A stretch of DNA of 64,000 bases from contig NZ_QJJZ01000011.1 in the NCBI RefSeq assembly GCF_003201775.1, positions 62,001-126,000 of the forward strand, written 5' to 3'. The notes beneath the pieces are model-generated. The model saw only the letters and a list, made by a program, of their open reading frames with translations, made no database searches and was not told the origin of the DNA. Below are positions 1 through 64,000 of the stretch, piece by piece. A program made the position numbers and the translations under genes. Numbering within the stretch: position 1 is the first letter of the stretch; every line of letters starts with the position of its first letter. The DNA is from Arenibacter sp. ARW7G5Y1. GTDB lineage: Bacteria; Bacteroidota; Bacteroidia; Flavobacteriales; Flavobacteriaceae.

Positions 1-577
1 AGGATATAAGGTCCAAAAAATAGACCCTTCAGACATACAAGCCGGTTCCTTGACCAAGTTTGATGCCATTGTTGTAGGTATAAGGGCATACAACGTGGTG
101 GATGAATTAAAATTTAAACAACGCTATTTATTGGATTATGTTAAGGATGGCGGCAACCTTATTGTTCAGTACAACACAGCTGGTAGAAATGGGTTGGACA
201 TGGAAAACCTTGCCCCCTACCCCCTGACCATTTCCCGGGATAGGGTTACGGATGAATCATCCAGTGTTGGCATACTGGCCAAAACACATCCCCTAGTTAA
301 TTATCCCAATAAAATAACCCAAGACGATTTTAATGGCTGGGTACAGGAACGTGGACTTTATTTCCCGAATCAATGGTCCAATGAATTTACGCCAATTCTA
401 GCCATGAACGATGAAGGGGAATCGGCCTTATCAGGTAGTTTATTAGTTGCACCTTACGGCAAGGGGAACTATATTTATACGGGATTAAGTTTTTTTAGGG
501 AGTTGCCGGCAGGTGTAACAGGAGCTTATAGACTGTTTGCCAACATGCTTTCCCTGAAACAAGAGACTCAAAAATAA
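1..577 (+). CDS. PIG-L-type deacetylase, C-terminal part (gene enters from upstream)
   Basis: The frame is open from base 2 and no start lies in the window, so this is the last 191 residues of a longer protein. The visible part reads like the C-terminal domain of the long PIG-L/LmbE-like deacetylases of Bacteroidota: an alpha/beta segment (FDAIVVGIRAYN, then YVKDGGNLIVQYNT) resembling a ThuA or glutamine-amidotransferase-like fold, ending in a motif YIYTGLSFFRELPAGV. The catalytic N-terminal domain is outside the window, so the activity (removal of N-acetyl groups from amino sugars is usual for the family) is inferred. It is followed in the same direction by a tiny membrane peptide and a symporter, an arrangement that suggests one transcript. 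Confidence 0.6.
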   Translation, partial: GYKVQKIDPSDIQAGSLTKFDAIVVGIRAYNVVDELKFKQRYLLDYVKDGGNLIVQYNTAGRNGLDMENLAPYPLTISRDRVTDESSSVGILAKTHPLVNYPNKITQDDFNGWVQERGLYFPNQWSNEFTPILAMNDEGESALSGSLLVAPYGKGNYIYTGLSFFRELPAGVTGAYRLFANMLSLKQETQK

Positions 578-599
578 GCTGTAGCTAATAAGAATCATT

Positions 600-701
600 A
601 TGTTCGAAAAATTTGATTGGAAAAAAGAATATACGCTGGTAATAGCGCTCAATATTATCTATATAATTGTTTTTTATTTAATAATGACCGGAAACCGATA
701 A
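600..701 (+). CDS. 33-residue single-helix membrane peptide upstream of symporter
   Basis: ATG at 600, TAA at 699-701, and the symporter ATG follows one base later, which fits translational coupling. The peptide begins MFEKFDWKKEYTL and continues with one hydrophobic helix of about 20 residues (VIALNIIYIIVFYLIM), so it should be a single-pass inner-membrane peptide with a charged N-terminus. I infer it is a small partner or assembly factor of the symporter. It could also be a leader peptide. Support is position, spacing and hydrophobicity only. Confidence 0.5.
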   Translation: MFEKFDWKKEYTLVIALNIIYIIVFYLIMTGNR

Positions 702-702
702 A

Positions 703-2409
703 ATGGCTGCAATAGATTGGATCATACTTGTCGGAACCCTTATTTTTATTGTTGGATATGGTGTTTGGAAAACAAAGGGCAGTAAGGATGTAACGGACTA
801 TGTCCTTGGTGGTCACGATGCCAAATGGTGGACCATAGGTTTGTCCGTAATGGCTACGCAGGCCAGTGCCATAACATTTTTGTCCACACCCGGACAGGCT
901 TTTCATGATGGAATGGGGTTCGTTCAGTTTTATTTTGGCCTGCCATTGGCCATGATTATCATTTGTATTGTATTTGTTCCCATTTATCATCGTCTCAATG
1001 TATATACGGCTTATGAATTTTTGGAAAACCGCTTCGATCTAAAAACAAGGACCTTGGCGGCATTATTATTTTTAATTCAGCGCGGCCTTGCCGCAGGGAT
1101 TACAATTTTTGCCCCTTCAATTATTCTTTCCGCTGTATTGGGTTGGGATTTAAAGACCCTAAATATTTTAATAGGCATTCTAGTGATAATTTATACCGTT
1201 TCGGGTGGTACCAGAGCGGTAAGTGTTACGCATAAACAACAAATGTTCATTATAATGACAGGGATGTTCATCGCGTTCTTTTTTATACTTGGTTATTTGC
1301 CTGCAGACATCACTTTTAGCAAGGCGCTGAAAATTGCTGGAGCCAGTGATAAATTGAATATTTTGGATTTTAGCATCAATACCACCAGTAGGTATACGTT
1401 TTGGAGTGGAATAACGGGCGGACTTTTCCTAGCCCTGGCCTACTTTGGTACGGACCAAAGCCAGGTTCAAAGATATCTCTCCGGAAAAACCGTAAGGGAA
1501 AGTCAACTTGGCTTAATTTTCAATGGATTGTTAAAAATACCCATGCAGTTCTTTATTTTATTGGTGGGGGTAATGGTGTTTATTTTTTTTCAGTTCAACC
1601 ATTCTCCTTTAAATTTCAATCCCGCGGCTACCAATGCCATAATGGAATCTCCTTACTCGGAGGATTATAAGATATTGGAAGAGGAACAGTTGGTGTTGGA
1701 AGGTGAAAAAAGAATGGCCCAAAATAAATTTTCCGGGGCCCTTGATCTTAAGGAGTATGATGCTATTGAAGATGCCAAACAGCACATTGTAAATATAAAC
1801 AACAAAGATAAGGAAAATAGAAAGGCAGCCCAGGCCCTAATTGCCATGGCCGATGACAGTGTAGAGACCAATGACAAGGATTATGTATTTATACATTTTA
1901 TTTTAAATTTTCTCCCCAAAGGACTTATTGGACTTTTATTGGCGGTGATATTATCGGCAGCAATGTCCTCTACCGCCTCAGAATTAAATGCCTTGGGAAC
2001 GGTTACCTCTTTGGACTTGTATAAGCGTAATAAAAAGGGTGAATTTACTCAGGCGCATTATGTAAAAGTTTCAAAGTTGTTTACCCTTATGTGGGGAGCT
2101 ATAGCCATTTCAATTGCTTGTGTGGCCAATTTGTTCGATAATCTTATTCAATTAGTAAATATTATAGGGTCTATATTTTACGGAAACGTTCTTGGTATCT
2201 TTCTCATCGCCTTCTTTTTTAAATTCATTAAGGGAAATGCTGTTTTTGTAGCTGCCTTGATAACACAGTGCATCGTCATAATTGGTTTTAGTTATGACTG
2301 GATGTCCTATTTGTGGTTAAATGCCTTCGGTTGTTGTTTGATCATTATTTTGGCTACCATATTGGAAGGATTTGATCGCCTACTGAAAAACCCACCGGTT
2401 AAAGCTTAG
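703..2409 (+). CDS. sodium:solute symporter (SSS/SLC5 family)
   Basis: 568 residues with about 13 hydrophobic helices, typical of the SSS family, which moves sugars, sugar acids or similar solutes with Na+ across the inner membrane. Family signs are the early motif VMATQASAITFLSTPGQAF (residues about 50-70), GLPLAMIIICIVFVPIYHRL followed by YTAYEFLENRF, and the late core helix LLLAVILSAAMSSTASELN. A charged cytoplasmic loop of about 75 residues (about 320-395, KILEEEQ... to ...DSVETNDKDY) is inserted between helices, as in the longer flavobacterial members. Substrate cannot be read from sequence; the location beside a deacetylase and a SusCD locus suggests a carbohydrate or derivative. Confidence 0.88.
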   Translation: MAAIDWIILVGTLIFIVGYGVWKTKGSKDVTDYVLGGHDAKWWTIGLSVMATQASAITFLSTPGQAFHDGMGFVQFYFGLPLAMIIICIVFVPIYHRLNVYTAYEFLENRFDLKTRTLAALLFLIQRGLAAGITIFAPSIILSAVLGWDLKTLNILIGILVIIYTVSGGTRAVSVTHKQQMFIIMTGMFIAFFFILGYLPADITFSKALKIAGASDKLNILDFSINTTSRYTFWSGITGGLFLALAYFGTDQSQVQRYLSGKTVRESQLGLIFNGLLKIPMQFFILLVGVMVFIFFQFNHSPLNFNPAATNAIMESPYSEDYKILEEEQLVLEGEKRMAQNKFSGALDLKEYDAIEDAKQHIVNINNKDKENRKAAQALIAMADDSVETNDKDYVFIHFILNFLPKGLIGLLLAVILSAAMSSTASELNALGTVTSLDLYKRNKKGEFTQAHYVKVSKLFTLMWGAIAISIACVANLFDNLIQLVNIIGSIFYGNVLGIFLIAFFFKFIKGNAVFVAALITQCIVIIGFSYDWMSYLWLNAFGCCLIIILATILEGFDRLLKNPPVKA

Positions 2410-2640
2410 TTTTTCTTCTCCCCTTTAGTGAAATGGGTATTGTATATGGAAAAAAACCAAAATTCTTTTCCTCGCTTTTTATCAGGATAGATTTGCGTTT
2501 TATGATTGTTATATACCGTAAAATGATGAAGCTAACGAAAATTTTAGGTAATATCTTAGGAATATTTCTATATTTAATGTTGAAAATCCATTAAGAGCTT
2601 CTTCATATGCCTAAAATTCTGTTCCAGAATCAACAATATA

Positions 2641-3681
2641 ATGATTAAGGATAAATATACTATAAAGGACATTGCTCAAATGGCAGGTGTTTCCAAGGGA
2701 ACAGTAGATAGGGTATTACATAAACGCGGGAAGGTTTCCAAAAGTGCCTTCGAGAAAGTGGATAAAATTCTTAAGGAAATAGATTATAGGCCCAATCCCA
2801 TTGCCCGAAATCTTAAAAAGAATAAAACGTATAGTATACATGTACTACTTCCGGACCCCCATAAGGATCCCTATTGGATTCCTGCCAATGAAGGAGTGTT
2901 GGAGGCCGCAAATCAATTTACCCCTTTCGGAATACTTATAAGGAAGTACTTTTATGACCCTACGGATAAATCTTCCTTTTTGATCCAATCGGAAGAAGCT
3001 ATTCTATCGCAACCTGATGTTCTTTTAATGGCTCCTATTTTTGAAAGTGAATCCCAAGTAATTTTGGGAAAATGTTGTAGGACCAAAATCCCTGTGGTGC
3101 TGTTCAACAACCATATGAACACATTCAAGGAACAGATTTTCATAGGTCAAGATCTGAAACAAAGCGGAAGGGTGGCAGCAAGTTTAATGGGCAAGATTAT
3201 TGGGGAAAATGATGAAATAGCCATCATCCACATAAACAAAGAGCCCCATATGCAATCCAAGGAAAATGGTTTTGTAGAGTTTTTTAAGGAAAAGCCGGAT
3301 AGAAATCATATTATGGTTTCCAAAACTTTTAATTCGGCCGATAAAATCGGTTTTAACCAAGAAGTATCCCAATTCATAAAAAGCCATCCTAGAATAAATG
3401 CATTTTTTGTAACCAATTCAAAAGCCTATATGTTGGTAGAAGCTTTCGAAAGTTTAGAAAAGAAAGATGGGATCATCATAGGATATGATTTATTAAAACC
3501 TAATATAAAGTATCTGGAACAAGGGGCGATAAAATTTTTGATCCATCAAAAATTAAAAAGACAAGCTTTTCTAAGCGTAAATTACTTGGCGGAACATTTT
3601 CTTTTTGGAAAACCATTGCCCTCTCAGGAACTACTCCCTATAGATATTATTACCACGGAAAACGCACATTACTACCTTTAA
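2641..3681 (+). CDS. LacI-family transcriptional regulator
   Basis: 346 residues. The N-terminal helix-turn-helix is clear (YTIKDIAQMAGVSKGTVDRV, then LHKRGKVS), followed by the hinge helix region YRPNPIARNLKKNKTY. The rest is a periplasmic-binding-protein-like effector domain (IHVLLPDPHKDPYWIPANEG at about 67-86). Such proteins bind palindromic operators with a central CG and respond to a sugar or similar ligand. The gene sits directly upstream of and in the same direction as the susC-susD genes, and a palindrome with a central CG lies in the gap, so control of that operon is the natural inference. The ligand is unknown. Confidence 0.9.
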   Translation: MIKDKYTIKDIAQMAGVSKGTVDRVLHKRGKVSKSAFEKVDKILKEIDYRPNPIARNLKKNKTYSIHVLLPDPHKDPYWIPANEGVLEAANQFTPFGILIRKYFYDPTDKSSFLIQSEEAILSQPDVLLMAPIFESESQVILGKCCRTKIPVVLFNNHMNTFKEQIFIGQDLKQSGRVAASLMGKIIGENDEIAIIHINKEPHMQSKENGFVEFFKEKPDRNHIMVSKTFNSADKIGFNQEVSQFIKSHPRINAFFVTNSKAYMLVEAFESLEKKDGIIIGYDLLKPNIKYLEQGAIKFLIHQKLKRQAFLSVNYLAEHFLFGKPLPSQELLPIDIITTENAHYYL

Positions 3682-3741
3682 GTAGCCTTCGGAATCGTAT
3701 TTTTCTTGACCACCGACCTTATAAAGATTAAGGTTTTATTT

Positions 3742-3759
3742 AATGTGCTCGTACACATT
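3742..3759. promoter_or_regulatory. candidate LacI-type operator upstream of susC
   Basis: AATGTG-CTCGTA-CACATT: two 6-bp inverted arms around a 6-base centre whose two middle bases are CG. This is the general layout of LacI-family operators. It lies 98 bases before the susC start and 61 bases after the lacI-type gene. No second copy was noticed elsewhere in the window. Confidence 0.45.
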
Positions 3760-3856
3760 TATGCATTTACTATTTGTATTGTTAAAAAAAAAGATTAATT
3801 TCACTCTTAACTTAATATTAACAAACAACTAAATTATTAACTCAAACAATTTTATT

Positions 3857-6800
3857 ATGGTCAAAAAATTGCTATTATTTTTTGTACTAGTGTTCGGAGC
3901 TTATCCGTTACTGGCGCAAAGCAAAACGGTGACAGGTACGGTCACCGATGCTACGGATGGTTCCCCTCTACCAGGAGTAAACGTATTGGTGCAAGGAACC
4001 ACAACTGGATCTCAGACTGATTTTGATGGAAACTATTCTATTGAGGCAGCAAGCGGAGACGTATTGGTTTTTTCGTTCCTTGGAATGAAATCCCAATCGA
4101 TAACTGTAGGTGCATCCAACAATTATGATGTATCCATGGAAGAAGATGCGGAACAACTGGGAGAAGTGGTTGTTACGGCTCTTGGAATCACTAAAGAACA
4201 ACGTAAGGTAGGGTATTCGGTTACCACTGTAGACGCTGAAGATTTTACCAAAGCCAGAGAAGTGAATGTGGCCAATTCATTGGCAGGACGTGTTGCAGGG
4301 GTAAATATCAAGGGAACAAGTAGTGGCCCTGGTGGTACCTCTAAAATTTTCTTGCGTGGATTGTCAAGTACCTCAGGAGGTTCTCCTCTATTTGTTATTG
4401 ATGGTGTTCCATTGGATAATACGCAACGAGGAAGTGCCGGCCAATGGGGTGGTGCTGACGGTGGAGATGGTATTGGGAATATAAATCCTGATGACATTGA
4501 AAAAATGACTGTCCTTAAAGGACAGTCTGCATCAGCTTTATATGGTTCTAGGGCGTCGAATGGTGTTATTTTAATTACAACAAAAAAAGGAAAGAAAGGT
4601 TCTGATTGGGAAGTGTCATACAACACAAATTATACTGTAGAACAAGGTGTTGATTTTACCGATTTTCAGGAGGAATACGGTCAGGGTGTAGGCGGTATAA
4701 AGCCTGCTACTGCGCCTGATGCACGTACTACCGCAAGATCCGCTTGGGGAGCCAAATTGGACGGCAGTCAAGTGGTTGGTTTCGATGGAAACCAGTACAC
4801 CTATGATGTTGCCAAAAACAATTATCTTGATTTTTATAGGACCGGAAGTAATTTCACGAATACCATTGGGGTAACCAAAGGTGTAGGAGATGGTTCATTC
4901 AGAGTATCTGCTTCATATTTAGACGCTAAGTCCATTGTTCCTAACAGTGGTGTTAAAAGATATAATTTCATGTTTAGTGCCGATCAGAACATTACCGATA
5001 AACTTAATGTTTCTGCAAAGGTTACTTATATCGATGAACAGACTGACAATCGTCCGTTATTGAGTGATGGTCCCAAGAACCCGAATAACTTTTTGTTTTT
5101 GGCACCTAATGTGGATCCTACGATTTATGCTCCAGGTTATGATCCTGTCACTGGTGCTGAAACTGTATTTAGTGACGATATCTACGTTACCAATCCATAT
5201 TTTATTGCTAACCAGGGAGTAAATGATTTTGGTAGGAAAAGAACGATATCCATTTTATCTACAAAATATAACTTTACTGATAATATTTATGCCATGGTGC
5301 GAATGGGTAATGATGTTGCCCATGATTCGGATTTTCAAGTTGATCCTTGGGGATTGGCCTACACTGGAGATCTAAAGGGTGGATTAGGCCGAAAAGGTCA
5401 ATCTGAAACCGCTGAATTTAATTTGGAAGGATTGTTGGCAGGTTCTTTCGTTCTAAATGACGATTTGGAACTGGATGCCCTTTTAGGAACTAATTTAAGA
5501 AAAAACAAATATGAAACCGTTGGAGTAGGTGGTGGACGTTTCGTTCTACCTTATTTATATACACCTAACAATACAGAAACTCAATCGAGGAGTTATGGTT
5601 TTAATGAGCGAGAAGTACAATCTGCTTATTACTCTTTGGATTTGAGTTATAAAAAGTATTTGACTTTGAGTACTACTGGGCGATACGACACCTATTCCAC
5701 ATTACCTGCGGGTAACCGTGATATTTTTACTCCCTCCGTTACAGGTGCTTTTACCTTTTCGGACTTGGTGGATTCAGAGAGTCTTACCTATGGTAAATTT
5801 AGGGCGTCTTACGCTGTTACAAGTGGTGAACCGGAGAATCCTTATTTAACTCAAGTATATTACAATTCCGGAAACACGTTTAATGGAATACCTACTGGTT
5901 CTTCTCCAACAAGTTTACCTAACACGCTAAAACCATTTACCATTAGCGAATATGAATTTGGATTGGATCTTAAATTTTTTCAGAATAGGTTGGCTTTCGA
6001 TATTTCTTATTTTGACAAGAAAACCAAAAATGAGATACAAAATGCACAGTACTCTATATCTTCCGGGTTTTCTTCTGGTGTAATTGGTAATGGATCTGTA
6101 CAGAACAAAGGTTTGGAAGTATTGGTAACCGGTGTACCAATTCAGAATGATGATTTTTCATGGACTACTTCCTTGAACTTAACAACTTTGAAAAATGAGG
6201 TGTTAAAAACCGACTTGGCAGACAACCCCATTAATCTAGGACAGAACAGGGGTACTTTGGGTAATGCGGTTACCTCTTTTGTTGTAGGTGAGGCTGGTCC
6301 TCAAATCAGGGCTTATGACTATGAATATGACGCCAATGGCAACATAGTCGTGGATGCCAATGGTCTTCCTGTAAGGGGGGAGTTCAAGAATTTTGGTTCC
6401 GTGCTACCTAACCTTTACGGGGGTTGGAACAACGACTTTAGCTACAAAGGATTCAACCTTTCCTTCTTGATAGATTATAGTTTTGGAAACAAAGTGCTTT
6501 CTGCTACCGAATATTATTCTACTTGGAGAGGATTGAACAAGACAACCCTAGTAGGACGTGAAGGTGGAGTTACCACCAATGGGATTACTGCGGATGCTGA
6601 AACATATTACAAAGCTTTAGCACAAAATGTTACCGGTACAAGTGTTGTAGACGGGGACTTTATTAAATTACGCCAATTGGTTTTGGGCTATTCCCTACCT
6701 TCGGAAATGTTCCAGAATACAAAGGTACTTAAAGGAGTTAATATCTCCTTGGTTGCTAGAAACTTGGCTATCCTTATGAGAAATGCCAAAAATATTGATC

Positions 6801-6904
6801 CCGAGAATAATTTCGGTGCTAATATTAATTATACCGGTATTGAAGGAACTAGTTTGCCCTCCACTCGTAGTATAGGGTTAAATGTTAATTTTAAATTACA
6901 ATAA
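3857..6904 (+). CDS. SusC/RagA-family TonB-linked outer membrane transporter
   Basis: 1015 residues. Signal peptide at 1-20 (MVKKLLLFFVLVFGAYPLLA), then a carboxypeptidase-regulatory-like beta domain (about 25-100, VTGTVTDATDGSPLPGVNV), then the plug (about 110-240, with LRGLSSTSGGSPLFVIDG and VLKGQSASALYGSRASNGV) and a C-terminal beta barrel ending in ...GLNVNFKLQ with a terminal aromatic-x-x pattern. The family forms a barrel lidded by a SusD lipoprotein and imports oligomers with energy from TonB. The susD-like gene starts two bases after the stop, so the two are co-transcribed. Likely regulated by the upstream LacI-type protein. Substrate unknown. Confidence 0.95.
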   Translation: MVKKLLLFFVLVFGAYPLLAQSKTVTGTVTDATDGSPLPGVNVLVQGTTTGSQTDFDGNYSIEAASGDVLVFSFLGMKSQSITVGASNNYDVSMEEDAEQLGEVVVTALGITKEQRKVGYSVTTVDAEDFTKAREVNVANSLAGRVAGVNIKGTSSGPGGTSKIFLRGLSSTSGGSPLFVIDGVPLDNTQRGSAGQWGGADGGDGIGNINPDDIEKMTVLKGQSASALYGSRASNGVILITTKKGKKGSDWEVSYNTNYTVEQGVDFTDFQEEYGQGVGGIKPATAPDARTTARSAWGAKLDGSQVVGFDGNQYTYDVAKNNYLDFYRTGSNFTNTIGVTKGVGDGSFRVSASYLDAKSIVPNSGVKRYNFMFSADQNITDKLNVSAKVTYIDEQTDNRPLLSDGPKNPNNFLFLAPNVDPTIYAPGYDPVTGAETVFSDDIYVTNPYFIANQGVNDFGRKRTISILSTKYNFTDNIYAMVRMGNDVAHDSDFQVDPWGLAYTGDLKGGLGRKGQSETAEFNLEGLLAGSFVLNDDLELDALLGTNLRKNKYETVGVGGGRFVLPYLYTPNNTETQSRSYGFNEREVQSAYYSLDLSYKKYLTLSTTGRYDTYSTLPAGNRDIFTPSVTGAFTFSDLVDSESLTYGKFRASYAVTSGEPENPYLTQVYYNSGNTFNGIPTGSSPTSLPNTLKPFTISEYEFGLDLKFFQNRLAFDISYFDKKTKNEIQNAQYSISSGFSSGVIGNGSVQNKGLEVLVTGVPIQNDDFSWTTSLNLTTLKNEVLKTDLADNPINLGQNRGTLGNAVTSFVVGEAGPQIRAYDYEYDANGNIVVDANGLPVRGEFKNFGSVLPNLYGGWNNDFSYKGFNLSFLIDYSFGNKVLSATEYYSTWRGLNKTTLVGREGGVTTNGITADAETYYKALAQNVTGTSVVDGDFIKLRQLVLGYSLPSEMFQNTKVLKGVNISLVARNLAILMRNAKNIDPENNFGANINYTGIEGTSLPSTRSIGLNVNFKLQ

Positions 6905-6906
6905 TT

Positions 6907-8508
6907 ATGAAAAGATATCTTAATATATTATTTATAGGGTTCTTCTTAGTTTTATCATCATGCGATGATAATTTCGATGAAATAAATACTGACCCCAACA
7001 GAGCAGGTGCGGACATCTTTGATCCAAATTTAATATTGCCTAATGTTTTGGCTGGCTATGCCAATACCACAGTTGGGTACAGCGGATCTATTTTGTTTCA
7101 GAGCATGTGGACACAAACTTTGGCATCCACGACTACAGGCGGTGCAAACTATTATTCCAATGGGGACAAATATGTAGCTTCTGGGAGTATAAATTCCTAT
7201 ATCCAGAATGTCTGGAACAGTGATTTTGCCAATGCATCCAGGGCAGACCAAATGGAGAAATTGTCCAGTGATAATCCAGATTTGGTCAACTTACAGGCTT
7301 TGGGTAAGTTCATGAAAGTATTGAACTTGTCATTTATTACAGATATTTATGGGGATATTCCCTATTCAGAGGCATTAATGGCCGAAGAAGGTATTACACA
7401 ACCTGTATATGATAAGCAGGAGGTTATATATCCAGCAATGCTTCAAGACCTGGAATCAGCATTGAATGCCTTGGACGCAGCTAAAAGGTCGCCTACCAAT
7501 GACCCTCTTTATGCTGGGGATATAAGCAAATGGCGTAAATTTGGATATTCATTGATGCTTAAACTTGCTATGAGAATGGTGAATTCCAATCCCACTGAGG
7601 CCCAGTCCTATCTGGCCAAAGCCCTGGCAGGTGGAATTTTTGCAAGTACCGCAGATGAAGCTGTATTGCCGATGGATGCGGATAATTTTCCTAACACAAA
7701 TGCTAACTCCTTAAGAACCGTTGATGATACTTATGAAGTCCGTTGGAGCAAACCACTAATAGATTACTTAGTTGCAAATGATGATCCACGATTGGGTATT
7801 TCTGCCGAAGTACCGCCTGCTGGTTTGACTGCAAACTTCGATCCCAATTCTGTGGGAGATTCAGATCCAGCTATTCAAATAGGGTTGCCAAACGGTTACG
7901 ACACCAGTGGGGGCGCTACTGATATAAGTAATCACCCTGATTTTCCCGGACCATCTGGAACTGGAGATGACGAAGCCAAAATTGGTAATTATTCAAGGCC
8001 CACAGGAATATACAGGGAAAGAAGTGCTCCTATTTTTATACTCACCTATGGAGAAATACAATTACTATTGGCCGATGCTGCTGCTAGAGGTTATACTACT
8101 CCTGGAAGTGCTGCCGAACATTATAGTAACGGAATAGTAGGAGTTATGCTGTCCATGAATTCCTTTGGTTCAGCTACCCAATTAACTGAGGCGGATGCCC
8201 TTGCCTTTGCTGCTGCCAATCCTTTGGATGAGAGTTCCACGGAATCATCTTTGGAGATGATCAACGAACAATTCTGGGCTTCAACTGGGCTTATGGGTAA
8301 TTTTGTTGAAACCTGGAACAACTGGAAAAGAACAGGTTACCCTGTATTGACACCTGTTAATTTCTCAGGAAATTTCTCCAATGGTCAAATTCCTTTACGA
8401 CAGGTTTATCCTTCTTCAGAAAGCAGTAACAACCCTGATAATTTTAATGCTGCTGTATCCAATATGGGTGGAGATACTTGGACCACTAAAATGTGGTGGG
8501 CAAAATAA
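6907..8508 (+). CDS. SusD/RagB-family nutrient-binding outer membrane lipoprotein
   Basis: 533 residues with a lipoprotein signal peptide (MKRYLNILFIGFFLVLSSC, lipidated Cys at 19). The N-terminal part (FDEINTDPNRAGADIFDPN) and central motif LSFITDIYGDIPYSEAL are typical of the SusD-like_2 branch; the C-terminal portion contains EQFWASTGLMGNFVETWNNW, also characteristic. It acts at the cell surface as the lid and substrate-capture partner of the SusC barrel encoded two bases upstream. No enzyme domain is present. The binding specificity is not evident. Confidence 0.93.
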   Translation: MKRYLNILFIGFFLVLSSCDDNFDEINTDPNRAGADIFDPNLILPNVLAGYANTTVGYSGSILFQSMWTQTLASTTTGGANYYSNGDKYVASGSINSYIQNVWNSDFANASRADQMEKLSSDNPDLVNLQALGKFMKVLNLSFITDIYGDIPYSEALMAEEGITQPVYDKQEVIYPAMLQDLESALNALDAAKRSPTNDPLYAGDISKWRKFGYSLMLKLAMRMVNSNPTEAQSYLAKALAGGIFASTADEAVLPMDADNFPNTNANSLRTVDDTYEVRWSKPLIDYLVANDDPRLGISAEVPPAGLTANFDPNSVGDSDPAIQIGLPNGYDTSGGATDISNHPDFPGPSGTGDDEAKIGNYSRPTGIYRERSAPIFILTYGEIQLLLADAAARGYTTPGSAAEHYSNGIVGVMLSMNSFGSATQLTEADALAFAAANPLDESSTESSLEMINEQFWASTGLMGNFVETWNNWKRTGYPVLTPVNFSGNFSNGQIPLRQVYPSSESSNNPDNFNAAVSNMGGDTWTTKMWWAK

Positions 8509-8551
8509 CAAAAGTATTGCTTTAGAGCATAATTTTTTTTAAGTTAGTAAG

Positions 8552-8577
8552 AAAGGAGAGGAAACTCTCCTTTTCTG
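8552..8577 (+). terminator. Rho-independent terminator after susD-like gene
   Basis: Hairpin AAAGGAGAG / CTCTCCTTT (9 bp, loop GAAA) followed by a T-rich tail. It separates susCD from the FG-GAP gene 20 bases later, so that gene is expressed by read-through or from its own promoter. Confidence 0.7.
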
Positions 8578-8596
8578 TTCTAAATACTTTTACAAT

Positions 8597-11500
8597 ATGG
8601 AAAATAGAATATTAAATATCCACCGTTTTTCGTTGCTTTTCTTCCTTTTATATTTGATCCCCAATGTTGGATTGGCCCAAGATTCAAAAAGGTTTACCCT
8701 CTTAAAATCTTCACAGACCAAAATAGAATTCAATAATAAGATCAAGGATGGAAAAGATGCCAATATCTTAATTTATTCCAATTTTTATGGAGGTGCTGGA
8801 GTAGGAGTTGGGGATTTTAACAATGATGGGTTACAAGATTTGTATTTTGCTGGCAATATGGTACCTGACAAGCTATATTTCAATCAAGGAAATTTTGAAT
8901 TCAAAGATGTTACGGAATTTGCAGGAATTAAGGATGATGGTGGTTGGTCTACTGGGGTAACGGTAGCGGATGTCAACAGTGATGGTTATCTGGATATCTA
9001 TGTCAGTCGGGAACTTTATGACGACAAGCCAGAGTGGAGAACCAATCTTTTATACATAAATAATGGATTTGGAAAATTTGTCGAATCGGCTGTAAAGTTT
9101 GGGATAGCAGATTCGCAAAGGACTAGGCATGCCACTTTTTTGGATTATGATAAAGACGGTTTATTGGATCTGTTTTTATTGACCCAGCCACCCAACCCGG
9201 GAAGTTATTCACCCTTTTCCGGTACCACTCTACTCAAAGAGGAATATCATGTTAAACTGTATAAGAATACCGGTAACAACTTTTTTATAGAAACGACGGA
9301 TGATGCGGGATTGATGCTAACTGGATTCCCAAACGGGGTTTCGGCAAGTGACCTCAATAATGATGGTTGGACCGATTTATATGTTGCCAATGATTTTAAT
9401 GCCCCTGATTTTCTTCTATTGAACAATCAGGATGGCACTTTTACCAATATATCAGATAATGCATTAAACCATATGTCCTATTATAGTATGGGAGTTGATG
9501 TAGCCGATATTAACAATGATGCCCTATTGGATATTTTTGTTGTGGACATGGTGGCCGAAGATAATTTTAGATTGAAATCGAACATGAGTGGAATGAATCC
9601 GGATTCATTTTGGAAGGTAGTCCAGGAGGGTGGTCACTACCAATATATGTACAATGCACTTCAATTAAATAATGGAAATGGAACTTTTAGCGATGTAGCA
9701 CAAATAACCGGGATGGCAGCTACCGATTGGAGCTGGTCCAACCTAATAGCCGATTTTGATAATGACGGTCTAAAGGATACCTATATTACCAATGGTCTTC
9801 TACATGATATTAGGAATACTGATGCTGACAAAAAAGTTGGAAAACTTATCAACGATGCCACTTTTAAGTTTTTACAGGAGAATCCCCAAGGTGGTAATGT
9901 CAATAGTGTTTTTGATATTTTGGACCTGGACAAGGTGCTTTCAGTTCTTCCCTCCCAACCCTTGCAAAATTACGCATTCAAAAACATGGGAAGTCTTAAT
10001 TTTGAAAAAGTAATGGATATTTGGGGCCTAAAGGAGAAATCGTTTTCCAATGGCTCAGCCTACGCCGATTTCGATAATGATGGGGATCTGGATCTAGTAG
10101 TAAATAACATAAATGAAAAAGCATTCATTTATAAAAATAACTCCGAGATACTAGGTGCAAGCAATTTTCTACGTATTAAATTAAACGACCCTACGAATCG
10201 CGCTCTTTTTGGCACTAAAGTTACATTGTACACTGGCGGGAACAAACAATTTTTGGAACATACCAATGTACGGGGCATTTATTCCACAAGTGAGCCCATT
10301 CTTCATTTTGGATTAAATACTACTATGGTTGTAGATAGTTTGGTGGTACAATGGCCAAACGACACTATAGAAGTCTTAACCGATGTTAGGACTAATCAAT
10401 TATTAGACTTGTATATGACCAACGGCATATATAAGTCCAATTTGAACATAAAAGTTCCGCCCCCCTTATTCAAAGAGACAAGAGAAGATTTGCCGTTTAA
10501 CTATACCCACATAGAAAACGATTTTGACGATTATGATTATCAAGTGTTGTTACCCCATAAAATGTCACAGTTTGGACCAGCTATTGCAAAAGGAGATATT
10601 AATAATGATGGACTAGAAGATATTTTTGTAGGAGCCGCATCTGGTATAGGGGCATCACTATTTATCGCAAACAAAAATGGTGGCTTCTCTAAAATGCAAG
10701 GTGATATATGGAAAAAGAATGCCCACTTTGAAGATGTCGATGCCTTGTTTGTGGATATCAATGGAGACAGTTTTCAAGATATATATGTGGTTAGTGGCGG
10801 AAATGAATATGAAGCCAATGATCCCCATTATATGGATCGACTATATTTAAATAATGGCAATGGTGGCTTCACAAACGGAACAATTCTCGATATTGATCTA
10901 GTAAGCGGTTCAAAGGTCGTTGCAGAAGACTTTGACAAAGATGGAGATATGGACCTTTTTGTTGGAGGGAGGCATGTACCTCATCAGTATCCCAGACCAG
11001 CAACAAGTATGATTCTAAAAAATGAAAATGGAACATTGATAAACCGAACCACTGATATAGCCCCGGAATTAAAGGAATTGGGGATGGTTACCGATGCTAC
11101 ATGGTGTGATTACGACAATGATGGGGATCAAGATCTTATTGTTGTAGGGGAATGGATGCCTATTACGATATTTAGAAATGATCAAGGCCATTTTAAGAAA
11201 CAGGCAAATCCTGTATTGGATGGAACATCGGGCTGGTGGTACAGCTTAGAGAAAGGAGATTTTGACCAAGATGGAGATATAGATTTCATTGCTGGTAATA
11301 TTGGGCTAAACTATAAATACAAAACTTCCCCAAGTAAACCTTTCGATATTTACTATAATGATTTTGACAACAATGGTAATTATGATATTGTACTGGGGTA
11401 TTACAACGGTGAAAAGCATTACCCCTTGAGGGGATTTTCGTGTTCGTCTGAACAAATACCAGGCCTAAAAAACAAAATAAAAATGTATGATCTATTCGCT

Positions 11501-11941
11501 TCTATGGAAATAGATCAAGTTTATGGTAAAGAAAATTTGGAAACATCCTTGCATTACAAAGCTGATACCTTTGCCTCTTCCTACATAGAAAATTTAGGTA
11601 ATGGCAATTTCAAGGTTTCTGCGTTACCCAATATGGCTCAGTTATCCAATATCAATGATATACTATTGGAGGATTTTAATCTGGATGGTAATCTGGATGT
11701 TTTGGCTGTGGGGAATTTATTTGTTTCTGAAATAGAAACACCTCGGAACGATGCGGGCAGCGGGATATTGTTATTGGGAGATGGGAAAGGTACCTTCGAC
11801 CCGGTCGGAGTTGTGGACAGTGAATTTTTCGCCAATAAGGATGCCAAAGGAATTATATCTGTTTTAAACGGAGATAAAAAATGGGTGATAGTTGCAAACA
11901 ATAACGATAAGCTACAATTTTTTGAACAAAAAAAGAAATAG
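8597..11941 (+). CDS. FG-GAP/VCBS repeat protein with ASPIC/UnbV domain
   Basis: 1114 residues with a signal peptide (about 1-28, ending NVGLAQ). It contains about 14 FG-GAP-type calcium-loop repeats, each with an acidic D-x-[DN]-x-[DN]-G-x-x-D core: for example GDFNNDGLQDLYFAG, ADVNSDGYLDIYVS, GDINNDGLEDIFVG and EDFDKDGDMDLFVGG. An ASPIC/UnbV-type domain lies in the middle (about 520-600, FGTKVTLYTGG... to ...DSLVVQWPND). The fold should be one or two extracellular beta propellers. Such proteins often accompany SusCD genes in Flavobacteriaceae; I infer a surface-exposed or periplasmic binding role with the upstream transporter. No catalytic site is visible. Confidence 0.85.
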   Translation: MENRILNIHRFSLLFFLLYLIPNVGLAQDSKRFTLLKSSQTKIEFNNKIKDGKDANILIYSNFYGGAGVGVGDFNNDGLQDLYFAGNMVPDKLYFNQGNFEFKDVTEFAGIKDDGGWSTGVTVADVNSDGYLDIYVSRELYDDKPEWRTNLLYINNGFGKFVESAVKFGIADSQRTRHATFLDYDKDGLLDLFLLTQPPNPGSYSPFSGTTLLKEEYHVKLYKNTGNNFFIETTDDAGLMLTGFPNGVSASDLNNDGWTDLYVANDFNAPDFLLLNNQDGTFTNISDNALNHMSYYSMGVDVADINNDALLDIFVVDMVAEDNFRLKSNMSGMNPDSFWKVVQEGGHYQYMYNALQLNNGNGTFSDVAQITGMAATDWSWSNLIADFDNDGLKDTYITNGLLHDIRNTDADKKVGKLINDATFKFLQENPQGGNVNSVFDILDLDKVLSVLPSQPLQNYAFKNMGSLNFEKVMDIWGLKEKSFSNGSAYADFDNDGDLDLVVNNINEKAFIYKNNSEILGASNFLRIKLNDPTNRALFGTKVTLYTGGNKQFLEHTNVRGIYSTSEPILHFGLNTTMVVDSLVVQWPNDTIEVLTDVRTNQLLDLYMTNGIYKSNLNIKVPPPLFKETREDLPFNYTHIENDFDDYDYQVLLPHKMSQFGPAIAKGDINNDGLEDIFVGAASGIGASLFIANKNGGFSKMQGDIWKKNAHFEDVDALFVDINGDSFQDIYVVSGGNEYEANDPHYMDRLYLNNGNGGFTNGTILDIDLVSGSKVVAEDFDKDGDMDLFVGGRHVPHQYPRPATSMILKNENGTLINRTTDIAPELKELGMVTDATWCDYDNDGDQDLIVVGEWMPITIFRNDQGHFKKQANPVLDGTSGWWYSLEKGDFDQDGDIDFIAGNIGLNYKYKTSPSKPFDIYYNDFDNNGNYDIVLGYYNGEKHYPLRGFSCSSEQIPGLKNKIKMYDLFASMEIDQVYGKENLETSLHYKADTFASSYIENLGNGNFKVSALPNMAQLSNINDILLEDFNLDGNLDVLAVGNLFVSEIETPRNDAGSGILLLGDGKGTFDPVGVVDSEFFANKDAKGIISVLNGDKKWVIVANNNDKLQFFEQKKK

Positions 11942-12102
11942 TGTTATTTCTTAAGATTTTAGTTTATGCGCGAGCAATAACTCTGTCAGCATAAAAATCA
12001 CTTAGGTTGGACTACAATAGCTTAAAAAAAGTATTGGTTTAGGTGGTTTATATTTGTTTAAAGAGGTACAAAGTTAACGCCAAATAATTCTTTTATAGTA
12101 TT

Positions 12103-12133
12103 AAAAAAAGCTCACTTTTCAGTGAGCTTTTTT
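12103..12133. terminator. bidirectional terminator
   Basis: Perfect hairpin with arms AAAAAAGCTCACT and AGTGAGCTTTTTT (13 bp, loop TTTC). T-runs occur on both strands, so it serves the convergent FG-GAP gene and the minus-strand DUF2911 gene. Confidence 0.85.
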
Positions 12134-12152
12134 AATTAAGTACTTGGAAGTG

Positions 12153-12998
12153 CTACTTGGCCCCCCACTCTTTCAAGGAGTCTTTATTCATTTTAACATA
12201 GTCCGCATTACCAGCAGCTTCGGCAGCAGCCAGCGATTTTTTTGCAGTTTCAATGGCCTGTTTTTTATCGCCGGCCTTGGCGTAGATCAAAGATTGTTGT
12301 CTCAACTGCCAAAAAGCAGGTTTTTCCGTTAAGCTCATAGCTTTATCCATCCATTCCTTGGCTTTGTTGATATCCTTTCCGGAATTCATATAGTATACGG
12401 CAGCTGCGTAATAATCATTGGCATCCGGGCCTTTCATCACTTTATCTATGGCACTCGTAACCGCCTTATCCGTAGGAACGTCAAATTTAACCCCAACATA
12501 GACATCAGACCAAAGCAAGCCTAAAGTGGCAGCGTTATCAGAAAGCCCGTCGATAGAAATCGTAAATGTTTCAACTTTAAATGGCAATTTTTGCACAGGA
12601 GCAGTGGTTTTGGCTGCTACTTTGCTATCGTCCCATTTGGCCGGTGTTCCTCCGCCGTCAGCTTCAGTATAAAAAATAACTTCCCAAGAAGTAGTTCCCG
12701 GCTTGGTATAAATGGCATAGGAACCAGCTTTAAGTTCTTGACTTCCAATCATTACATTGTCGCTAAAAGTAACTTTGGTCCTGGCATTGGCCCCGGTTCT
12801 CCACAATTTATCATAAGGAACCAAATCGCCAAATATAGTTCTGCCCCGCATGGACGGTCGGGAATATTCCACGGTAACATCTGTTAATCCGACTTTCTGG
12901 ATAAGTGTCGAGGACGGACTCGGTTGCGGTGTGTTGATCTGTGCCTGTACTCCAAGAGAGACGGCAATCATTACTACTAAAAGGGTTATTTTTTTCAT
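12153..12998 (-). CDS. DUF2911 secreted protein with TPR-like tail
   Basis: 281 residues with a signal peptide (MKKITLLVVMIAVSLGVQA). The central region (about 30-170) is DUF2911, recognised by VEYSRPSMRGRTIFGDLVPY and WRTGANARTKVTFS. The C-terminal 90 residues are alpha-helical and repeat-like (AAAVYYMNSGKDINKAKEWM, then QSLIYAKAGDKKQAIETAKK), consistent with two tetratricopeptide-type hairpins. Probably periplasmic. Function is unknown for the family. The gene is monocistronic, reading toward a bidirectional terminator. Confidence 0.85.
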   Translation of the reverse strand: MKKITLLVVMIAVSLGVQAQINTPQPSPSSTLIQKVGLTDVTVEYSRPSMRGRTIFGDLVPYDKLWRTGANARTKVTFSDNVMIGSQELKAGSYAIYTKPGTTSWEVIFYTEADGGGTPAKWDDSKVAAKTTAPVQKLPFKVETFTISIDGLSDNAATLGLLWSDVYVGVKFDVPTDKAVTSAIDKVMKGPDANDYYAAAVYYMNSGKDINKAKEWMDKAMSLTEKPAFWQLRQQSLIYAKAGDKKQAIETAKKSLAAAEAAGNADYVKMNKDSLKEWGAK

Positions 12999-13160
12999 GT
13001 TAATACGTGTTTATTGTTTAAAGGCTAATTTACGTATTAAAAGACTAATCTGGAAGTCTTAAATAAATATTGGTCCAGTGAAAACCGTTCAGACCAAGCT
13101 TATGGCTCCTGATAAGCGTAGGGGGCATATAAATAACACTTAGTGAATAAAAGTTAAACC

Positions 13161-13220
13161 TCAGGGCAGGCCTGTCTGCCGACAAAGGCAGGCCTGTCTG
13201 CCGACATAGGCAGGCCCTGA
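13161..13220. repeat. REP-like tandem palindromic repeat
   Basis: Two identical 20-base units at 13165-13184 and 13187-13206 (GGCAGGCCTGTCTGCCGACA), 22 bases apart, plus a partial third copy from 13209. The cluster is bounded by inverted TCAGGGC (13161-13167) and GCCCTGA (13214-13220). Each unit is itself palindromic around AGGCCT. It is strikingly GC-rich against an AT-rich background, and intergenic. Confidence 0.75.
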
Positions 13221-13236
13221 ACCCAATAATAGGAAG

Positions 13237-13292
13237 CGACCCTAGGGTCGAGGTATTGAACCTAGATCCCGCCGAAAATGGCGGGATTAGTT
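13237..13292. repeat. palindrome and strong hairpin next to the REP-like repeat
   Basis: A perfect 14-base palindrome CGACCCTAGGGTCG (13237-13250) is followed by an 8-bp hairpin ATCCCGCC/GGCGGGAT (13266-13273, 13280-13287) with a 6-base loop. The flanks TTGAACCTAG and TTAGTTCAA extend the stem imperfectly. There is no T-run after it, so it is not a standard terminator. It is probably part of the same dispersed repeat family. The rest of 13,000-13,438 shows no gene. Confidence 0.6.
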
Positions 13293-13438
13293 CAACTTGC
13301 AATTTTAAGTGCGTCTTACTGACTTCCCAAAATTGAGTTTCACTAATAAATAAAATAGTACAGGAATTTATTAATGAAAATTAGCCCATCAACTTTTACT
13401 TCTTTTTAGTAAATTTAATAAGCTTTAATTCCCAGTGG

Positions 13439-13702
13439 ATGCCAGAAAACAAAACCCAGCCTGCCAAGAATTCCTTTATTTCGTTTTTAAACGCTCTTGG
13501 GTATGAAGAAAAACGTAAGGATGCGCAAACCTTTTTAGATATAATTAAAGATATAACCCATAAAACACCAGTGGTGTGGGGTGAAAGCATAACAGGATTA
13601 GGAAGTTATCAAGATAAATATGATTCTGGAAGGGAGGGAACTATGTCCATGACCCGGTTTTTCCGGGCAATATCAATTTTCGGAACATTTGGAACTCCAT
13701 AA
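13439..13702 (+). pseudogene. truncated DUF1801-family gene
   Basis: The first 65 codons match the start of DUF1801 proteins well (FLNALGYEEKRKDAQTFLDI, then PVVWGESITGLGSYQDKYDS and GREG). After GREG the usual continuation (a W-F-x-x-G-F/S-P-R-type segment and the second half of the domain) is missing in all three forward frames. The frame runs 22 unrelated codons to a stop at 13702. This looks like a deletion or rearrangement at about 13640 rather than a simple frameshift. The gene starts about 150 bases after the repeat cluster. A functional short protein cannot be fully excluded. Confidence 0.65.
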
Positions 13703-13790
13703 AACGATTCTCCAATACACAACTGAATGTGCCGGCTCAATTGATATAGTCATGCTATGAATCTTATATAAATAAAAATTCCCGATAGAT

Positions 13791-14387
13791 ATGGATTTAC
13801 AAAATTTTACAAAGTATTTAAAAGCCAAGGCAAACATACCTGAGCAGGAATTTCAGCTATTGATAAAAAAAGTAAAATTTAAAAATATTGAAAAAGGGGA
13901 ATTATTATTGCGTCCTGGAGAAATTTGTCGGCATTCCTTTTTTGTTGAAAAGGGTCTCCTGCGGTCATTTACGGTAGGCAACTCCGGTAAGGAACACATT
14001 ATACAATTTGGTTCGGAAAATTGGATAGTTTCGGATCGGAGCAGTACTTTCTTTAATGAACCCTCAGATTTGTTTATCGATGCCATAGAGGATACCAAGG
14101 TAGTTTTAATAAATTCTGATTTTATAGAGGCTGCTAGTGAAATAAGTTCCTCTTTTAGGCATTACAATCAAATGGCACTTCAGAACCATATCCGACATCA
14201 ACAGAAAAGAATCAATCTTTTATTGAGTGCCAGTGCCGAAGCGCGATATTTAAATTTTATACAATTATACCCCGATTTAACCCTCAGGGTCCCGCAATGG
14301 ATGATAGCTTCCTATTTGGGCATTACCCCTGAAAGTCTAAGTAGGGTACGCAAAGAATTGGCCCATAAAAACTTTAGACCAAACTAA
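13791..14387 (+). CDS. Crp/Fnr-family transcriptional regulator
   Basis: 198 residues. An N-terminal cyclic-nucleotide-binding-type beta barrel (about 10-115: KGELLLRPGEICRHSFFVEK, GKEHIIQFGSENWIV) is joined by a long helix to a C-terminal winged helix region (about 165-190: VPQWMIASYLGITPESLSRV). This is the common short Bacteroidota Crp/Fnr form. There is no cysteine cluster for an Fe-S centre, so it is not an Fnr-type oxygen sensor. The ligand is unknown. It stands alone upstream of a pirin gene in the same direction, and regulation of the pirin gene is possible but not shown. Confidence 0.88.
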   Translation: MDLQNFTKYLKAKANIPEQEFQLLIKKVKFKNIEKGELLLRPGEICRHSFFVEKGLLRSFTVGNSGKEHIIQFGSENWIVSDRSSTFFNEPSDLFIDAIEDTKVVLINSDFIEAASEISSSFRHYNQMALQNHIRHQQKRINLLLSASAEARYLNFIQLYPDLTLRVPQWMIASYLGITPESLSRVRKELAHKNFRPN

Positions 14388-14463
14388 TCCTATCTTACCA
14401 TACATCAATGCACAGGAGTAAAAGTTCCCATAATATTGTAATACAATTTAAGATGGGTAATAA

Positions 14464-15342
14464 ATGAAGACAAAAAATATAGAAATAGTGGTTGCACCAA
14501 GAGAGCCCCACTATGTTGGTGATGGATTTAGAGTGCATAATTTTATACCGAGCGGATATAGATTGGATATGGAAAGAATGGATCCCTTTATCCTTCTGGA
14601 TTACAATTCCCCTTTCTACTTCCCTCCTACCGATAAGCCTAGAGGAGTAAGTGTACATCCTCACAGGGGTTTTGAAACGGTTACCATAGCCTATCAGGGG
14701 AAAGTGGCCCATCATGATAGTTCGGGCAATAGCGGCGTAATAGATGTTGGCGACGTCCAGTGGATGACCGCTGCTTCGGGAATACTTCACAAAGAATATC
14801 ACGAAGAGAAATTTAGCAAGGAAGGGGGGTATTTTCAAATGGCGCAACTGTGGGTCAACCTTCCCGCCAAGTACAAAATGTCCACACCAAAATATCAGGG
14901 AATTACCAATTCACAGATTAACAAATATCAATTGACAGATAATAAAGGAATTATTGAGGTGGTTGCCGGGAGTTATAAGGGTATTAAAGGTGCGGCGTCT
15001 ACTTTTTCACCAGTAAACGTGTTCAATGCAAGGCTTGAAGCAGGTGCCAAAGCAGGATTTACTTTTCCAGCTAACTTCAATACTGCATTGTTGGTGGTAG
15101 ATGGGGAGATTAATGTGAATGGCTCAGAGACCATAGCAGAAAATCATTTTGTGCTCTTCGAAAATGAAGGGGAGGAATTTAGTATTGAGGCCTCAAAAAA
15201 ATCAACTGTACTGATTCTAAGTGGAGAACCGTTAAACGAACCCATAGCTGCCCAAGGACCATTTGTAATGAATACACCTGAACAAATAGCCCAGGCCATT
15301 AAAGATTATAATTTGGGGAGATTTGGCTATTTGGAAGAATAA
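14464..15342 (+). CDS. pirin family protein
   Basis: 292 residues, two cupin domains. The N-terminal cupin carries the metal-binding set: SVHPHRGFETVTIAYQG gives the paired His, followed by HHDSSGNSGVIDVGDVQWMT and GILHKEYHEE. The C-terminal cupin is about residues 165-270. Pirins are cupin-fold iron proteins, and some bacterial ones have quercetinase activity or act as redox-dependent regulators; which applies here is open. It is followed after 57 bases by a small GNAT gene and an Fe-S gene, probably one transcript. Confidence 0.92.
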   Translation: MKTKNIEIVVAPREPHYVGDGFRVHNFIPSGYRLDMERMDPFILLDYNSPFYFPPTDKPRGVSVHPHRGFETVTIAYQGKVAHHDSSGNSGVIDVGDVQWMTAASGILHKEYHEEKFSKEGGYFQMAQLWVNLPAKYKMSTPKYQGITNSQINKYQLTDNKGIIEVVAGSYKGIKGAASTFSPVNVFNARLEAGAKAGFTFPANFNTALLVVDGEINVNGSETIAENHFVLFENEGEEFSIEASKKSTVLILSGEPLNEPIAAQGPFVMNTPEQIAQAIKDYNLGRFGYLEE

Positions 15343-15399
15343 AGTGTAAATTGGAAGTAAGATTATATAACTAGTAGTAAACGATTAATCAAGATACCT

Positions 15400-15693
15400 A
15401 TGGACTACAATTTGATAGATAATGCAGAGGCCAAGCAATATGAATATCATATTGATGGCGTTATTGCGAAAATTGAATATATAAAGGCAAAGAATAAAAT
15501 TTACCTTACCCACACCGAGGTTCCCAAGGAATTGGAAGGTAAAGGAGTGGCCTCCTCATTGGTTAAAGAAGTTTTGGCAGATGTGGAAAAAAAGGGATTG
15601 ACCCTAGTGCCCATGTGTCCATTTGTTGCTGCCTATATTAAAAGGCATCCCGAATGGAAAAAATTGGTCTTAAAAGGAATTAATATTGCATAA
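15400..15693 (+). CDS. small GNAT-type N-acetyltransferase (YjdJ-like)
   Basis: 97 residues, matching the small GNAT_acetyltr family. Visible are IYLTHTEVPKELEGKGVASS, in which the acetyl-CoA pyrophosphate loop is the Q/R-x-x-G-x-G/A equivalent (EGKGVAS), and the C-terminal signature LVPMCPFVAAYIKRHPEW. These compact enzymes have only the acetyl-CoA half of a normal GNAT fold. The substrate is unknown. The stop codon is three bases before the next ATG, so it is coupled to the Fe-S protein. Confidence 0.85.
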   Translation: MDYNLIDNAEAKQYEYHIDGVIAKIEYIKAKNKIYLTHTEVPKELEGKGVASSLVKEVLADVEKKGLTLVPMCPFVAAYIKRHPEWKKLVLKGINIA

Positions 15694-15695
15694 AT

Positions 15696-15926
15696 ATGGA
15701 ACAAAAGGAAAATTTTAAGGAATACAACAATGGTGAAATTACAGTGGTCTGGAAACCATCAAAATGTATTCATGCAGGTATTTGTGTAAAAACATTGCCC
15801 CAAGTCTATAACCCAAAAGCCAAACCATGGATAACCCCTGAAAAGGCTTCGACGGAAGCATTGAAATCGCAAATCCTAAAATGTCCGTCAGGTGCCTTGT
15901 CATTTTACCCGGACGGAAAACGTTGA
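15696..15926 (+). CDS. divergent 4Fe-4S mono-cluster protein
   Basis: 76 residues of the Fer4_19 type. Cysteines appear as KCIHAGICVKTLPQVY (Cys-x5-Cys) and LKCPSGALSF near the C-terminus, the reduced pattern of this family, with the motif PWITPEKAS between them. It probably binds one iron-sulfur cluster. In many genomes this family is encoded beside or fused to the small GNAT protein found immediately upstream, which supports both calls. Precise role is unknown. Confidence 0.8.
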   Translation: MEQKENFKEYNNGEITVVWKPSKCIHAGICVKTLPQVYNPKAKPWITPEKASTEALKSQILKCPSGALSFYPDGKR

Positions 15927-15943
15927 AAAGTTATATGAATTGA

Positions 15944-16069
15944 CAATATTGCAATACACGATTCGTCTATATAGAGTATCTTTATGCGGGACTATACAAT
16001 TATGAAAAAGGATTAGATCCCTATGTTAATGAAGGAATAAGCAAAAAAGAAGCCAACAAGAATGATTAA
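15944..16069 (+). pseudogene. possible ORF remnant
   Basis: A 41-codon frame opens after a stop at 15941, has no usable start codon and ends at TAA 16067-16069. Its end (YAGLYNYEKGLDPYVNEGIS, then KKEANKND) has normal protein-like composition. It overlaps the start of the next gene. It may be a leftover of a decayed gene; it is not recognised. Confidence 0.25.
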
Positions 16070-16604
16070 TATATTTCACCGCAGTTTTCATATTATAGCA
16101 AGTAAAATATGTATTTCTTTGTGGGTGCTGGTTATAATCCTAAGTTGTTCCGAGGAAAAAAAGATAAGTCACTTGGACCCTATAAACTGGGAAAAGAAAT
16201 ACACAGCCCTTCCTTCCAACGACAGTCTTATTAAAGGGAGTTCCTATCTGTCTATTTACTCATCCATATACGATGGCACGGAGAAAACATTGCATCATTT
16301 AACGGCTACGGCCAGTATGAGAAATGTAAGCAATACGGATTCCATTTATATTCTAAAAGCTGATTATTACAATACCCAAGGAGATCTTATCCGCACCTAT
16401 TTTAACAAGCCTATATTCCTAAAACCCTTGGAAACCATAGAAATTGTTATTGACCAAGATGATGAATATGGTGGTACAGGTGCAAATTTTGTTTTTGATT
16501 GGGCCGTACAATCCAATAATCACGAGCCCATATTTGAGGCCGTAATGATCTCCACCACCGGCCAACAGGGAATCTCTTTTACCACACGGGGAATAAAATT
16601 GTAG
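16062..16604 (+). CDS. DUF3124 lipoprotein
   Basis: 180 residues. The N-terminus has a hydrophobic segment ending in a lipobox-like LVIILSC, so Cys is probably lipidated after cleavage. The remainder fits DUF3124: YLSIYSSIYDGTEKTLHHLT, ATASMRNVSNTDSIYIL, and FLKPLETIEIVIDQDDEYGG with GANFVFDW. Predicted beta-rich and periplasmic. Function is unknown. It stands alone. Confidence 0.8.
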   Translation: MINIFHRSFHIIASKICISLWVLVIILSCSEEKKISHLDPINWEKKYTALPSNDSLIKGSSYLSIYSSIYDGTEKTLHHLTATASMRNVSNTDSIYILKADYYNTQGDLIRTYFNKPIFLKPLETIEIVIDQDDEYGGTGANFVFDWAVQSNNHEPIFEAVMISTTGQQGISFTTRGIKL

Positions 16605-16711
16605 TCCTTGGGGATTCATGTATTAATTTGCTTTAAGTTAGTCTTAAAGTACAGTAGTGAATTGTTACATACCCATTTACAATCAATACATTAAAAATAA
16701 GCCTTACTTGC

Positions 16712-17002
16712 ATGAATATCATTCACAATATCCCTGAAAATATATTTGAGAGTACTGGAATTGTAGCAGGTCTTTGTGCTTGCCTGGTTATTGCCTTACA
16801 GGTTTATAAGGAATACCGGTTTAAAGGCCCCAGTAGCCTCTCCAACGGCTTTGTTTTTGGATGGGTATTTATATATCTGTTTTGGTGTTTTTACGGAATT
16901 CGTTTTAATACTTTGGCCCTTTGGCTTACCAACGCCATCGCCGTAGTCCTGCAATTGGCTCTTTGCTTTATTGTGGTCCGAAAAAGAAAACTATATACTT
17001 AA
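16712..17002 (+). CDS. SemiSWEET-type three-helix transporter
   Basis: 96 residues with three hydrophobic helices (about 17-33, 47-63, 70-89). The pattern of an early ALQVYKEYRFKGPSSLS (the PQ-loop position followed by K-G-x-S-x-S) and a late LWLTNAIAVVLQLAL (the conserved Asn of helix 3) matches SemiSWEET sugar or small-solute transporters, which act as dimers. The usual PQ is replaced by LQ. The next gene, YhhN, starts 33 bases later and may share a transcript. Confidence 0.65.
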   Translation: MNIIHNIPENIFESTGIVAGLCACLVIALQVYKEYRFKGPSSLSNGFVFGWVFIYLFWCFYGIRFNTLALWLTNAIAVVLQLALCFIVVRKRKLYT

Positions 17003-17035
17003 GAAACCTAGCCATTGGAACATTAATTTTTTAGC

Positions 17036-17707
17036 ATGAAAACAAGGCAGAATGCCTTTATGGGCGTATTTATTCTTTTGGTGCTGTTGGATCTGGTAAC
17101 AGGATACTTGCACTTTCAAGGCTTGAGGCAATTGAGCAAGCCGCTTATACTGCTTTCGCTGATATTGTTTTTTGGGATATACGGAAGGCAACTAGCCAAA
17201 AAAATCTATCGCTATATCTTATTGGCTCTTTTCTTTTCATTATTGGGAGACATATTCTTGCTCTATGATCATCTCTCACCTATGTATTTTATGCTTGGAC
17301 TAGTAGCTTTTCTCCTTGCCCATATAACTTATGCCTTGGTATTTCTTATCCAGGGCAAAAGCATATTAAAGAGGAAAGTGCCTTTGGTCGCTTTATTGCT
17401 GCTGGTATACGGCACTACCCTTTTCATAATTCTACAAGATAACTTAGGCACGTTGAAAATCCCTGTAATTATTTATATCCTGGGTATTCTAGCAATGGCC
17501 ATTACGGCCTATAGTAGAAAGGACCTTGTAGGTCCAACAAGTTTCAAATTGGTATTTATTGGAGCAGTATTCTTTATCTTGTCCGATAGCATCCTGGCCA
17601 TCAATAAGTTTCTTATCACAGTACCGGGATCACATATTCTGGTAATGGGCACGTACGCCACAGCTCAATATTTAATTGTTAGAGGTCTCTTGCTTAGTAA
17701 AGACTGA
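17036..17707 (+). CDS. YhhN/TMEM86 family membrane protein (lysoplasmalogenase-like)
   Basis: 223 residues, about 8 hydrophobic helices. The motif FFSLLGDIFLLYD (about residues 66-78) and the late VFFILSDSILAINKF (about 178-192) supply the paired conserved Asp of the YhhN family. Mammalian TMEM86 members hydrolyse the vinyl-ether bond of lysoplasmalogens; the bacterial activity is inferred only. Integral inner-membrane protein. Confidence 0.85.
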   Translation: MKTRQNAFMGVFILLVLLDLVTGYLHFQGLRQLSKPLILLSLILFFGIYGRQLAKKIYRYILLALFFSLLGDIFLLYDHLSPMYFMLGLVAFLLAHITYALVFLIQGKSILKRKVPLVALLLLVYGTTLFIILQDNLGTLKIPVIIYILGILAMAITAYSRKDLVGPTSFKLVFIGAVFFILSDSILAINKFLITVPGSHILVMGTYATAQYLIVRGLLLSKD

Positions 17708-17824
17708 ATTGAATATGGAATAAATAACAATTTCCTAAAAATTACCACAAAAGTCGATTAGTCCCAATGAAATGATTCATTTTTATTTACCTTTCTTTCC
17801 AACTAATTTTAATATCAAATACAC

Positions 17825-18271
17825 ATGTATAAGCCATTACTTCCCTTTCTCTGCCTTTTTATACTATACGGAAATGCGCAGGACTTTGATTTTCAGATAG
17901 ACCATTCGTCCGTGATTGTTAACGATCTGGATACCACGGCAGATTTCTATGCCAATATTTTGAAGTTAAAAGAGATACCACACCCGGACAAGGCCCCGGG
18001 ATTTCGTTGGTTTTTAGTGCAAGGTAACTCACAACTACATTTGATCTACAAGGATACCGTTGTGATGAAAAAGCATAAATCCATGCATCTCTGTCTGTCG
18101 ACCCCCCATTTGGATTCCTTTATTAAACATTTGGAAAGCAATAAGGTGGCCTATGAGGATTGGCCGGGAATAAAAGGGGCCGTTACATTGCGTTCGGATG
18201 GAGTGCGTCAAATTTACCTCAGAGACCCCGAAGGATATTGGATAGAAGTAAATAATGCCAAACATCATTGA
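17825..18271 (+). CDS. secreted VOC-family (glyoxalase-like) protein
   Basis: 148 residues. A signal peptide (MYKPLLPFLCLFILYGNAQ) is unusual for this mainly cytoplasmic fold. The body is a single VOC unit pair: FQIDHSSVIVNDLDTTADFY at the start, supplying a metal-type His, and GVRQIYLRDPEGYWIEVNNA at the end, supplying the Glu of E-V. A metal-dependent lyase, isomerase or dioxygenase activity is possible; no substrate can be assigned. Confidence 0.82.
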   Translation: MYKPLLPFLCLFILYGNAQDFDFQIDHSSVIVNDLDTTADFYANILKLKEIPHPDKAPGFRWFLVQGNSQLHLIYKDTVVMKKHKSMHLCLSTPHLDSFIKHLESNKVAYEDWPGIKGAVTLRSDGVRQIYLRDPEGYWIEVNNAKHH

Positions 18272-18340
18272 ATATATCTAAACAATAGTTTAACTAGAAT
18301 TAGTAAATTTGGGTATTAATGAAAAAATCCATTGAAGAAT

Positions 18341-18817
18341 ATGAATAAGGACAATTTGCAACGGAGTAACGTAATAGATAGCCTCCTTAAAAATGAAAGC
18401 CCTAATTGGCAGGAAGTCCTTTCCTCTGTAATTTCGGCTTTCGATTGTACCACTGGTACGATACATTTTTTGGATGAAAAGTCGGGATTGTTAAAGGTCC
18501 GGGCACATCAAGGTATTCCTCCGTTTTTAATCCCCAAGCTTTCTGAGATTCCTATTGGTAAAGGTATGGCCGGTATAGCGGCCGAGCGGCGTGAACCTGT
18601 TGAAATGTGCAATCTACAAACCGATGATTCGGGAGTGGCACGTCCTGCCGCCAAGGAAACAAAAGTAGAAGGCTCCATTGCGGTTCCAATGTTGCTCAAT
18701 GGAAAATTATACGGAACCTTGGGAATAGCCAAACCCGTTCCCTATGATTTTACGAAGGAAGAAGTGGGCGACTTATTAAGTATAGGAGAGAGAATAAGTG
18801 GGGTTATTGGCAGGTGA
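18341..18817 (+). CDS. GAF-domain protein
   Basis: 158 residues from the ATG at 18341; a TTG at 18332 would add three residues but ATG is preferred. The whole protein is one GAF domain: VISAFDCTTGTIHFLDEKSG, LKVRAHQGIP, PIGKGMAGIAAERREPVEMC, and VPMLLNGKLYGTLGIAKP. There is no output domain, so it is a stand-alone sensor or a methionine-sulfoxide-reductase-like or signalling adaptor. A TAAATTTG box at 18304-18311 could be its -7 element. It ends at a terminator shared with murA. Confidence 0.85.
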   Translation: MNKDNLQRSNVIDSLLKNESPNWQEVLSSVISAFDCTTGTIHFLDEKSGLLKVRAHQGIPPFLIPKLSEIPIGKGMAGIAAERREPVEMCNLQTDDSGVARPAAKETKVEGSIAVPMLLNGKLYGTLGIAKPVPYDFTKEEVGDLLSIGERISGVIGR

Positions 18818-18878
18818 AAAATTCATTTTTAATAAACTATTCGTTTCAACCAATAGAAACAATGGGCTATATAGATTA

Positions 18879-18912
18879 AAAAAGGACTGCCCAATGGATA
18901 GTCCTTTTTTTT
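18879..18912. terminator. bidirectional terminator between GAF gene and murA
   Basis: Arms AAAAAGGACT (18879-18888) and AGTCCTTTTT (from 18900), 11-base loop, with an A-run before and a T-run after. It suits both converging genes. Confidence 0.8.
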
Positions 18913-18935
18913 ATAATATTACGTTTTAACTTTTG

Positions 18936-20243
18936 TTAAACTCTTGTAATCTTGGCACCAATAGCCCGTAATCTCGTATCAATATTTTCGTAACCCCTGT
19001 CTATCTGTTCTATATTGTGTATGGTTGATGTGCCCTTGGCAGACAAAGCGGCTATCAGCAAGGAAACACCGGCCCTAATATCCGGGGATACCATGGTAGT
19101 GGCTTTTAGACTGGATTGAAAGTTATGTCCTATAACCGTAGCCCTATGTGGATCGCAAAGAATAATCTTGGCACCCATATCAATTAATTTATCTACAAAG
19201 AACAAACGGCTTTCAAACATTTTTTGGTGGATCAGAACCTCACCTTTGGCCTGTGTAGCCATCACTAGGATTATGCTCAACAAATCTGGCGTAAGTCCAG
19301 GCCATGGTGCATCGGCCACTGTTAAAATAGAACCGTCTATATAGTTTTGAATCTCATACCCTTCTTTGTGTTCGGGAATAACGATATCGTCTCCTTTCCG
19401 CTCCAATTGTATGCCCAACTTTCTAAAAACGGTTGGAATTTGACCCAGATCGTCCCAACTAACATCCTTGATCGTTAAATGGCTTCTGGTCATAGCCGCC
19501 AAGCCGATCCAACTACCGATCTCTATCATGTCCGGGAGCATTCTGTGATCTGTTCCACCTAGGCTGTCCACTCCTTCTATTTCCAATAAATTGGAACCGA
19601 TTCCCGTAATTTTGGCCCCCATCCTATTCAGCATTTTACACAATTGCTGTAAATAAGGTTCACAGGCAGCATTGTATATGGTGGTTTTGCCATCGGCCAA
19701 AACAGCTGCCATAACAATGTTTGCCGTTCCGGTAACCGACGCCTCGTCCAACAGCATATAGGTTCCCTTCAATTTTTTGGCTTCCACACCATAAAAGTGC
19801 TCCTCCTTGTTATATCGGAATTTGGCCCCCAATTTTATAAAACCTTCAAAGTGGGTATCCAAACGCCTTCGCCCTATTTTATCGCCCCCTGGTTTGGGAA
19901 TATATCCCTTGCCAAAACGCGCCAATAATGGACCTACGAGCATAATGGATCCCCTGAGTCCTCTACCGTCCTCTTTAAATTGGGCCGATTGCAGATAGTC
20001 CAAATTAATGTCATCTGCCATAAAAGTATATGACCCTTGACCTTTCTTTTGGATCTTGACCCCCAAATCCTCCAATAGGGATATTAGTTTGTTTACGTCT
20101 ACAATATCAGGGATATTGGTAATCGACACTTTTTCTGAAGTAAGTAGTACGGCACAGAGTATTTGTAATGCTTCATTCTTTGCCCCTTGCGGTGTAATCT
20201 CACCATGTAATTGATGACCGCCTTCTATTTTAAATGTTCCCAT
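18936..20243 (-). CDS. murA: UDP-N-acetylglucosamine 1-carboxyvinyltransferase MurA
   Basis: 435 residues, an EPSP-synthase-type fold. It transfers enolpyruvate from PEP to UDP-GlcNAc, the first committed step of peptidoglycan synthesis in the cytoplasm. Visible are the start with PQGAKNEALQ (Lys22 and Asn23 as in E. coli), GPLLARFGKGYIPKPGG, and late RAGVSLLIAALSAKGTS and NIDTRLRAIGAKI. At residue 121 the loop reads PGGDKIGRRRLD, so the position of E. coli Cys115 is Asp; enzymes with this change are known to be insensitive to fosfomycin. DUF4290 is encoded 15 bases upstream and is probably co-transcribed. Confidence 0.97.
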   Translation of the reverse strand: MGTFKIEGGHQLHGEITPQGAKNEALQILCAVLLTSEKVSITNIPDIVDVNKLISLLEDLGVKIQKKGQGSYTFMADDINLDYLQSAQFKEDGRGLRGSIMLVGPLLARFGKGYIPKPGGDKIGRRRLDTHFEGFIKLGAKFRYNKEEHFYGVEAKKLKGTYMLLDEASVTGTANIVMAAVLADGKTTIYNAACEPYLQQLCKMLNRMGAKITGIGSNLLEIEGVDSLGGTDHRMLPDMIEIGSWIGLAAMTRSHLTIKDVSWDDLGQIPTVFRKLGIQLERKGDDIVIPEHKEGYEIQNYIDGSILTVADAPWPGLTPDLLSIILVMATQAKGEVLIHQKMFESRLFFVDKLIDMGAKIILCDPHRATVIGHNFQSSLKATTMVSPDIRAGVSLLIAALSAKGTSTIHNIEQIDRGYENIDTRLRAIGAKITRV

Positions 20244-20258
20244 TAAGGTTTGAGAAGA

Positions 20259-20912
20259 TTAATACCGCTTTTTGCCGCGGTTTTGGTTTCTTTGCGTTTT
20301 TTTACCAGAATTGGTCCTTGGTGTTTTTGCCACACGATTCTTAAGGAATTGTCCACTTTCCGTCAAGTTTTCCCCTTCCTTGGCAAGGTCTATCTGTCCA
20401 TCGCTCAACTCGTAAAGATGCTTAAAAATAGCCTTGTCGTCCACAGTATCCTTATTCCAATTTAAGTAACACTTTTTCATGTGGTTGGCAATGGCATATT
20501 CCAATCCGTCGCGCATATCACCCTTTTCCCATTTTACGGCTACATCGATCATACGCTTTATGTTGTTTCCATAAAACCTATATTTTGGAAAATTCTGTGG
20601 GTATTCCAATGGCTCCGGACGCTTTTGTAGGGTCTCTTTGGAGGTTATGGGAAATGGTGATTCCACGTTCAATTTAAAATCGGACATGATAAACAATTGA
20701 TCCCAAAGTTTATGTTGAAAATCGGGAACGTCCCTCAAATGTGGTTGAATATTGCCCATAACACTTATAATGGCCTGGGCCACACGGTTACGTTCCGCAT
20801 CGTCTTCTATAGACATGGCATGGTCCACCATTTTTTGGAAATGGCGTCCATACTCGGGTATAATGAGCTTTGGTCGCTCAGTATTGTATTCTAAGTTTTC
20901 TACTAAATTCAA
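20259..20912 (-). CDS. DUF4290 protein
   Basis: 217 residues, starting at TTG (20910-20912); no in-frame ATG or other start precedes it before a stop, and the next ATG would remove the conserved N-terminus. Features of the family are IIPEYGRHFQKMVDHAMSIE, NPIQ-type segment MGNIQPHLRDVPDFQHKLWD, and YGNNIKRMIDVAVKWE. The C-terminus is a basic tail (NSGKKTQRNQNRGKKRY), suggesting nucleic-acid contact. The gene neighbours murA across Bacteroidota, but its function is unknown. Confidence 0.85.
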   Translation of the reverse strand: MNLVENLEYNTERPKLIIPEYGRHFQKMVDHAMSIEDDAERNRVAQAIISVMGNIQPHLRDVPDFQHKLWDQLFIMSDFKLNVESPFPITSKETLQKRPEPLEYPQNFPKYRFYGNNIKRMIDVAVKWEKGDMRDGLEYAIANHMKKCYLNWNKDTVDDKAIFKHLYELSDGQIDLAKEGENLTESGQFLKNRVAKTPRTNSGKKTQRNQNRGKKRY

Positions 20913-20999
20913 ATTGAAATATTTATTGCTATTTATTTATGATAAGGAAGTACTCTTATAACGTCTGCAAATTAACAAAATTATGCCACAAATACTATT

Positions 21000-21287
21000 T
21001 TAGAGTGATATTACCCCTTTTACTTCCCCTACTTCCTTATATTTACGTATTACTTCATCAGGGTTTTTTAGGTTTACCGTAATACTCAGACTGGTATATT
21101 TGGCATTTTTGGATTGCTTGGATTCGATCACAGCACCGGTATTGTCAAAAATTTCCTGAATCTGTTTAATTTTTTCAGTGTCGGTCGGGACTATAAACTT
21201 ATATAGGTAATTGGAAGGCCATTTACTACTTTCCGCCAATTGTTCCTTTAATCTACTATAAAATTCCTCTGATTTATCCTGATCCAT
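21000..21287 (-). CDS. DUF493 (YbeD-like) protein
   Basis: 95 residues. The pattern of WPSNYLYKFIVPTD, a central IFDNTGAVIESKQSKNAKY and a final PDEVIRKYKEVGEVKGVISL matches DUF493, an ACT-like ferredoxin fold. In E. coli the relative YbeD is linked to lipoate metabolism, but no such role is shown here. It is transcribed away from the AAA-recQ-fmt operon. Confidence 0.85.
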   Translation of the reverse strand: MDQDKSEEFYSRLKEQLAESSKWPSNYLYKFIVPTDTEKIKQIQEIFDNTGAVIESKQSKNAKYTSLSITVNLKNPDEVIRKYKEVGEVKGVISL

Positions 21288-21402
21288 GCCGATGTTTTTG
21301 CAAATATATAAAGTATCGCTGTCAATTTTTTAATCTTAAGGCTATTTCATTACTTTGCAGCACTAATTTGTACATATAAATACCATATTTAAACACCGCT
21401 AT

Positions 21403-21945
21403 TTGAATTTAGAAAGAATTGTCATTACAGGTGGACCCAGTACCGGAAAAACATCGGTCATAGAAAAAATTGAAAGGGAAGGCTTCTTTTGTTTTAGTGA
21501 AATATCCCGTGAGATTACATTGGAAGCTAGGGAGCAGGGCATTCCCCAATTATTCGTTTCAGATCCCCTGCTTTTTAGTGAAAGAATTATTGAAGGGAGG
21601 ATCCGGCAATTCCAAGCAGCCAACCAAATGGGCAGACCCATGGTTTTTTTTGATCGTGGAATTCCGGACGTGGTGGCCTATATGGATTGTTTTGGGCAGC
21701 CCTATGGTGATGATTTTATAGAAAGCTGTAAAAAATATAAATACGACCACATATTTTTATTGCCACCTTGGAAAGAAATCCACGAGTCTGACAATGAACG
21801 TTATGAAAACTTCGAAGAAGCGGAACGAATCCATACCTTTTTGGATAAAGCCTACACCAACTACGGCTACAAAATTATACCTGTTCCCAAGGAAACCGTA
21901 GAAGGAAGGGTTACCTTTATACTCAATAAATTAAAAAGGCTATAG
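21403..21945 (+). CDS. AAA-type NTPase (AAA_28 family)
   Basis: 180 residues from a TTG start; the Walker A motif ITGGPSTGKTSVIEKI comes so early (residues 7-22) that no later start is possible. The segment MVFFDRGIPDVVAYMDCFGQ provides Walker B-like and base-recognition residues, and a lid with Arg (ERYENFEEAERIH) follows. It resembles kinases of nucleotides or nicotinamide riboside, substrate unknown. Its stop overlaps the recQ GTG start by one base, so the two are translationally coupled. Confidence 0.82.
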   Translation: MNLERIVITGGPSTGKTSVIEKIEREGFFCFSEISREITLEAREQGIPQLFVSDPLLFSERIIEGRIRQFQAANQMGRPMVFFDRGIPDVVAYMDCFGQPYGDDFIESCKKYKYDHIFLLPPWKEIHESDNERYENFEEAERIHTFLDKAYTNYGYKIIPVPKETVEGRVTFILNKLKRL

Positions 21946-23849
21946 TGCATCAGCACCCTAAGGATATATTGAAAAAAGTTTGGGGATTTCCGGATTTTAA
22001 AAATTCCCAGGAAGACATCATAGGCGCAGTATTGGAAGGGCAGGATGTTATGGCGCTGCTTCCTACGGGAGGTGGTAAGTCCTTGTGCTATCAGGTACCT
22101 GCATTGGCCCGTGAAGGTATTTGTATTGTGGTATCGCCCCTGATAGCCCTGATAAGGAACCAGGTGGACACCCTTAAAAAATTAGGCATAAAAGCAATTG
22201 CCCTTACCGGGGGAATTTCCTTTGAAGAAGTGAACAACCTATTGGACAATTGCCTGTATGGCAACTATAAGTTCCTATACCTATCCCCAGAAAGACTACA
22301 ACAGGAATTGGTAAAGGAGCGTATCAGGCAAATGAACGTAAACCTTATTGCCATTGATGAAGCCCATTGCATTTCGCAATGGGGCAACGATTTTAGACCT
22401 GCCTACCTGGAATGCCATATTTTGAAGGAACTTGCACCTAATGCTCCTATGATAGCATTGACCGCTACGGCAACTGAAACGGTGGTAAAGGATATCTGCG
22501 AAAATTTACATTTGGAACAACCCTTGGTAGTCAAGGATTCCTTTTCAAGGAACAATATTACCTTCAGTGTTTGCTTGGAAGAGGACAAAAAATACCGCCT
22601 TAAGGAATTATGTGCCCAGACCAATACGAGCACCATAGTATATGTACGTAGCAGAAAAATGACCATGGAATTGTCTTACTACCTTACACGACAAGGACAT
22701 ACGGCTACATTTTTTCATGGGGGTATTTCCAAAAAGGACAAGGACTCCCGCTTAAACCAGTGGTTGGAAAACAAAGTAAAGATCATGGTGGCCACCAATG
22801 CTTTTGGGATGGGTATAGACAAGCCGGATGTTGGACTCGTTGTACATTACCAAATTCCGGACAGTATGGAAAACTACTTTCAGGAAGCGGGAAGGGCCGG
22901 ACGGGACGGAAAACCGGCAAGAGCGGTTTTAATTACCAACCTCACGGATGAGGCCCAGGTGCGCAAGCAATTTTTAGGGGTCTTGCCCAATGTTGACTTT
23001 CTTAAATTATTGTATAGAAAATTGGCCAACTATTTTCAAATCCCCTTTGGGGAAGGTAGTGGTGAAACCTATCAATTGCCCTTTAATGCCTTTTGCGAAA
23101 CCTATAAACTGAATACTACCTTAACATATAATGGTTTAAGGTTATTGGATCAAAACTCTGTAATATCCCTAACGGAAGCTTTTTCTCAAAAAACCACGAT
23201 CCGCATGTTAGCTTCCAAGCATCAAATTTTCGATTACTTGGATAAAAATCAGGCATCGGCACCTATCATACAAACCATTCTGAGAACTTACGGAGGTGTT
23301 TTCGATTTCGACACCAAAATAAATTCCCTATTGATTTCGCGAAAAGCCAACAAGAGTGAAAAGGAGGTAATAACCGTTCTGGAAAAACTGGAAAAAGATG
23401 AAATAATTGAATACCATGCACAACACAGCGACCTTGAAATTACATTTTTGGTACCTAGGGAGGATGAACGCACGATCAATATCTTTGCTAAAAAAATAAA
23501 ACAGATACAGCAGGTAAAAAAAGACAATGTAGAAAGTATGTTGTCTTATATTAAGGATGGCAATCTTTGCAGAAGTAGGCATATTCTAAACTACTTTGGT
23601 GAAACAGCCAACGCCAACTGTGGAAAATGTGATGTGTGTCTTCAAAAAAATCCAATTGGCAATGAAGTATTAAAAATTATAGAGCAGGATATCTTACAAG
23701 TTTTAATGGTAAAAAAAGAAAGCTCCAGAAGCCTGATGAAATTATTGAGCTATAAGGAAAGTTCCATTATTTTGGCTTTACAGAGATTATTGGAAGAGCA
23801 AAGAATAAGGGTAAATTCTATTAACCAGTACGAAATAATCAAAAAATGA
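21945..23849 (+). CDS. recQ: RecQ-family ATP-dependent DNA helicase
   Basis: 634 residues from a GTG start that overlaps the previous stop. SF2 motifs are complete: Walker A LLPTGGGKSLCYQVPAL, DEAH box AIDEAHCISQWGNDFRPAY, VATNAFGMGIDKPDVGLVVH, and QEAGRAGRDGKPARA. A Cys cluster for zinc follows (CRSRHILNYFG... CGKCDVC, about 545-570), then a winged-helix end. No HRDC domain is visible. It unwinds DNA with 3'-5' polarity in recombination and fork repair. Its stop overlaps the fmt ATG by four bases. Confidence 0.95.
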   Translation: MHQHPKDILKKVWGFPDFKNSQEDIIGAVLEGQDVMALLPTGGGKSLCYQVPALAREGICIVVSPLIALIRNQVDTLKKLGIKAIALTGGISFEEVNNLLDNCLYGNYKFLYLSPERLQQELVKERIRQMNVNLIAIDEAHCISQWGNDFRPAYLECHILKELAPNAPMIALTATATETVVKDICENLHLEQPLVVKDSFSRNNITFSVCLEEDKKYRLKELCAQTNTSTIVYVRSRKMTMELSYYLTRQGHTATFFHGGISKKDKDSRLNQWLENKVKIMVATNAFGMGIDKPDVGLVVHYQIPDSMENYFQEAGRAGRDGKPARAVLITNLTDEAQVRKQFLGVLPNVDFLKLLYRKLANYFQIPFGEGSGETYQLPFNAFCETYKLNTTLTYNGLRLLDQNSVISLTEAFSQKTTIRMLASKHQIFDYLDKNQASAPIIQTILRTYGGVFDFDTKINSLLISRKANKSEKEVITVLEKLEKDEIIEYHAQHSDLEITFLVPREDERTINIFAKKIKQIQQVKKDNVESMLSYIKDGNLCRSRHILNYFGETANANCGKCDVCLQKNPIGNEVLKIIEQDILQVLMVKKESSRSLMKLLSYKESSIILALQRLLEEQRIRVNSINQYEIIKK

Positions 23850-24793
23850 GCAAACCACGAATAGTGTTTATGGGTACCCCGGATTTCGCCGTGGCCATTT
23901 TGGATAAGCTAGTAAAAAATGACTGTAATATTGTTGGGGTCATTACTGCACCGGACAAGCCTGCCGGCCGAGGAAGGAAATTACACGAATCTGCCGTGAA
24001 GGTGTATGCCGTGGAACATGGCTTACAGATTATGCAGCCCACCAATTTAAAGGATCCCAATTTTATAGAGGATTTGAAAAGATTACAACCCGAGCTTCAG
24101 GTAGTAGTGGCTTTTAGAATGTTGCCCAAGTCTGTATGGGATATGCCCAAGTTGGGCACTTTTAACCTTCATGCTTCCCTCCTGCCCCAATACCGGGGAG
24201 CGGCTCCAATTAATTGGGCCATAATAAACGGAGAAAAGGAAACCGGGGCAACCACTTTCTTTATTGATGATAAAATTGATACCGGCGCCATATTGCTTCA
24301 AAAGAAAACGAGCATCACGGAAGAGGATACTGCCGGTACCTTACACGATAAGTTAATGCATCTTGGGGCGGATCTGGTCTTGGAAACCATAAATAAATTG
24401 GAGAAGGGGGAAATTGAGCCTAGTGAACAACAGGAAGAAAAACCATTAAAAGAGGCCCACAAACTTCATAAAGAAACCTGTGAGATCAATTGGAACCATG
24501 ATATTGCAAGCATCTATAATTTTATTAGGGGATTAAGCCCCTATCCCACTGCATGGACTACCCTGCACAATGGGCAGGATAAACTTTTCCTAAAGGTATA
24601 CTCCGCCAAAATGGATTTGGAAGAGCACCATTTAAAGGTAGGAAGCGTTGTAGCTACCAAAAGTGAACTAAAGGTGGCCGTAGTGGGAGGTTTTATCCAT
24701 TTATTGGAAATTCAATTACCCGGGAAACGAAAAATGAGCACCAAAGAGGTGTTGAACGGACTAAAATTAACAGAAAACGTCTATGTTCGGTAA
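23846..24793 (+). CDS. fmt: methionyl-tRNA formyltransferase
   Basis: 315 residues, standard length. The N-terminal catalytic domain has IVFMGTPDFAVAILDKL, TAPDKPAGRGRKL and the catalytic segment FNLHASLLPQYRGAAPINWA with Asn and His, then FFIDDKIDTGAILLQ with the catalytic Asp. The C-terminal oligonucleotide-binding-like domain begins about residue 205 (INWNHDIASIYNFIRGLSPY). It formylates initiator Met-tRNA with 10-formyl-THF. ATGA overlap with recQ indicates one operon AAA-recQ-fmt. Confidence 0.97.
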   Translation: MSKPRIVFMGTPDFAVAILDKLVKNDCNIVGVITAPDKPAGRGRKLHESAVKVYAVEHGLQIMQPTNLKDPNFIEDLKRLQPELQVVVAFRMLPKSVWDMPKLGTFNLHASLLPQYRGAAPINWAIINGEKETGATTFFIDDKIDTGAILLQKKTSITEEDTAGTLHDKLMHLGADLVLETINKLEKGEIEPSEQQEEKPLKEAHKLHKETCEINWNHDIASIYNFIRGLSPYPTAWTTLHNGQDKLFLKVYSAKMDLEEHHLKVGSVVATKSELKVAVVGGFIHLLEIQLPGKRKMSTKEVLNGLKLTENVYVR

Positions 24794-24896
24794 ACCCCCA
24801 TGTTCATTGGGGGTACGACAAAACGTAAAAAACCTCCTACTTTATCAACAAACGTTTCAAGTTATTAACAAAAATGCGGATTTCCCCCTGTTTTAC

Positions 24897-24926
24897 TTGT
24901 GTTAATGGCAAATCCGTATAAATTTG
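24897..24926 (+). promoter_or_regulatory. Bacteroidota-type promoter of the HU gene
   Basis: TTG (24897-24899), 19-base spacer, then TAAATTTG (24919-24926): an exact fit to the -33/-7 consensus of Bacteroidota. Transcription would begin near 24933, giving a leader of about 40 bases before the ATG at 24972. Confidence 0.65.
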
Positions 24927-24971
24927 TTGAAGTATTTAATTATAATTAATAACACTTAATTTATCGAAATT

Positions 24972-25244
24972 ATGAACAAAACAGAATTAATCGATGCAAT
25001 GGCAGCTGATGCTGGCATTACTAAAGCAGCAGCTAAAAAGGCATTGGAATCTTTCCTTGGAAACGTTGAAGGTTCTCTAAAAAAAGGTGGTAGAGTATCT
25101 CTAGTAGGTTTCGGATCTTGGTCTGTATCTAAAAGAAATGCAAGAGAAGGTAGAAATCCATCAACTGGAAAGACTATCCAAATTGCAGCTAAAAATGTAG
25201 TGAAGTTTAAGGCAGGTGCTGATTTGAGCGGTGCAGTAAACTAA
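24972..25244 (+). CDS. HU-family DNA-binding protein
   Basis: 90 residues, the normal HU size. Motifs are MNKTELIDAMAADAGITKAA at the N-terminus, the arm-forming GRVSLVGFGSWSVSKRNARE and GRNPSTGKTIQIAA, and VKFKAGADLSGAVN at the end. It bends and compacts DNA as a dimer. A consensus promoter precedes it and a strong terminator follows, so it is monocistronic and probably highly expressed. Confidence 0.96.
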   Translation: MNKTELIDAMAADAGITKAAAKKALESFLGNVEGSLKKGGRVSLVGFGSWSVSKRNAREGRNPSTGKTIQIAAKNVVKFKAGADLSGAVN

Positions 25245-25266
25245 TCATAATATTATTATACATTGA

Positions 25267-25297
25267 AAGCACTTCTCTAAACGGAAGTGCTTTTTTT
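25267..25297 (+). terminator. Rho-independent terminator after HU gene
   Basis: Arms AAGCACTTC (25267-25275) and GAAGTGCTT (25284-25292) with an 8-base loop and a seven-T tail. Confidence 0.85.
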
Positions 25298-25358
25298 GTA
25301 CAAAAGACTTTTCAGATTAACGGAATTGTTATATTTTAGAGATACTAGAACAAACAAT

Positions 25359-25919
25359 ATGGTTGCTGAAAAGCCAAAAAAAGGCAAACTCCTTATTGCT
25401 GAGCCTACACTTTCAGGTGATGTTTCCTTTAACAGATCTATAGTCCTGTTAGCGGAACACAACCAAGAGGGGTCCGTTGGTTTTATTTTAAACAAGCCTT
25501 TGGACTACAGTATAAATGATCTGGTTACCGAAATAGATCTACCTTTTCAGGTATACAATGGTGGTCCGGTAGAACAGGACAATCTTTATTTTATCCATAA
25601 AGTACCGGAACTCATAGAAAATAGCATTGAAATTTCTGACGGCATCTATTGGGGTGGGGATTTTGGAGCTATTGTGGACTTAATCAATAATAAGGTCATT
25701 TCTGAAAACGATATCCGCTTCTTTTTAGGCTATTCGGGATGGTCTTCCCTGCAATTGGATCAGGAATTAAGTTCCAAATCGTGGGTCGTAGTAAAGAATG
25801 TCTATGAAAGTGCCATTATTCAAAAGTCTTCCAATGCTTTTTGGAAGGAAAAAATGATGGAATTGGGTGGAAATTACCTCATATGGTCCAATGCCCCTGA
25901 AAACCCCAACTTAAATTAA
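25359..25919 (+). CDS. YqgE/AlgH family protein
   Basis: 186 residues from the ATG at 25359. A longer frame with GTG at 25287 would start inside the HU terminator, so the ATG is chosen, and it gives the usual family length. Family marks are KGKLLIAEPTLSGDVSFNRS, GSVGFILNKPLDYSINDL, FQVYNGGPVEQDNLYFIH and FFLGYSGWSSLQLDQEL. The structure is known but the biochemical role of the family (DUF179) is not. It converges with the minus-strand aminotransferase, two bases apart. Confidence 0.93.
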   Translation: MVAEKPKKGKLLIAEPTLSGDVSFNRSIVLLAEHNQEGSVGFILNKPLDYSINDLVTEIDLPFQVYNGGPVEQDNLYFIHKVPELIENSIEISDGIYWGGDFGAIVDLINNKVISENDIRFFLGYSGWSSLQLDQELSSKSWVVVKNVYESAIIQKSSNAFWKEKMMELGGNYLIWSNAPENPNLN

Positions 25920-25921
25920 TT

Positions 25922-26770
25922 TTACTGATCCAGCCGGGCAGTCGCATTGAGTTTGCCCAATAGATCGGCAGCTACTGTTGTTTCGTACTCCTTCTTTCTG
26001 TACTTTGTAATGGGTTGTATACCAATTATGGCATTGGTTATGAACAACTCATCCGCCTTCTGTAGCTCGAAGGGAGAAATGAAAGATTCCTCAAAATGGT
26101 ACTTGTCCAGTGCCCCTAGAATAGCGATCAACTTTTTCCTAACTATTCCATTAAGACAACCGTCTTTTAAGGAAGGGGTCTTAATTGTATGGTCTTTCAC
26201 TAAAAAGAGATTGCCATTTAAGGCTTCCACTACCTTTTTTTCATTGTTGAGCAATAAACAATTCTGGTAACCATTCTCAGCTGCAAAAATACTCCCCACT
26301 ACGTTGATTACCTTATTATTGGTCTTTAGGGTAGAGAGCATATCCGGATTCACATAAAAATCCTTAAAGAGCTCTACTTCGTAGGCACTATTATCCAATG
26401 TATAGAAAGGGGAATCCATTAAACTTGCTTCAATGATATAGGATACGTCATTGGTTTCCGGAAGATATAGTCCGCCATTATTTCTAAAAACCGTAAAGCG
26501 TAGCCGGGCCGGTTTATCCAATAGGCCATTGGCTTCCACGCAGGCCAGAAGCTGTTCCTCTAAAAATTCCATGGTAAAATCCATGGGAATTTCCATTCTC
26601 AAAATCCGCATGGAAGCCATGAGTCGGAGATAGTGGTCTTCCCAAAAGAATATTTTTCCGTTTACTACCCTAATGGATTCGAACAGGGCATCGCCATAGC
26701 GCAGTCCCCTATTCTGGTGATTAAGGTAAGAAGTGTTTTTAGAAAGTAGGTTTCCGTTAAAATTAACCAT
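25922..26770 (-). CDS. class IV aminotransferase
   Basis: 282 residues, PLP-dependent fold type IV (branched-chain aminotransferase, D-amino-acid aminotransferase or aminodeoxychorismate lyase group). Evidence: MVNFNGNLLSKNTSYLNHQN, GLRYGDALFESIRVVNGKIF, the Lys-bearing MLSTLKTNNKVINVVGSIFA, and LFITNAIIGIQPITKYRKK near the end. Which of the three activities applies cannot be decided here. The start codon lies immediately after the T-run of a terminator-like hairpin (26771-26796), leaving no ordinary leader, which suggests unusual control. Confidence 0.88.
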   Translation of the reverse strand: MVNFNGNLLSKNTSYLNHQNRGLRYGDALFESIRVVNGKIFFWEDHYLRLMASMRILRMEIPMDFTMEFLEEQLLACVEANGLLDKPARLRFTVFRNNGGLYLPETNDVSYIIEASLMDSPFYTLDNSAYEVELFKDFYVNPDMLSTLKTNNKVINVVGSIFAAENGYQNCLLLNNEKKVVEALNGNLFLVKDHTIKTPSLKDGCLNGIVRKKLIAILGALDKYHFEESFISPFELQKADELFITNAIIGIQPITKYRKKEYETTVAADLLGKLNATARLDQ

Positions 26771-26796
26771 AAAAAAAGCCTTGAAAAATCAAGGCC
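26771..26796 (-). terminator. minus-strand terminator abutting an aminotransferase start
   Basis: Read on the minus strand: GGCCTTG/CAAGGC stem, loop ATTTTT, then seven T. The T-run touches the ATG of the downstream aminotransferase gene, with no space for a ribosome site. It ends the START-like gene transcript or acts as an attenuator. Confidence 0.7.
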
Positions 26797-26823
26797 AAAG
26801 ATACATTATATTCCCTTAATGTA

Positions 26824-27207
26824 TTAGGCGGAGCCCAATACCTGTTTTAAACTGGATACTTGGTTCTCCCATAGCATTTTAGATTCGTCCACTTCATCCT
26901 CATAGGCAAAATCTGTTATAAATAGGGAAACGTCCTTGGTTATTTCATCAACTATTATGCGCATTTCAAAAAAACTATCATCATCTTCCGCTACCCAGGT
27001 GAATTTTACAAATTCATCGCTTTTCCGCTTTAGTAATTTAGCTTGCTCTTCGGAACCATCCCAAATAAAATTGAACATTTCACCCCTGGAATTTACATTA
27101 TCTGCGAACCATTCGGAAAGTCCTGAGGGGGTAGATATATATTGATATAATAGTTGTGGTGAGGATTGAATTACAAATTCAACTTCAAATTTAATTTTAT
27201 CGCTCAT
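26824..27207 (-). CDS. START-like (SRPBCC/AHSA1-type) domain protein
   Basis: 127 residues forming a single helix-grip domain: IKFEVEFVIQSSPQLLYQYI, STPSGLSEWFADNVNSRGEM, WDGSEEQAKLLKRKSDEFVK and FLFITDFAYEDEVDES-like end segments. In Bacteroidota this form is annotated as START-like and sits near tRNA genes and aminotransferases. Ligand and role unknown. It is transcribed away from the tRNA-Met. Confidence 0.85.
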   Translation of the reverse strand: MSDKIKFEVEFVIQSSPQLLYQYISTPSGLSEWFADNVNSRGEMFNFIWDGSEEQAKLLKRKSDEFVKFTWVAEDDDSFFEMRIIVDEITKDVSLFITDFAYEDEVDESKMLWENQVSSLKQVLGSA

Positions 27208-27290
27208 TCTGAATAGTGTTTATGGCGGACAATATATATATTTATAAATGATTAAAAAATAAAACCGAGATAATATTTTTAGCAATCTAA

Positions 27291-27323
27291 TTTGGAAAGG
27301 ACAGAAAATTAACTTTATATTTG
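27291..27323 (+). promoter_or_regulatory. promoter of tRNA-Met
   Basis: TTTG at 27291-27294 and TATATTTG at 27316-27323 with a 21-base spacer, slightly longer than the usual 19. Transcription would begin about 12 bases before the mature tRNA end. Confidence 0.5.
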
Positions 27324-27342
27324 CACCCGTTAAAAACGGCAT

Positions 27343-27419
27343 GGCGAGGTAGCTCAGTTGGTTAGAGCGTCGGATTCATAACCCGGAGGTCGGGGGATCG
27401 TGCCCCCCTCTCGCTACCA
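27343..27419 (+). tRNA. tRNA-Met (CAT, elongator type)
   Basis: Cloverleaf can be folded by eye: acceptor GGCGAGG with TCTCGCT (G1-U72 and G7-U66 wobbles), D-stem GCTC/GAGC, anticodon loop TTCATAA, T-stem GGGGG/CCCCC, discriminator A and encoded CCA. Two oddities: an A31-C39 mismatch next to the anticodon loop, and a T-loop ATCGTGC instead of the usual TTCGAnn (A54/T58 reversed). A G-U pair at the end and the elongator-like acceptor stem argue against the initiator. The 3' end of such tRNAs is a common integration site for conjugative elements. Confidence 0.9.
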
Positions 27420-27431
27420 GTAAAATCAAGT

Positions 27432-27461
27432 AATCCAGGAGTTTAAGCTCCTGGATTTTTT
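27432..27461 (+). terminator. Rho-independent terminator after tRNA-Met
   Basis: Arms AATCCAGGAG (27432-27441) and CTCCTGGATT (27448-27457), loop TTTAAG, followed by further T residues. Confidence 0.85.
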
Positions 27462-27463
27462 GT

Positions 27464-27485
27464 TAGGTACAACATAGGTACAACA
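27464..27485. repeat. 11-bp tandem repeat next to tRNA 3' end
   Basis: TAGGTACAACA occurs twice back to back. Short direct repeats just past a tRNA 3' end are typical of recombinase-binding sites of integrated elements. No integrase gene is visible nearby, so the att-site reading is inferred. Confidence 0.45.
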
Positions 27486-28310
27486 TTTTAAAGTTTACTT
27501 TCAAAATATTGCTTTCACTTCAAAAAGACCTATCACCAATTGTTTGACTCTCATTTTTCTAATAGATTGGTATTACACCTAGTTTTATTTGTAGGATTAT
27601 GCCCAAAACCTATTTGGATGAGTCGATCAAAAAGAACCGTTTGCGCCGAATTATAATATGAATAGGAAACTAGATTCTTAAAATCGAGTCCTTTGTATTT
27701 AAATTAATTTCGATTTTTTAGCTGATGCTACCGGATTCAAAGCTGGACATATAGAAAATATTCTACACGTTCTAAACCGCTATACCTTGATTTTATTTCC
27801 TGATAAATCGGAATATTGTGGATAGGCAGACAAAACCATTTTGCTGGCCTCTAAATGCTTTAAAATAAGTTTCTGCTAGTTACTAGAATCTTATGTCTGG
27901 AAGAAAGTGATTACTTAGTGGATTTGTTTTTTAATTTCAAGCGCAGCTCCACTCTAAACAACAAACCTATTTGATAACTTTTGCCGAGTGAAAAACTGAA
28001 TATGTGTAAAAAAAGTTGACTGTTGACAGCCAATATCAAGCACAATAATCAGCAATGAGTTAAATTCTAAATGCAATGAATTTTATCTTACAAAAGATTA
28101 ACCTCAAAATTTATCTTTAAGGGCAAGATTTAAAACTATACAGTCTTATTGGATTCAAAACTTTTGGTCCGGTCCATAAATTATTTGGATTAAGTTTATT
28201 AGTGAAAGACTATCCGACAATCTGAATATTTCTTATATTAGTGTACTTACAATCCTACAATCCAATGTGTTATTTGTACAATAAGCGAAAAAAATTAATA
28301 GGTTGATTTT
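27486..28310. other. gene-free region after tRNA-Met
   Basis: About 820 bases with no credible gene. Short protein-like stretches occur (27600: ATG followed by PKTYLDESIKKNRLRRI then stop; 27721: ADATGFKAGHIENILHVLNR without a start, ending at a stop about 27820). They look like decayed gene pieces but none is recognised. AT-rich. It could be an eroded integration scar. Confidence 0.4.
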
Positions 28311-30092
28311 ATGTGGAAAAAGGTATTTAAAATTTTCGCAATACTTTATTTTCCTCTTTTAATATTTTCCTTGGTCCTATTCATCTATCAAAAAAACGTA
28401 CAAATAAAAAATTTCTCGTTGTTACAAGAGCGTGAAACAATTATGAAGAGAAAATCTTTTATAGATCTTTTTCAGGCACCCATACAAAATGCCAACTATT
28501 GGTCAAAACTGAAGTTTCCAAAAGACTTTGACCCGTTGAATACCCATAGGGCCTTCATGGAACCATACCTTGAAATTATTAAGGGAATTACCCATTACGA
28601 TCAGTTTCGATTTCTTGACTTAAATGGTAAAGAATTTTTTCGTGTGCAGCGGAAAGGAATCGATTCTTTAGAATTTGGTGAATTGCAGAACAAAAGTAGC
28701 CGCACTTATTTTAAAGAGGGGATTGGCCTTAAGTACGGGCAACTTTACCTATCTCAAATTAATTTGAACAGGGAAAATGGTAAAATTGAAAAACCATACA
28801 AACCTGTTATTCGGGCAGTGCAACCCATTTTTGATGGCAATAAAAAAAAGATAGGTGTTGTGGTCATCAATTATAAAATGGATCGAATTCTTAACCAACT
28901 AAGAACCAACATAGTTGATAATAATTTCTATCTACTGGATGATAACTTGAATATAATTACCTCCAATACCTATATAAACCAAATTCCATTTGAAATATCG
29001 GATTCAGTAGTTCCTCTGAACCAAAAATATGGTCTTTCCGGCCAGTTATTTAAAAAGGATACCACCTTTTTGAGCAATGATCATATATGGTCTGTTCAAA
29101 CGTTAAGTCTGAATGAGGTGTTGGATTTTGGTTCTGATACACAATTAGAAATAGTTGCTCCTTACAATTGGAAAGTTGTTCAAGAATTACCTCCAAAATT
29201 TTTACTCGCCAATTTAAAGTTCCTTTATTTTGGTATCGGTATTTTCAATTTTATAACTATTACTATGCTATTGACCATAGCTTACTTTTTTGTAAATAGC
29301 AGACGACAAAGAGAAAAGTATGTCAATGAATTGGAAACAAAGAATGCGCTGCTCTACAAAAAAAGAAATCTATTGGACAAACACAACGAGCAAATTTCCA
29401 ATATAAATAGTCGATTAACGATCAGAAACAAGCAATTAAGTGAATTTAATTATTTGGTTTCGCATAACCTTAAAGCTCCCGTAACAAGTATGTCATTGAT
29501 TGTATCAATGATCAACAAAGAACAGGACCCCCAAAAAAAAATAAATGAACTTCTTCCAAAACTAAGTCAAATTGCCGAAAGTATTACGGAACTCACCAAA
29601 GATATGGGTGAGTATGTATCCATTATAGATGATAGAAAGGTTAAGGTCGAGGAAGTTGATATTTTAACTTTGATAAATGAGGTCAAAAAGGATTTCTCCA
29701 AAACGCTATTGGATTCAAATGATTTTAAAATATCGCTCATTTTATCAGCTTGGCAGGATGTACACTTCTCAAGATTTTACTTAAAGAGCATAATAAATAA
29801 CCTTATATCCAACGCCATAGAATATCGGCGGGATGGGGTATCATCCTATATCCATTTTGAAACTTTTATTGAAAATGATAAAAAAGTGCTCGTGATAAAG
29901 GACAATGGTATAGGAATCAATCTAAATAGACATGGTGAGAATGTATTTAAGCTGTATAAAAGATTTCATAGAAATATTTCAGGTAAAGGTATTGGTCTTT
30001 TTTTAGTTAAATCCCAATTAGAAGCTCTAGATGCAACTATAACTATTGAAAGTAAAGAGAATATAGGTACTACCTTTAAAATATATTTTTAG
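28311..30092 (+). CDS. sensor histidine kinase with extracytoplasmic Cache-like domain
   Basis: 593 residues. Membrane helix 1 at about 9-27, a periplasmic sensor region of about 275 residues with dCache-like features (YDQFRFLDLNGKEFFRVQRK, VRAVQPIFDGNKKKIGVVVI), helix 2 at about 303-328, and a coiled coil to 375. The dimerisation/phosphoacceptor helix follows (EFNYLVSHNLKAP, His385). The ATPase domain shows INNLISNAIEYRR, IKDNGIGINL and GKGIGLFLVKSQ. It should phosphorylate a response regulator, and two separate receiver genes lie within 2.5 kb. The signal is unknown. It may be chromosomal or element cargo. Confidence 0.9.
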   Translation: MWKKVFKIFAILYFPLLIFSLVLFIYQKNVQIKNFSLLQERETIMKRKSFIDLFQAPIQNANYWSKLKFPKDFDPLNTHRAFMEPYLEIIKGITHYDQFRFLDLNGKEFFRVQRKGIDSLEFGELQNKSSRTYFKEGIGLKYGQLYLSQINLNRENGKIEKPYKPVIRAVQPIFDGNKKKIGVVVINYKMDRILNQLRTNIVDNNFYLLDDNLNIITSNTYINQIPFEISDSVVPLNQKYGLSGQLFKKDTTFLSNDHIWSVQTLSLNEVLDFGSDTQLEIVAPYNWKVVQELPPKFLLANLKFLYFGIGIFNFITITMLLTIAYFFVNSRRQREKYVNELETKNALLYKKRNLLDKHNEQISNINSRLTIRNKQLSEFNYLVSHNLKAPVTSMSLIVSMINKEQDPQKKINELLPKLSQIAESITELTKDMGEYVSIIDDRKVKVEEVDILTLINEVKKDFSKTLLDSNDFKISLILSAWQDVHFSRFYLKSIINNLISNAIEYRRDGVSSYIHFETFIENDKKVLVIKDNGIGINLNRHGENVFKLYKRFHRNISGKGIGLFLVKSQLEALDATITIESKENIGTTFKIYF

Positions 30093-30101
30093 TTTTTATA
30101 A

Positions 30102-30131
30102 AAAAATCCTTCCGAAAAGCGACGGAAGGAT
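30102..30131 (-). terminator. terminator of the small minus-strand gene
   Basis: ATCCTTCCG / CGGAAGGAT (9 bp, 8-base loop). The T-run is on the minus-strand side, so it ends transcription of the 55-residue gene at 30165-30332. The plus-strand kinase gene ends just before it. Confidence 0.75.
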
Positions 30132-30164
30132 CAAATCTTCTAATTCTTAATTCTATTAAATCCT

Positions 30165-30332
30165 TCAAAAAGAGAATCCAGTAATTAATCTGTACCCAAA
30201 TGCATATAGGACTACTATAAACATAGCAAAACTGAACCATGAAAAAGCTTTGAAATAGCTTTTTACCAGCCAACTTCCCAGCTGCTTAAATCCATTGAGA
30301 TATATTTCTTTAAAAAGTAAAATTGTTTCCAT
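30165..30332 (-). CDS. 55-residue membrane protein, DUF6747-like
   Basis: ATG at 30330-30332, TGA at 30165-30167, with its own terminator 34 bases downstream, which strongly supports a real gene. The protein reads METILLFKEIYLNGFKQLGS, then WLVKSYFKAFSWFS, and one membrane helix (FAMFIVVLYAFGYRLIT). The short amphipathic N-terminal part followed by a single helix, and this wording, match my recollection of the small flavobacterial DUF6747 family; that assignment is from memory. Function unknown. Confidence 0.6.
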   Translation of the reverse strand: METILLFKEIYLNGFKQLGSWLVKSYFKAFSWFSFAMFIVVLYAFGYRLITGFSF

Positions 30333-30613
30333 ACCAAATTGTTTAGGGGTTTGGATGCAAAGGTATCGCAGTAATTTACCTTGAACTTTCTTTTTCTACA
30401 AGATGTCAATAAATACGGTTTAATGAAGAAAAATAAATATTCATCAAGAATTATGGCACTTCAACGAATTCATATCTGCATTTTATGCATTTTCAGGGAA
30501 GCCTATGAAATTACAATAAACTTTGGATGAAATGAATTGAAAGAACACTGCTATGCAAGAGCATAACGATCTTGCAATTCTCAAATGTACAGTTTTGAAA
30601 AACGATTCGTTTA

Positions 30614-31006
30614 TTACTTTTTTGAATGAAGAATCTTTTCCATAATGCTTTTGGAAAGTGGTTTGTCAAAATGCCCTTTTATCATGGGGTGCTCCTTAGC
30701 CCTTGTCCGGTCTTTCGAATTTGAAAAGGCGGATAGAATATAGATGTCCGTTTTTTGTAAAACATTGCTGCCAATCTTTATTGTATCAAGAAATTCCCAA
30801 CCGTCCATGCCGTTCATGACCAAATCTAGAAATATTAAATCCGGCACATCCTCTTTATTAATTACAGGATGGGCAAACATGTTCAAAACTTCTTCCGCAG
30901 TATCACAAACTATAGTCCTGCAATTAGAAATTGATTGTTCTATGCAATATCTTGACGCGAATTGCGACACTAAGTCGTCATCTATAATGCAAACTTTCAA
31001 TTCCAT
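30614..31006 (-). CDS. stand-alone response-regulator receiver domain
   Basis: 130 residues, one CheY-like domain and no output domain. The acidic pair is CIIDDD (8-10), the phosphoacceptor is Asp61 in LIFLDLVMNGMDGWEFL, followed by IYILSAFSNSKDRTRAKEHP with Ser and the conserved Lys in GHFDKPLSKSI. It probably acts in a phosphorelay or by protein contact with the hybrid system next door. It is transcribed opposite to the kinase and on the far side of the DUF6747-like gene, so pairing with that kinase is likely but unproven. Confidence 0.9.
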   Translation of the reverse strand: MELKVCIIDDDLVSQFASRYCIEQSISNCRTIVCDTAEEVLNMFAHPVINKEDVPDLIFLDLVMNGMDGWEFLDTIKIGSNVLQKTDIYILSAFSNSKDRTRAKEHPMIKGHFDKPLSKSIMEKILHSKK

Positions 31007-31722
31007 TTTTGAGAAATTTAATAGTTGTAAATATGAGAAAGAATTATCAATTAATTATATAATCTAACTGGTAAACGTTCAAAAGGTCCATATTCTCGCT
31101 GTAACAAGAAAGCTTCATAAATGAGGTGCGTCTAACAGAACTTTGTTCTTTTTATTCTTTATCCGGTGTTTTAGTCATCCATTTTTAACAACCTTTAAAT
31201 ACCTAGTTCGGTGTAATTGCTACTTGATTTATAATAGTTACAAAACGAACGTAATTATCTGGAAATTACCAGTCTATTCAATTTCCTTCCCCGCTCGTCC
31301 ACTATTACCATTAAGATGGTTACAAATTCAAAGTTGGAATGTGAAAATAGGTTATTTCTGACATCTACGGTATTTGAAAATTGCAGTTCCATTCTACTAT
31401 TTTTCAAATAGAATAGCAAAAATGTTCAAGATTTTTAAAATCTAATAATAAAAATAGTTAACAGGGAAAAAGCATATTCAAAGAAATCAATATGTTCTTA
31501 ACAAGTCACCTCTCCAATAAGAGGTTATGGATTACAATTGAAGAACAGTCACAAATTTAGGTTATGAAGGGCATTAATTAATCATAAATGGACTCGACCA
31601 AACTCCTAAACAATCACTACCTGCATCTACGCAACATTTTAGGTGCCGTTCACATCATTTTGACAGGCTGAAATGGCTATTTAAGTAAATTGGCCGTGAT
31701 TTAAACCCCGAATATACCTATC
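31007..31722. other. 716-bp intergenic region between two regulator genes
   Basis: Divergent regulator genes flank it. No credible coding frame: the longest forward frame (31143-31361) has low-complexity, Phe/Leu/Tyr-rich composition. No exact TTG-N19-TAnnTTTG promoter found. AT-rich throughout. Confidence 0.4.
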
Positions 31723-32415
31723 ATGAAATTAAGATGTATAATTGTAGACGATTCCTCTATGCAGCGAATCGCCGTAGCAAGATTAGTGAACAATCATCCA
31801 AACCTGGCTATGGTAGCCGAGTTCAGCAATGCCATTGAAGCAAAAAGCGGTATCAAAAATAATGACATCGACCTTATTTTCCTAGATGTAGAAATGCCGA
31901 TCATCAGTGGTTTCGATCTTTTGGAATCGTTGGACAACCCTCCACAGGTAATTTTGATTACAGGCAATCCTGACTATGCCCTTAAGGCTTTTGATTATGA
32001 CATTACGGATTACCTATACAAACCTATATCTTTATCCCGTTTTGATGCCTCTGTAAAAAGAGCTGTGGCCAAATACGAGCAGATTCATAAGTCAAATGAG
32101 GAAGAAGAATATATCTTCGTGAAAAGTAACCTAAAAAAACGCAAGGTAGTACTAAACGATATTAAATGGATCGAAGCTCTTGGTGATTATGTTAAATTGG
32201 TGACCAATGAAGGTAATATCGTTATACTTTCTACTATGAAATCTTTTGAAACACAGTTGCCAGGGGATAAATTCCTAAGGATACACAAATCCTATATCGT
32301 GAATTTGGAAAAAATTGAAAAATTTAACAGTAAAATTGTTCAAGTAGCTGGAACACAGGTACCATTGAGCCGAAACAAAAAAACCGAATTGGCTGATGCA
32401 CTTTATAATGTTTAA
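31723..32415 (+). CDS. LytTR-family response regulator
   Basis: 230 residues. Receiver domain at 1-120 (IIVDDSSMQRIAVARL, phosphoacceptor Asp55 in LIFLDVEMPIISGFDLL, Lys in DYLYKPISLSRF). LytTR DNA-binding domain at about 130-228 (IKWIEALGDYVKLVTNEGNI, FLRIHKSYIVNLEKIEKFNS, VPLSRNKKTEL). LytTR regulators bind short direct repeats in promoters. It could be the output partner of the kinase at 28.3-30.1 kb, although no gene for a LytS-type histidine kinase adjoins it. Confidence 0.93.
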   Translation: MKLRCIIVDDSSMQRIAVARLVNNHPNLAMVAEFSNAIEAKSGIKNNDIDLIFLDVEMPIISGFDLLESLDNPPQVILITGNPDYALKAFDYDITDYLYKPISLSRFDASVKRAVAKYEQIHKSNEEEEYIFVKSNLKKRKVVLNDIKWIEALGDYVKLVTNEGNIVILSTMKSFETQLPGDKFLRIHKSYIVNLEKIEKFNSKIVQVAGTQVPLSRNKKTELADALYNV

Positions 32416-32878
32416 AGATTATTAAAGGTATTTAGATTCCCAACACGATAGCTTTAAGAAGCTCTCGTGTTCATGTTATAGATATTTATGAAAATACTTA
32501 TTATAGAGATAAAATCTAATAATTAGGTTAAGCCATAATCAAAATTAGTTATTTTATATTTTTGGATCGAGCTCCTGATGCTGGCAACAGTCAACATAGA
32601 TATCCTATTTAAATTATAAACAGTGGTATAACCATGATATATAAAATCACTTTTGGCATACATCAATCCCTTTGCCACTCCTTTGAAAATTGCTTAGAAG
32701 CTATCCAGTCGTTTTTCCCCTATCTACAAAAAAACCAGTTGGGCACTAGGTAATATCTGATTCTAACATCTGTTATTTTATATTTAATAAAATAAGATTT
32801 TAGGAGTAGACCCCTTAATACTTTTTTTTAGGGGTATAACTATACTTAAATTTAGAATATTGAATCCACCACTTTCTT
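32416..32878. other. 463-bp gap, possible left edge of the conjugative element
   Basis: Contains a 39-codon frame (32634-32753, MIYKITFGIHQSLCHSFENC...) of doubtful status and an inverted ACCCCT/AGGGGT pair (32810-32815, 32830-32835). No transposase, integrase or tRNA. Gene content changes from two-component regulators to conjugation functions here. Confidence 0.35.
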
Positions 32879-33718
32879 TTACTCCACTCCATCTTTGATG
32901 GTGTTTGATTCAATTAAATGGCTATAAATATTCTTCTTTAGATTGAATGAAAGTATTGGATCTATTTTGTTCCCATTCTTCAGTATCTCATAGTGTAGAT
33001 GGTATCCTGTGGAACTTCCTGTGCTACCCACCGCGCCAATCATTTCGTGCTGTTTTACTGTTTGCCCCTTTCGGACAAGCACCTTGTTCAGGTGTCCATA
33101 CAATGTTTCAAAACCAAAGCGATGTTTAATGATAATATGTGTACCATAGCCTTTTTTGGAATATAGGATATTCAGGATAGTACCTGATGCCGATGAATAA
33201 ACATATTTTCCACGCGCGGTGGCCAAATCGATTCCATAATGTTTCTTCTCTTTATCTGAAATTGGATGGACACGAATGCCATAGTTACTTGAAATGGAAT
33301 AATTGCCTTTCTCCAAAGGGACAGCAGAAGGAAACTGCTCTAATAACTTCGGTCGGAACTGAAGGTATGTCTCCAATGAGCTTATATAAGAGTAATCGGG
33401 TATTTGGTATAGAAAACCAACTATTTTTTCTTCGATGGTCAGTAACAATTGATCACGCTCCCTTTCTATAAGGTCCACATCCGCAGAGCTTGATACCAGA
33501 TTCATTTTAAGGCGTTCCTCATAAAGCTCCATTGTGATTGTGTTGTCCTTAAGTCGTTGTGCTGTATTATAAGGACAGTGCCATATTATAAAGAACAGGC
33601 ACATAATGATTAAAAAAAGAAAATAGGCGAATTCTTTTTTTCCAAAGGTTTTAGCTGACTTTGGTTTGGTGACACCCACTTTTTTCCTCCAAAAAATTGT
33701 AGATTCAAAAAAAATCAT
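32879..33718 (-). CDS. M23-family metallopeptidase with membrane anchor
   Basis: 279 residues from the ATG at 33716-33718. An upstream in-frame start (33787) would lie before the promoter found at 33736-33766 and overlap the divergent gene, so it is rejected. One membrane helix (about 33-50, YFLFLIIMCLFFIIWH), a coiled-coil linker (about 55-100), then a LytM/M23 domain: YGIRVHPISDKEKKHYGID (His and Asp zinc ligands), IIIKHRFGFETLYGHLNKV, GSTGSSTGYHLHYEIL (HxH). Enzymes of this type cut peptidoglycan peptides; in a conjugative element it may open the wall for the transfer channel. Confidence 0.9.
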   Translation of the reverse strand: MIFFESTIFWRKKVGVTKPKSAKTFGKKEFAYFLFLIIMCLFFIIWHCPYNTAQRLKDNTITMELYEERLKMNLVSSSADVDLIERERDQLLLTIEEKIVGFLYQIPDYSYISSLETYLQFRPKLLEQFPSAVPLEKGNYSISSNYGIRVHPISDKEKKHYGIDLATARGKYVYSSASGTILNILYSKKGYGTHIIIKHRFGFETLYGHLNKVLVRKGQTVKQHEMIGAVGSTGSSTGYHLHYEILKNGNKIDPILSFNLKKNIYSHLIESNTIKDGVE

Positions 33719-33725
33719 ATATTTG
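33697..33725 (+). promoter_or_regulatory. plus-strand promoter for the primase-like gene
   Basis: TTG at 33697-33699, 18-base spacer, TATATTTG at 33718-33725. Start of transcription near 33732, about 48 bases before the ATG at 33780. Confidence 0.55.
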
Positions 33726-33735
33726 TATTTATAAA

Positions 33736-33766
33736 CAAAATTACTATTTACATACAAATAAACAAA
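33736..33766 (-). promoter_or_regulatory. minus-strand promoter for the M23 peptidase
   Basis: On the minus strand TTTG, exactly 19 bases, then TAATTTTG: full match to the Bacteroidota consensus. It overlaps in space with the divergent promoter, so one regulator could control both. Confidence 0.65.
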
Positions 33767-33779
33767 TTTTCGGAATAAG

Positions 33780-35003
33780 ATGAACAACTGGCTTATAGAA
33801 GACCACCTAATACACCTTCCAAATCTCTTTGAACATTTGGGGTACCGAGTTGTGCAATCCGAAAATACCCACCTTATACTTAAGAACGGTGGTGAGCACT
33901 ATGTGATCATAAATACCGAAAAAGGATATTTTTATTATAAGGTGCAACGGCCACAGGAAAAACTATCCGCCTCCGACCTAATTACTGAGCATGTATCAAA
34001 AGTTGAAGGAATCGGCAAGGAACTGATATGGGATAAGGTAGATAGCCTATATAACAAAGTATTGGAAACCATAACCCTTCTAATATCCAATAACCCGGAA
34101 TCCACTCTAAAAATAGTACCAAAGGATTATAATCACTTTCTATCTTACAGGTCACCACTCCAAGATACTACCAAAGACCTATATCATGGTGTGGAAAGCT
34201 CTATTCCCTTTTCGGGGCGTGTTTTCCAAAATCATGAAGGTGGTCCGCTATTTCCATTGTTCAATCTGCAGAACGAGGTCTGCGGATATTTCCTAGATAC
34301 GGACAAAGAAGTAGTTCCTTATAAAGAGTCAGCTATAAAACACTCCCTTTGGTACTCCAATATTCCAAAGAGAATAGAGGGCCTTTTTCTTTTTAAAGAT
34401 CCTAAGGAAGCTTTGGCATTCCATAAAAAATTCCAATTAAAAAATGTAGTATACATGGCATTGGGAGCGATAAATTCCCAGACGACCGATATACTTTTCC
34501 AGATACAAAGGCTAACGAAAGTGGACAAACTCTTTTTAAGCTTCACGGGAAATAAAAAAATAGAGGGCTATTTGCGGGATCTCCATTTTATATCATATAC
34601 AAAGGATTCCGATTTTAATTTGACCTTGACCGATAGGGATATGCTATTACGCTTCCCCATGGGAAAGGAAAAATCCTTCTCCCGCTTTTACGACCATACC
34701 AGACGCTTTAACCAAGACTTAGCCCAAAGCTTTTTGAATTTCAACAAAATCATAGACCAAAACAGGCTGAACAAATACAGTATTCTGGTTTCCAAGGATA
34801 ATGAAGACATTAAAGTCCGATTACCCATTGAATCCAACGCCATTAAATTATTGGTCTGGTCGTATTACAAAAACTATCTGAACAAGACAATAGATATTCT
34901 AAAGCCAAAGTCTGACAATTGGTATACTGAATGGGAAAATTCTCAAAATCAAGTTAATGAAAGGAAGGAGGTACAATTGAAAGAATATAGGATTGCCCTA
35001 TAA
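33780..35003 (+). CDS. degenerate primase/Toprim-like conjugation protein
   Basis: 407 residues. The N-terminal part (LPNLFEHLGYRVVQSENTHL) and overall plan parallel the Toprim-bearing protein at 36037-37593: short N-terminal domain, central segment with GGPLFPLFNLQNEVCGYFLD, and a Toprim-like core (PKRIEGLFLFKDPKEALAFH to VDKLFLSFTGNKKIEG). In the core the catalytic Glu is replaced (LFLFKDPKEAL) and the D-x-D is absent (SFTGNKK), so it should be non-catalytic. I infer a structural or regulatory relative of the second protein. A weak terminator (35011-35033) follows. Confidence 0.55.
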   Translation: MNNWLIEDHLIHLPNLFEHLGYRVVQSENTHLILKNGGEHYVIINTEKGYFYYKVQRPQEKLSASDLITEHVSKVEGIGKELIWDKVDSLYNKVLETITLLISNNPESTLKIVPKDYNHFLSYRSPLQDTTKDLYHGVESSIPFSGRVFQNHEGGPLFPLFNLQNEVCGYFLDTDKEVVPYKESAIKHSLWYSNIPKRIEGLFLFKDPKEALAFHKKFQLKNVVYMALGAINSQTTDILFQIQRLTKVDKLFLSFTGNKKIEGYLRDLHFISYTKDSDFNLTLTDRDMLLRFPMGKEKSFSRFYDHTRRFNQDLAQSFLNFNKIIDQNRLNKYSILVSKDNEDIKVRLPIESNAIKLLVWSYYKNYLNKTIDILKPKSDNWYTEWENSQNQVNERKEVQLKEYRIAL

Positions 35004-35010
35004 AATGGAA

Positions 35011-35033
35011 AAAGGGCGCTCCCGCCCTCTTTC
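35011..35033 (+). terminator. weak terminator after primase-like gene
   Basis: GGGCG/CGCCC stem with a 4-base loop, flanked by AAA and TCTTT. Short stem and interrupted T-run make it only moderate. Confidence 0.5.
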
Positions 35034-35035
35034 CT

Positions 35036-35107
35036 TCAAATTCCGTAACTCACAAATCACTCCTGATTCGAAAGTCATTCAAAAGTAACAAATTCAAATT
35101 CCGTAAC
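35036..35107 (+). repeat. direct repeat in the leader of the DUF3945-like gene
   Basis: TCAAATTCCGTAAC occurs at 35036-35049 and 35094-35107, 58 bases apart, and each is followed by AAATCACTC within 10 bases. The second copy lies 20 bases before the ATG at 35127. It may be a regulatory duplication or a recombination trace. Confidence 0.6.
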
Positions 35108-35126
35108 AATTAAAAATCACTCAAAA

Positions 35127-35969
35127 ATGGAAAATCAAGTAGAAAACACGATCCAAAAAGTATTCGTTAATGTCAATCAAGTTTGGCAAAAGGCCGAAGC
35201 GATATCTATGGACGATAAAACCTTCAAAATAAAAGCCGGTAATAATCCATCCTTTGAAATGTTGAAGGACAGCAGAAATGTGGAAGTCCAAAAAAACAAG
35301 GACCAACAATTTGCCGAGGCCGATGTAAAAAGACGTTTGGAAGGCGCTTACATAAGTTTTGAGAAGTTGGAACCCAACATTCAAGAGTCGATTCTAGAAG
35401 GTAGGGAGCAGTTGATCGAGACAACATACATCAATGATGGCAAATTAAAGGAAACGGTCAAGATGGTCCAAATGCTATATAACTCCACTTACGGGTCCAG
35501 ATTGGATGTACAGATCAAACGTAAGGAACAGATTAAACTTGAAGATGCCAATGCCTTTCAATATCAATTTACCAAGGATGAATACCATGCCATGGTACAA
35601 GAAGGCAAGACCGTTCAGTTCACAGGAACATCCTTGAGCGGCGATACCTTCCAAAAACTGGCCTATTACGAGCCAAAACTGAACGATATCCGCACTAAAT
35701 CGGCTGTGTCTGCAAATATGTATGTTCTGGGCCAAATATTGACCAAACAACAGGCAGACAATTTGAACAAAGGGGAAGAAGTTAAGATCACCATTCGAAA
35801 GACACAAAAAGGACCTTTGACCTATATGGTTCGATGGAATGCTAAAAACCAACGTTTTCTTTACAAAAATTTGGACAAAACTATTGTTTTGGATAAAGAG
35901 GCCAAGGAGAACAAAACCATTGACGGCGAAAAAAAAAAGAAACAGCCTAAAAACGCCATAAGCATGTAA
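35127..35969 (+). CDS. DUF3945-like conjugation-associated protein
   Basis: 280 residues, no signal peptide or membrane helix. Two DUF3945-like blocks are visible at about 150-190 (FTKDEYHAMVQEGKTVQFTG then TSLSGDTFQKLAYYEPK) and about 205-245 (LTKQQADNLNKGEEVKITIR, then YMVRWNAKNQRFLYKN). Both have the L-x-x-x-x-x-x-L-x-x-G-x-x-[VI] pattern of this domain. The tail is very basic (EAKENKTIDGEKKKKQPKN). DUF3945 proteins accompany conjugative elements in Bacteroidota; role unknown, DNA handling in recipient cells is possible. A strong terminator follows. Confidence 0.6.
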   Translation: MENQVENTIQKVFVNVNQVWQKAEAISMDDKTFKIKAGNNPSFEMLKDSRNVEVQKNKDQQFAEADVKRRLEGAYISFEKLEPNIQESILEGREQLIETTYINDGKLKETVKMVQMLYNSTYGSRLDVQIKRKEQIKLEDANAFQYQFTKDEYHAMVQEGKTVQFTGTSLSGDTFQKLAYYEPKLNDIRTKSAVSANMYVLGQILTKQQADNLNKGEEVKITIRKTQKGPLTYMVRWNAKNQRFLYKNLDKTIVLDKEAKENKTIDGEKKKKQPKNAISM

Positions 35970-35991
35970 CTCAGTTTATACTAATTCAAGC

Positions 35992-36025
35992 AAATGGCCG
36001 ACACGCCAAGCATGTCGGCCATTTT
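35992..36025 (+). terminator. strong Rho-independent terminator
   Basis: AAATGGCCGACA (35992-36003) and TGTCGGCCATTT (36013-36024): 12-bp perfect stem, 9-base loop, then T. It isolates the DUF3945-like gene from the primase-like gene 12 bases later; that gene is therefore read through or uses an internal promoter. Confidence 0.8.
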
Positions 36026-36036
36026 ACATCCTTCCT

Positions 36037-37593
36037 ATGCAAAGTTCTAATTACATAGATGACCCTGAATATTATAAAAGATTGATTTCAAAAATCAATA
36101 CTGAGGCCAATTTTCCGACGTACTTATATCAAAATGGATACAAATTGATTAAGAAAAGTGCAGGTTCTATGGAATTCAAGAATGACAGAGACCGCATTGT
36201 TCTACAAATTGCCAGAGAGCCGGTAACCTATTTCAACCGAAACGATTCCCAGGACAAAGGCCTTTTCTTTGGGTTTTTGATGCGGAGGAACGCGAATTTT
36301 TACCAGGCCGTGCAAGCCGGACTAGAAATTGTGAACTGGACTGGTTATATTGGAAATATACCTATGGAAGTTAGAGATACCAATACCGTGAGAAAATCCT
36401 TGGAGGATAATTTTACCATTGTTCCATTACGGAATTCAAGTTATCTAAAGCTACAACGGGGTATTTCCAAGACAACTTTAAACAGCCCTATATTTAAGGG
36501 CCGTATTTATAATGCGTATCCCACTGTGGAAAATGGCTATCAGTTCGCCAACATTGCCTTTCCAAAATACGATTTGGACGACAATCCCCAAAACTACATT
36601 CTCTACAATAAATCATATTGGAGCAGAGGGGACAACAAAATAAAAAAGTTTCGACTGGTACTAAATCAAAAGGATCATTTCCTATTTCATTCCAACCCCA
36701 TCAAGAATCCTTCAAAAATTATAGTCGGGGAAAGTGGCATAGACCTCCTCTCCTACCATGAACTACATGGTAGTGCAGATAATTTTTATGTATCCTTTAG
36801 TGGCAACGTGTATCAAAAAAAGTTAGATTTCTTCGGTCAACTAACCGAACCTTACCTTAAGACAAACAGTGTATCCATGATATCCATAATGGACAATGAT
36901 ATCAAAGGTTTCGAGTTTGACCTAAAGTTGTTTAGCAGCCTTATCAACCGTTTAAATCCAAATGTATATTTGGAAAGTTCATATAGCCACGGAAATGTAA
37001 GGCTAACCATTAACAACACCTCAGAAGTCGGGGTTCAATTGACCAATCATATCACCTTGCTGGAGGAAAAATTAACGTCCCAACTAGGATGGGATAAACT
37101 TATGTCGAATTCTATCGAATGGGTAAGATCTACGGACAGGATTATATTGGAATTTTCCTTAGCAGAAGTTTTTAATACCATTCCTATAGACGGAGAAAAA
37201 AATCTCTTCAAAATCCTGTTAGAGACCATTAACGAACTTTATCTCCCGTTTAAGGCAACTATCCACAAATCCAAGGGAAAGGATTGGAACGATGACCTAA
37301 GGGATTCCAAGAAGGTGAAATATGTTAAAATGGAGACCCTCAACCCGAATGCTATGGTCATCGGTGATCAAATTGAATTGAAAACAACCAAAGGGCCTGA
37401 AGGCACACCTAACCTTGGTATCATAAAATCAATAAATAGCAACAGCGTGGAATGCGATTTTGGATTGAAATTTAGCTATCCCATTCCCTTTTCGGAAATC
37501 AGGGCGCATTTAAAGAAAAATGCTCCCCTTACTCCTGAAAAAAAGAAATGGGAAATAAAGAATAACAATAACTTACAAAACTTGATAGAATGA
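36037..37593 (+). CDS. Toprim-domain primase-like protein of conjugative element
   Basis: 518 residues. N-terminal region (about 1-100) with RIVLQIAREPVTYFNRNDSQ resembles the zinc-finger/DNA-binding portion of CHC2-type primases but has no zinc Cys set. A Toprim core is clear: Glu232 in IIVGESGIDLLSYHELHG and Asp286-x-Asp288 in SMISIMDNDIKGFEFDLKLF. The C-terminal part (about 440-500) contains a small beta-barrel-like segment (VIGDQIELKTTKGPEGTPNL). I infer synthesis of primers, or other DNA handling, on transferred single-stranded DNA. It precedes the coupling-protein gene with a 76-base gap. Confidence 0.65.
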   Translation: MQSSNYIDDPEYYKRLISKINTEANFPTYLYQNGYKLIKKSAGSMEFKNDRDRIVLQIAREPVTYFNRNDSQDKGLFFGFLMRRNANFYQAVQAGLEIVNWTGYIGNIPMEVRDTNTVRKSLEDNFTIVPLRNSSYLKLQRGISKTTLNSPIFKGRIYNAYPTVENGYQFANIAFPKYDLDDNPQNYILYNKSYWSRGDNKIKKFRLVLNQKDHFLFHSNPIKNPSKIIVGESGIDLLSYHELHGSADNFYVSFSGNVYQKKLDFFGQLTEPYLKTNSVSMISIMDNDIKGFEFDLKLFSSLINRLNPNVYLESSYSHGNVRLTINNTSEVGVQLTNHITLLEEKLTSQLGWDKLMSNSIEWVRSTDRIILEFSLAEVFNTIPIDGEKNLFKILLETINELYLPFKATIHKSKGKDWNDDLRDSKKVKYVKMETLNPNAMVIGDQIELKTTKGPEGTPNLGIIKSINSNSVECDFGLKFSYPIPFSEIRAHLKKNAPLTPEKKKWEIKNNNNLQNLIE

Positions 37594-37669
37594 TACTCAT
37601 GGACCCCTTATCAGAAGAATTAAAGGACAATCTGTACTAGGTAAGTTTCTCTAACACTCTGATTACATT

Positions 37670-40186
37670 ATGAACGACAAGAATCTGGCATTCTCGGCCA
37701 TGCTACTTTCGGTAACCTTTTTTGCTATTATAGGCTTTATTTCCTATTACCCGATCGTGCAATATCTGGAATGTGATTCACAACTTTCACAAATCATACA
37801 TGATTTCCTTATTCGATTTAAGCCTTTGCAAGAGCCCTTACCCGGAAGAACAATGTTATTGATGTTCATTTTAGGTTCGGTCATGCTATATAATCCCAGA
37901 AAAAAAGAGGGCAAATCATTTTTGACCGGCCTAACGTATTTTGGAATTGGCTGTGTACTCTTATTTATAACAGGATATTTTAAACCTTCCCAAATCAGTT
38001 TGCTCTGGTGCTCTTTGATTTTATATAATATCGGTTTCCTGTTTTCTGTTTCTGGTTCGGTACATCTTTTCCAAGTGATGGACTTTGTCAATGATGCCGA
38101 GGATGACCCTTTTAACGATCGGAACGAAACGTTCCGGCAAATGGAAGAACGCATAGATACAGAGTATTCCGTAAACATTCCCTATGAATACCAATACCAA
38201 GGACAACTGCGGAAAGGGTGGATCAATTTTGTCAATTTATTCCGGGCCTTATTGGTCATAGGAACCCCAGGTAGTGGAAAATCCTTTGCGCTGATCGAAG
38301 AGATTATAGAGCAAATGATAGAAAAAAACTTTACGTTGTTGATATATGATTTTAAGTTCGATACGCTTAGTAAGGTTGCCTATAACTATTGGCGAAGAAA
38401 AAAGGAGTGCACAAACGATGTCCAAGAAAAATCCAGACTACCCGAGTTTTATACTTTGAGTTTTGATGATATAGAAAAATCGCATCGCTGTAACCCTATC
38501 GACCCATATTTAATGCGAAACCAGACCGATGCCGCAGATGCCGCTACAATTATCATGAAAAATCTGAACAAAGATTGGATAAAGCGCAGTGATTTCTTTT
38601 CCAAGAGCGCCATTAGTTTTGTTTCGGGACTGATCTGGTACTTGAAGAAAAAATCCGAGGAGACGGGTGAGAATATCTGCACTTTGCCACATGTCATAAC
38701 CTTATCTACAATAAACATCGAATACTTGTTGGAAATTATGATGAAGGAAGTAGAAGTCCGCAGTCTGATGATCCCTTTCAAGGATGCCATGGAGAGGCAA
38801 GCGGGCCAGCAATTGGCCGGTCAGACCGCAAGCGCCCAGATATCCCTTTCCATGCTGGCCAGCAAGGAAATTTATTACATCATGACCGGTAACGATTTTA
38901 GGTTGGACATCAATAATCCACAAAAACCTAAAATAGTCTGTATTCAAAATAATCCCGACCGTTCCGAAATCTATGCCGCTCCCATAGGACTCTATATTAA
39001 TAAGGTTTTGCAAGTGGTAAATAAACCTGGCTGTAGGCCTTTGGGTCTTATCCTGGATGAACTCCCAACCGTTTTTATTATGGGACTTCGTAAGATAATC
39101 GATACCGGAAGGTCCCATTATGTGGCCACAGTACTGGGTATACAGAGTATTACACAATTGATAGCCGATTACGGCAGGGAACTGGCAGAGGTCATCTTTG
39201 ACAACTGCTCCAATGTGTTCAGTGGAGCTGCAAAAGGGGAAACGGCCCGAAGGATCAGTGAGATATTTGGACGTATCCACCAAGGAAAAAAAAGCAAGGC
39301 AATTTCCAACAACGACACCACTGTAAATTTCAGTACCATTCTATCGGAATTGTTGCCAAAAAGCAAGATTACTAGTATGTCTACAGGCCATTTTGGGGGC
39401 ATTGTCGCAGATACCTTTGAAAACCCTATTGAACAAAAACTGTGTTTTGGGTTGTTAAAACCCAATATGGAATCCAAAAAAATTCAAGGGAAATACGAAA
39501 TGCCAGTGCATAACAAATTTAAAAGTGCAAATCATCAGGAACTAGTGGATTCGAAGATGAAACTGATACACAGCCTAGACTTTTTTGATGTTGTACGGAA
39601 CCTCGATTTTGGTCAAACGAATTATTTGCACTTTTATACGACTTACATTAAGAAGTTTGCAGAAGATCAATACGATAATCATATAAAGCAAATGCAATTT
39701 GTCCCTTTGGCCCATGAGCTAAAATTGTTCGACCATCTACAAAAGTTGGAGGAATTGACAAAGAATCATTCCGACCATACAGAAAATATACAGCATTATA
39801 TTGCCAATCTGGTAGATCGCATGTATATAGACAAGGAAATAGATAGGATTCTGGACGCTAATTTTTTAAAGGTGATCAAAGATATCAATGAGCTTGTTGA
39901 ACGGGAATACGTTCAATGTACTGGAAATAAACCAAAGTTGGTTATTTTTGATGAACACAAAATTGGCGATAAAATAGCGGAATCTCTGGAAAAGGACGAA
40001 GTCATTGCAAAAGATTTTATGAAGAAATACCGCAGTAAATCCAGCAGGGAGTTGGCAGATGCCTTTCGTAGGCAATATGAAACACCTACTTTTGAAAGTG
40101 TTTCTGCGGTTAACCAAACAGATGTATTTACTGATTCTTTGGAAAGCTTATTGTCAAGCTATCCTATAGAAATGTATAAGGAATAA
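37670..40186 (+). CDS. VirD4/TraG-type coupling protein (MobC-like of Bacteroidetes CTn)
   Basis: 838 residues. Four membrane helices in the first 130 residues, then a FtsK/VirD4-type ATPase: Walker A GTPGSGKS at 198-205, Walker B-type LGLILDELPTVFIMGL, and SHYVATVLGIQSITQLIADY (Gln motif). A long C-terminal region has coiled-coil character. Such proteins dock the relaxase-DNA complex to the transfer channel. In CTnDOT the equivalent is named MobC; the same name is used elsewhere for accessory proteins, so no symbol is given. The XRE gene follows 21 bases later and is probably co-transcribed. Confidence 0.9.
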   Translation: MNDKNLAFSAMLLSVTFFAIIGFISYYPIVQYLECDSQLSQIIHDFLIRFKPLQEPLPGRTMLLMFILGSVMLYNPRKKEGKSFLTGLTYFGIGCVLLFITGYFKPSQISLLWCSLILYNIGFLFSVSGSVHLFQVMDFVNDAEDDPFNDRNETFRQMEERIDTEYSVNIPYEYQYQGQLRKGWINFVNLFRALLVIGTPGSGKSFALIEEIIEQMIEKNFTLLIYDFKFDTLSKVAYNYWRRKKECTNDVQEKSRLPEFYTLSFDDIEKSHRCNPIDPYLMRNQTDAADAATIIMKNLNKDWIKRSDFFSKSAISFVSGLIWYLKKKSEETGENICTLPHVITLSTINIEYLLEIMMKEVEVRSLMIPFKDAMERQAGQQLAGQTASAQISLSMLASKEIYYIMTGNDFRLDINNPQKPKIVCIQNNPDRSEIYAAPIGLYINKVLQVVNKPGCRPLGLILDELPTVFIMGLRKIIDTGRSHYVATVLGIQSITQLIADYGRELAEVIFDNCSNVFSGAAKGETARRISEIFGRIHQGKKSKAISNNDTTVNFSTILSELLPKSKITSMSTGHFGGIVADTFENPIEQKLCFGLLKPNMESKKIQGKYEMPVHNKFKSANHQELVDSKMKLIHSLDFFDVVRNLDFGQTNYLHFYTTYIKKFAEDQYDNHIKQMQFVPLAHELKLFDHLQKLEELTKNHSDHTENIQHYIANLVDRMYIDKEIDRILDANFLKVIKDINELVEREYVQCTGNKPKLVIFDEHKIGDKIAESLEKDEVIAKDFMKKYRSKSSRELADAFRRQYETPTFESVSAVNQTDVFTDSLESLLSSYPIEMYKE

Positions 40187-40207
40187 TCTATATTTAAAAT
40201 TAAAAAT

Positions 40208-40606
40208 ATGAAAGATATTGACGAGATGATGAGAGCCTCTACTGAGGGTTTCGCATACATCAGCGAACGTTTAAGGATGATTCGAGAAGAACTGATCGAA
40301 AAGGATACCGGCAATAAACGTTCAAGCGAGTTTTCTATTAAATCGATTACCGAACGTTTTGATATGGACTATAATACCTTGGTCAATGTAGAACGGGGGG
40401 CCATATCACTGACCACCATAAAATTGGTTTTGTATTATTACTCATTGGGCTATAATCCGGCATGGATTCTTACGGAGGATAACGAATTCATTCCAAAGGA
40501 CAATATAGGGGAGAATATTGTCTACCAGACCGATGTTCAAGAGGAATACAAGGAGTTAGAATCTGCCATTGTTAATGCCCTTACGGAGTTTAAGAAGAAA
40601 ATTTAA
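40208..40606 (+). CDS. XRE-type helix-turn-helix regulator
   Basis: 132 residues. The helix-turn-helix is at about 38-75 (FSIKSITERFDMDYNTLVNV, ERGAISLTTIKLVLYYY), followed by GYNPAWILTEDNEFIP, a typical continuation, and a helical C-terminus (EEYKELESAIVNALTEFKKK) suited to dimerisation. Such small regulators commonly control conjugation modules. Position after the coupling gene suggests feedback control of the transfer module, but its target is unknown. Confidence 0.75.
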   Translation: MKDIDEMMRASTEGFAYISERLRMIREELIEKDTGNKRSSEFSIKSITERFDMDYNTLVNVERGAISLTTIKLVLYYYSLGYNPAWILTEDNEFIPKDNIGENIVYQTDVQEEYKELESAIVNALTEFKKKI

Positions 40607-40906
40607 AAATAGATTGAAAAATTAGGGCTGGTAGAAAGGTTAACATCCTTTTATTGTTGAACATAAATTCATCTTCATTTCGTCATTTTGAAATCGAATT
40701 TCCAATAATGAAAAGTAACTTATTATGAGAATTAGTCAATTAGCAATGTTTTAATGTAGCCTTCCCTAAAAAATGGGTAAGGCTACAATTCATGGCCAAT
40801 AAATTCATCCCCTAAGAGATTTCTAAAATATTCTCCTTAAATGTGGATATTCGAGTATTATTTTGAGTTTCCAATGATAGCCACAACTTCCCCATTGTTG
40901 TAAAAT
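40607..40906. other. intergenic region with hairpin
   Basis: A strong hairpin at 40755-40787 (TGTAGCCTT/AAGGCTACA plus inner CCC/GGG, one bulge) lies between convergent transcripts of the XRE gene and the cargo operon. It lacks a T-run but probably stops plus-strand transcription. No gene is seen. Confidence 0.55.
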
Positions 40907-40938
40907 ACTCTTTACAAAAGGTGCGATTTGTAAAGAGT
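40907..40938 (-). terminator. 12-bp hairpin downstream of the helicase cargo operon
   Basis: ACTCTTTACAAA and TTTGTAAAGAGT form a perfect 12-bp stem with an 8-base loop, 43 bases past the helicase stop codon on the minus strand. There is only a short T-run (ATTTTA), so it may act as a weak terminator or mRNA stabiliser. Confidence 0.65.
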
Positions 40939-40980
40939 CAGAGTAATTCATCAATATTTTGGTTTATCATAAGTATGACC

Positions 40981-43900
40981 TCATGACCAAAAACCTTTAA
41001 ATTTTGACCATAAATTGTCTTTTTCTTTAGGCTTTGTACTATTACCACTTTCGGCTTTATTCGTTTGTGTGCTAGTGGTTCTTTTTTTAGTTTCACTCAT
41101 GTCGAAAGTCTCTTTTTCTTTGGATACTGTCTTTGCGTCTAGTTTTGATTCTGTTTTTACTTTTTCAACACTTTTAGTATCATTCTTTTCTTCTATTAGA
41201 TTTGAAGCCCTATTGCTCGATTCATCTTTGAGATGTGCCTCTTTAGCAATAACATTAAGTTCATCTTCAACCCTCTCGGAGATTAATTTTTCATAAATAT
41301 AAATCTGCATAACGTAGTCTTCAGGAAATTGCGAAATAGCTTTTTTTCTATAATCACTATCTGCAAATTTTGACATTTTTAGTTTTGCATCAATTTGTTT
41401 GTCATAAACATATTGTTGCATATCATAATCTAAAGGAAAACTTTTAAGTGCTATATTTTTGATTTCTTTATCTTTTACAGAGGCCATATAATTCTTAGCA
41501 AGAATACTTTTATCATAGATGTGCTGTTGCATGCAAAAATCATTCTTGTATTGTTTTATCGCGTACTTTTCTAGTTCTTTATCCGTCACAGTTTCCATAA
41601 ACAAAAATGCTAATACCTGATTCTTGTATACATGATCCTGCATTTCCTTATCTAATGGATACTCTTTTTTTGCAAATCGTCTTATTTTAGCGTGCACTTT
41701 TTTGTCTAGCTTTTTTTCTTTATCAGCTGCTGGTTCATTTTCTAATTTCTTAACCTCCTTATTTTTTTCTTCAATAAATATAGCTTCTTCATTATCTCTA
41801 AGGTCCTCTTCAATTCCATGCTTTTTTCTTAATATAGCAGCGGCTCTTTCTATATATGCCTCCCTCTTTTCATCTGTCAATAGGGAGAAACCCACTTGCT
41901 TTTGGCTTTTTTGATTTTCTTTGTTTTGAGTTATATTCTCTACAATTTTGGATAAACCTTTAAATTCAAAAGTTATTGGTTTAGTTGCTTCTTTAAATTC
42001 AATAGTATATTCCCCTTTTGATTCATTTACTTCAATAATTTTTCCTTCATTCCAAATTGCGTGTTTAACTATGTCTCCTACTTCGAATCTCTTTTGAATT
42101 AGTTGACGTTTAGCGTTTAAGACTAACTGTTCTTTTGCTTCTTTAATTATTTCTTGACTTAACTCTCCTTTACGAACAAAATAACTCTCGCTAATTTCAA
42201 ATAAAAACCGAGATGGATATTTACTCAAACCTGTACTTAAATTGAAGCCTTCTGATTCGGTCAAATAAAATGCCTTTTCAGCTCTTGTTATAGCTACATA
42301 AGTTAAACGTCGCTCTTCTTCAAGCGCTTTGGCTCGTCTTTCTTTAATCGACATTGCGCTAGGCAGCACACCTTCTGTAAAACCACAAAGAAAAACGTAT
42401 GGAAACTCAAGACCTTTCGAAGTATGAATGGTCATTAATTTGACTCTATCATTTTTATCATCATCAATATCCATATCTGTATAAAGAGCAATCTCTTGCA
42501 AATATTCAGTAAGGTTTATAGGTTCTTCATCTTGGCTTTCTAATAGAATAATTGAGTTCTGAAACTCTTTAATATTATCTAGCCTATCCGTATCTCCATC
42601 AGTTCTATAATAAGCTGAAAGACCGCTTTCATCCATTATTTCTTTTACTAGATCAGAGATAATTAAATCAACTTTTGTTCTCTTAAACTTCTCGACAAGT
42701 TCAATGAAATCGATTGCTCCCTTGCGCTTTAGGTCCTTTTCAGATATGTTTTCTTTTAATGCAGTATAAAGAGAAACGTTTTCTTTCTCGGCGATTTTGG
42801 CAACATTTTCAATAAATTTTTTACCTAAACCTCTATTGGGTCTATTAATAACCCTTAGAAATGAAAAATCATCTTCAAATTCAATCAATCTTAAATAGGA
42901 TAAAACATCTTTAATTTCTTTGCGTTCAAAAAATCGTATCCCACCAAAAACTGAATATGAAATGTTCTCTCTTATTAGAGATTGTTCAATACTTCTAGAA
43001 ATATGATTAGCTCTGTATAATATTGCAAAATCAGAATGTTTACAGCCTTCATCCTTTACCAGTCGTTTAATTTCATTTGCTACCCACAGTCCTTCCTCGT
43101 AATCATTTTTACCATGAAAATGAACCACTTCAACACCTTCTGGGTTTTGGGTAAACATGTCTTTATCGACTCTTATTTTGTTGTTTTTTATGATGTGATT
43201 TCCAAGACTTAAAATATTTGGTGTAGAGCGATAATTTTGATTCATTATAATTGTTTTTGAGTCAACAAATTGCTTATCAAAATCAACTAAAATTTCAGGT
43301 TTGGCGCCTCTCCATTCGTATATAGTTTGGTCTGGATCTCCAACAACAAAAAGGTTTTTATGTAATTGAGAAAGCATCTCAATCAACATAAATTGTTTTT
43401 GTGAACTATCCTGTGTTTCATCTACTTGAATATAGTGAAGTCTTTTCTGCCATTTTTCAAGTACCTCTGAGTTGTTTGAAAAAATGTAAAGAGTGAAATT
43501 GATTAAATCATCAAAATCTAAGGCAAAGTTTCTTTGTTGTTTTTCTAAATACCGAATAAAGACTTTTTCTATTTCGTTATCTGTTTCTTTTTTCTTTGAA
43601 TCAAGGATGTATTGCAGATATTCCTGTGAAGTTTTTTGTTTACTGATGTATCTTAAAACTTGTTTAAAAGTGAATACTTTGGAAGTTAAACCTAATTCAT
43701 TATAAACCTGCCGAAGAACAGTTTTTTGGTCTTCAACGTCCATTATGACGAAGTTTTTTGGATATTGGATTTTGTTTATGTCTTCTCTTAAAACTCTAAC
43801 ACAAAATCCGTGATACGTAGTGATGTAACTTAAATCAGAATTTTCACCAATTAATCTTTTTACCCTTTTACGCATTTCTTGTGCGGCCTTATTTGTAAAG

Positions 43901-44085
43901 GTTACACAAAGTATACTAGATGAGTTAATCCCTAATGCTTCAACAATGTAGGCGTATCTATTGGTTAGCGCTTTAGTTTTACCTGAGCCTGCGCCAGCAA
44001 TTACCCTAACGTAACCTTCAGTTTCCATGACAGCTGCTAATTGCTGTTCATTTAAATTTTCCTTAAGTCTTTCGATACCATCCAT
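40981..44085 (-). CDS. UvrD/Rep-type SF1A helicase with Tudor-like and repeat C-terminus
   Basis: 1034 residues. Core SF1 motifs: Walker A AGAGSGKTK (31-38), VTFTNKAAQEM (61-71), VDETQDSS (221-228), VVGDPDQTIYEWRG (247-260), NQNYRSTPN (282-290), TIHTSKGLEFPYVFL (552-566), EERRLTYVAITRAEK (590-604). A small beta domain (666-715, KRFEVGDIVKHAIWNEGKII) is like the Tudor-type end of PcrA. Unusual is what follows: four tandem 37-residue repeats (804, 841, 878 and 915 onwards) and a charged, Ser/Thr/Lys-rich tail. It is the last gene of a five-gene minus-strand operon; the 5'-nucleotidase stop is 17 bases before its start. Confidence 0.92.
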   Translation of the reverse strand: MDGIERLKENLNEQQLAAVMETEGYVRVIAGAGSGKTKALTNRYAYIVEALGINSSSILCVTFTNKAAQEMRKRVKRLIGENSDLSYITTYHGFCVRVLREDINKIQYPKNFVIMDVEDQKTVLRQVYNELGLTSKVFTFKQVLRYISKQKTSQEYLQYILDSKKKETDNEIEKVFIRYLEKQQRNFALDFDDLINFTLYIFSNNSEVLEKWQKRLHYIQVDETQDSSQKQFMLIEMLSQLHKNLFVVGDPDQTIYEWRGAKPEILVDFDKQFVDSKTIIMNQNYRSTPNILSLGNHIIKNNKIRVDKDMFTQNPEGVEVVHFHGKNDYEEGLWVANEIKRLVKDEGCKHSDFAILYRANHISRSIEQSLIRENISYSVFGGIRFFERKEIKDVLSYLRLIEFEDDFSFLRVINRPNRGLGKKFIENVAKIAEKENVSLYTALKENISEKDLKRKGAIDFIELVEKFKRTKVDLIISDLVKEIMDESGLSAYYRTDGDTDRLDNIKEFQNSIILLESQDEEPINLTEYLQEIALYTDMDIDDDKNDRVKLMTIHTSKGLEFPYVFLCGFTEGVLPSAMSIKERRAKALEEERRLTYVAITRAEKAFYLTESEGFNLSTGLSKYPSRFLFEISESYFVRKGELSQEIIKEAKEQLVLNAKRQLIQKRFEVGDIVKHAIWNEGKIIEVNESKGEYTIEFKEATKPITFEFKGLSKIVENITQNKENQKSQKQVGFSLLTDEKREAYIERAAAILRKKHGIEEDLRDNEEAIFIEEKNKEVKKLENEPAADKEKKLDKKVHAKIRRFAKKEYPLDKEMQDHVYKNQVLAFLFMETVTDKELEKYAIKQYKNDFCMQQHIYDKSILAKNYMASVKDKEIKNIALKSFPLDYDMQQYVYDKQIDAKLKMSKFADSDYRKKAISQFPEDYVMQIYIYEKLISERVEDELNVIAKEAHLKDESSNRASNLIEEKNDTKSVEKVKTESKLDAKTVSKEKETFDMSETKKRTTSTQTNKAESGNSTKPKEKDNLWSKFKGFWS

Positions 44086-44102
44086 TGTTCAATAGTTAAT
44101 GG

Positions 44103-45035
44103 TTATTTTTTTGCTTCAACTCCTTGCATTTTAGAGTCTGAACTATAAGGAACTTTTCCTGACGGAACTACTTTACTTGTTTCTTTTAAATGAGTCTCTT
44201 GGTCATCAAAAAAAATGTGGGCTCCAAAAGCTTTTAGAACTTTATCTTTAGATAAACCTCCTAAAAAATGAGCTTCATCAACATAAACTCCCCATTTTCT
44301 TAAGGTTTTAATTACTCGCATATGAGATGGAGCATTTCTTGCAGTTACAATTGAGAGCCTTAGTGGAGTAAGTTCTATTGATGTTGGTAAATGCACTTGT
44401 ATTTTTGAAAGTTTGATTAATAGTTTTGCAAAAGGACCTTCATTTAACGGGTCATCTTCATGTTCTGATTCATATTTATGGAAAGCTTCCATTCCCTCTG
44501 TTTTGTAACGATACTCTGAATCTTCAGAAAACAATACTGCATCAGCATCAAAAGCAATTTTAACTCTATTGTCTTTTGGGTCAAACTCTGTTGGTGGTGC
44601 ATAGATAGATGCAGCCGCACAAGCGCCTGAATCAATTACAGCCTGAACGTCTTTATCATCTTTGGACAAGAAGAGATCAACGTCATATGCTTCAATGTAT
44701 GGTGAAAGTGGTTCGCCACCCGATAAAGCAACTCTTGTAATATCAAGTTTATGTTTTGTAATTGAGTTTAACATTCTAACCCCAGTTTCTGGACTGTTTC
44801 TGGACATAACAACTACTTCCACAATTCTTTTGTCTGCTTGATTATTAAGTTCAAGTAGACTTTTAACTAATACAAATGCGGTACCAGGTTCTAAAGCTTC
44901 GTCTTCCCTTTCTTGTTGGTATTTTCGATAACCTTCAATTCCTTTTTTGTCAAATACAGCATTTTCCGATTCCAAATTGAAAAGTGCTCTCGATGAAACC
45001 CCTATTACTAAAATATCTGAAAAATCTACCGGCAT
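44103..45035 (-). CDS. cytosolic 5'-nucleotidase I family (cN-I/NT5C1-like)
   Basis: 310 residues with two homologous halves. The second half contains the catalytic D-x-D (Asp163-Ala-Asp165 in IAFDADAVLFSEDSE), followed by FHKYESEHEDDPLNEGPFA and the late FLGGLSKDKVLKAFGAHIFF. The first half repeats the plan (IGVSSRALFNLESEN, QEREDEALEPGTAFVLVK) but with VSS at the Asp position, so it is probably inactive. The family removes phosphate from nucleoside monophosphates, in eukaryotes AMP and dNMPs. In this context, inside a restriction/helicase/nuclease operon, depletion or processing of nucleotides during infection is a reasonable but untested role. Confidence 0.85.
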   Translation of the reverse strand: MPVDFSDILVIGVSSRALFNLESENAVFDKKGIEGYRKYQQEREDEALEPGTAFVLVKSLLELNNQADKRIVEVVVMSRNSPETGVRMLNSITKHKLDITRVALSGGEPLSPYIEAYDVDLFLSKDDKDVQAVIDSGACAAASIYAPPTEFDPKDNRVKIAFDADAVLFSEDSEYRYKTEGMEAFHKYESEHEDDPLNEGPFAKLLIKLSKIQVHLPTSIELTPLRLSIVTARNAPSHMRVIKTLRKWGVYVDEAHFLGGLSKDKVLKAFGAHIFFDDQETHLKETSKVVPSGKVPYSSDSKMQGVEAKK

Positions 45036-45053
45036 ATTTTTATAATTTGTTTT

Positions 45054-47015
45054 TTAATCAATCAACTCCTTAAAATGCTCATAAATCATAACCATTGCTA
45101 AGGTGTCTAGCTCGCAGTATTTAAAAAGTGCATTAGTTAACTCATCAATTTCATTTTGGGTCATATCTGTGTATTGAAGTTTACCATATGCTGTCAACGC
45201 AGCTCCGCCATTGGCAATATCTTCTATGTCCGATAAGGCATCTTCTATCTGGTCTTCACTCCATCCTTCAAAGACTGATGGTAACATTTTGTATGGGTCC
45301 TTTACAATACCTTTATCAATAACTAACCAAATGTGATCATCAGAAAAATTCTTACTTGTAACACTTATCTGATTAATAGGTTTAGAGTACTTATTTTGTA
45401 AAAAATCACTTTTAGCCAAGGAGGAAGGTAAAACAGCTTTTAGCGAATTAGATCCTTTAGTTAATGGGTTGTAATAATACCGTTTTTCAATATCCCATAA
45501 ATCCACCATATCACGTTCTCCTTTCCATTTTAAGGCGCTATCTTTTTTAGAGTGTGAAATGGAATGTATAAAAGTGATGAGTGAATCTTTATCAGGTTCA
45601 TCTGAGTTTAATAATTGAATGTAGATGGCATTTAAAATAGAATTCTCGTGATTTGAATATCTAAAAATTGTGCCTTTGTCATTCTCTAAAGCAGCTTTTA
45701 GTGCTCGAATGAATTCAAAATTAGGGAAGATACCTGCCTTATTATTGATGTATTCATTCGCATGAATTATGTTACCATCTCTATGGTAGATGTGATGTGA
45801 AAACTGAAAAGCAATTTGCTCGTATGGTTTTAGGTTTTTATTAAAAGGTAAGGCAGCTGCACTTGTTTCAAAATCAATAAAGTGAAGTGGAAAAACGAAT
45901 GTATTCATTACATCCTTTAGCCCATCTTTATCCACATATATAAATGTGTCATCGCTTACGTCCTTTTCTATTTGGAGCCATTGCCTATGCGAGGTTGTTA
46001 ACCGCCCTGGGTCTTCTTTTAAATCTATATTTTCTTCTGTAAGTTCACTTTTGAAATATATACCCTGGTCAAATAACTTATTGCCTTTTCTAAAATCGTA
46101 AATATCAAAAACATTAGGTTTAAGAAAGTCGGTAGATGTCCAATTATGTTGTTTATTGAAACATTCCTTGAATCCGGATTTTAAATCTTGTTCTTCTTCT
46201 AAATTGTTACATTTAAACTCGCACTTTTTACAAGAAGTATAACTTGTTGGCCAATTGGCGTACTCGTCCTTTTCGTAAACATTTTTGAATAATAGAATTG
46301 CTTCTTGAAAGCTCAAATTGGGATGATACATGTGCGTGTTAATCTCAATATCCCGTATAATTTGAGTAATATCTTTTTTTCCTAATACAGAATCTCCTGT
46401 TTCTTCAAGAGAATGTACTTTCTTAATTATCCCTGTACGATTACCTCCTTTTTTAGTAATTCTAAATAATTGATTCAACCCATTAATACTGGTTTTTTTA
46501 GACTTATCAACCATTATAAAGAATGACCTGATTTCCCAAGACGGAAAGGATTGTTGCATTACGTGCTTTTGGAATGCAACATCAAACAAATAAGGTTTCC
46601 AACCAGCTACCATGCCACTCTTTTTGCCTATTAGTAGAAATTCATTTTCAGGTGTAAATGATTTTGATTTTACTTCTATTAGCTGAATTTTATTGCCCTT
46701 TTTAACTAGTATATCTACTCTAATAAATAAATCGTCAAATAGAAAAGCTGCTTCATAAATAACAACATTTTCTTGCTTTAATAAATCTTGTGTTTGATTC
46801 CATGCCGTTTCATATTCCCAAGGATTACCCTCTATCAAGATTCCATTAGGATAATGCATTCTTGCAAGTTCTTCAACTTGAAAACCACCTTGTGCTAAGG
46901 CCTCTAAAAATGGGTCTTCTTTTTTGGTGTTTGCATATTCTTTCTTGCCCGTGTAATAAAGCTTATTGGGGCATTCAAGGCCTAGTTTAAATTTTGATTT
47001 GGTTAGTAACCTCAT
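45054..47015 (-). CDS. Cas4-like nuclease fused to DnaQ-like exonuclease (DUF2779)
   Basis: 653 residues from the ATG at 47013-47015; a TTG four codons earlier is less likely. Part 1 (about 1-290) is a PD-(D/E)XK nuclease of Cas4/RecB type: Asp101 in FDDLFIRVDILV and Glu114-Val-Lys116 in QLIEVKSKSF, with Cys15 at the N-terminus and Cys262, Cys265 and Cys269 (SCKKCEFKCN), and possibly Cys285, which together suit a 4Fe-4S cluster. Part 2 (about 370-650, DUF2779) is DnaQ-like: Asp381-Phe-Glu383 in HFIDFETSAAALPFN and Asp637 in FKYCELDTLAMV. It should act on DNA ends or transferred strands. Confidence 0.85.
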   Translation of the reverse strand: MRLLTKSKFKLGLECPNKLYYTGKKEYANTKKEDPFLEALAQGGFQVEELARMHYPNGILIEGNPWEYETAWNQTQDLLKQENVVIYEAAFLFDDLFIRVDILVKKGNKIQLIEVKSKSFTPENEFLLIGKKSGMVAGWKPYLFDVAFQKHVMQQSFPSWEIRSFFIMVDKSKKTSINGLNQLFRITKKGGNRTGIIKKVHSLEETGDSVLGKKDITQIIRDIEINTHMYHPNLSFQEAILLFKNVYEKDEYANWPTSYTSCKKCEFKCNNLEEEQDLKSGFKECFNKQHNWTSTDFLKPNVFDIYDFRKGNKLFDQGIYFKSELTEENIDLKEDPGRLTTSHRQWLQIEKDVSDDTFIYVDKDGLKDVMNTFVFPLHFIDFETSAAALPFNKNLKPYEQIAFQFSHHIYHRDGNIIHANEYINNKAGIFPNFEFIRALKAALENDKGTIFRYSNHENSILNAIYIQLLNSDEPDKDSLITFIHSISHSKKDSALKWKGERDMVDLWDIEKRYYYNPLTKGSNSLKAVLPSSLAKSDFLQNKYSKPINQISVTSKNFSDDHIWLVIDKGIVKDPYKMLPSVFEGWSEDQIEDALSDIEDIANGGAALTAYGKLQYTDMTQNEIDELTNALFKYCELDTLAMVMIYEHFKELID

Positions 47016-47101
47016 GTTAATTAACAATCTTTAATTTGTCATATGGTTTCTGTTTCCTTCGTCTGTCATCCTTTTCAAGTCCTAAAACAAAGAATCATTC
47101 C

Positions 47102-47353
47102 TTAGTCTTCGATTATCAATTTTTTGTCTATTAAAATAACTTTCTTAGAATAACCATTTGTTTCTGAAAAGTCAATTTCTCTTTTTATTAATTGATATTT
47201 TATAGCACTTAAGTAACTCATTCTAGCTGAGCCTGAGCCTCCATTATTTACTTGGCCATTAAAAACCTCTACCATTTCCATATCTGATAGGGTATCAAAT
47301 CTTAAATTATACTCCTCATATAATTCATGTTGTAAATTCTTATTACTCTCCAT
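47102..47353 (-). CDS. 83-residue unknown protein in cargo operon
   Basis: Starts at ATG 47351-47353, five bases after the restriction enzyme stop, so it is probably co-translated. Sequence is mixed charged, with no signal or membrane helix (MESNKNLQHELYEEYNLRFD, a Gly/Ser stretch NNGGSGSARMS, and a KKVILIDKKLIIED end). Not recognised. It could be an accessory or inhibitor for the large enzyme, or a small partner of the next nuclease. Confidence 0.6.
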   Translation of the reverse strand: MESNKNLQHELYEEYNLRFDTLSDMEMVEVFNGQVNNGGSGSARMSYLSAIKYQLIKREIDFSETNGYSKKVILIDKKLIIED

Positions 47354-47358
47354 GCCTT

Positions 47359-50300
47359 TTATTTTTCAATATTCTCAACAATCGCAATCTCGTCCTCCGT
47401 CAACCCATACAATTCATAAACCATCCTGTCTATTTCTATTTCTGTAGTGGCGATTTGTTTTTGAAGTTCTTGTGCTTTTTTCTTGTTCTCTTCAAAAAGT
47501 TCCATCCACCCAAATTCATCTTTTTCGGTTAAATCTGACACAGGTTCAAGGTTTTCTTCCGCCCTCGTTTTATTTGTGACTTTGATGGCATTGTTAAGCT
47601 CTTTGATGAAGTCACCAAACGATAGTTCATGCCAATTTTCAAGTTTTCGGGAGATTTTAAATAAATCAAATTTTTCTGTTAGATATTTCAAATATCTTAA
47701 TTTGATACTATCAAATTGTGGCTGAAGTATTTGTAATTTTAAACCAAGTTTAGAAATGTTTACTCTTGAGGTAATATTGCATTTAGGCAGAGGAAAAGCT
47801 CCTAATTTGTCCAGACTAATTTTTGCAAATACTTTCCCTTTAATATCGTGTAGCAACCTATAGAAAATAGTAGCCACATTAGAATTTAAGATCGTAATTA
47901 AGTAGTCGAGAGAATAATCTTCGGTTTTGGCATAAATACCATGTATAAGTGTGTCAAAATAATAATTGTTAATGTCTTTAGCAGCTATAAACCTGTCTCC
48001 AGTTTTTCTAACTACAATTTTTTCGGTTTCAAAGAGATCAGGTGTACGTAATGCAAAGTCAATACGCGATTGTTTCTTCATTCCCTTTTTACTTTTGATA
48101 TCATCAAGACTTATGGTTTCCGCTATATCATAGTCATAATTTACGAATTGACCTCCCCATTGAATTGAATTGGGATTTAACTCTTTTCCCCATATTATTG
48201 GTTTATGTTTTTCAGAAAGCTTTTCATCTGAAATAAGTATTTGCTTAATATTCCCTGGATTGAGTCCGTTTTTTAATTCATAATAATCTCTTATTGGTGT
48301 TAGAAGATGAAGCTTTTTTACGACTTTATCAGCGCCTTGAGCAATAGGGGAAATTTCAAAATGTGGGACTGAAAGAAAAAACTCTTGAGTTATATTATTT
48401 AATAGTGCCGCCTGCCCTTCATAATCAAAATATTTATCTACTGATATCAGCTTAATTTCATTTGAAATAGTTGGGTTATTAATTATCTCAAACTTTAAAA
48501 TCAAACTTCCACCAACTTCCGCATCAGGAAAAACTTTTTCCGATATCATAAATATTTCGTGAACTTTAGATTGAGTGAGTAGATGTTCTCTAATGTTCTT
48601 AAAATAGGTATTGAATAAAAGAGATTTCGGGATTATAAATTGAAATAAACCTCTATCAAATATCTGAAACATTCTTTCTATAAATAAAATGTATAGATTA
48701 ATTTTATAGTTGGTTAACGGGTATTTCACTTTGTAATATTCTTCTTCTTCATTTGATATGAAAATACCATAAGGCGGATTCCCAATCACCACATCAAAAC
48801 CACCATCAGCAAAAACATCAGGAAACTCATTTTCCCACTTAAACGCTTTGTCACCAGCAACTTTTTTGTCATCGACCAGACTATTCCCACATTTGATATT
48901 GCTGCTTAAGTCGTTCAGCTTTCGGCGTGGCTGTGCCGTACGTAACCAAAGGGAAAGTTTGGCGATTTCCACACTTTCTTCGTTCAGGTCTACGCCATAA
49001 ATGTTATTTTCAAGAATGGTGTTTTCAATATCTGGAAACTGCAAACCACCACCTAAAATTTTGGTTTTGAGTTCATCAATATAGGTATGTTCATTAATCA
49101 AAAAATCAAGAGCTTGGTTTAAAAACGCTCCAGAACCACAAGCAGGGTCACAAATTGTCAATTGTAATAACCAATCTCGATATTCATCAAGAATTTGGAC
49201 AAGCCTTTCTATGGTAGTTTTATTACGATTTTTACGACCTTTAAAATACTCTTCTTCGTGGAAGTCTAACTCAATTTTCTTTTCTTCACAAAGTTTACCA
49301 ACCGTATTTTCTACTATATACTTGGTAATATACTTTGGTGTATAGAAAACACCATCTTTCTTACGCTTGCTGGTTTGCTTATCAAATTCACCCCCTTCAA
49401 TTTCTGAGCTCACACTTTCGATCTCGTTGAGCGAGTTTTCGAAAATATGACCCAAAATATTCACATCTACCTGACTTTCAAAATCGTAATTGGATAAGCT
49501 AAGGGTGTACTTGTACAATAGGTCACTATCAATTTCTACAGCATCAAGAATAGCGTCTGGCTTAAACAAGCCACCATTATAGGCATATATCTCGGCACGG
49601 TTTTGAGTTCCTATCCTTCCGGTATCCAAAAAATTAAAATACTGTTTAAACAGATCATACAATGGACGTTCATCTCCGAAATCTTGATCATTTTTCCATT
49701 TTTTAAGAATTTGCAAGGTGGAGTTGGATGGCAATAACATCCGGTCTTCAGCAAAAAATATAAACAGAAAACGGTCTATCAGTTTTTGTGATTTTTTAAA
49801 TAACGTCAGTTTCACATTCTTCTCCAGACGGGCTATGGCGACCTGTTCATCGGCATCGATATTGGCACTGAGCTTCGCCTTGACGGTTTTAGAATTGTTG
49901 CGCACTAAATCTCTGAACAGTTCACGCTTAAATACAGAATAATCCTTATAAAAAGCTTTGGTAATTTGTTCTTCCTCAGCAATAGACGCCTCCTTTATTT
50001 TAAGTGAAGTATTATTTAGAATGCTGTCAATATGCAAACATAAATACAGTAGTTTAAATCTGTCTTGTGAAAGTGTGAACAAATCAAACTCTTCAAACTC
50101 TGTGGCATCGTTGATATAAAAACGTAGCTTTTCAAAATTTGATGTGACTACATAGATACAACCTTTTTGATTTGCTTTATAATCGAACGCTTGGCGACGA
50201 ATACTCTCTAGGTCCTTCGTATTGGTTCCTTTTAATTCAATAACTCCAATAGCACTTCCATCCTTTAGAATTGCACCGTCTGCTTTGCGTGCATTCTTTT

Positions 50301-50541
50301 CGTTTTTAAACTCTGTGGTCAGGTTTGAGTTAGGGTTAGGGAATAACGTATAGCCTAATATATTAACGAATAATTCATTAAGAAATGTTGCTTGATATTG
50401 TTCTTCTTTTGCACTTTTGATATTTTCCTGTATCGTAGTGTTCCAGAAGTATTTTTGATACTTTTTATATGCCTTATCGACTGCTGCTTGGTTGAGTAAA
50501 GCGAGATGTGATTTAAGTACGGATGTTTGGAATAATGCCAT
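47359..50541 (-). CDS. type IIG restriction-modification enzyme (Eco57I-like)
   Basis: 1060 residues in one chain. An N-terminal PD-(D/E)XK nuclease is seen at about 80-135: Asp88 (KADGAILKDGS) and Glu102-Leu-Lys104 (IELKGTN), then YVVTSNFEKLRFYI. A linker (about 200-390) leads to an N6-adenine methyltransferase: GVFYTPKYITKYIVENTVG, SAM motif DPACGSG (465-471), and catalytic NPPY (588-591). The C-terminal third is target recognition (PIIWGKELNPNSIQWGGQF) and helical. Such enzymes cut and methylate with one recognition domain. First gene of the minus-strand five-gene operon. A BREX PglX-type role is less likely, as no other brx gene is present. Confidence 0.9.
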   Translation of the reverse strand: MALFQTSVLKSHLALLNQAAVDKAYKKYQKYFWNTTIQENIKSAKEEQYQATFLNELFVNILGYTLFPNPNSNLTTEFKNEKNARKADGAILKDGSAIGVIELKGTNTKDLESIRRQAFDYKANQKGCIYVVTSNFEKLRFYINDATEFEEFDLFTLSQDRFKLLYLCLHIDSILNNTSLKIKEASIAEEEQITKAFYKDYSVFKRELFRDLVRNNSKTVKAKLSANIDADEQVAIARLEKNVKLTLFKKSQKLIDRFLFIFFAEDRMLLPSNSTLQILKKWKNDQDFGDERPLYDLFKQYFNFLDTGRIGTQNRAEIYAYNGGLFKPDAILDAVEIDSDLLYKYTLSLSNYDFESQVDVNILGHIFENSLNEIESVSSEIEGGEFDKQTSKRKKDGVFYTPKYITKYIVENTVGKLCEEKKIELDFHEEEYFKGRKNRNKTTIERLVQILDEYRDWLLQLTICDPACGSGAFLNQALDFLINEHTYIDELKTKILGGGLQFPDIENTILENNIYGVDLNEESVEIAKLSLWLRTAQPRRKLNDLSSNIKCGNSLVDDKKVAGDKAFKWENEFPDVFADGGFDVVIGNPPYGIFISNEEEEYYKVKYPLTNYKINLYILFIERMFQIFDRGLFQFIIPKSLLFNTYFKNIREHLLTQSKVHEIFMISEKVFPDAEVGGSLILKFEIINNPTISNEIKLISVDKYFDYEGQAALLNNITQEFFLSVPHFEISPIAQGADKVVKKLHLLTPIRDYYELKNGLNPGNIKQILISDEKLSEKHKPIIWGKELNPNSIQWGGQFVNYDYDIAETISLDDIKSKKGMKKQSRIDFALRTPDLFETEKIVVRKTGDRFIAAKDINNYYFDTLIHGIYAKTEDYSLDYLITILNSNVATIFYRLLHDIKGKVFAKISLDKLGAFPLPKCNITSRVNISKLGLKLQILQPQFDSIKLRYLKYLTEKFDLFKISRKLENWHELSFGDFIKELNNAIKVTNKTRAEENLEPVSDLTEKDEFGWMELFEENKKKAQELQKQIATTEIEIDRMVYELYGLTEDEIAIVENIEK

Positions 50542-50805
50542 TAACTATTGTAGAGTAATATTGAACGTCTAAAATAGTAAAACTTAATGAGCATTAATAC
50601 TTTAAACATCTATAGGGTGTTAGTATTTTATTTACAAAATTCAATTTTATTTACTGCACTACTTCCTGCAATTATCTATTTTTCCAAATGTCCCTATTTT
50701 TAGCATTCCTTGGATTATGGACTTGATGTGAATCTTCAATAAATGAGGTTCCATAAAGGTATAAATTGCACTCGTACATTTCATTCCTAAACCGACACTA
50801 AACAC

Positions 50806-51891
50806 TTAAGAGGCTTCTAAAACAGCCATCAATCTATGGTTGAGATATAATTTTTCCTTTCCTACTTTTTCAGATATTAAAAACCCAGCTTCTTCCAATG
50901 CTATTAGATAATTACCAACAGTTTTGGGTGTTCCTAATTTGGCATCGATTAAAAATTGTCTTTTAGTATATGGCAATCTAAATAATATTTCCACAAGCTC
51001 TTTAGTATATACTTTTGGCAAGGTTTCTTTAATTTCCGTGGTCATTAATTGCATTAGATCGGTTACGTCCTTTAAACGCTGTAATCCCTTTTTAGCAGTG
51101 TATTCTACCATATCGAGCATATATAATATCCACGATTCCCATGCATTATTTTCGGTAACCTCACGTAGTTTGTTATAATAATCAGCTTTATTTTTTATAA
51201 TATACTCACTTAAGTAAATAGCAGGTGTATCCAGCAATTTTTCAAGTTTTAAATAGAGTAACAACAAAATACGTCCTGTTCTCCCATTACCATCGTTAAA
51301 GGGGTGAATTGCTTCAAATTGATAATGCATTAATGCCATTTTTATTAATGGGTCCATAGCATCTTCACCATTAATAAAGGTTTCTAGATTTGCCAATTTC
51401 TCTCTTATCACATTTTCACCTATAGGTGGCGTGTAGATAGTTTCACCTTTTGGATTTTTTAAAGCAGTTCCTGGTGTTGTTCTAATGCCAGCAGTATTCT
51501 TTTTAATACTTTGAACAATTTCAATGCACAAATTTGTACTTATAAAAGGGCGTTTTTCTATATCGCGCAGTCCATTCCAAAGGGCTTCTTTATAGCTTAT
51601 CACTTCTTTTGTTGCAGGATTATCAAACTTTTTATCCGCCACTATAGATTTATACAGATCATCATTGGTGGTAATAATGTTCTCTATTTCGGAACTCGCT
51701 TTTGCTTCTTGTAGATGTATGGTGTCCAAAAACAGCGTTGGGTTTGGTAAATTGGTGAGCATACCATTTAGTTGTGCCAATGCCCTACTGGCATCAATGG
51801 TCTTACGCAACACCTTTGTAGTTTCCAAGGTTGCTTTCGGTGGCAATAAGGGTAGGTTATTGTATGGCGTATTTCTATTAAATGCTGTCAT
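50806..51891 (-). CDS. Fic-family AMP-transferase (Fic-N type)
   Basis: 361 residues from the ATG at 51889-51891; a TTG three codons earlier is ignored. The Fic motif is complete: IHPFNDGNGRTGRILL (His196 to Arg207). An inhibitory helix is present in front of it (SSEIENI, residues 66-72, matching S/T-x-x-x-E-G/N), so this is a self-inhibited class. A winged-helix-like C-terminus (KRQFLIDAKLGTPKTVGNYL, then LEEAGFLI) could bind DNA. It should transfer AMP to a protein target. It lies upstream of the five-gene cargo operon in the same direction, 264 bases away; possible roles are toxin or regulator. An inverted-repeat control region lies before it. Confidence 0.92.
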   Translation of the reverse strand: MTAFNRNTPYNNLPLLPPKATLETTKVLRKTIDASRALAQLNGMLTNLPNPTLFLDTIHLQEAKASSEIENIITTNDDLYKSIVADKKFDNPATKEVISYKEALWNGLRDIEKRPFISTNLCIEIVQSIKKNTAGIRTTPGTALKNPKGETIYTPPIGENVIREKLANLETFINGEDAMDPLIKMALMHYQFEAIHPFNDGNGRTGRILLLLYLKLEKLLDTPAIYLSEYIIKNKADYYNKLREVTENNAWESWILYMLDMVEYTAKKGLQRLKDVTDLMQLMTTEIKETLPKVYTKELVEILFRLPYTKRQFLIDAKLGTPKTVGNYLIALEEAGFLISEKVGKEKLYLNHRLMAVLEAS

Positions 51892-51894
51892 TTT

Positions 51895-51991
51895 GAACAA
51901 GAGTAATTATTACTTACGTTGAATTAACGAGGGTAAATATAACGAAAATTTACCTTTGTTATCGATATAAGGGTAAAACTTACTCTTGTTC
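51895..51991 (-). promoter_or_regulatory. inverted-repeat control region of fic gene
   Basis: Two nested pairs: outer GAACAAGAGTAA (51895-51906) with TTACTCTTGTTC (51980-51991), 12 bp perfect; inner GGTAAAT (51932-51938) with ATTTACC (51948-51954). A third GGGTAAA lies at 51971. It starts 3 bases before the fic ATG, so binding would cover the translation start. An autoregulatory operator, bound perhaps by the winged helix of the Fic protein itself, is a reasonable inference. Confidence 0.6.
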
Positions 51992-52064
51992 ATAATTAAG
52001 ATTAACCTGTTCCCACTTGCATAATTGCCATTGCTATGTTTTCATATCCTCAATAATCAATTAA

Positions 52065-54359
52065 TCAGGAGAGGTAAATTCCATTTCGCTTGGAATAATC
52101 CGTAAGCTCGTCTTTAAACCCATTAAATACTTCTTCCTCCTTATAATGGCTACCTCCCAAAAGAGAACTGAAGGCAAAGGCACTCCTACGCAAAATAGTT
52201 GCCTGTTGTGAATTCAACTTTTGTTTGGATACTTGAAGTAACCATTCCCGCAACCCCTTTTCTAAATGGTATTCCATAACGTCCTTATCCAAATTTGGAC
52301 GTAATTTATCGTAGATCATCATAAAAGCAACTTTACCGTATAATTCTTTTTCTATCAAATAAGAAAGCCATAAATTTTTAAGCTGTCCCCTACCCTCGTC
52401 CATTATATTGGATAATGTTTTGGATTGCTCGTTCAACACTTGATCCAAATTCTTGATCGATTTAAGATATGCCTGGGTTTTTAATGCTAACGGAATACTG
52501 ACCCCATGTTTTGAATAAATAGAGCTGATGCAAATATCATCCTCTATTTGCTTAAAATTAAATCCCTTGGCGTTGAACAGTTTTATATAATCGCTTGCGG
52601 ATTTTTCGTATGGCAAATGGAGCCGTTCCGTTTTATGGAGATATGCCTTTAAGCTATGTTCTTCAAACCGCTTTCCATAATCCAGAGTCATTGAACTGTA
52701 TAATTGGGGCAGTAACATGGGAAGGAAAAAAGCGGTGGCGCTTAAATCAAGAGCCTTACACCCTTTTTCTTCCATTAACACTTCCAATACCTTTTCATTT
52801 TGATTGATACAACCAAAGGATATGTAGGCTTCATTCTCATTTGGAATATGATAATTGTCCAGGAACATCTTAACGGAATGGATATTGGAGTTGCTATAGG
52901 AAATTGAACCATTACTATATTTGAGGCCTAAACCCTGTAGCAAATGAAATAAGGTAGTTTGGCTCCCAGAAATATCGAATACATTGGCTTCCAATACCTT
53001 TTTTAAAATCGAAACCCTGTTTTCCAGTGTTTTTAGTTCTTTTTTCGATTCCTTTATACCCAACATCATTCGCATGCTCTCAAATTCCTTTTGTACCGAA
53101 ATCAATAAGGTACTACCATTATTTTCGGGCATATAATGGTTTAGAAATGAATATTGTTCAGAACTAGCTAAAAAGGGCAGCAAATCCTTAAAGCTTTTTA
53201 TTATTACAAATTCCGATAACATCATTTTACCTTTATTGGCATCCAAGTAGGATTTATAAAAGGCATTTTTTATTAGTTTTTGTATTTCAAGAACAAACTG
53301 GTTGCTATCCACATCTATGCTGGTTTCCCCATCCTCGGAATTGTTTATCTGTGGATGGTTTACGACATCTATTTCTGAACCTATTTCCGAAGTACTACAT
53401 ATAAATCCTGATTTATCATAGATGATAATATCACTTGGTTGCATTTCATTATCGTAAAGCAATTCACAATCCAGATTCTGATAGGATTTAAGTACATCCA
53501 GCAAGTTTTCATAATGTATGTTCTCGAACAATTTAAATGTGGTCATTATCTGTTTTTCCAAACGCTTTTGTACCATAGGCAATAGTTTGGAACGCTTGTT
53601 CCGCTCAAAGACCTTTTGCAATTTTGGACCGCTAAGTTGTGGATGTACAGTGGACCCGTTGATAAATCTTGATCTGTATCCATCTTCCACTTCTATGCCA
53701 AACGATACGCCTATCCTGCCATTGTGGTCCATCGTCCTTACTTGGATGTGGTGCGGTCTCAATATTTCGGACAATTCTTTAAAGCTTCGCACCTTGTACT
53801 TCTGGAGCATGTTGTTTGTGATATCCTGTATATAGAACCTGACCCCGTTAATGTCCTCGTTCTTGAATTGTGGGATCCGATAAATTGGAAGCTCCCTGTC
53901 TTTAAGTGTTTCAGGCGATAAGGAGAGCCCAAACTGTTTTTCAAGGTATTTCTGTGTCGCTACGTTCCTTTTGAAATCATTGGAAAGGTTTATTTGCAGA
54001 CAATCTTCCCTTATGGTGGTCGAGACTATGTGGACATGCTCGTGCTTGGTATCGTGGTGGCGTACCACCATATAAGGTTGTTCTCCATAGCCCATATGTT
54101 CCATGTACGCTTTGGACAGTTCAAAAAAGTCGATGTCTTCCAAATGTTCGCCTCGGGGAAGATTGATAGTCGCATGTACATATCGTCTTTCAGAATCGTG
54201 CCGATTGCCGAGATAGTAAAGGACCCTACCGAAAAATGCTGTGTTGGTATCGGTATCCGAATAGGTGTTCTGGAAGCCGAGTATGGTGCTATCGGCCTTG
54301 CCCAATACATAATTCATTACCCCCTGCACATTATTCCGATATAGTATCCTTGCTATCAT
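52065..54359 (-). CDS. conjugative relaxase (MobB-like of Bacteroidetes CTn)
   Basis: 764 residues. Relaxase domain at 1-200: N-terminal MIARILYRNNVQGVMNYVLG, then the three-His metal motif HHDTKHEHVHIV (His106, 108 and 110) and YVHATINLPRGEH. Candidate nicking Tyr residues are Tyr8, Tyr17 and Tyr48/49. The long C-terminal part (about 250-764) has no domain I recognise. Relaxases nick oriT and stay bound to the transferred strand. In CTnDOT the relaxase is called MobB. The accessory gene ends one base before its start codon, so they are coupled. Confidence 0.88.
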   Translation of the reverse strand: MIARILYRNNVQGVMNYVLGKADSTILGFQNTYSDTDTNTAFFGRVLYYLGNRHDSERRYVHATINLPRGEHLEDIDFFELSKAYMEHMGYGEQPYMVVRHHDTKHEHVHIVSTTIREDCLQINLSNDFKRNVATQKYLEKQFGLSLSPETLKDRELPIYRIPQFKNEDINGVRFYIQDITNNMLQKYKVRSFKELSEILRPHHIQVRTMDHNGRIGVSFGIEVEDGYRSRFINGSTVHPQLSGPKLQKVFERNKRSKLLPMVQKRLEKQIMTTFKLFENIHYENLLDVLKSYQNLDCELLYDNEMQPSDIIIYDKSGFICSTSEIGSEIDVVNHPQINNSEDGETSIDVDSNQFVLEIQKLIKNAFYKSYLDANKGKMMLSEFVIIKSFKDLLPFLASSEQYSFLNHYMPENNGSTLLISVQKEFESMRMMLGIKESKKELKTLENRVSILKKVLEANVFDISGSQTTLFHLLQGLGLKYSNGSISYSNSNIHSVKMFLDNYHIPNENEAYISFGCINQNEKVLEVLMEEKGCKALDLSATAFFLPMLLPQLYSSMTLDYGKRFEEHSLKAYLHKTERLHLPYEKSASDYIKLFNAKGFNFKQIEDDICISSIYSKHGVSIPLALKTQAYLKSIKNLDQVLNEQSKTLSNIMDEGRGQLKNLWLSYLIEKELYGKVAFMMIYDKLRPNLDKDVMEYHLEKGLREWLLQVSKQKLNSQQATILRRSAFAFSSLLGGSHYKEEEVFNGFKDELTDYSKRNGIYLS

Positions 54360-54360
54360 T

Positions 54361-54744
54361 TTAACTTCCGTTGTTGATCGTTTCTATAAGTTCGAGCATC
54401 AGTTCGCTGGCTTTTTCCATCTCCCGTTCCAGGTTCGAGTTGGGGCTTCGCATATTCTTGTAGTTGGCCACCTTTACCAGTTGGTTGATGTTGGCTCCTA
54501 TTTTGTTCAATTGGTAATTGAGGTTCGATATATCATCTGGAACCCTTTTCTCTTTTATCGTTTCCCTGTTTAGGATAAGTTTTCTTAGAAAAGGCCCGAC
54601 GGTTCCCCTTTTAGCAAAATCAAGATTATAGGACTGCAGGATAGTCTTTACTTTTTCAATTTCCCGGCCATTGAACCTAAGCGTTATGGCATGCTCCCGC
54701 TTCCTGTCCCCCAAACGTTTTCTCCCGCCTTTGTTGATTGCCAT
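54361..54744 (-). CDS. relaxosome accessory protein (ribbon-helix-helix type)
   Basis: 127 residues, basic N-terminus (NKGGRKRLGDRKREHAITLR) followed by a beta strand and two helices (RFNGREIEKVKTILQSYNLD), fitting a ribbon-helix-helix DNA-binding start, then a coiled-coil region (LNYQLNKIGANINQLVKVAN). This is the usual small protein in front of MOB relaxases, called MobA in CTnDOT and MobC in plasmids. It should bind oriT and help the relaxase. Its start faces the probable oriT region at 54.8-55.2 kb. Confidence 0.8.
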   Translation of the reverse strand: MAINKGGRKRLGDRKREHAITLRFNGREIEKVKTILQSYNLDFAKRGTVGPFLRKLILNRETIKEKRVPDDISNLNYQLNKIGANINQLVKVANYKNMRSPNSNLEREMEKASELMLELIETINNGS

Positions 54745-55489
54745 TTTCTCCCTCTATATTATCAGTTTTCACTTCGTCAGAAGTAGGCGTTTTAAGATGC
54801 TTAAAACATAACTTGCTATCCGTCTACACGGATAAATATAGTAGAATAAAATTGATTACAACAATCTAATAATCAGTATTTTACATCTCAAATACATATC
54901 AGGCCATATGGATATAAATGGGTACAGGCATAAGAATTATATGGTCTTATTTGATGCATTGGAAATGTTGAGAAACAATGAAATACAACTATTTTTTGTG
55001 GGTCGGGTGAAAAAAGGTCAAGCGACTTTTTGGGCGCTTGTACTTTTGCGCGGTACCGAGGGTGTCGAGGAAAACAGGAACGGAAAGACTTCCAGAATGG
55101 ACCGGCGAAGCGTGTCCGCATTGGGAGGATTGTAGTGGAAGGGTTGCTCGACTTCCGGAGGGATTTGGAACTATACAGAAACCAACATTATATTAAATCC
55201 CGTCCCTTCAAAAACTTAATAATGGAATAAACCATATTGAGGTGATGAAAGGAAAACCAAAACCTTATCTAGGCGTTTAAAATGGTAATAATATTCTCTA
55301 CATGATTGGTAATAAGTACAAAAAATCCTGATCAAAAAACCAATGCATAAAACCATATGGAACCTCCCGCTGTACCTATCTGTTTTGATATGGTTTTATA
55401 TGGACCTACATTAAAATATATTATATAAAAACCTGATTATTAATTAATTATATACATATATTTAAACTTAGAAATAGGTGCATATTCAA
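54745..55489. other. probable oriT region between relaxase and tra operons
   Basis: About 745 bases without a convincing gene, between divergent mob and tra operons, the normal place for oriT. Section 55000-55140 is relatively GC-rich and contains inverted CAAGCG (55019-55024) and CGCTTG (55035-55040), followed by GGTACC and other short palindromes. Two small frames here (54908-55135 and 55030-55230) have odd composition and no family signs. From 55250 the sequence becomes very AT-rich. The nick site cannot be assigned. Confidence 0.4.
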
Positions 55490-55525
55490 ATATATTTATA
55501 GGTAAATATATCCCTATAAATATAT
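55490..55525. promoter_or_regulatory. 13-bp inverted repeat upstream of traA
   Basis: ATATATTTATAGG (55490-55502) and CCTATAAATATAT (55513-55525), perfect inverted copies 10 bases apart, 70 bases before the traA ATG. Further related boxes CCTATTTATA at about 55535 and AAATAGG at about 55472 surround it. This suggests a regulator operator for the tra operon, or plasmid-like iterons. Confidence 0.6.
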
Positions 55526-55594
55526 ATTCATATTCCTATTTATAATTATAACGGCTCAATAATATATGTATACATCAAAACTAATATCTATTTC

Positions 55595-56278
55595 ATGGAA
55601 ACAAAAATTATAAGTATCGTGGGTGAAAAAGGTGGTATCGGAAAAACGACCCTAAACCTTATCCTTGCTTCCAATCTTCATTATGCAAAAGGAAAAAAGG
55701 TAGTGCTCCTTGATGGGGACAATCCACAGTATTCGATTTATAAAAAAAGACAGCGTGAACTTAGTTTCTTGGATGCTTCGGAAATTAAGGAATTGGAGCC
55801 TTACACTATAGAACGGGTAACAGTGGGATCTATCCAAGACACAATTATGAAATATTACAGTCTTATAGATTATATTATTCTGGACCTCCCTGGGAGTCTT
55901 AACGTAGAAATGGTTAAGGGCCTATTATATGTGGAACATATTTTCATCCCATTTAGCCACGACGAATTGGAGATAGACAGCACCTCTAATTTCTATTTTA
56001 CCTTAAAGAACAACTTTCTGGACAATAATGAGCGTGTACTCAAAAGTGTCAACTTATTTTTCAACAAATTTAAATTGGTAAGGAAAAACAAGTTTTCACT
56101 GCTCCGCCAACAGTTCGAAAAAGCCGGCATCCCTATAATGCAAAGCGTGGTCAAGGACAGGACTATTTACAAGGAACAATATAGGAATACCCTCTACCCT
56201 ATTCCCGAAAACAAGGAAGAAGGGGATATGGATATCAAAAAATTCTTCGAAGAAGTAGAACAGTTATCAAATTTATAA
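55595..56278 (+). CDS. traA: ParA-family ATPase, TraA of Bacteroidetes conjugative elements
   Basis: 227 residues. Deviant Walker A GEKGGIGKTTLNLILAS (9-25), KKVVLLDGDNPQYSIYKKRQ (residues about 34-53), and Walker B-like IDYIILDLPGSLNVEMVKGL. It belongs to the ParA/MinD group. In CTnDOT-type operons the first gene is such an ATPase, called TraA. It may position the element or its transfer complex during conjugation. The following gene starts 11 bases later. Confidence 0.82.
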   Translation: METKIISIVGEKGGIGKTTLNLILASNLHYAKGKKVVLLDGDNPQYSIYKKRQRELSFLDASEIKELEPYTIERVTVGSIQDTIMKYYSLIDYIILDLPGSLNVEMVKGLLYVEHIFIPFSHDELEIDSTSNFYFTLKNNFLDNNERVLKSVNLFFNKFKLVRKNKFSLLRQQFEKAGIPIMQSVVKDRTIYKEQYRNTLYPIPENKEEGDMDIKKFFEEVEQLSNL

Positions 56279-56289
56279 ACTAGATTTCA

Positions 56290-56736
56290 ATGGGAAAACA
56301 GAAAAAAATCACCACACTTGATCTGCTCGAGCAAATGGCAAATAAAAACCAGGAGACATCAAGCACGCTAGAACAGCTCAAACTAGATCGTATGGGCCTA
56401 AAACAACAAACCACTTCCCTCAACGTTAGAAAGGAGGATGCTATTAACAAGTTGGAGAAAAATAGGAAACCGAAGGAAGAGAGTCCTTCTGAAAATAACC
56501 ATAATATCGGAAAACAGTTGGATGTGTTATTGCAAACCGATAAATTGAAGAATAAAAAAGAAACCTTTTTTATGACCATCAACAGTGATTGTGCCATGAA
56601 ATACGAAAAACTGGCAATGGGTATCTCCTATAAAATGGGTGTCAAGACCTCAAGGAACGATTTGATTCGAAAGGTTTTGCTGGATTTTACGAATAGAAAT
56701 TATGAAAAATTAATTACGCTCATTGAGCAAAAATAA
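56290..56736 (+). CDS. TraB-like (DUF3408-like) protein
   Basis: 148 residues. N-terminal half is charged and coiled-coil (LDLLEQMANKNQETSSTLEQ), the C-terminal half (about 92-145, ETFFMTINSDCAMKYEKLAM, RNDLIRKVLLDFTNRNYEKL) has the helix pattern of a ribbon-helix-helix or DUF3408-type domain. Its position directly after traA matches TraB. Probably a DNA-binding partner of the ParA-type protein. The assignment is mainly by position. Confidence 0.5.
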   Translation: MGKQKKITTLDLLEQMANKNQETSSTLEQLKLDRMGLKQQTTSLNVRKEDAINKLEKNRKPKEESPSENNHNIGKQLDVLLQTDKLKNKKETFFMTINSDCAMKYEKLAMGISYKMGVKTSRNDLIRKVLLDFTNRNYEKLITLIEQK

Positions 56737-56745
56737 AACTGAAAT

Positions 56746-57096
56746 TTGAGCAGTTACTGGTACATATTGTTCGGTCTTGCCCTTGTTTGGTACGGGTATA
56801 TCATGTGGGTGCTATTATCCAAAAAAAGCAGAAAGACAAAAAAACATTCAAAAAAATTAGATTATTTGCGTTTAAATGATAAATTTGTATATAAATCAGA
56901 TAATGATAAGACCGATTTAAACGCTGTACTCGACCAGATAAACGAAGTGGAAGACACTTCTAAACTTTTGGAAGCTTTTAGAGAGGGTTCATTTGAAGAT
57001 GATTCAAATTCCATAACTCGCAAAAAGCATGAAAAACTCAAAGTCATCCGCAACAAGGATACGGCCAATGAAATACCGCCGGAATCCGAAAATTGA
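56746..57096 (+). CDS. small single-pass membrane protein (TraC/TraD position)
   Basis: 116 residues from a TTG at 56746; there is no ATG before the membrane helix (SYWYILFGLALVWYGYIMWV), and the next ATG would cut it. The rest is charged and probably cytoplasmic (SKKSRKTKKHSKKLDYLRLN). It occupies the place of TraC/TraD in CTnDOT order, and the last 29 bases overlap the start of traE. No sequence family is recognised. Confidence 0.5.
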   Translation: MSSYWYILFGLALVWYGYIMWVLLSKKSRKTKKHSKKLDYLRLNDKFVYKSDNDKTDLNAVLDQINEVEDTSKLLEAFREGSFEDDSNSITRKKHEKLKVIRNKDTANEIPPESEN

Positions 57097-57388
57097 AACA
57101 TTTCTTCTTTTTTTAATTCTGCTATCCATAACCGTGTGCTCCTATGGTCAATTCGATCAACTGCTTCAGGAAGCACAGGATTTCAAGAACGATTCGAAAA
57201 ACCTCTCCAGGGAAATTGTCGATATTATTAAGGTTATTGCTGGTGTGGCCATTGCCATAACCGGTTTGACCTATCTATATATTCGAGATCAGCAGACGGA
57301 CCTGGCCAATAAATTGGGCAAGATTATTATTGGTATCGCCATTTTTTTTGCTCTGATCGCCATAGGTGAGGAAATAGCTAACATCTAA
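57068..57388 (+). CDS. traE: TraE-like pilin-type conjugation protein (DUF4134)
   Basis: 106 residues from the ATG at 57068; a longer frame from 57029 would put the signal peptide too far from the start. Signal peptide at 7-27 (IETFLLFLILLSITVCSYG), then two membrane helices (about 55-72 and 84-101; VIAGVAIAITGLTYLYI, IIIGIAIFFALIAIG). This layout is that of small VirB2-like subunits and of Bacteroidetes TraE/DUF4134. It overlaps the preceding gene by 29 bases. Confidence 0.75.
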   Translation: MKYRRNPKIETFLLFLILLSITVCSYGQFDQLLQEAQDFKNDSKNLSREIVDIIKVIAGVAIAITGLTYLYIRDQQTDLANKLGKIIIGIAIFFALIAIGEEIANI

Positions 57389-57400
57389 ATTTCCCGTATT

Positions 57401-57724
57401 ATGGAAAACTGCCACATTCCTATAAAGAAAGGGCTGCAAAAAGATGTCTATTACAAAGGTCTCAACGCAAAATACATTTTTTACTGCGTATACCTTGGTA
57501 CGACGGCAATCATAACAGGCCTTGTCCTATCCGTTTTTATTTCTATGTTGTTGGCCTTGCTAATTACTGGTATAGCAATTGTCGTCGTATTCATGATCTT
57601 GCTGTTTTACTCTAGGACCTATGGCGCCAATGGCTTTGTTAAAAAACTTGCCGATACTTCCAAACCTGATTCCATCAAAATAGGCAATGACTATAAAAAA
57701 CTATTGTTATGGGAAAACAGGTAG
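57401..57724 (+). CDS. traF: TraF-like membrane protein (DUF4133, VirB3-like)
   Basis: 107 residues. Start IPIKKGLQKDVYYKGLNAKY is the typical DUF4133 N-terminus, followed by two membrane helices (about 25-46, 48-68). It is the VirB3-type partner of the ATPase encoded next, and its last 16 bases overlap the traG start, so expression is coupled. In CTnDOT order this is TraF. Confidence 0.85.
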   Translation: MENCHIPIKKGLQKDVYYKGLNAKYIFYCVYLGTTAIITGLVLSVFISMLLALLITGIAIVVVFMILLFYSRTYGANGFVKKLADTSKPDSIKIGNDYKKLLLWENR

Positions 57725-60243
57725 CTCTTTGGGATGCATTCCCTATATACGGATATGAACGGCAGGCATTAATATCAAAAGAAAGGGGATGTTTAACAAT
57801 TCCATTACAGCTTATTCTACCCGAAGTGTTCACATTGGACACCAAAGACTATGGAACCCTTCAAGAACTTTTCTTGAATATCATAAATATTTTAGGCCCA
57901 AATAGACTCTTGCATAGGCAAGATTTCTTCCTCCAGGAAAACTATACGCCCATATCAGAAAGACTGCAGGGCGATATGATGGAAAGGGCAAACGAAAAAC
58001 ATTTTCAAGGTCGCCCCTATTTAGTTGGAACGCACTATTTATATATCAGTGTTGTTCCAGAAAACTATATCAAATACAGTTCCAAACGGGCGAACTCCTT
58101 TATAGAGAAAAACCGGGATTTCTATTTGACCCAAACCGTTCCCGATGAATTCATCAATAGTAGTTTGCTAGCAGATTTTGAAGCTCAGGTACAGAACGTG
58201 AACAATCTGATTAATTCCTCTGGATACATAGCATCGCATATTCTTGAATACAACGACTTATTTTCCGAAAATGGACTTTACGCCAAATATTTTGGCCTTA
58301 AGGAAAATAACACAAATCTGGTGGATGTAGATTTTGACAACAACACCATACATGTGGGAAATAAACAAGGACAGTTTTTTACCCTTGAAAACTTGGACCA
58401 GTTTAATAAGGACCATATCGGTACCTACGAATTTTATGGAAAGTTCACTACCCGACAAAACCGGTTTCCTATAGGCAATCTTTTTTCTTTAGGTTTCAAA
58501 GTTCCTCATGAGCACGTTATTAACCAATATATCTATATTCCAAATCAAGAAAAAGTCCTCACAGGCTTAAGAAAAAAAGCCAAAAGCTTTCTGCGATTCG
58601 GTAATGGCAAAAAAGATGACAGCAATGCCATCTATGCGGACCAGATTTATGATTATACCAAAGAAATTTTGGAAAATCATAAGGAATCTGTTTTTTACCA
58701 TCTCAATGTTTTTGGTTTTGAAGAAGTAGGGAATCAGCCCAAGCAAATGGAAAACTCCATTACAGGCGCTTTCAAAAAACTAAAGATAAATGCCAAACAC
58801 AACACCATAGACCGAAAGAACCTTTTCTTTGCAGGAATAGCTGGTAACGCGATCGGGATATCTTCCGATATGTACTTGCCCATGCCCAGCGATATGGCCA
58901 CGGCCCTACTCTATCTTGAAGGCGGTTATAAAGATGCAACCAGGGCTGTTGATGGATTGCGATTGGTTGACCGTGTTACTGGCCAACCGCTTTCAGTATC
59001 TGTGTACAGGGAACCAGAAAAAAAAGATTGGATCTTCAATCGGGGCATGTTGGTCGCCTCAGGGTCGGGTGGTGGCAAGTCTTATTTAGCCAATCATTAT
59101 TTTGCTTCCGAACTAAGACAGGGCGCGGAGGCCATAATTATGGAAGATGGCAACTCATACGATAGACTTACTGAAGTATTTGGCGGTGTAACGTTGCAGC
59201 ACGATGATGAAAAGGCGTTTACATTCAACCCCTTTTTATTGGACAAATATGATTCTCTTGAAAGCGACGTCAAGGGCAAAACTTTAGCTCAAGGAAAGCT
59301 AGTTTACCTTGTAACCCTTCTAAAATTGATTATTGGTCAGGATGGGAATATAGGCGGATCAGAAATAACAAATACCGTTTTGGAATTTTTGATTACCGAC
59401 TATTACGAATGGATGTGGAAAAATGGAGACAAAAATTATAAGTTCGATACCTTTTTTGAATACTGCAAAATCCACATTGCAACCTATATTAAAACTAAAA
59501 AAGTCCCAAAGGAAAAGTTCGATTCTGATGTGTTCATGTTCCTTTTGGAAAAATACTATGCCAATGGCACTAGGGGAAGCTTACTGAACAAATTGGACGA
59601 TCGGATTTCCAGCCTAAGTGATGAAAAGATTATTTATTTCAAATTGGGCAAATTGATCGATAACGAACTGCTATTTCCTATTACCGCCTTGATGATTATG
59701 GAAATATTCAACAAGAAAATGCACGACCCTACAAAATTATCCATTAATAAAATACTGGCCGTCGACGAAGCCTGGAAGGCTCTAGTAAGACCGGAACTTG
59801 TACACTACTTTAATAACCAGTCCAGAATGGCCAGAAAGTTGGGCGGCCAGCCAATCTTCATTTCCCAAAAAGTTGATGATTTTATATCCTCTGAAATCAT
59901 CAAAAATGCTATTGTGGTCAATTCGCATATAAAAGTGTTTTTGGATATGCGCGACTTTGCCCGATCCTTTGATAAAATACAGTCCCTAATGGGATTGGGT
60001 GAAAAACAGAAACAACTCATTCTTTCTCTCAACAAAGACCTACCAAAAGACAGGAAATTCCGTGAGGTTGCATTTTGTTGGATGGACAAGGTAAAGGTGT
60101 ATGGCGTGGAAACGTCTTTGGAAGAAAAGTGTATTTATGAAACCAACCCCACCGAAAATGCTAAGATCAAACAACTATACAATAAAAATCATAAAAATTG
60201 GGAGTTGACGGCTAAGGCATATGCCTTTGACAATACTCCATAA
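57709..60243 (+). CDS. traG: TraG-family conjugative transposon ATPase (VirB4-like)
   Basis: 844 residues. N-terminal region about 1-440 without enzymatic motifs, then the ATPase: Walker A GSGGGKSY (452-459), IIMEDGNSYDRLTEVFGGVT, Walker B LAVDEAWKAL, and LGEKQKQLILSLNKDLPKDR near the end. It belongs to the large VirB4 ATPases that power the type IV secretion channel; named TraG in the Bacteroides nomenclature. It overlaps traF by 16 bases. The whole tra operon reads in the same direction. Confidence 0.95.
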   Translation: MGKQVALWDAFPIYGYERQALISKERGCLTIPLQLILPEVFTLDTKDYGTLQELFLNIINILGPNRLLHRQDFFLQENYTPISERLQGDMMERANEKHFQGRPYLVGTHYLYISVVPENYIKYSSKRANSFIEKNRDFYLTQTVPDEFINSSLLADFEAQVQNVNNLINSSGYIASHILEYNDLFSENGLYAKYFGLKENNTNLVDVDFDNNTIHVGNKQGQFFTLENLDQFNKDHIGTYEFYGKFTTRQNRFPIGNLFSLGFKVPHEHVINQYIYIPNQEKVLTGLRKKAKSFLRFGNGKKDDSNAIYADQIYDYTKEILENHKESVFYHLNVFGFEEVGNQPKQMENSITGAFKKLKINAKHNTIDRKNLFFAGIAGNAIGISSDMYLPMPSDMATALLYLEGGYKDATRAVDGLRLVDRVTGQPLSVSVYREPEKKDWIFNRGMLVASGSGGGKSYLANHYFASELRQGAEAIIMEDGNSYDRLTEVFGGVTLQHDDEKAFTFNPFLLDKYDSLESDVKGKTLAQGKLVYLVTLLKLIIGQDGNIGGSEITNTVLEFLITDYYEWMWKNGDKNYKFDTFFEYCKIHIATYIKTKKVPKEKFDSDVFMFLLEKYYANGTRGSLLNKLDDRISSLSDEKIIYFKLGKLIDNELLFPITALMIMEIFNKKMHDPTKLSINKILAVDEAWKALVRPELVHYFNNQSRMARKLGGQPIFISQKVDDFISSEIIKNAIVVNSHIKVFLDMRDFARSFDKIQSLMGLGEKQKQLILSLNKDLPKDRKFREVAFCWMDKVKVYGVETSLEEKCIYETNPTENAKIKQLYNKNHKNWELTAKAYAFDNTP

Positions 60244-60255
60244 AACCAAAAAAAA

Positions 60256-60873
60256 ATGAAACTAACTCCAGTAATTCTGAGCCTATTGCTGCACCTGGCG
60301 CTTTTTTCCCAGATTCCAGTAACAGATGTTGCCACAAACGCTAGCGTTGGAATGGTCAACAGCCAGCTCATGAATATCAACATAGAGCTAAAAGCTGTCA
60401 ATAAAAACTTGTCCCAGTTGATTAATCTAATGGAGAAAAACAATAATGAAACCTCCAAATCCAGAGAAATTCTGAAAGAAGAATTGGAAGCTAAGAAACA
60501 GGCACCCAAATACGTGACCGGATCGACAGATGTGAGCTTGGCCATAGAACTAAAAACAAAGATTCTCGAAGCATATAGAACTTCCAAACAGACTGTCCAA
60601 GAATTGGAATATTTGGAGCGAAAGGAAATCGATGAATTTTTTGGTTATGCCGCCAATGCTCTTTTGGAGACTAAAAATCTATTTCAACAATGCAATGAGA
60701 TTATAAATACCAAAGCCATCATTTTGCCTGAAGAACGGCTAAAGAAGGTCAATGCCATTAACCTTAAACTGGAAACCATTTTGGACAACCTAATTGTTTA
60801 CAATCATAAACTATCACAAATCAATTCCCTCCGAGAATCTCGCCGCACACTGATCAATATGAATAAAAACTAA
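60256..60873 (+). CDS. traI: TraI-like secreted protein (DUF4141)
   Basis: 205 residues with a signal peptide (MKLTPVILSLLLHLALFSQI). The remainder is helical (LMNINIELKAVNKNLSQLIN, LEYLERKEIDEFFGYAANAL), like VirB5-type minor pilus proteins and DUF4141 of the CTnDOT family. It is the next gene after traG; traH is absent from the usual slot. The assignment rests on order and on signal peptide plus coiled-coil form. Confidence 0.65.
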   Translation: MKLTPVILSLLLHLALFSQIPVTDVATNASVGMVNSQLMNINIELKAVNKNLSQLINLMEKNNNETSKSREILKEELEAKKQAPKYVTGSTDVSLAIELKTKILEAYRTSKQTVQELEYLERKEIDEFFGYAANALLETKNLFQQCNEIINTKAIILPEERLKKVNAINLKLETILDNLIVYNHKLSQINSLRESRRTLINMNKN

Positions 60874-60880
60874 TCATGGT

Positions 60881-61792
60881 ATGAACATCACTGACAAAGG
60901 AATACGGGAATCGGTCAATGAACTTTTTGATCAATATATTTTAGATGCCTACGAAGTTGTAGACCCGATGATAGAAATCGGTCAGGTTTTCGCATGTATT
61001 GGTATCTCGGTAGTTGCCATTCTAGTGTTTCTCAATAAGGATAAGCGAGCTGATATTTTCGAACATCTCAAATGGATGCCATTGGCCTTTGTCCTTTTTA
61101 ATTATCGGGCCCTGACAAGGACCATTCTTGAATTCTACCAAGGAATTGGAATGTCCCTAAAGGCTAATGATATTTCATGGGACGTCCTCCATATTAAAAT
61201 CCTGGTGGCCCAGACAACTGCTATGGTGGATTTTGGGGTATCCTGGGTTCTGTTACAGGGCGATCCGGAGGCTATTCAAATACTTGTTCTCGGGGCTATC
61301 ACATCTGGGGTTACAGCCATTGCATCGGTCATTTCTGCAATTGTATTTGTGGGAATAAAAGCGATGTCCGTAGTGTATTTGTTCGTGTTGATAATATTTG
61401 GGCCATTGAATATAGGGTTGTCCTTCATACCAGTATTTTCAGGTATGTGGAAGGCATGGCTACAAAAATTCATGAGTGTCTGCCTCTGGATACCCATGCT
61501 TCACCTTATTGATAACTTTATGCTGCACGTATTGGATAAGCTGATAGACTCATTACTGTCCGAAGGAGATGCAAATTTAGGTTTAGTGCTCACCTGCGGT
61601 TTGTTGATGTTAATGAACGTTTTCGTTTATCTAAAGGCCCCTATATTATCCAACTTCATCGTGCAGGGAATGAACGTCAGTGCCAGCCATTTGAAGGATC
61701 GGACTAAACACTATGTGAAAAAAGTAGCACAAACGACAGTTGATGCCAACACGGGAGGAGCTACAAAGGGAGTAAGAACCCTAATACAATAA
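60881..61792 (+). CDS. traJ: TraJ-like multi-helix membrane protein (VirB6-like)
   Basis: 303 residues, about six membrane helices (FACIGISVVAILVFLNKDK, MPLAFVLFNYRAL, LVLGAITSGVTAIASVISAI, VYLFVLIIFGPLNIGLSFI, and so on). The segment FSGMWKAWLQKFMSVCLWIP is typical of TraJ. It forms part of the inner-membrane platform of the transfer channel. It lies between the TraI-like and TraK-like genes, as in CTnDOT. Confidence 0.85.
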   Translation: MNITDKGIRESVNELFDQYILDAYEVVDPMIEIGQVFACIGISVVAILVFLNKDKRADIFEHLKWMPLAFVLFNYRALTRTILEFYQGIGMSLKANDISWDVLHIKILVAQTTAMVDFGVSWVLLQGDPEAIQILVLGAITSGVTAIASVISAIVFVGIKAMSVVYLFVLIIFGPLNIGLSFIPVFSGMWKAWLQKFMSVCLWIPMLHLIDNFMLHVLDKLIDSLLSEGDANLGLVLTCGLLMLMNVFVYLKAPILSNFIVQGMNVSASHLKDRTKHYVKKVAQTTVDANTGGATKGVRTLIQ

Positions 61793-61823
61793 GCAGTTTA
61801 ACGATAAAAATTGACTTTAAACG

Positions 61824-62456
61824 ATGTCAAAAAAACAGATGGACGGTAATTATAAGATTTTCAACGATTTAAGCAAGATTGGTAGTAGGAGTAATAAAGT
61901 GCTATATGTATCTTTAATTCTCACGTTCGTAACCACTATCCTCAATATCTTTTATACCTACAAGACGAACGAGAGCGCCAAAAACAATTTCTATCTGCTC
62001 GATAACGGCCAGAAGCTGGCTGCCGTCAGGATAAAGGACTACAAGCGGGCAATAGATATTTTATGTGAAGGCCATATTGCCAATTTCCATGAATTGTTTT
62101 TTGCGTTGGAACCCGATTTACGCCATATCAAGAGAAATATCGAAGATAAGGCGCTGTATATGGCCGATCATTCGGTACAAAGGCTGTACAATCGTTTGAT
62201 CGATCAAAACTATTACGAGGATATCGCCAAAAGTGGCTATTCGATAGAGATAGAAAAGGATTCAATTTTCGTGGATTACTCCGAATATCCATTTCCATTT
62301 CGATTCGTTGGAAAACAAAGGATTTTAAAGAGTGGCAATGTGGAATATCGGAATATGATAACCAAAGGGTACTTGGTAGAGACCAACTCAACTCCAAATA
62401 ATTTGAACGGACTTAAGATTATAAAGTTCGACGTTTTAAACAACCAAGATTTGTAA
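61824..62456 (+). CDS. traK: TraK-like protein (VirB8-type)
   Basis: 210 residues with one membrane helix (about 25-45, KVLYVSLILTFVTTILNIFY) and a periplasmic part (FHELFFALEPDLRHIKRNIE, then IEIEKDSIFVDYSEYPFPFR and VEYRNMITKGYLVETNSTPN). This is the plan of VirB8 proteins and of Bacteroidetes TraK. It follows traJ by 31 bases. Confidence 0.85.
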   Translation: MSKKQMDGNYKIFNDLSKIGSRSNKVLYVSLILTFVTTILNIFYTYKTNESAKNNFYLLDNGQKLAAVRIKDYKRAIDILCEGHIANFHELFFALEPDLRHIKRNIEDKALYMADHSVQRLYNRLIDQNYYEDIAKSGYSIEIEKDSIFVDYSEYPFPFRFVGKQRILKSGNVEYRNMITKGYLVETNSTPNNLNGLKIIKFDVLNNQDL

Positions 62457-62466
62457 TTACCAACCT

Positions 62467-63477
62467 ATGAACCGCAGAATTGACCAATTCAATCTTTGGA
62501 TAAAACGGCATAGACTGTTCGCTTTCTTTGCCCCTATTATAGTTCTTCTGGCAGTATTCTTTGTAATGACCAGTATCAGTTCTATGGGTAAGGACAAGCA
62601 AAAAAGTAACATTGACGATGCGTACAACAATAATTTGCCAGACCATAACAAACAACTCGATGCTACGAAACCTAACGATATTTACAAAAAGTTACAGCAA
62701 GATTCACTAGATCAATTGAGGTCAAAAGGACTCTTCAAGAGTATTTTAGAAACCAAGAATGAGAATGATTCGTTAGAACGTATTTTAGAGGAACTCAATA
62801 ACTTTTCTTTGGATGAAATGGAAAACAGTAGCAATAGGAGTGTCAAGGACACTTCATATCCCGAATCCATTATTCCCGAGTACACTTCCAAAACCACGGA
62901 TGCACAAAAAAAACTGGAATACAGAAATTTATTAATGCAAGCAAGGGATCAACGTCTTGCCCGTAGTCAGGATTATTCCGCTCCTTATACAGAACCATCC
63001 ACCGACTCCAAGACGAATGCAATAGCATTCGATGCAGCAATTTACCGTGACCAGTTTATTTTACCGGGTAACCGTGTTACCCTGATCTTAAAGGATGATA
63101 TCTATTACAAGGGTAGGCGATTCCCTAAGAATACATTTGTTTATGCAACTGCCAACGTTAAGGGATCAAGGGTTTTATTGGAGATAACCAATATTGACAA
63201 TTTAGCAATGGAATTGACCGCAATTGATCAGGAAGATGGCATGGTCGGATTGCACAATGAGCGAGCGGGTCAATTGTTGCAGGAATTCACAGCCGATATT
63301 CAACAACAAAGTGTAAACGAATTATCGGAGGCTGTCGGCGAAACAGTAGAAATTCCATTGGCACAAAACCTGGTACGCACCTTTGGCAATTTTTTCCAAA
63401 AGAAAAAATACAAACAGAAAGACAAGATACTTTTGGTAAATGGAGACCGTGTAATTCTAAAACCAAAAAAAATATAG
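62467..63477 (+). CDS. traM: TraM-like protein (VirB10-type)
   Basis: 336 residues. Single membrane helix (about 18-37, FAFFAPIIVLLAVFFVMTSI), a long charged linker (about 40-190), and a C-terminal domain (about 195-336; YRDQFILPGNRVTLILKDDI, then GRRFPKNTFVYATANVKGSR and GLHNERAGQLLQEF). This is the layout of TraM/VirB10, which links inner and outer membranes. No gene fits between it and the TraK-like gene, so TraL is absent from its usual place. Confidence 0.85.
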   Translation: MNRRIDQFNLWIKRHRLFAFFAPIIVLLAVFFVMTSISSMGKDKQKSNIDDAYNNNLPDHNKQLDATKPNDIYKKLQQDSLDQLRSKGLFKSILETKNENDSLERILEELNNFSLDEMENSSNRSVKDTSYPESIIPEYTSKTTDAQKKLEYRNLLMQARDQRLARSQDYSAPYTEPSTDSKTNAIAFDAAIYRDQFILPGNRVTLILKDDIYYKGRRFPKNTFVYATANVKGSRVLLEITNIDNLAMELTAIDQEDGMVGLHNERAGQLLQEFTADIQQQSVNELSEAVGETVEIPLAQNLVRTFGNFFQKKKYKQKDKILLVNGDRVILKPKKI

Positions 63478-63479
63478 AG

Positions 63480-64000
63480 ATGATGAATGCACTATTGCTC
63501 ATATCGGTCCTATTTTCAGGGTATACGTTGGTTGGCCAAGCCTCTAGCGATACCTTGCAAATATCCAAGGACTTCAAGACCATTCTTATTTTTCCTGAAA
63601 ACATTTCGGAAAGTAGTATCGGCAACGATTTCGGTTTTATTGTGGACTTACCAAAACCGGAAGGCGGCAAATTTAGTGGCCGAATAATAAAACTCTATTA
63701 CGATGAACTCGCCATCGAAAAAGAAAATGTAACCAACTATTTGGTCATTACTGATACTGGAAACGTTTACGATTTTGTATTGGAATTAGTTGCGGTTCCG
63801 GAAAAAACGACATGGTACATCACTCAAGAAATGGCCGTTGCCAACATTGAGGGAAAACCAATTGAAAAAAGGAACGAAAATCAGCTGCAGATAGCAACAC
63901 CTGAGAAGCTTAACAATGAAATGGAGAAAATGGACACTATTTCTCATATTAAAAACTCCGACAAAATAGTTGCTGGTAATTCTAAAGATAGTGCTTCCAA
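63480..64000 (+). CDS. traN: TraN-like protein, N-terminal part (cut by window end)
   Basis: The frame starts ATG ATG at 63480-63485 and runs open to the last base. 173 residues visible: a signal peptide (MMNALLLISVLFSGYTLVGQ), then a beta-rich region (TILIFPENISESSIGNDFGF, NYLVITDTGNVYDFVLELVA, WYITQEMAVANIE). Position after traM and the VirB9-like plan (signal peptide plus N-terminal beta domain) match TraN. The end lies outside the window. Confidence 0.72.
   Translation, partial: MMNALLLISVLFSGYTLVGQASSDTLQISKDFKTILIFPENISESSIGNDFGFIVDLPKPEGGKFSGRIIKLYYDELAIEKENVTNYLVITDTGNVYDFVLELVAVPEKTTWYITQEMAVANIEGKPIEKRNENQLQIATPEKLNNEMEKMDTISHIKNSDKIVAGNSKDSAS

Follow-up and report, generated by a model that had tools for sequence, protein, structure and literature searches.

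Type IIG restriction-modification enzymes of the Eco57I/MmeI kind are described as single chains with an N-terminal nuclease-like region, an N6-adenine methylase core and a TaqI-like specificity domain, and the enzyme heading the gene set analysed here shares all three. To our knowledge, the genes found behind it are not usual partners of type IIG enzymes. Nucleotide removal is the principle of a second described type of defence, in which dCTP deaminases or dGTPases deplete nucleotides, whereas the enzyme encoded here is a member of a 5'-nucleotidase family; such enzymes are expected to act on monophosphates. The status of this nucleotidase as a PADLOC candidate (PDC-S08) is already known. In the PADLOC naming, PDC-S08 denotes a candidate of one gene, whereas the nucleotidase described here is one of three tightly spaced genes. 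Within a survey of 100 P. aeruginosa strains, PDC-S08 was evenly split between resistant and susceptible strains (PMC10855318). DUF2779 proteins, the third component, were assigned to family F.17 of the RNase H-like superfamily and combine DUF83 (PD-(D/E)XK-like) with a predicted 3'-5' exonuclease domain (PMC3985635). The family description in that account gives no placement in defence, and none of six papers mentioning DUF2779 has a title about defence; the relatives detected here, in contrast, adjoin several defence systems.

Other described systems were compared and rejected. The UvrD-like helicase of the window (the whole analysed stretch of 64,000 nucleotides) resembles Gabija in matching GajB models (336.5 bits) and also matches the RTasHel model of DRT/RT-associated helicases (352.4 bits), but among the slot genes scanned neither a GajA-like ATPase/nuclease domain nor an RVT domain was detected. 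For BREX, PglX reached 125.6 bits against a cut-off of 500, and no other BREX domain was present among the slot genes scanned. A housekeeping PcrA or UvrD was rejected as well, with 631.2 bits against a cut-off of 911.2 for PcrA and 540.1 against 1144.45 for UvrD.

The five cargo genes lie where an earlier note on this DNA had placed them and are intact, uninterrupted and all located on the minus strand. That note had described five same-direction genes with short gaps, and its gaps of 5, 86, 18 and 17 bases were recovered with the DUF2779 start placed at the ATG at 47015; counting from the upstream TTG instead shortens the 86-base gap to 74 bases. Of 17 aligned DUF2779 relatives, five begin exactly at the residue encoded by this ATG, and the rest start slightly before it, by a few residues. 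The short gaps (5-86 bases) and the absence of a minus-strand terminator-like site from every gap, the sole one lying inside the DUF2779 gene, are compatible with a single operon, so the genes may be co-transcribed; promoter and terminator scans performed at chance level and carry little weight. As the same note had proposed, the cargo is AT-rich, with a GC content of 0.329 compared with 0.383-0.392 for the relaxase, the TraG-like gene, ORF132 and the coupling protein, and it is part of a conjugative element: a domain search of the window recovered coupling protein, relaxase, MobC, TraG and TraM families around it. The cargo slot (40607-52064) extends from ORF132 (40208-40606, plus strand), the conserved left boundary in all eight related elements examined, to a MobA/VirD2-type relaxase (52065-54359, minus strand) on the right, and the T4SS coupling protein, identified by a domain match, is encoded at 37670-40186 (plus strand). 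A comparable slot was found in only two of the eight related elements, one of them (G227) with type I restriction genes and a PDC-S02-like gene and the other (G222) with about 1 kb containing the PADLOC defence candidate PDC-S05. A search of plasmids with the region at the DNA level gave no match.

The first gene in reading direction (47359-50541, minus strand) encodes a type IIG restriction-modification enzyme of 1060 amino acids, recognised by Pfam, PADLOC and motifs. Eco57I, N6_Mtase and TaqI_C domains were detected, the first and the last above cut-off, and the PADLOC model REase_MTase_IIG (PDLC03609) matches residues 1-691 with an E-value of 3e-261. The methylase motifs DPACGSGAF (465) and NPPYG (588) and a TaqI-like target recognition domain are present, and an ELK at 102-104 is read as the PD-ExK nuclease motif. 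As the Pfam model for the nuclease end, MmeI_N, stays below its cut-off (19.6 versus 27), this end is assigned from the PADLOC match together with the ELK motif. Judged by these features, nuclease, methylase and target-recognition domains are predicted within one polypeptide. Viral contigs contained no relative of the type IIG queries. An 83-residue protein (47102-47353, minus strand) yielded no family in the domain search; among 395 genomes of the phylum it matched in its own genome only, and neither a match in plasmids nor a relative in viral contigs was detected. Upstream of the type IIG gene, a SoFic-type Fic protein is encoded within the slot (50806-51900, minus strand), with 417.7 bits against the NCBIfam SoFic model and thus below its cut-off of 550. 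Since it lies on the same strand, 264 bases upstream and in the same slot, it was counted as cargo.

The DUF2779 protein (PF11074; 45054-47015, minus strand, 653 amino acids) is predicted to be a double nuclease in which a Cas4-like PD-(D/E)XK nuclease and a DEDD-type 3'-5' exonuclease domain are fused. The residues D105, E118-V-K120, D385, E387, Y637 and D641 are invariant in 18 sequences, together with four cysteines at 19, 266, 269 and 289 (657-residue numbering). The predicted structure (pLDDT 80.3) matches in fold one chain from a Cas4/Cas1/Cas2 complex at a probability of 0.99, but no E-value fell below 0.001.

For the 5'-nucleotidase (44103-45035, minus strand, 310 amino acids), PF06189 covers nearly the whole length and PADLOC PDC-S08 matches residues 1-302 (E 5.5e-129); together with conserved acidic motifs these profiles assign the protein to the family. 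The protein is internally duplicated, as one half aligned with the other scores 95 and the best of 200 shuffles 46. The second lobe had been taken to be inactive, and the reverse was found: the first lobe is degenerate and lacks the D-x-D motif, and the second retains D163, D165, T231, K263, D277 and D278, invariant in nine sequences, which we take to be the HAD-type catalytic positions.

The last gene (40981-44085, minus strand) encodes a UvrD/PcrA-like SF1 helicase of 1034 amino acids with UvrD N- and C-domains and a C-terminal tail of about four repeats of approximately 37 residues each. The tail, predicted with a mean pLDDT of 49.5, was left out of structural readings. It had been regarded as novel, yet the same repeat tail is present in a 61% identical helicase (G318), and a stand-alone protein of 162 residues in another genome (G629) is composed of this repeat. 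Plasmids gave no match to the tail, and viral contigs no relative of the helicase queries.

Comparison of the DUF2779 neighbourhoods revealed DRT3, Wadjet, type I restriction, Hhe-like, dCTPase or dGTPase genes near eight of the 15 family loci, compared with none of 14 control stretches for the named defence queries, a difference to be read with the greater length of the family stretches (260 kb versus 168 kb) and with a partial circularity, as most query proteins were taken from the same loci. The remaining seven family loci had no match to these queries, and no annotated restriction or anti-phage system was recognised at four plasmid loci (L157, L233, L238 and L239). In an independent PADLOC comparison at E<=1e-20, the 110 ORFs neighbouring DUF2779 at the 15 loci matched 139 PADLOC families and 129 control ORFs from the 14 stretches, which were drawn from the genomes of the DUF2779 loci, matched four (one protein each); these are counts of families, and several models can match one protein. 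Two of the 15 loci (L032, L033) carry a PADLOC dCTPase (E 1.6e-111) or dGTPase (E 1.6e-74) directly beside DUF2779. The dGTPase adjoining DUF2779 on four Arcobacteraceae plasmids, with 85-99% identity to the query copy, represents one lineage and was counted once. The 145 nearest ORFs at 80 nucleotidase loci matched 91 PADLOC families, a set not matched by phylum to the control, which derives from the DUF2779 genomes.

The earlier note had interpreted all five genes as one undescribed defence system. Its defence component is supported by the slots of the two related elements, the type IIG and PDC-S08 matches and the defence genes that neighbour DUF2779 and the nucleotidase at other loci. Its single module of five, or without the restriction enzyme four, genes was not recovered, since no more than two of the genes, DUF2779 and the nucleotidase, occur together in the other neighbourhoods examined. 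None of 19 DUF2779 neighbourhoods contained the nucleotidase, the helicase or the 83-residue gene, and none of 80 nucleotidase neighbourhoods the helicase or the 83-residue gene; a single one of the 80 (L134) included DUF2779, at a distance of 4.4 kb. Five helicase/tail loci, one locus of the 83-residue gene and one type IIG plasmid were likewise devoid of the other four genes, with the sole exception of a weak methylase match (21%) near the 83-residue gene. Of the two outcomes that the note had named as refuting its reading, the first, constant separation of the last four genes, is nearly realised in these neighbourhoods, and the second, confinement to housekeeping settings free of defence neighbours, is not. 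Relatives adjoin unrelated restriction systems: a nucleotidase relative is found with type III restriction genes in an element bearing a coupling protein, a helicase relative beside Eco47II genes, and the single relative of the 83-residue protein (49%) next to an operon for type I restriction (G039). Rather than one five-protein machine, the locus probably represents a composite cargo of defence genes that occupies a variable slot in a conjugative element of Bacteroidota.

An integrated five-gene system, rare or new, would explain a compact set of five intact genes on one strand with similarly low GC, but conserved co-occurrence was not found and no second example appeared in the neighbourhoods examined, so that we regard it as highly improbable; a rare second copy could have been missed, as the searches of 395 genomes covered only the helicase tail and the 83-residue gene. 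It is unlikely, to a lesser degree, that DUF2779, the nucleotidase and the helicase form a real module for degradation plus nucleotide removal, with the type IIG enzyme, the 83-residue gene and Fic as separate genes divided from it by the 86-base gap. The gaps of 18 and 17 bases and the dCTPase or dGTPase beside DUF2779 at two family loci fit this reading. DUF2779 and the nucleotidase are adjacent again on one Arcobacter plasmid, so this pair may be functional, and in Sphingobium DUF2779 adjoins a truncated nucleotidase on the opposite strand. The helicase argues against the trio: its type is absent near the 19 DUF2779 and 80 nucleotidase loci, the five helicase/tail loci lack both partners, and two tailless relatives lie, as read by eye, in apparent chromosomal repair surroundings.

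UvrD and Cas4-like enzymes also work in repair, and the cargo could accordingly serve the element in repair, transfer or establishment instead of phage defence. Transfer genes adjoin it, and a second nucleotidase in the same genome (72%) lies beside redoxin and MORN-repeat genes, a setting not evidently related to defence. Against this stand the restriction enzyme heading the set, the restriction or defence-candidate genes in the two related slots, the defence-rich surroundings of relatives and the six of eight related elements in which transfer genes directly follow ORF132 and no cargo is present there. We consider service to the element quite improbable.

Within the composite cargo, the type IIG enzyme would modify host DNA and cut unmodified incoming DNA, with Fic and the 83-residue protein alongside. 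The three genes behind it, read in the same direction, would be separately mobile accessories: the helicase could open DNA ends, the DUF2779 double nuclease could degrade them, and the 5'-nucleotidase might act as a nucleotide sink by removing phosphate from released nucleotides, which the invader could then not reuse. Beyond this locus, we tentatively propose, as possible rather than probable, that DUF2779 is a hitherto undescribed defence nuclease, interchangeable and joined to many immune systems (DRT3, Wadjet, type I/IIG restriction, Hhe-like, Qat), repeatedly with a dCTPase, dGTPase or 5'-nucleotidase. Here it would degrade the DNA that restriction enzyme and helicase have opened, and the nucleotidase would destroy the released monophosphates ('shred and do not recycle'). 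Should the cargo reading alone be true, the locus is a further example of a conjugative element with a slot for defence genes. The DUF2779 pattern, if true, would turn a family of 'unknown function' into a widely used accessory nuclease of bacterial immunity, connect the destruction of DNA, in a way open to testing, with the removal of the nucleotides it yields, and give a reason for the occurrence of this 5'-nucleotidase family in defence-rich surroundings. The only noncoding RNA detected at gathering threshold within the window is a tRNA.

The window contains five uninterrupted genes on the minus strand at 40981-50541, which encode, in this order, a type IIG restriction-modification enzyme, an 83-residue protein, a DUF2779 protein, a PF06189 5'-nucleotidase and a UvrD-like helicase. 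The intergenic gaps comprise 5, 86, 18 and 17 bases, assuming the ATG at 47015 as start of the DUF2779 gene. With 32.9% the GC content of the five genes is lower than that of the relaxase, the TraG-like gene, ORF132 and the coupling protein (38.3-39.2%). The cluster is flanked by genes of a conjugative element, and a Fic gene on the same strand (50806-51900) is located 264 bases upstream. ORFs, domains, gaps and flanking genes confirm the arrangement described in the earlier note, five same-strand genes with short gaps within a conjugative element, and the gene cluster is real.

Coupling-protein relatives were searched in 299 family genomes, 17 of which matched, the own genome included (E<=1e-60). 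For a comparison of the slot, the cargo site between ORF132 and the relaxase, eight related elements were used. The coupling protein is followed by ORF132 in all eight. Six of these elements continue with transfer genes and have no relaxase at that place. In the elements of genomes G222 and G227 the relaxase comes next, in the same order as in the window, so that the slot is comparable there. In G227 the slot is occupied by type I restriction enzyme and methylase genes, one Orf5/HEC-06-like gene, one gene similar to the PADLOC defence candidate PDC-S02 and an unmatched 318-residue gene, and the slot of G222 (approximately 1 kb) harbors a PDC-S05 gene and a small unmatched gene. Defence genes or candidates are thus present in both comparable slots, a small sample, and the defence context of the cluster is real.

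The proposal that the five genes form a single defence module was not borne out. Of 249 family genomes, 38 contained a DUF2779 match, and close copies, some of them broken, occur in 16 family genomes besides the own one. The neighbourhoods of these 16 and of three remoter genomes (up to about 8 kb per side, shorter at contig ends) contained neither nucleotidase nor helicase nor 83-residue gene (0/19, E<=1e-3), and the sole IIG match was a weak methylase match (18%). The 5'-nucleotidase matched in four of 249 family genomes, own included, and a scan of named genomes yielded at least 571 relatives. Within the best 80 of these loci, with flanks of up to 10 kb, many shortened by contig ends, no helicase, 83-residue gene, Fic, dCTPase or dGTPase was detected; weak methylase matches occurred in two and DUF2779 in one (Arcobacter, L134). 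No further combination of the five was present at the loci of the helicase, its tail, the 83-residue gene and the IIG enzyme or at the plasmid and viral loci. Among these loci the last four genes did not appear together; the pair of DUF2779 and nucleotidase did. On an Arcobacter plasmid both adjoin again, with genes for type I restriction and Fic after them, which is an exception to genes found apart, and in Sphingobium a truncated nucleotidase adjoins DUF2779 on the opposite strand. The cluster is not demonstrated to be one system. Within the proposed mechanism, restriction by the IIG enzyme, predicted from its domains, is well grounded. Judging from the respective families, the DUF2779 protein would degrade DNA ends, the helicase would open DNA and the 5'-nucleotidase would remove monophosphates; the weakest step is a cooperation of these proteins.

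The component which deserves follow-up is DUF2779. Among 18 aligned sequences (relatives with 27-80% identity to the window protein) D105, E118-V-K120 and four cysteines are invariant and fit the pattern of a putative Cas4-like nuclease; likewise invariant, D385, E387, Y637 and D641 fit that of a putative DEDD exonuclease. We take these positions to be the catalytic residues. The predicted structure (mean pLDDT 80.3) matched a chain of a Cas4/Cas1/Cas2 complex with a probability of 0.99; as no E-value fell below 0.001, the fold evidence alone is weak. Both domains were likewise predicted in PMC3985635.

Within 5 kb of DUF2779 at 15 family loci (a 16th on a short contig was excluded), 110 ORFs matched 139 PADLOC families at E<=1e-20, versus four for 129 control ORFs from 14 stretches of 14 of the same 15 genomes; these figures denote families, not proteins. 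The four control families, mad3, mad8, RTasHel and a NERD+UvrD model, were represented by one protein each. Named defence queries matched at 8/15 family loci and 0/14 control stretches, which were shorter, and found no match at the other seven; as most queries came from such loci, this count is partly circular, a circularity of which the PADLOC comparison is free. Four loci carry a DRT3-type reverse transcriptase gene about 126 bases upstream of DUF2779, three of them (L038, L039, L040) with both reverse transcriptases and L036 with one, its contig beginning inside the nearer gene. A term search of a DRT3 preprint, PMC13174585, did not retrieve DUF2779. At L044:4699-12088 Wadjet JetA starts 4 bases downstream of DUF2779, with JetC two genes on. 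Further neighbours are type I restriction genes and a dCTPase (L032), a dGTPase (L033) and an Hhe-like/PDC-S37 gene (L031).

A dCTPase or dGTPase was found at two of the 15 family loci. On plasmids, 19 DUF2779 neighbourhoods from 27 matching records contained a nucleotidase in two cases, a dGTPase in four (all one lineage), type I restriction matches in two and Qat genes in one; at L157, L233, L238 and L239 no annotated restriction or anti-phage system was recognised. One of 13 viral-contig loci had a restriction match, and nucleotide enzymes were absent from these 13 and from the 14 control stretches. The dGTPase gene is recurrent on Arcobacteraceae plasmids (L160, L164, L231, L232), with variable cargo upstream, DUF2779 included. 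A second 5'-nucleotidase of the own genome (G000:C2:338995-339924, 72%) neighbours redoxin and MORN-repeat genes, where a defence setting is not evident. A further family member is carried by a conjugative plasmid of E. coli (L067:766-4070), where it has a gene for fosfomycin resistance on one side and a transposase on the other.

The 83-residue gene matched in two of 249 family genomes, own included, and in none of 395 phylum genomes outside the own. Its relative in G039 adjoins a type I operon and, used as query in 79 genomes near G039, retrieved only its own source. For the IIG enzyme one plasmid relative was detected at E<=1e-100 (Pontibacter, 32%; L241:5736-10036); there, as in the window, a Fic gene lies upstream, with an ATP-dependent endonuclease/helicase pair farther upstream. 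The helicase tail, C-terminal repeats of about 37 residues, matched in four of 395 phylum genomes, own included. The full helicase relative, that of G318 (L154:8444-13384), is a tailed UvrD helicase; its gene directly follows one for a retron-type reverse transcriptase (E 6.7e-78 to the RT_VI model) and adjoins Eco47II restriction and modification genes. A search of 60 genomes near G318 gave two helicase relatives that lack the repeat tail. A 162-residue protein (L155:9633-10121) consists of the tail repeat, and by eye its N-terminal start resembles a signal peptide.
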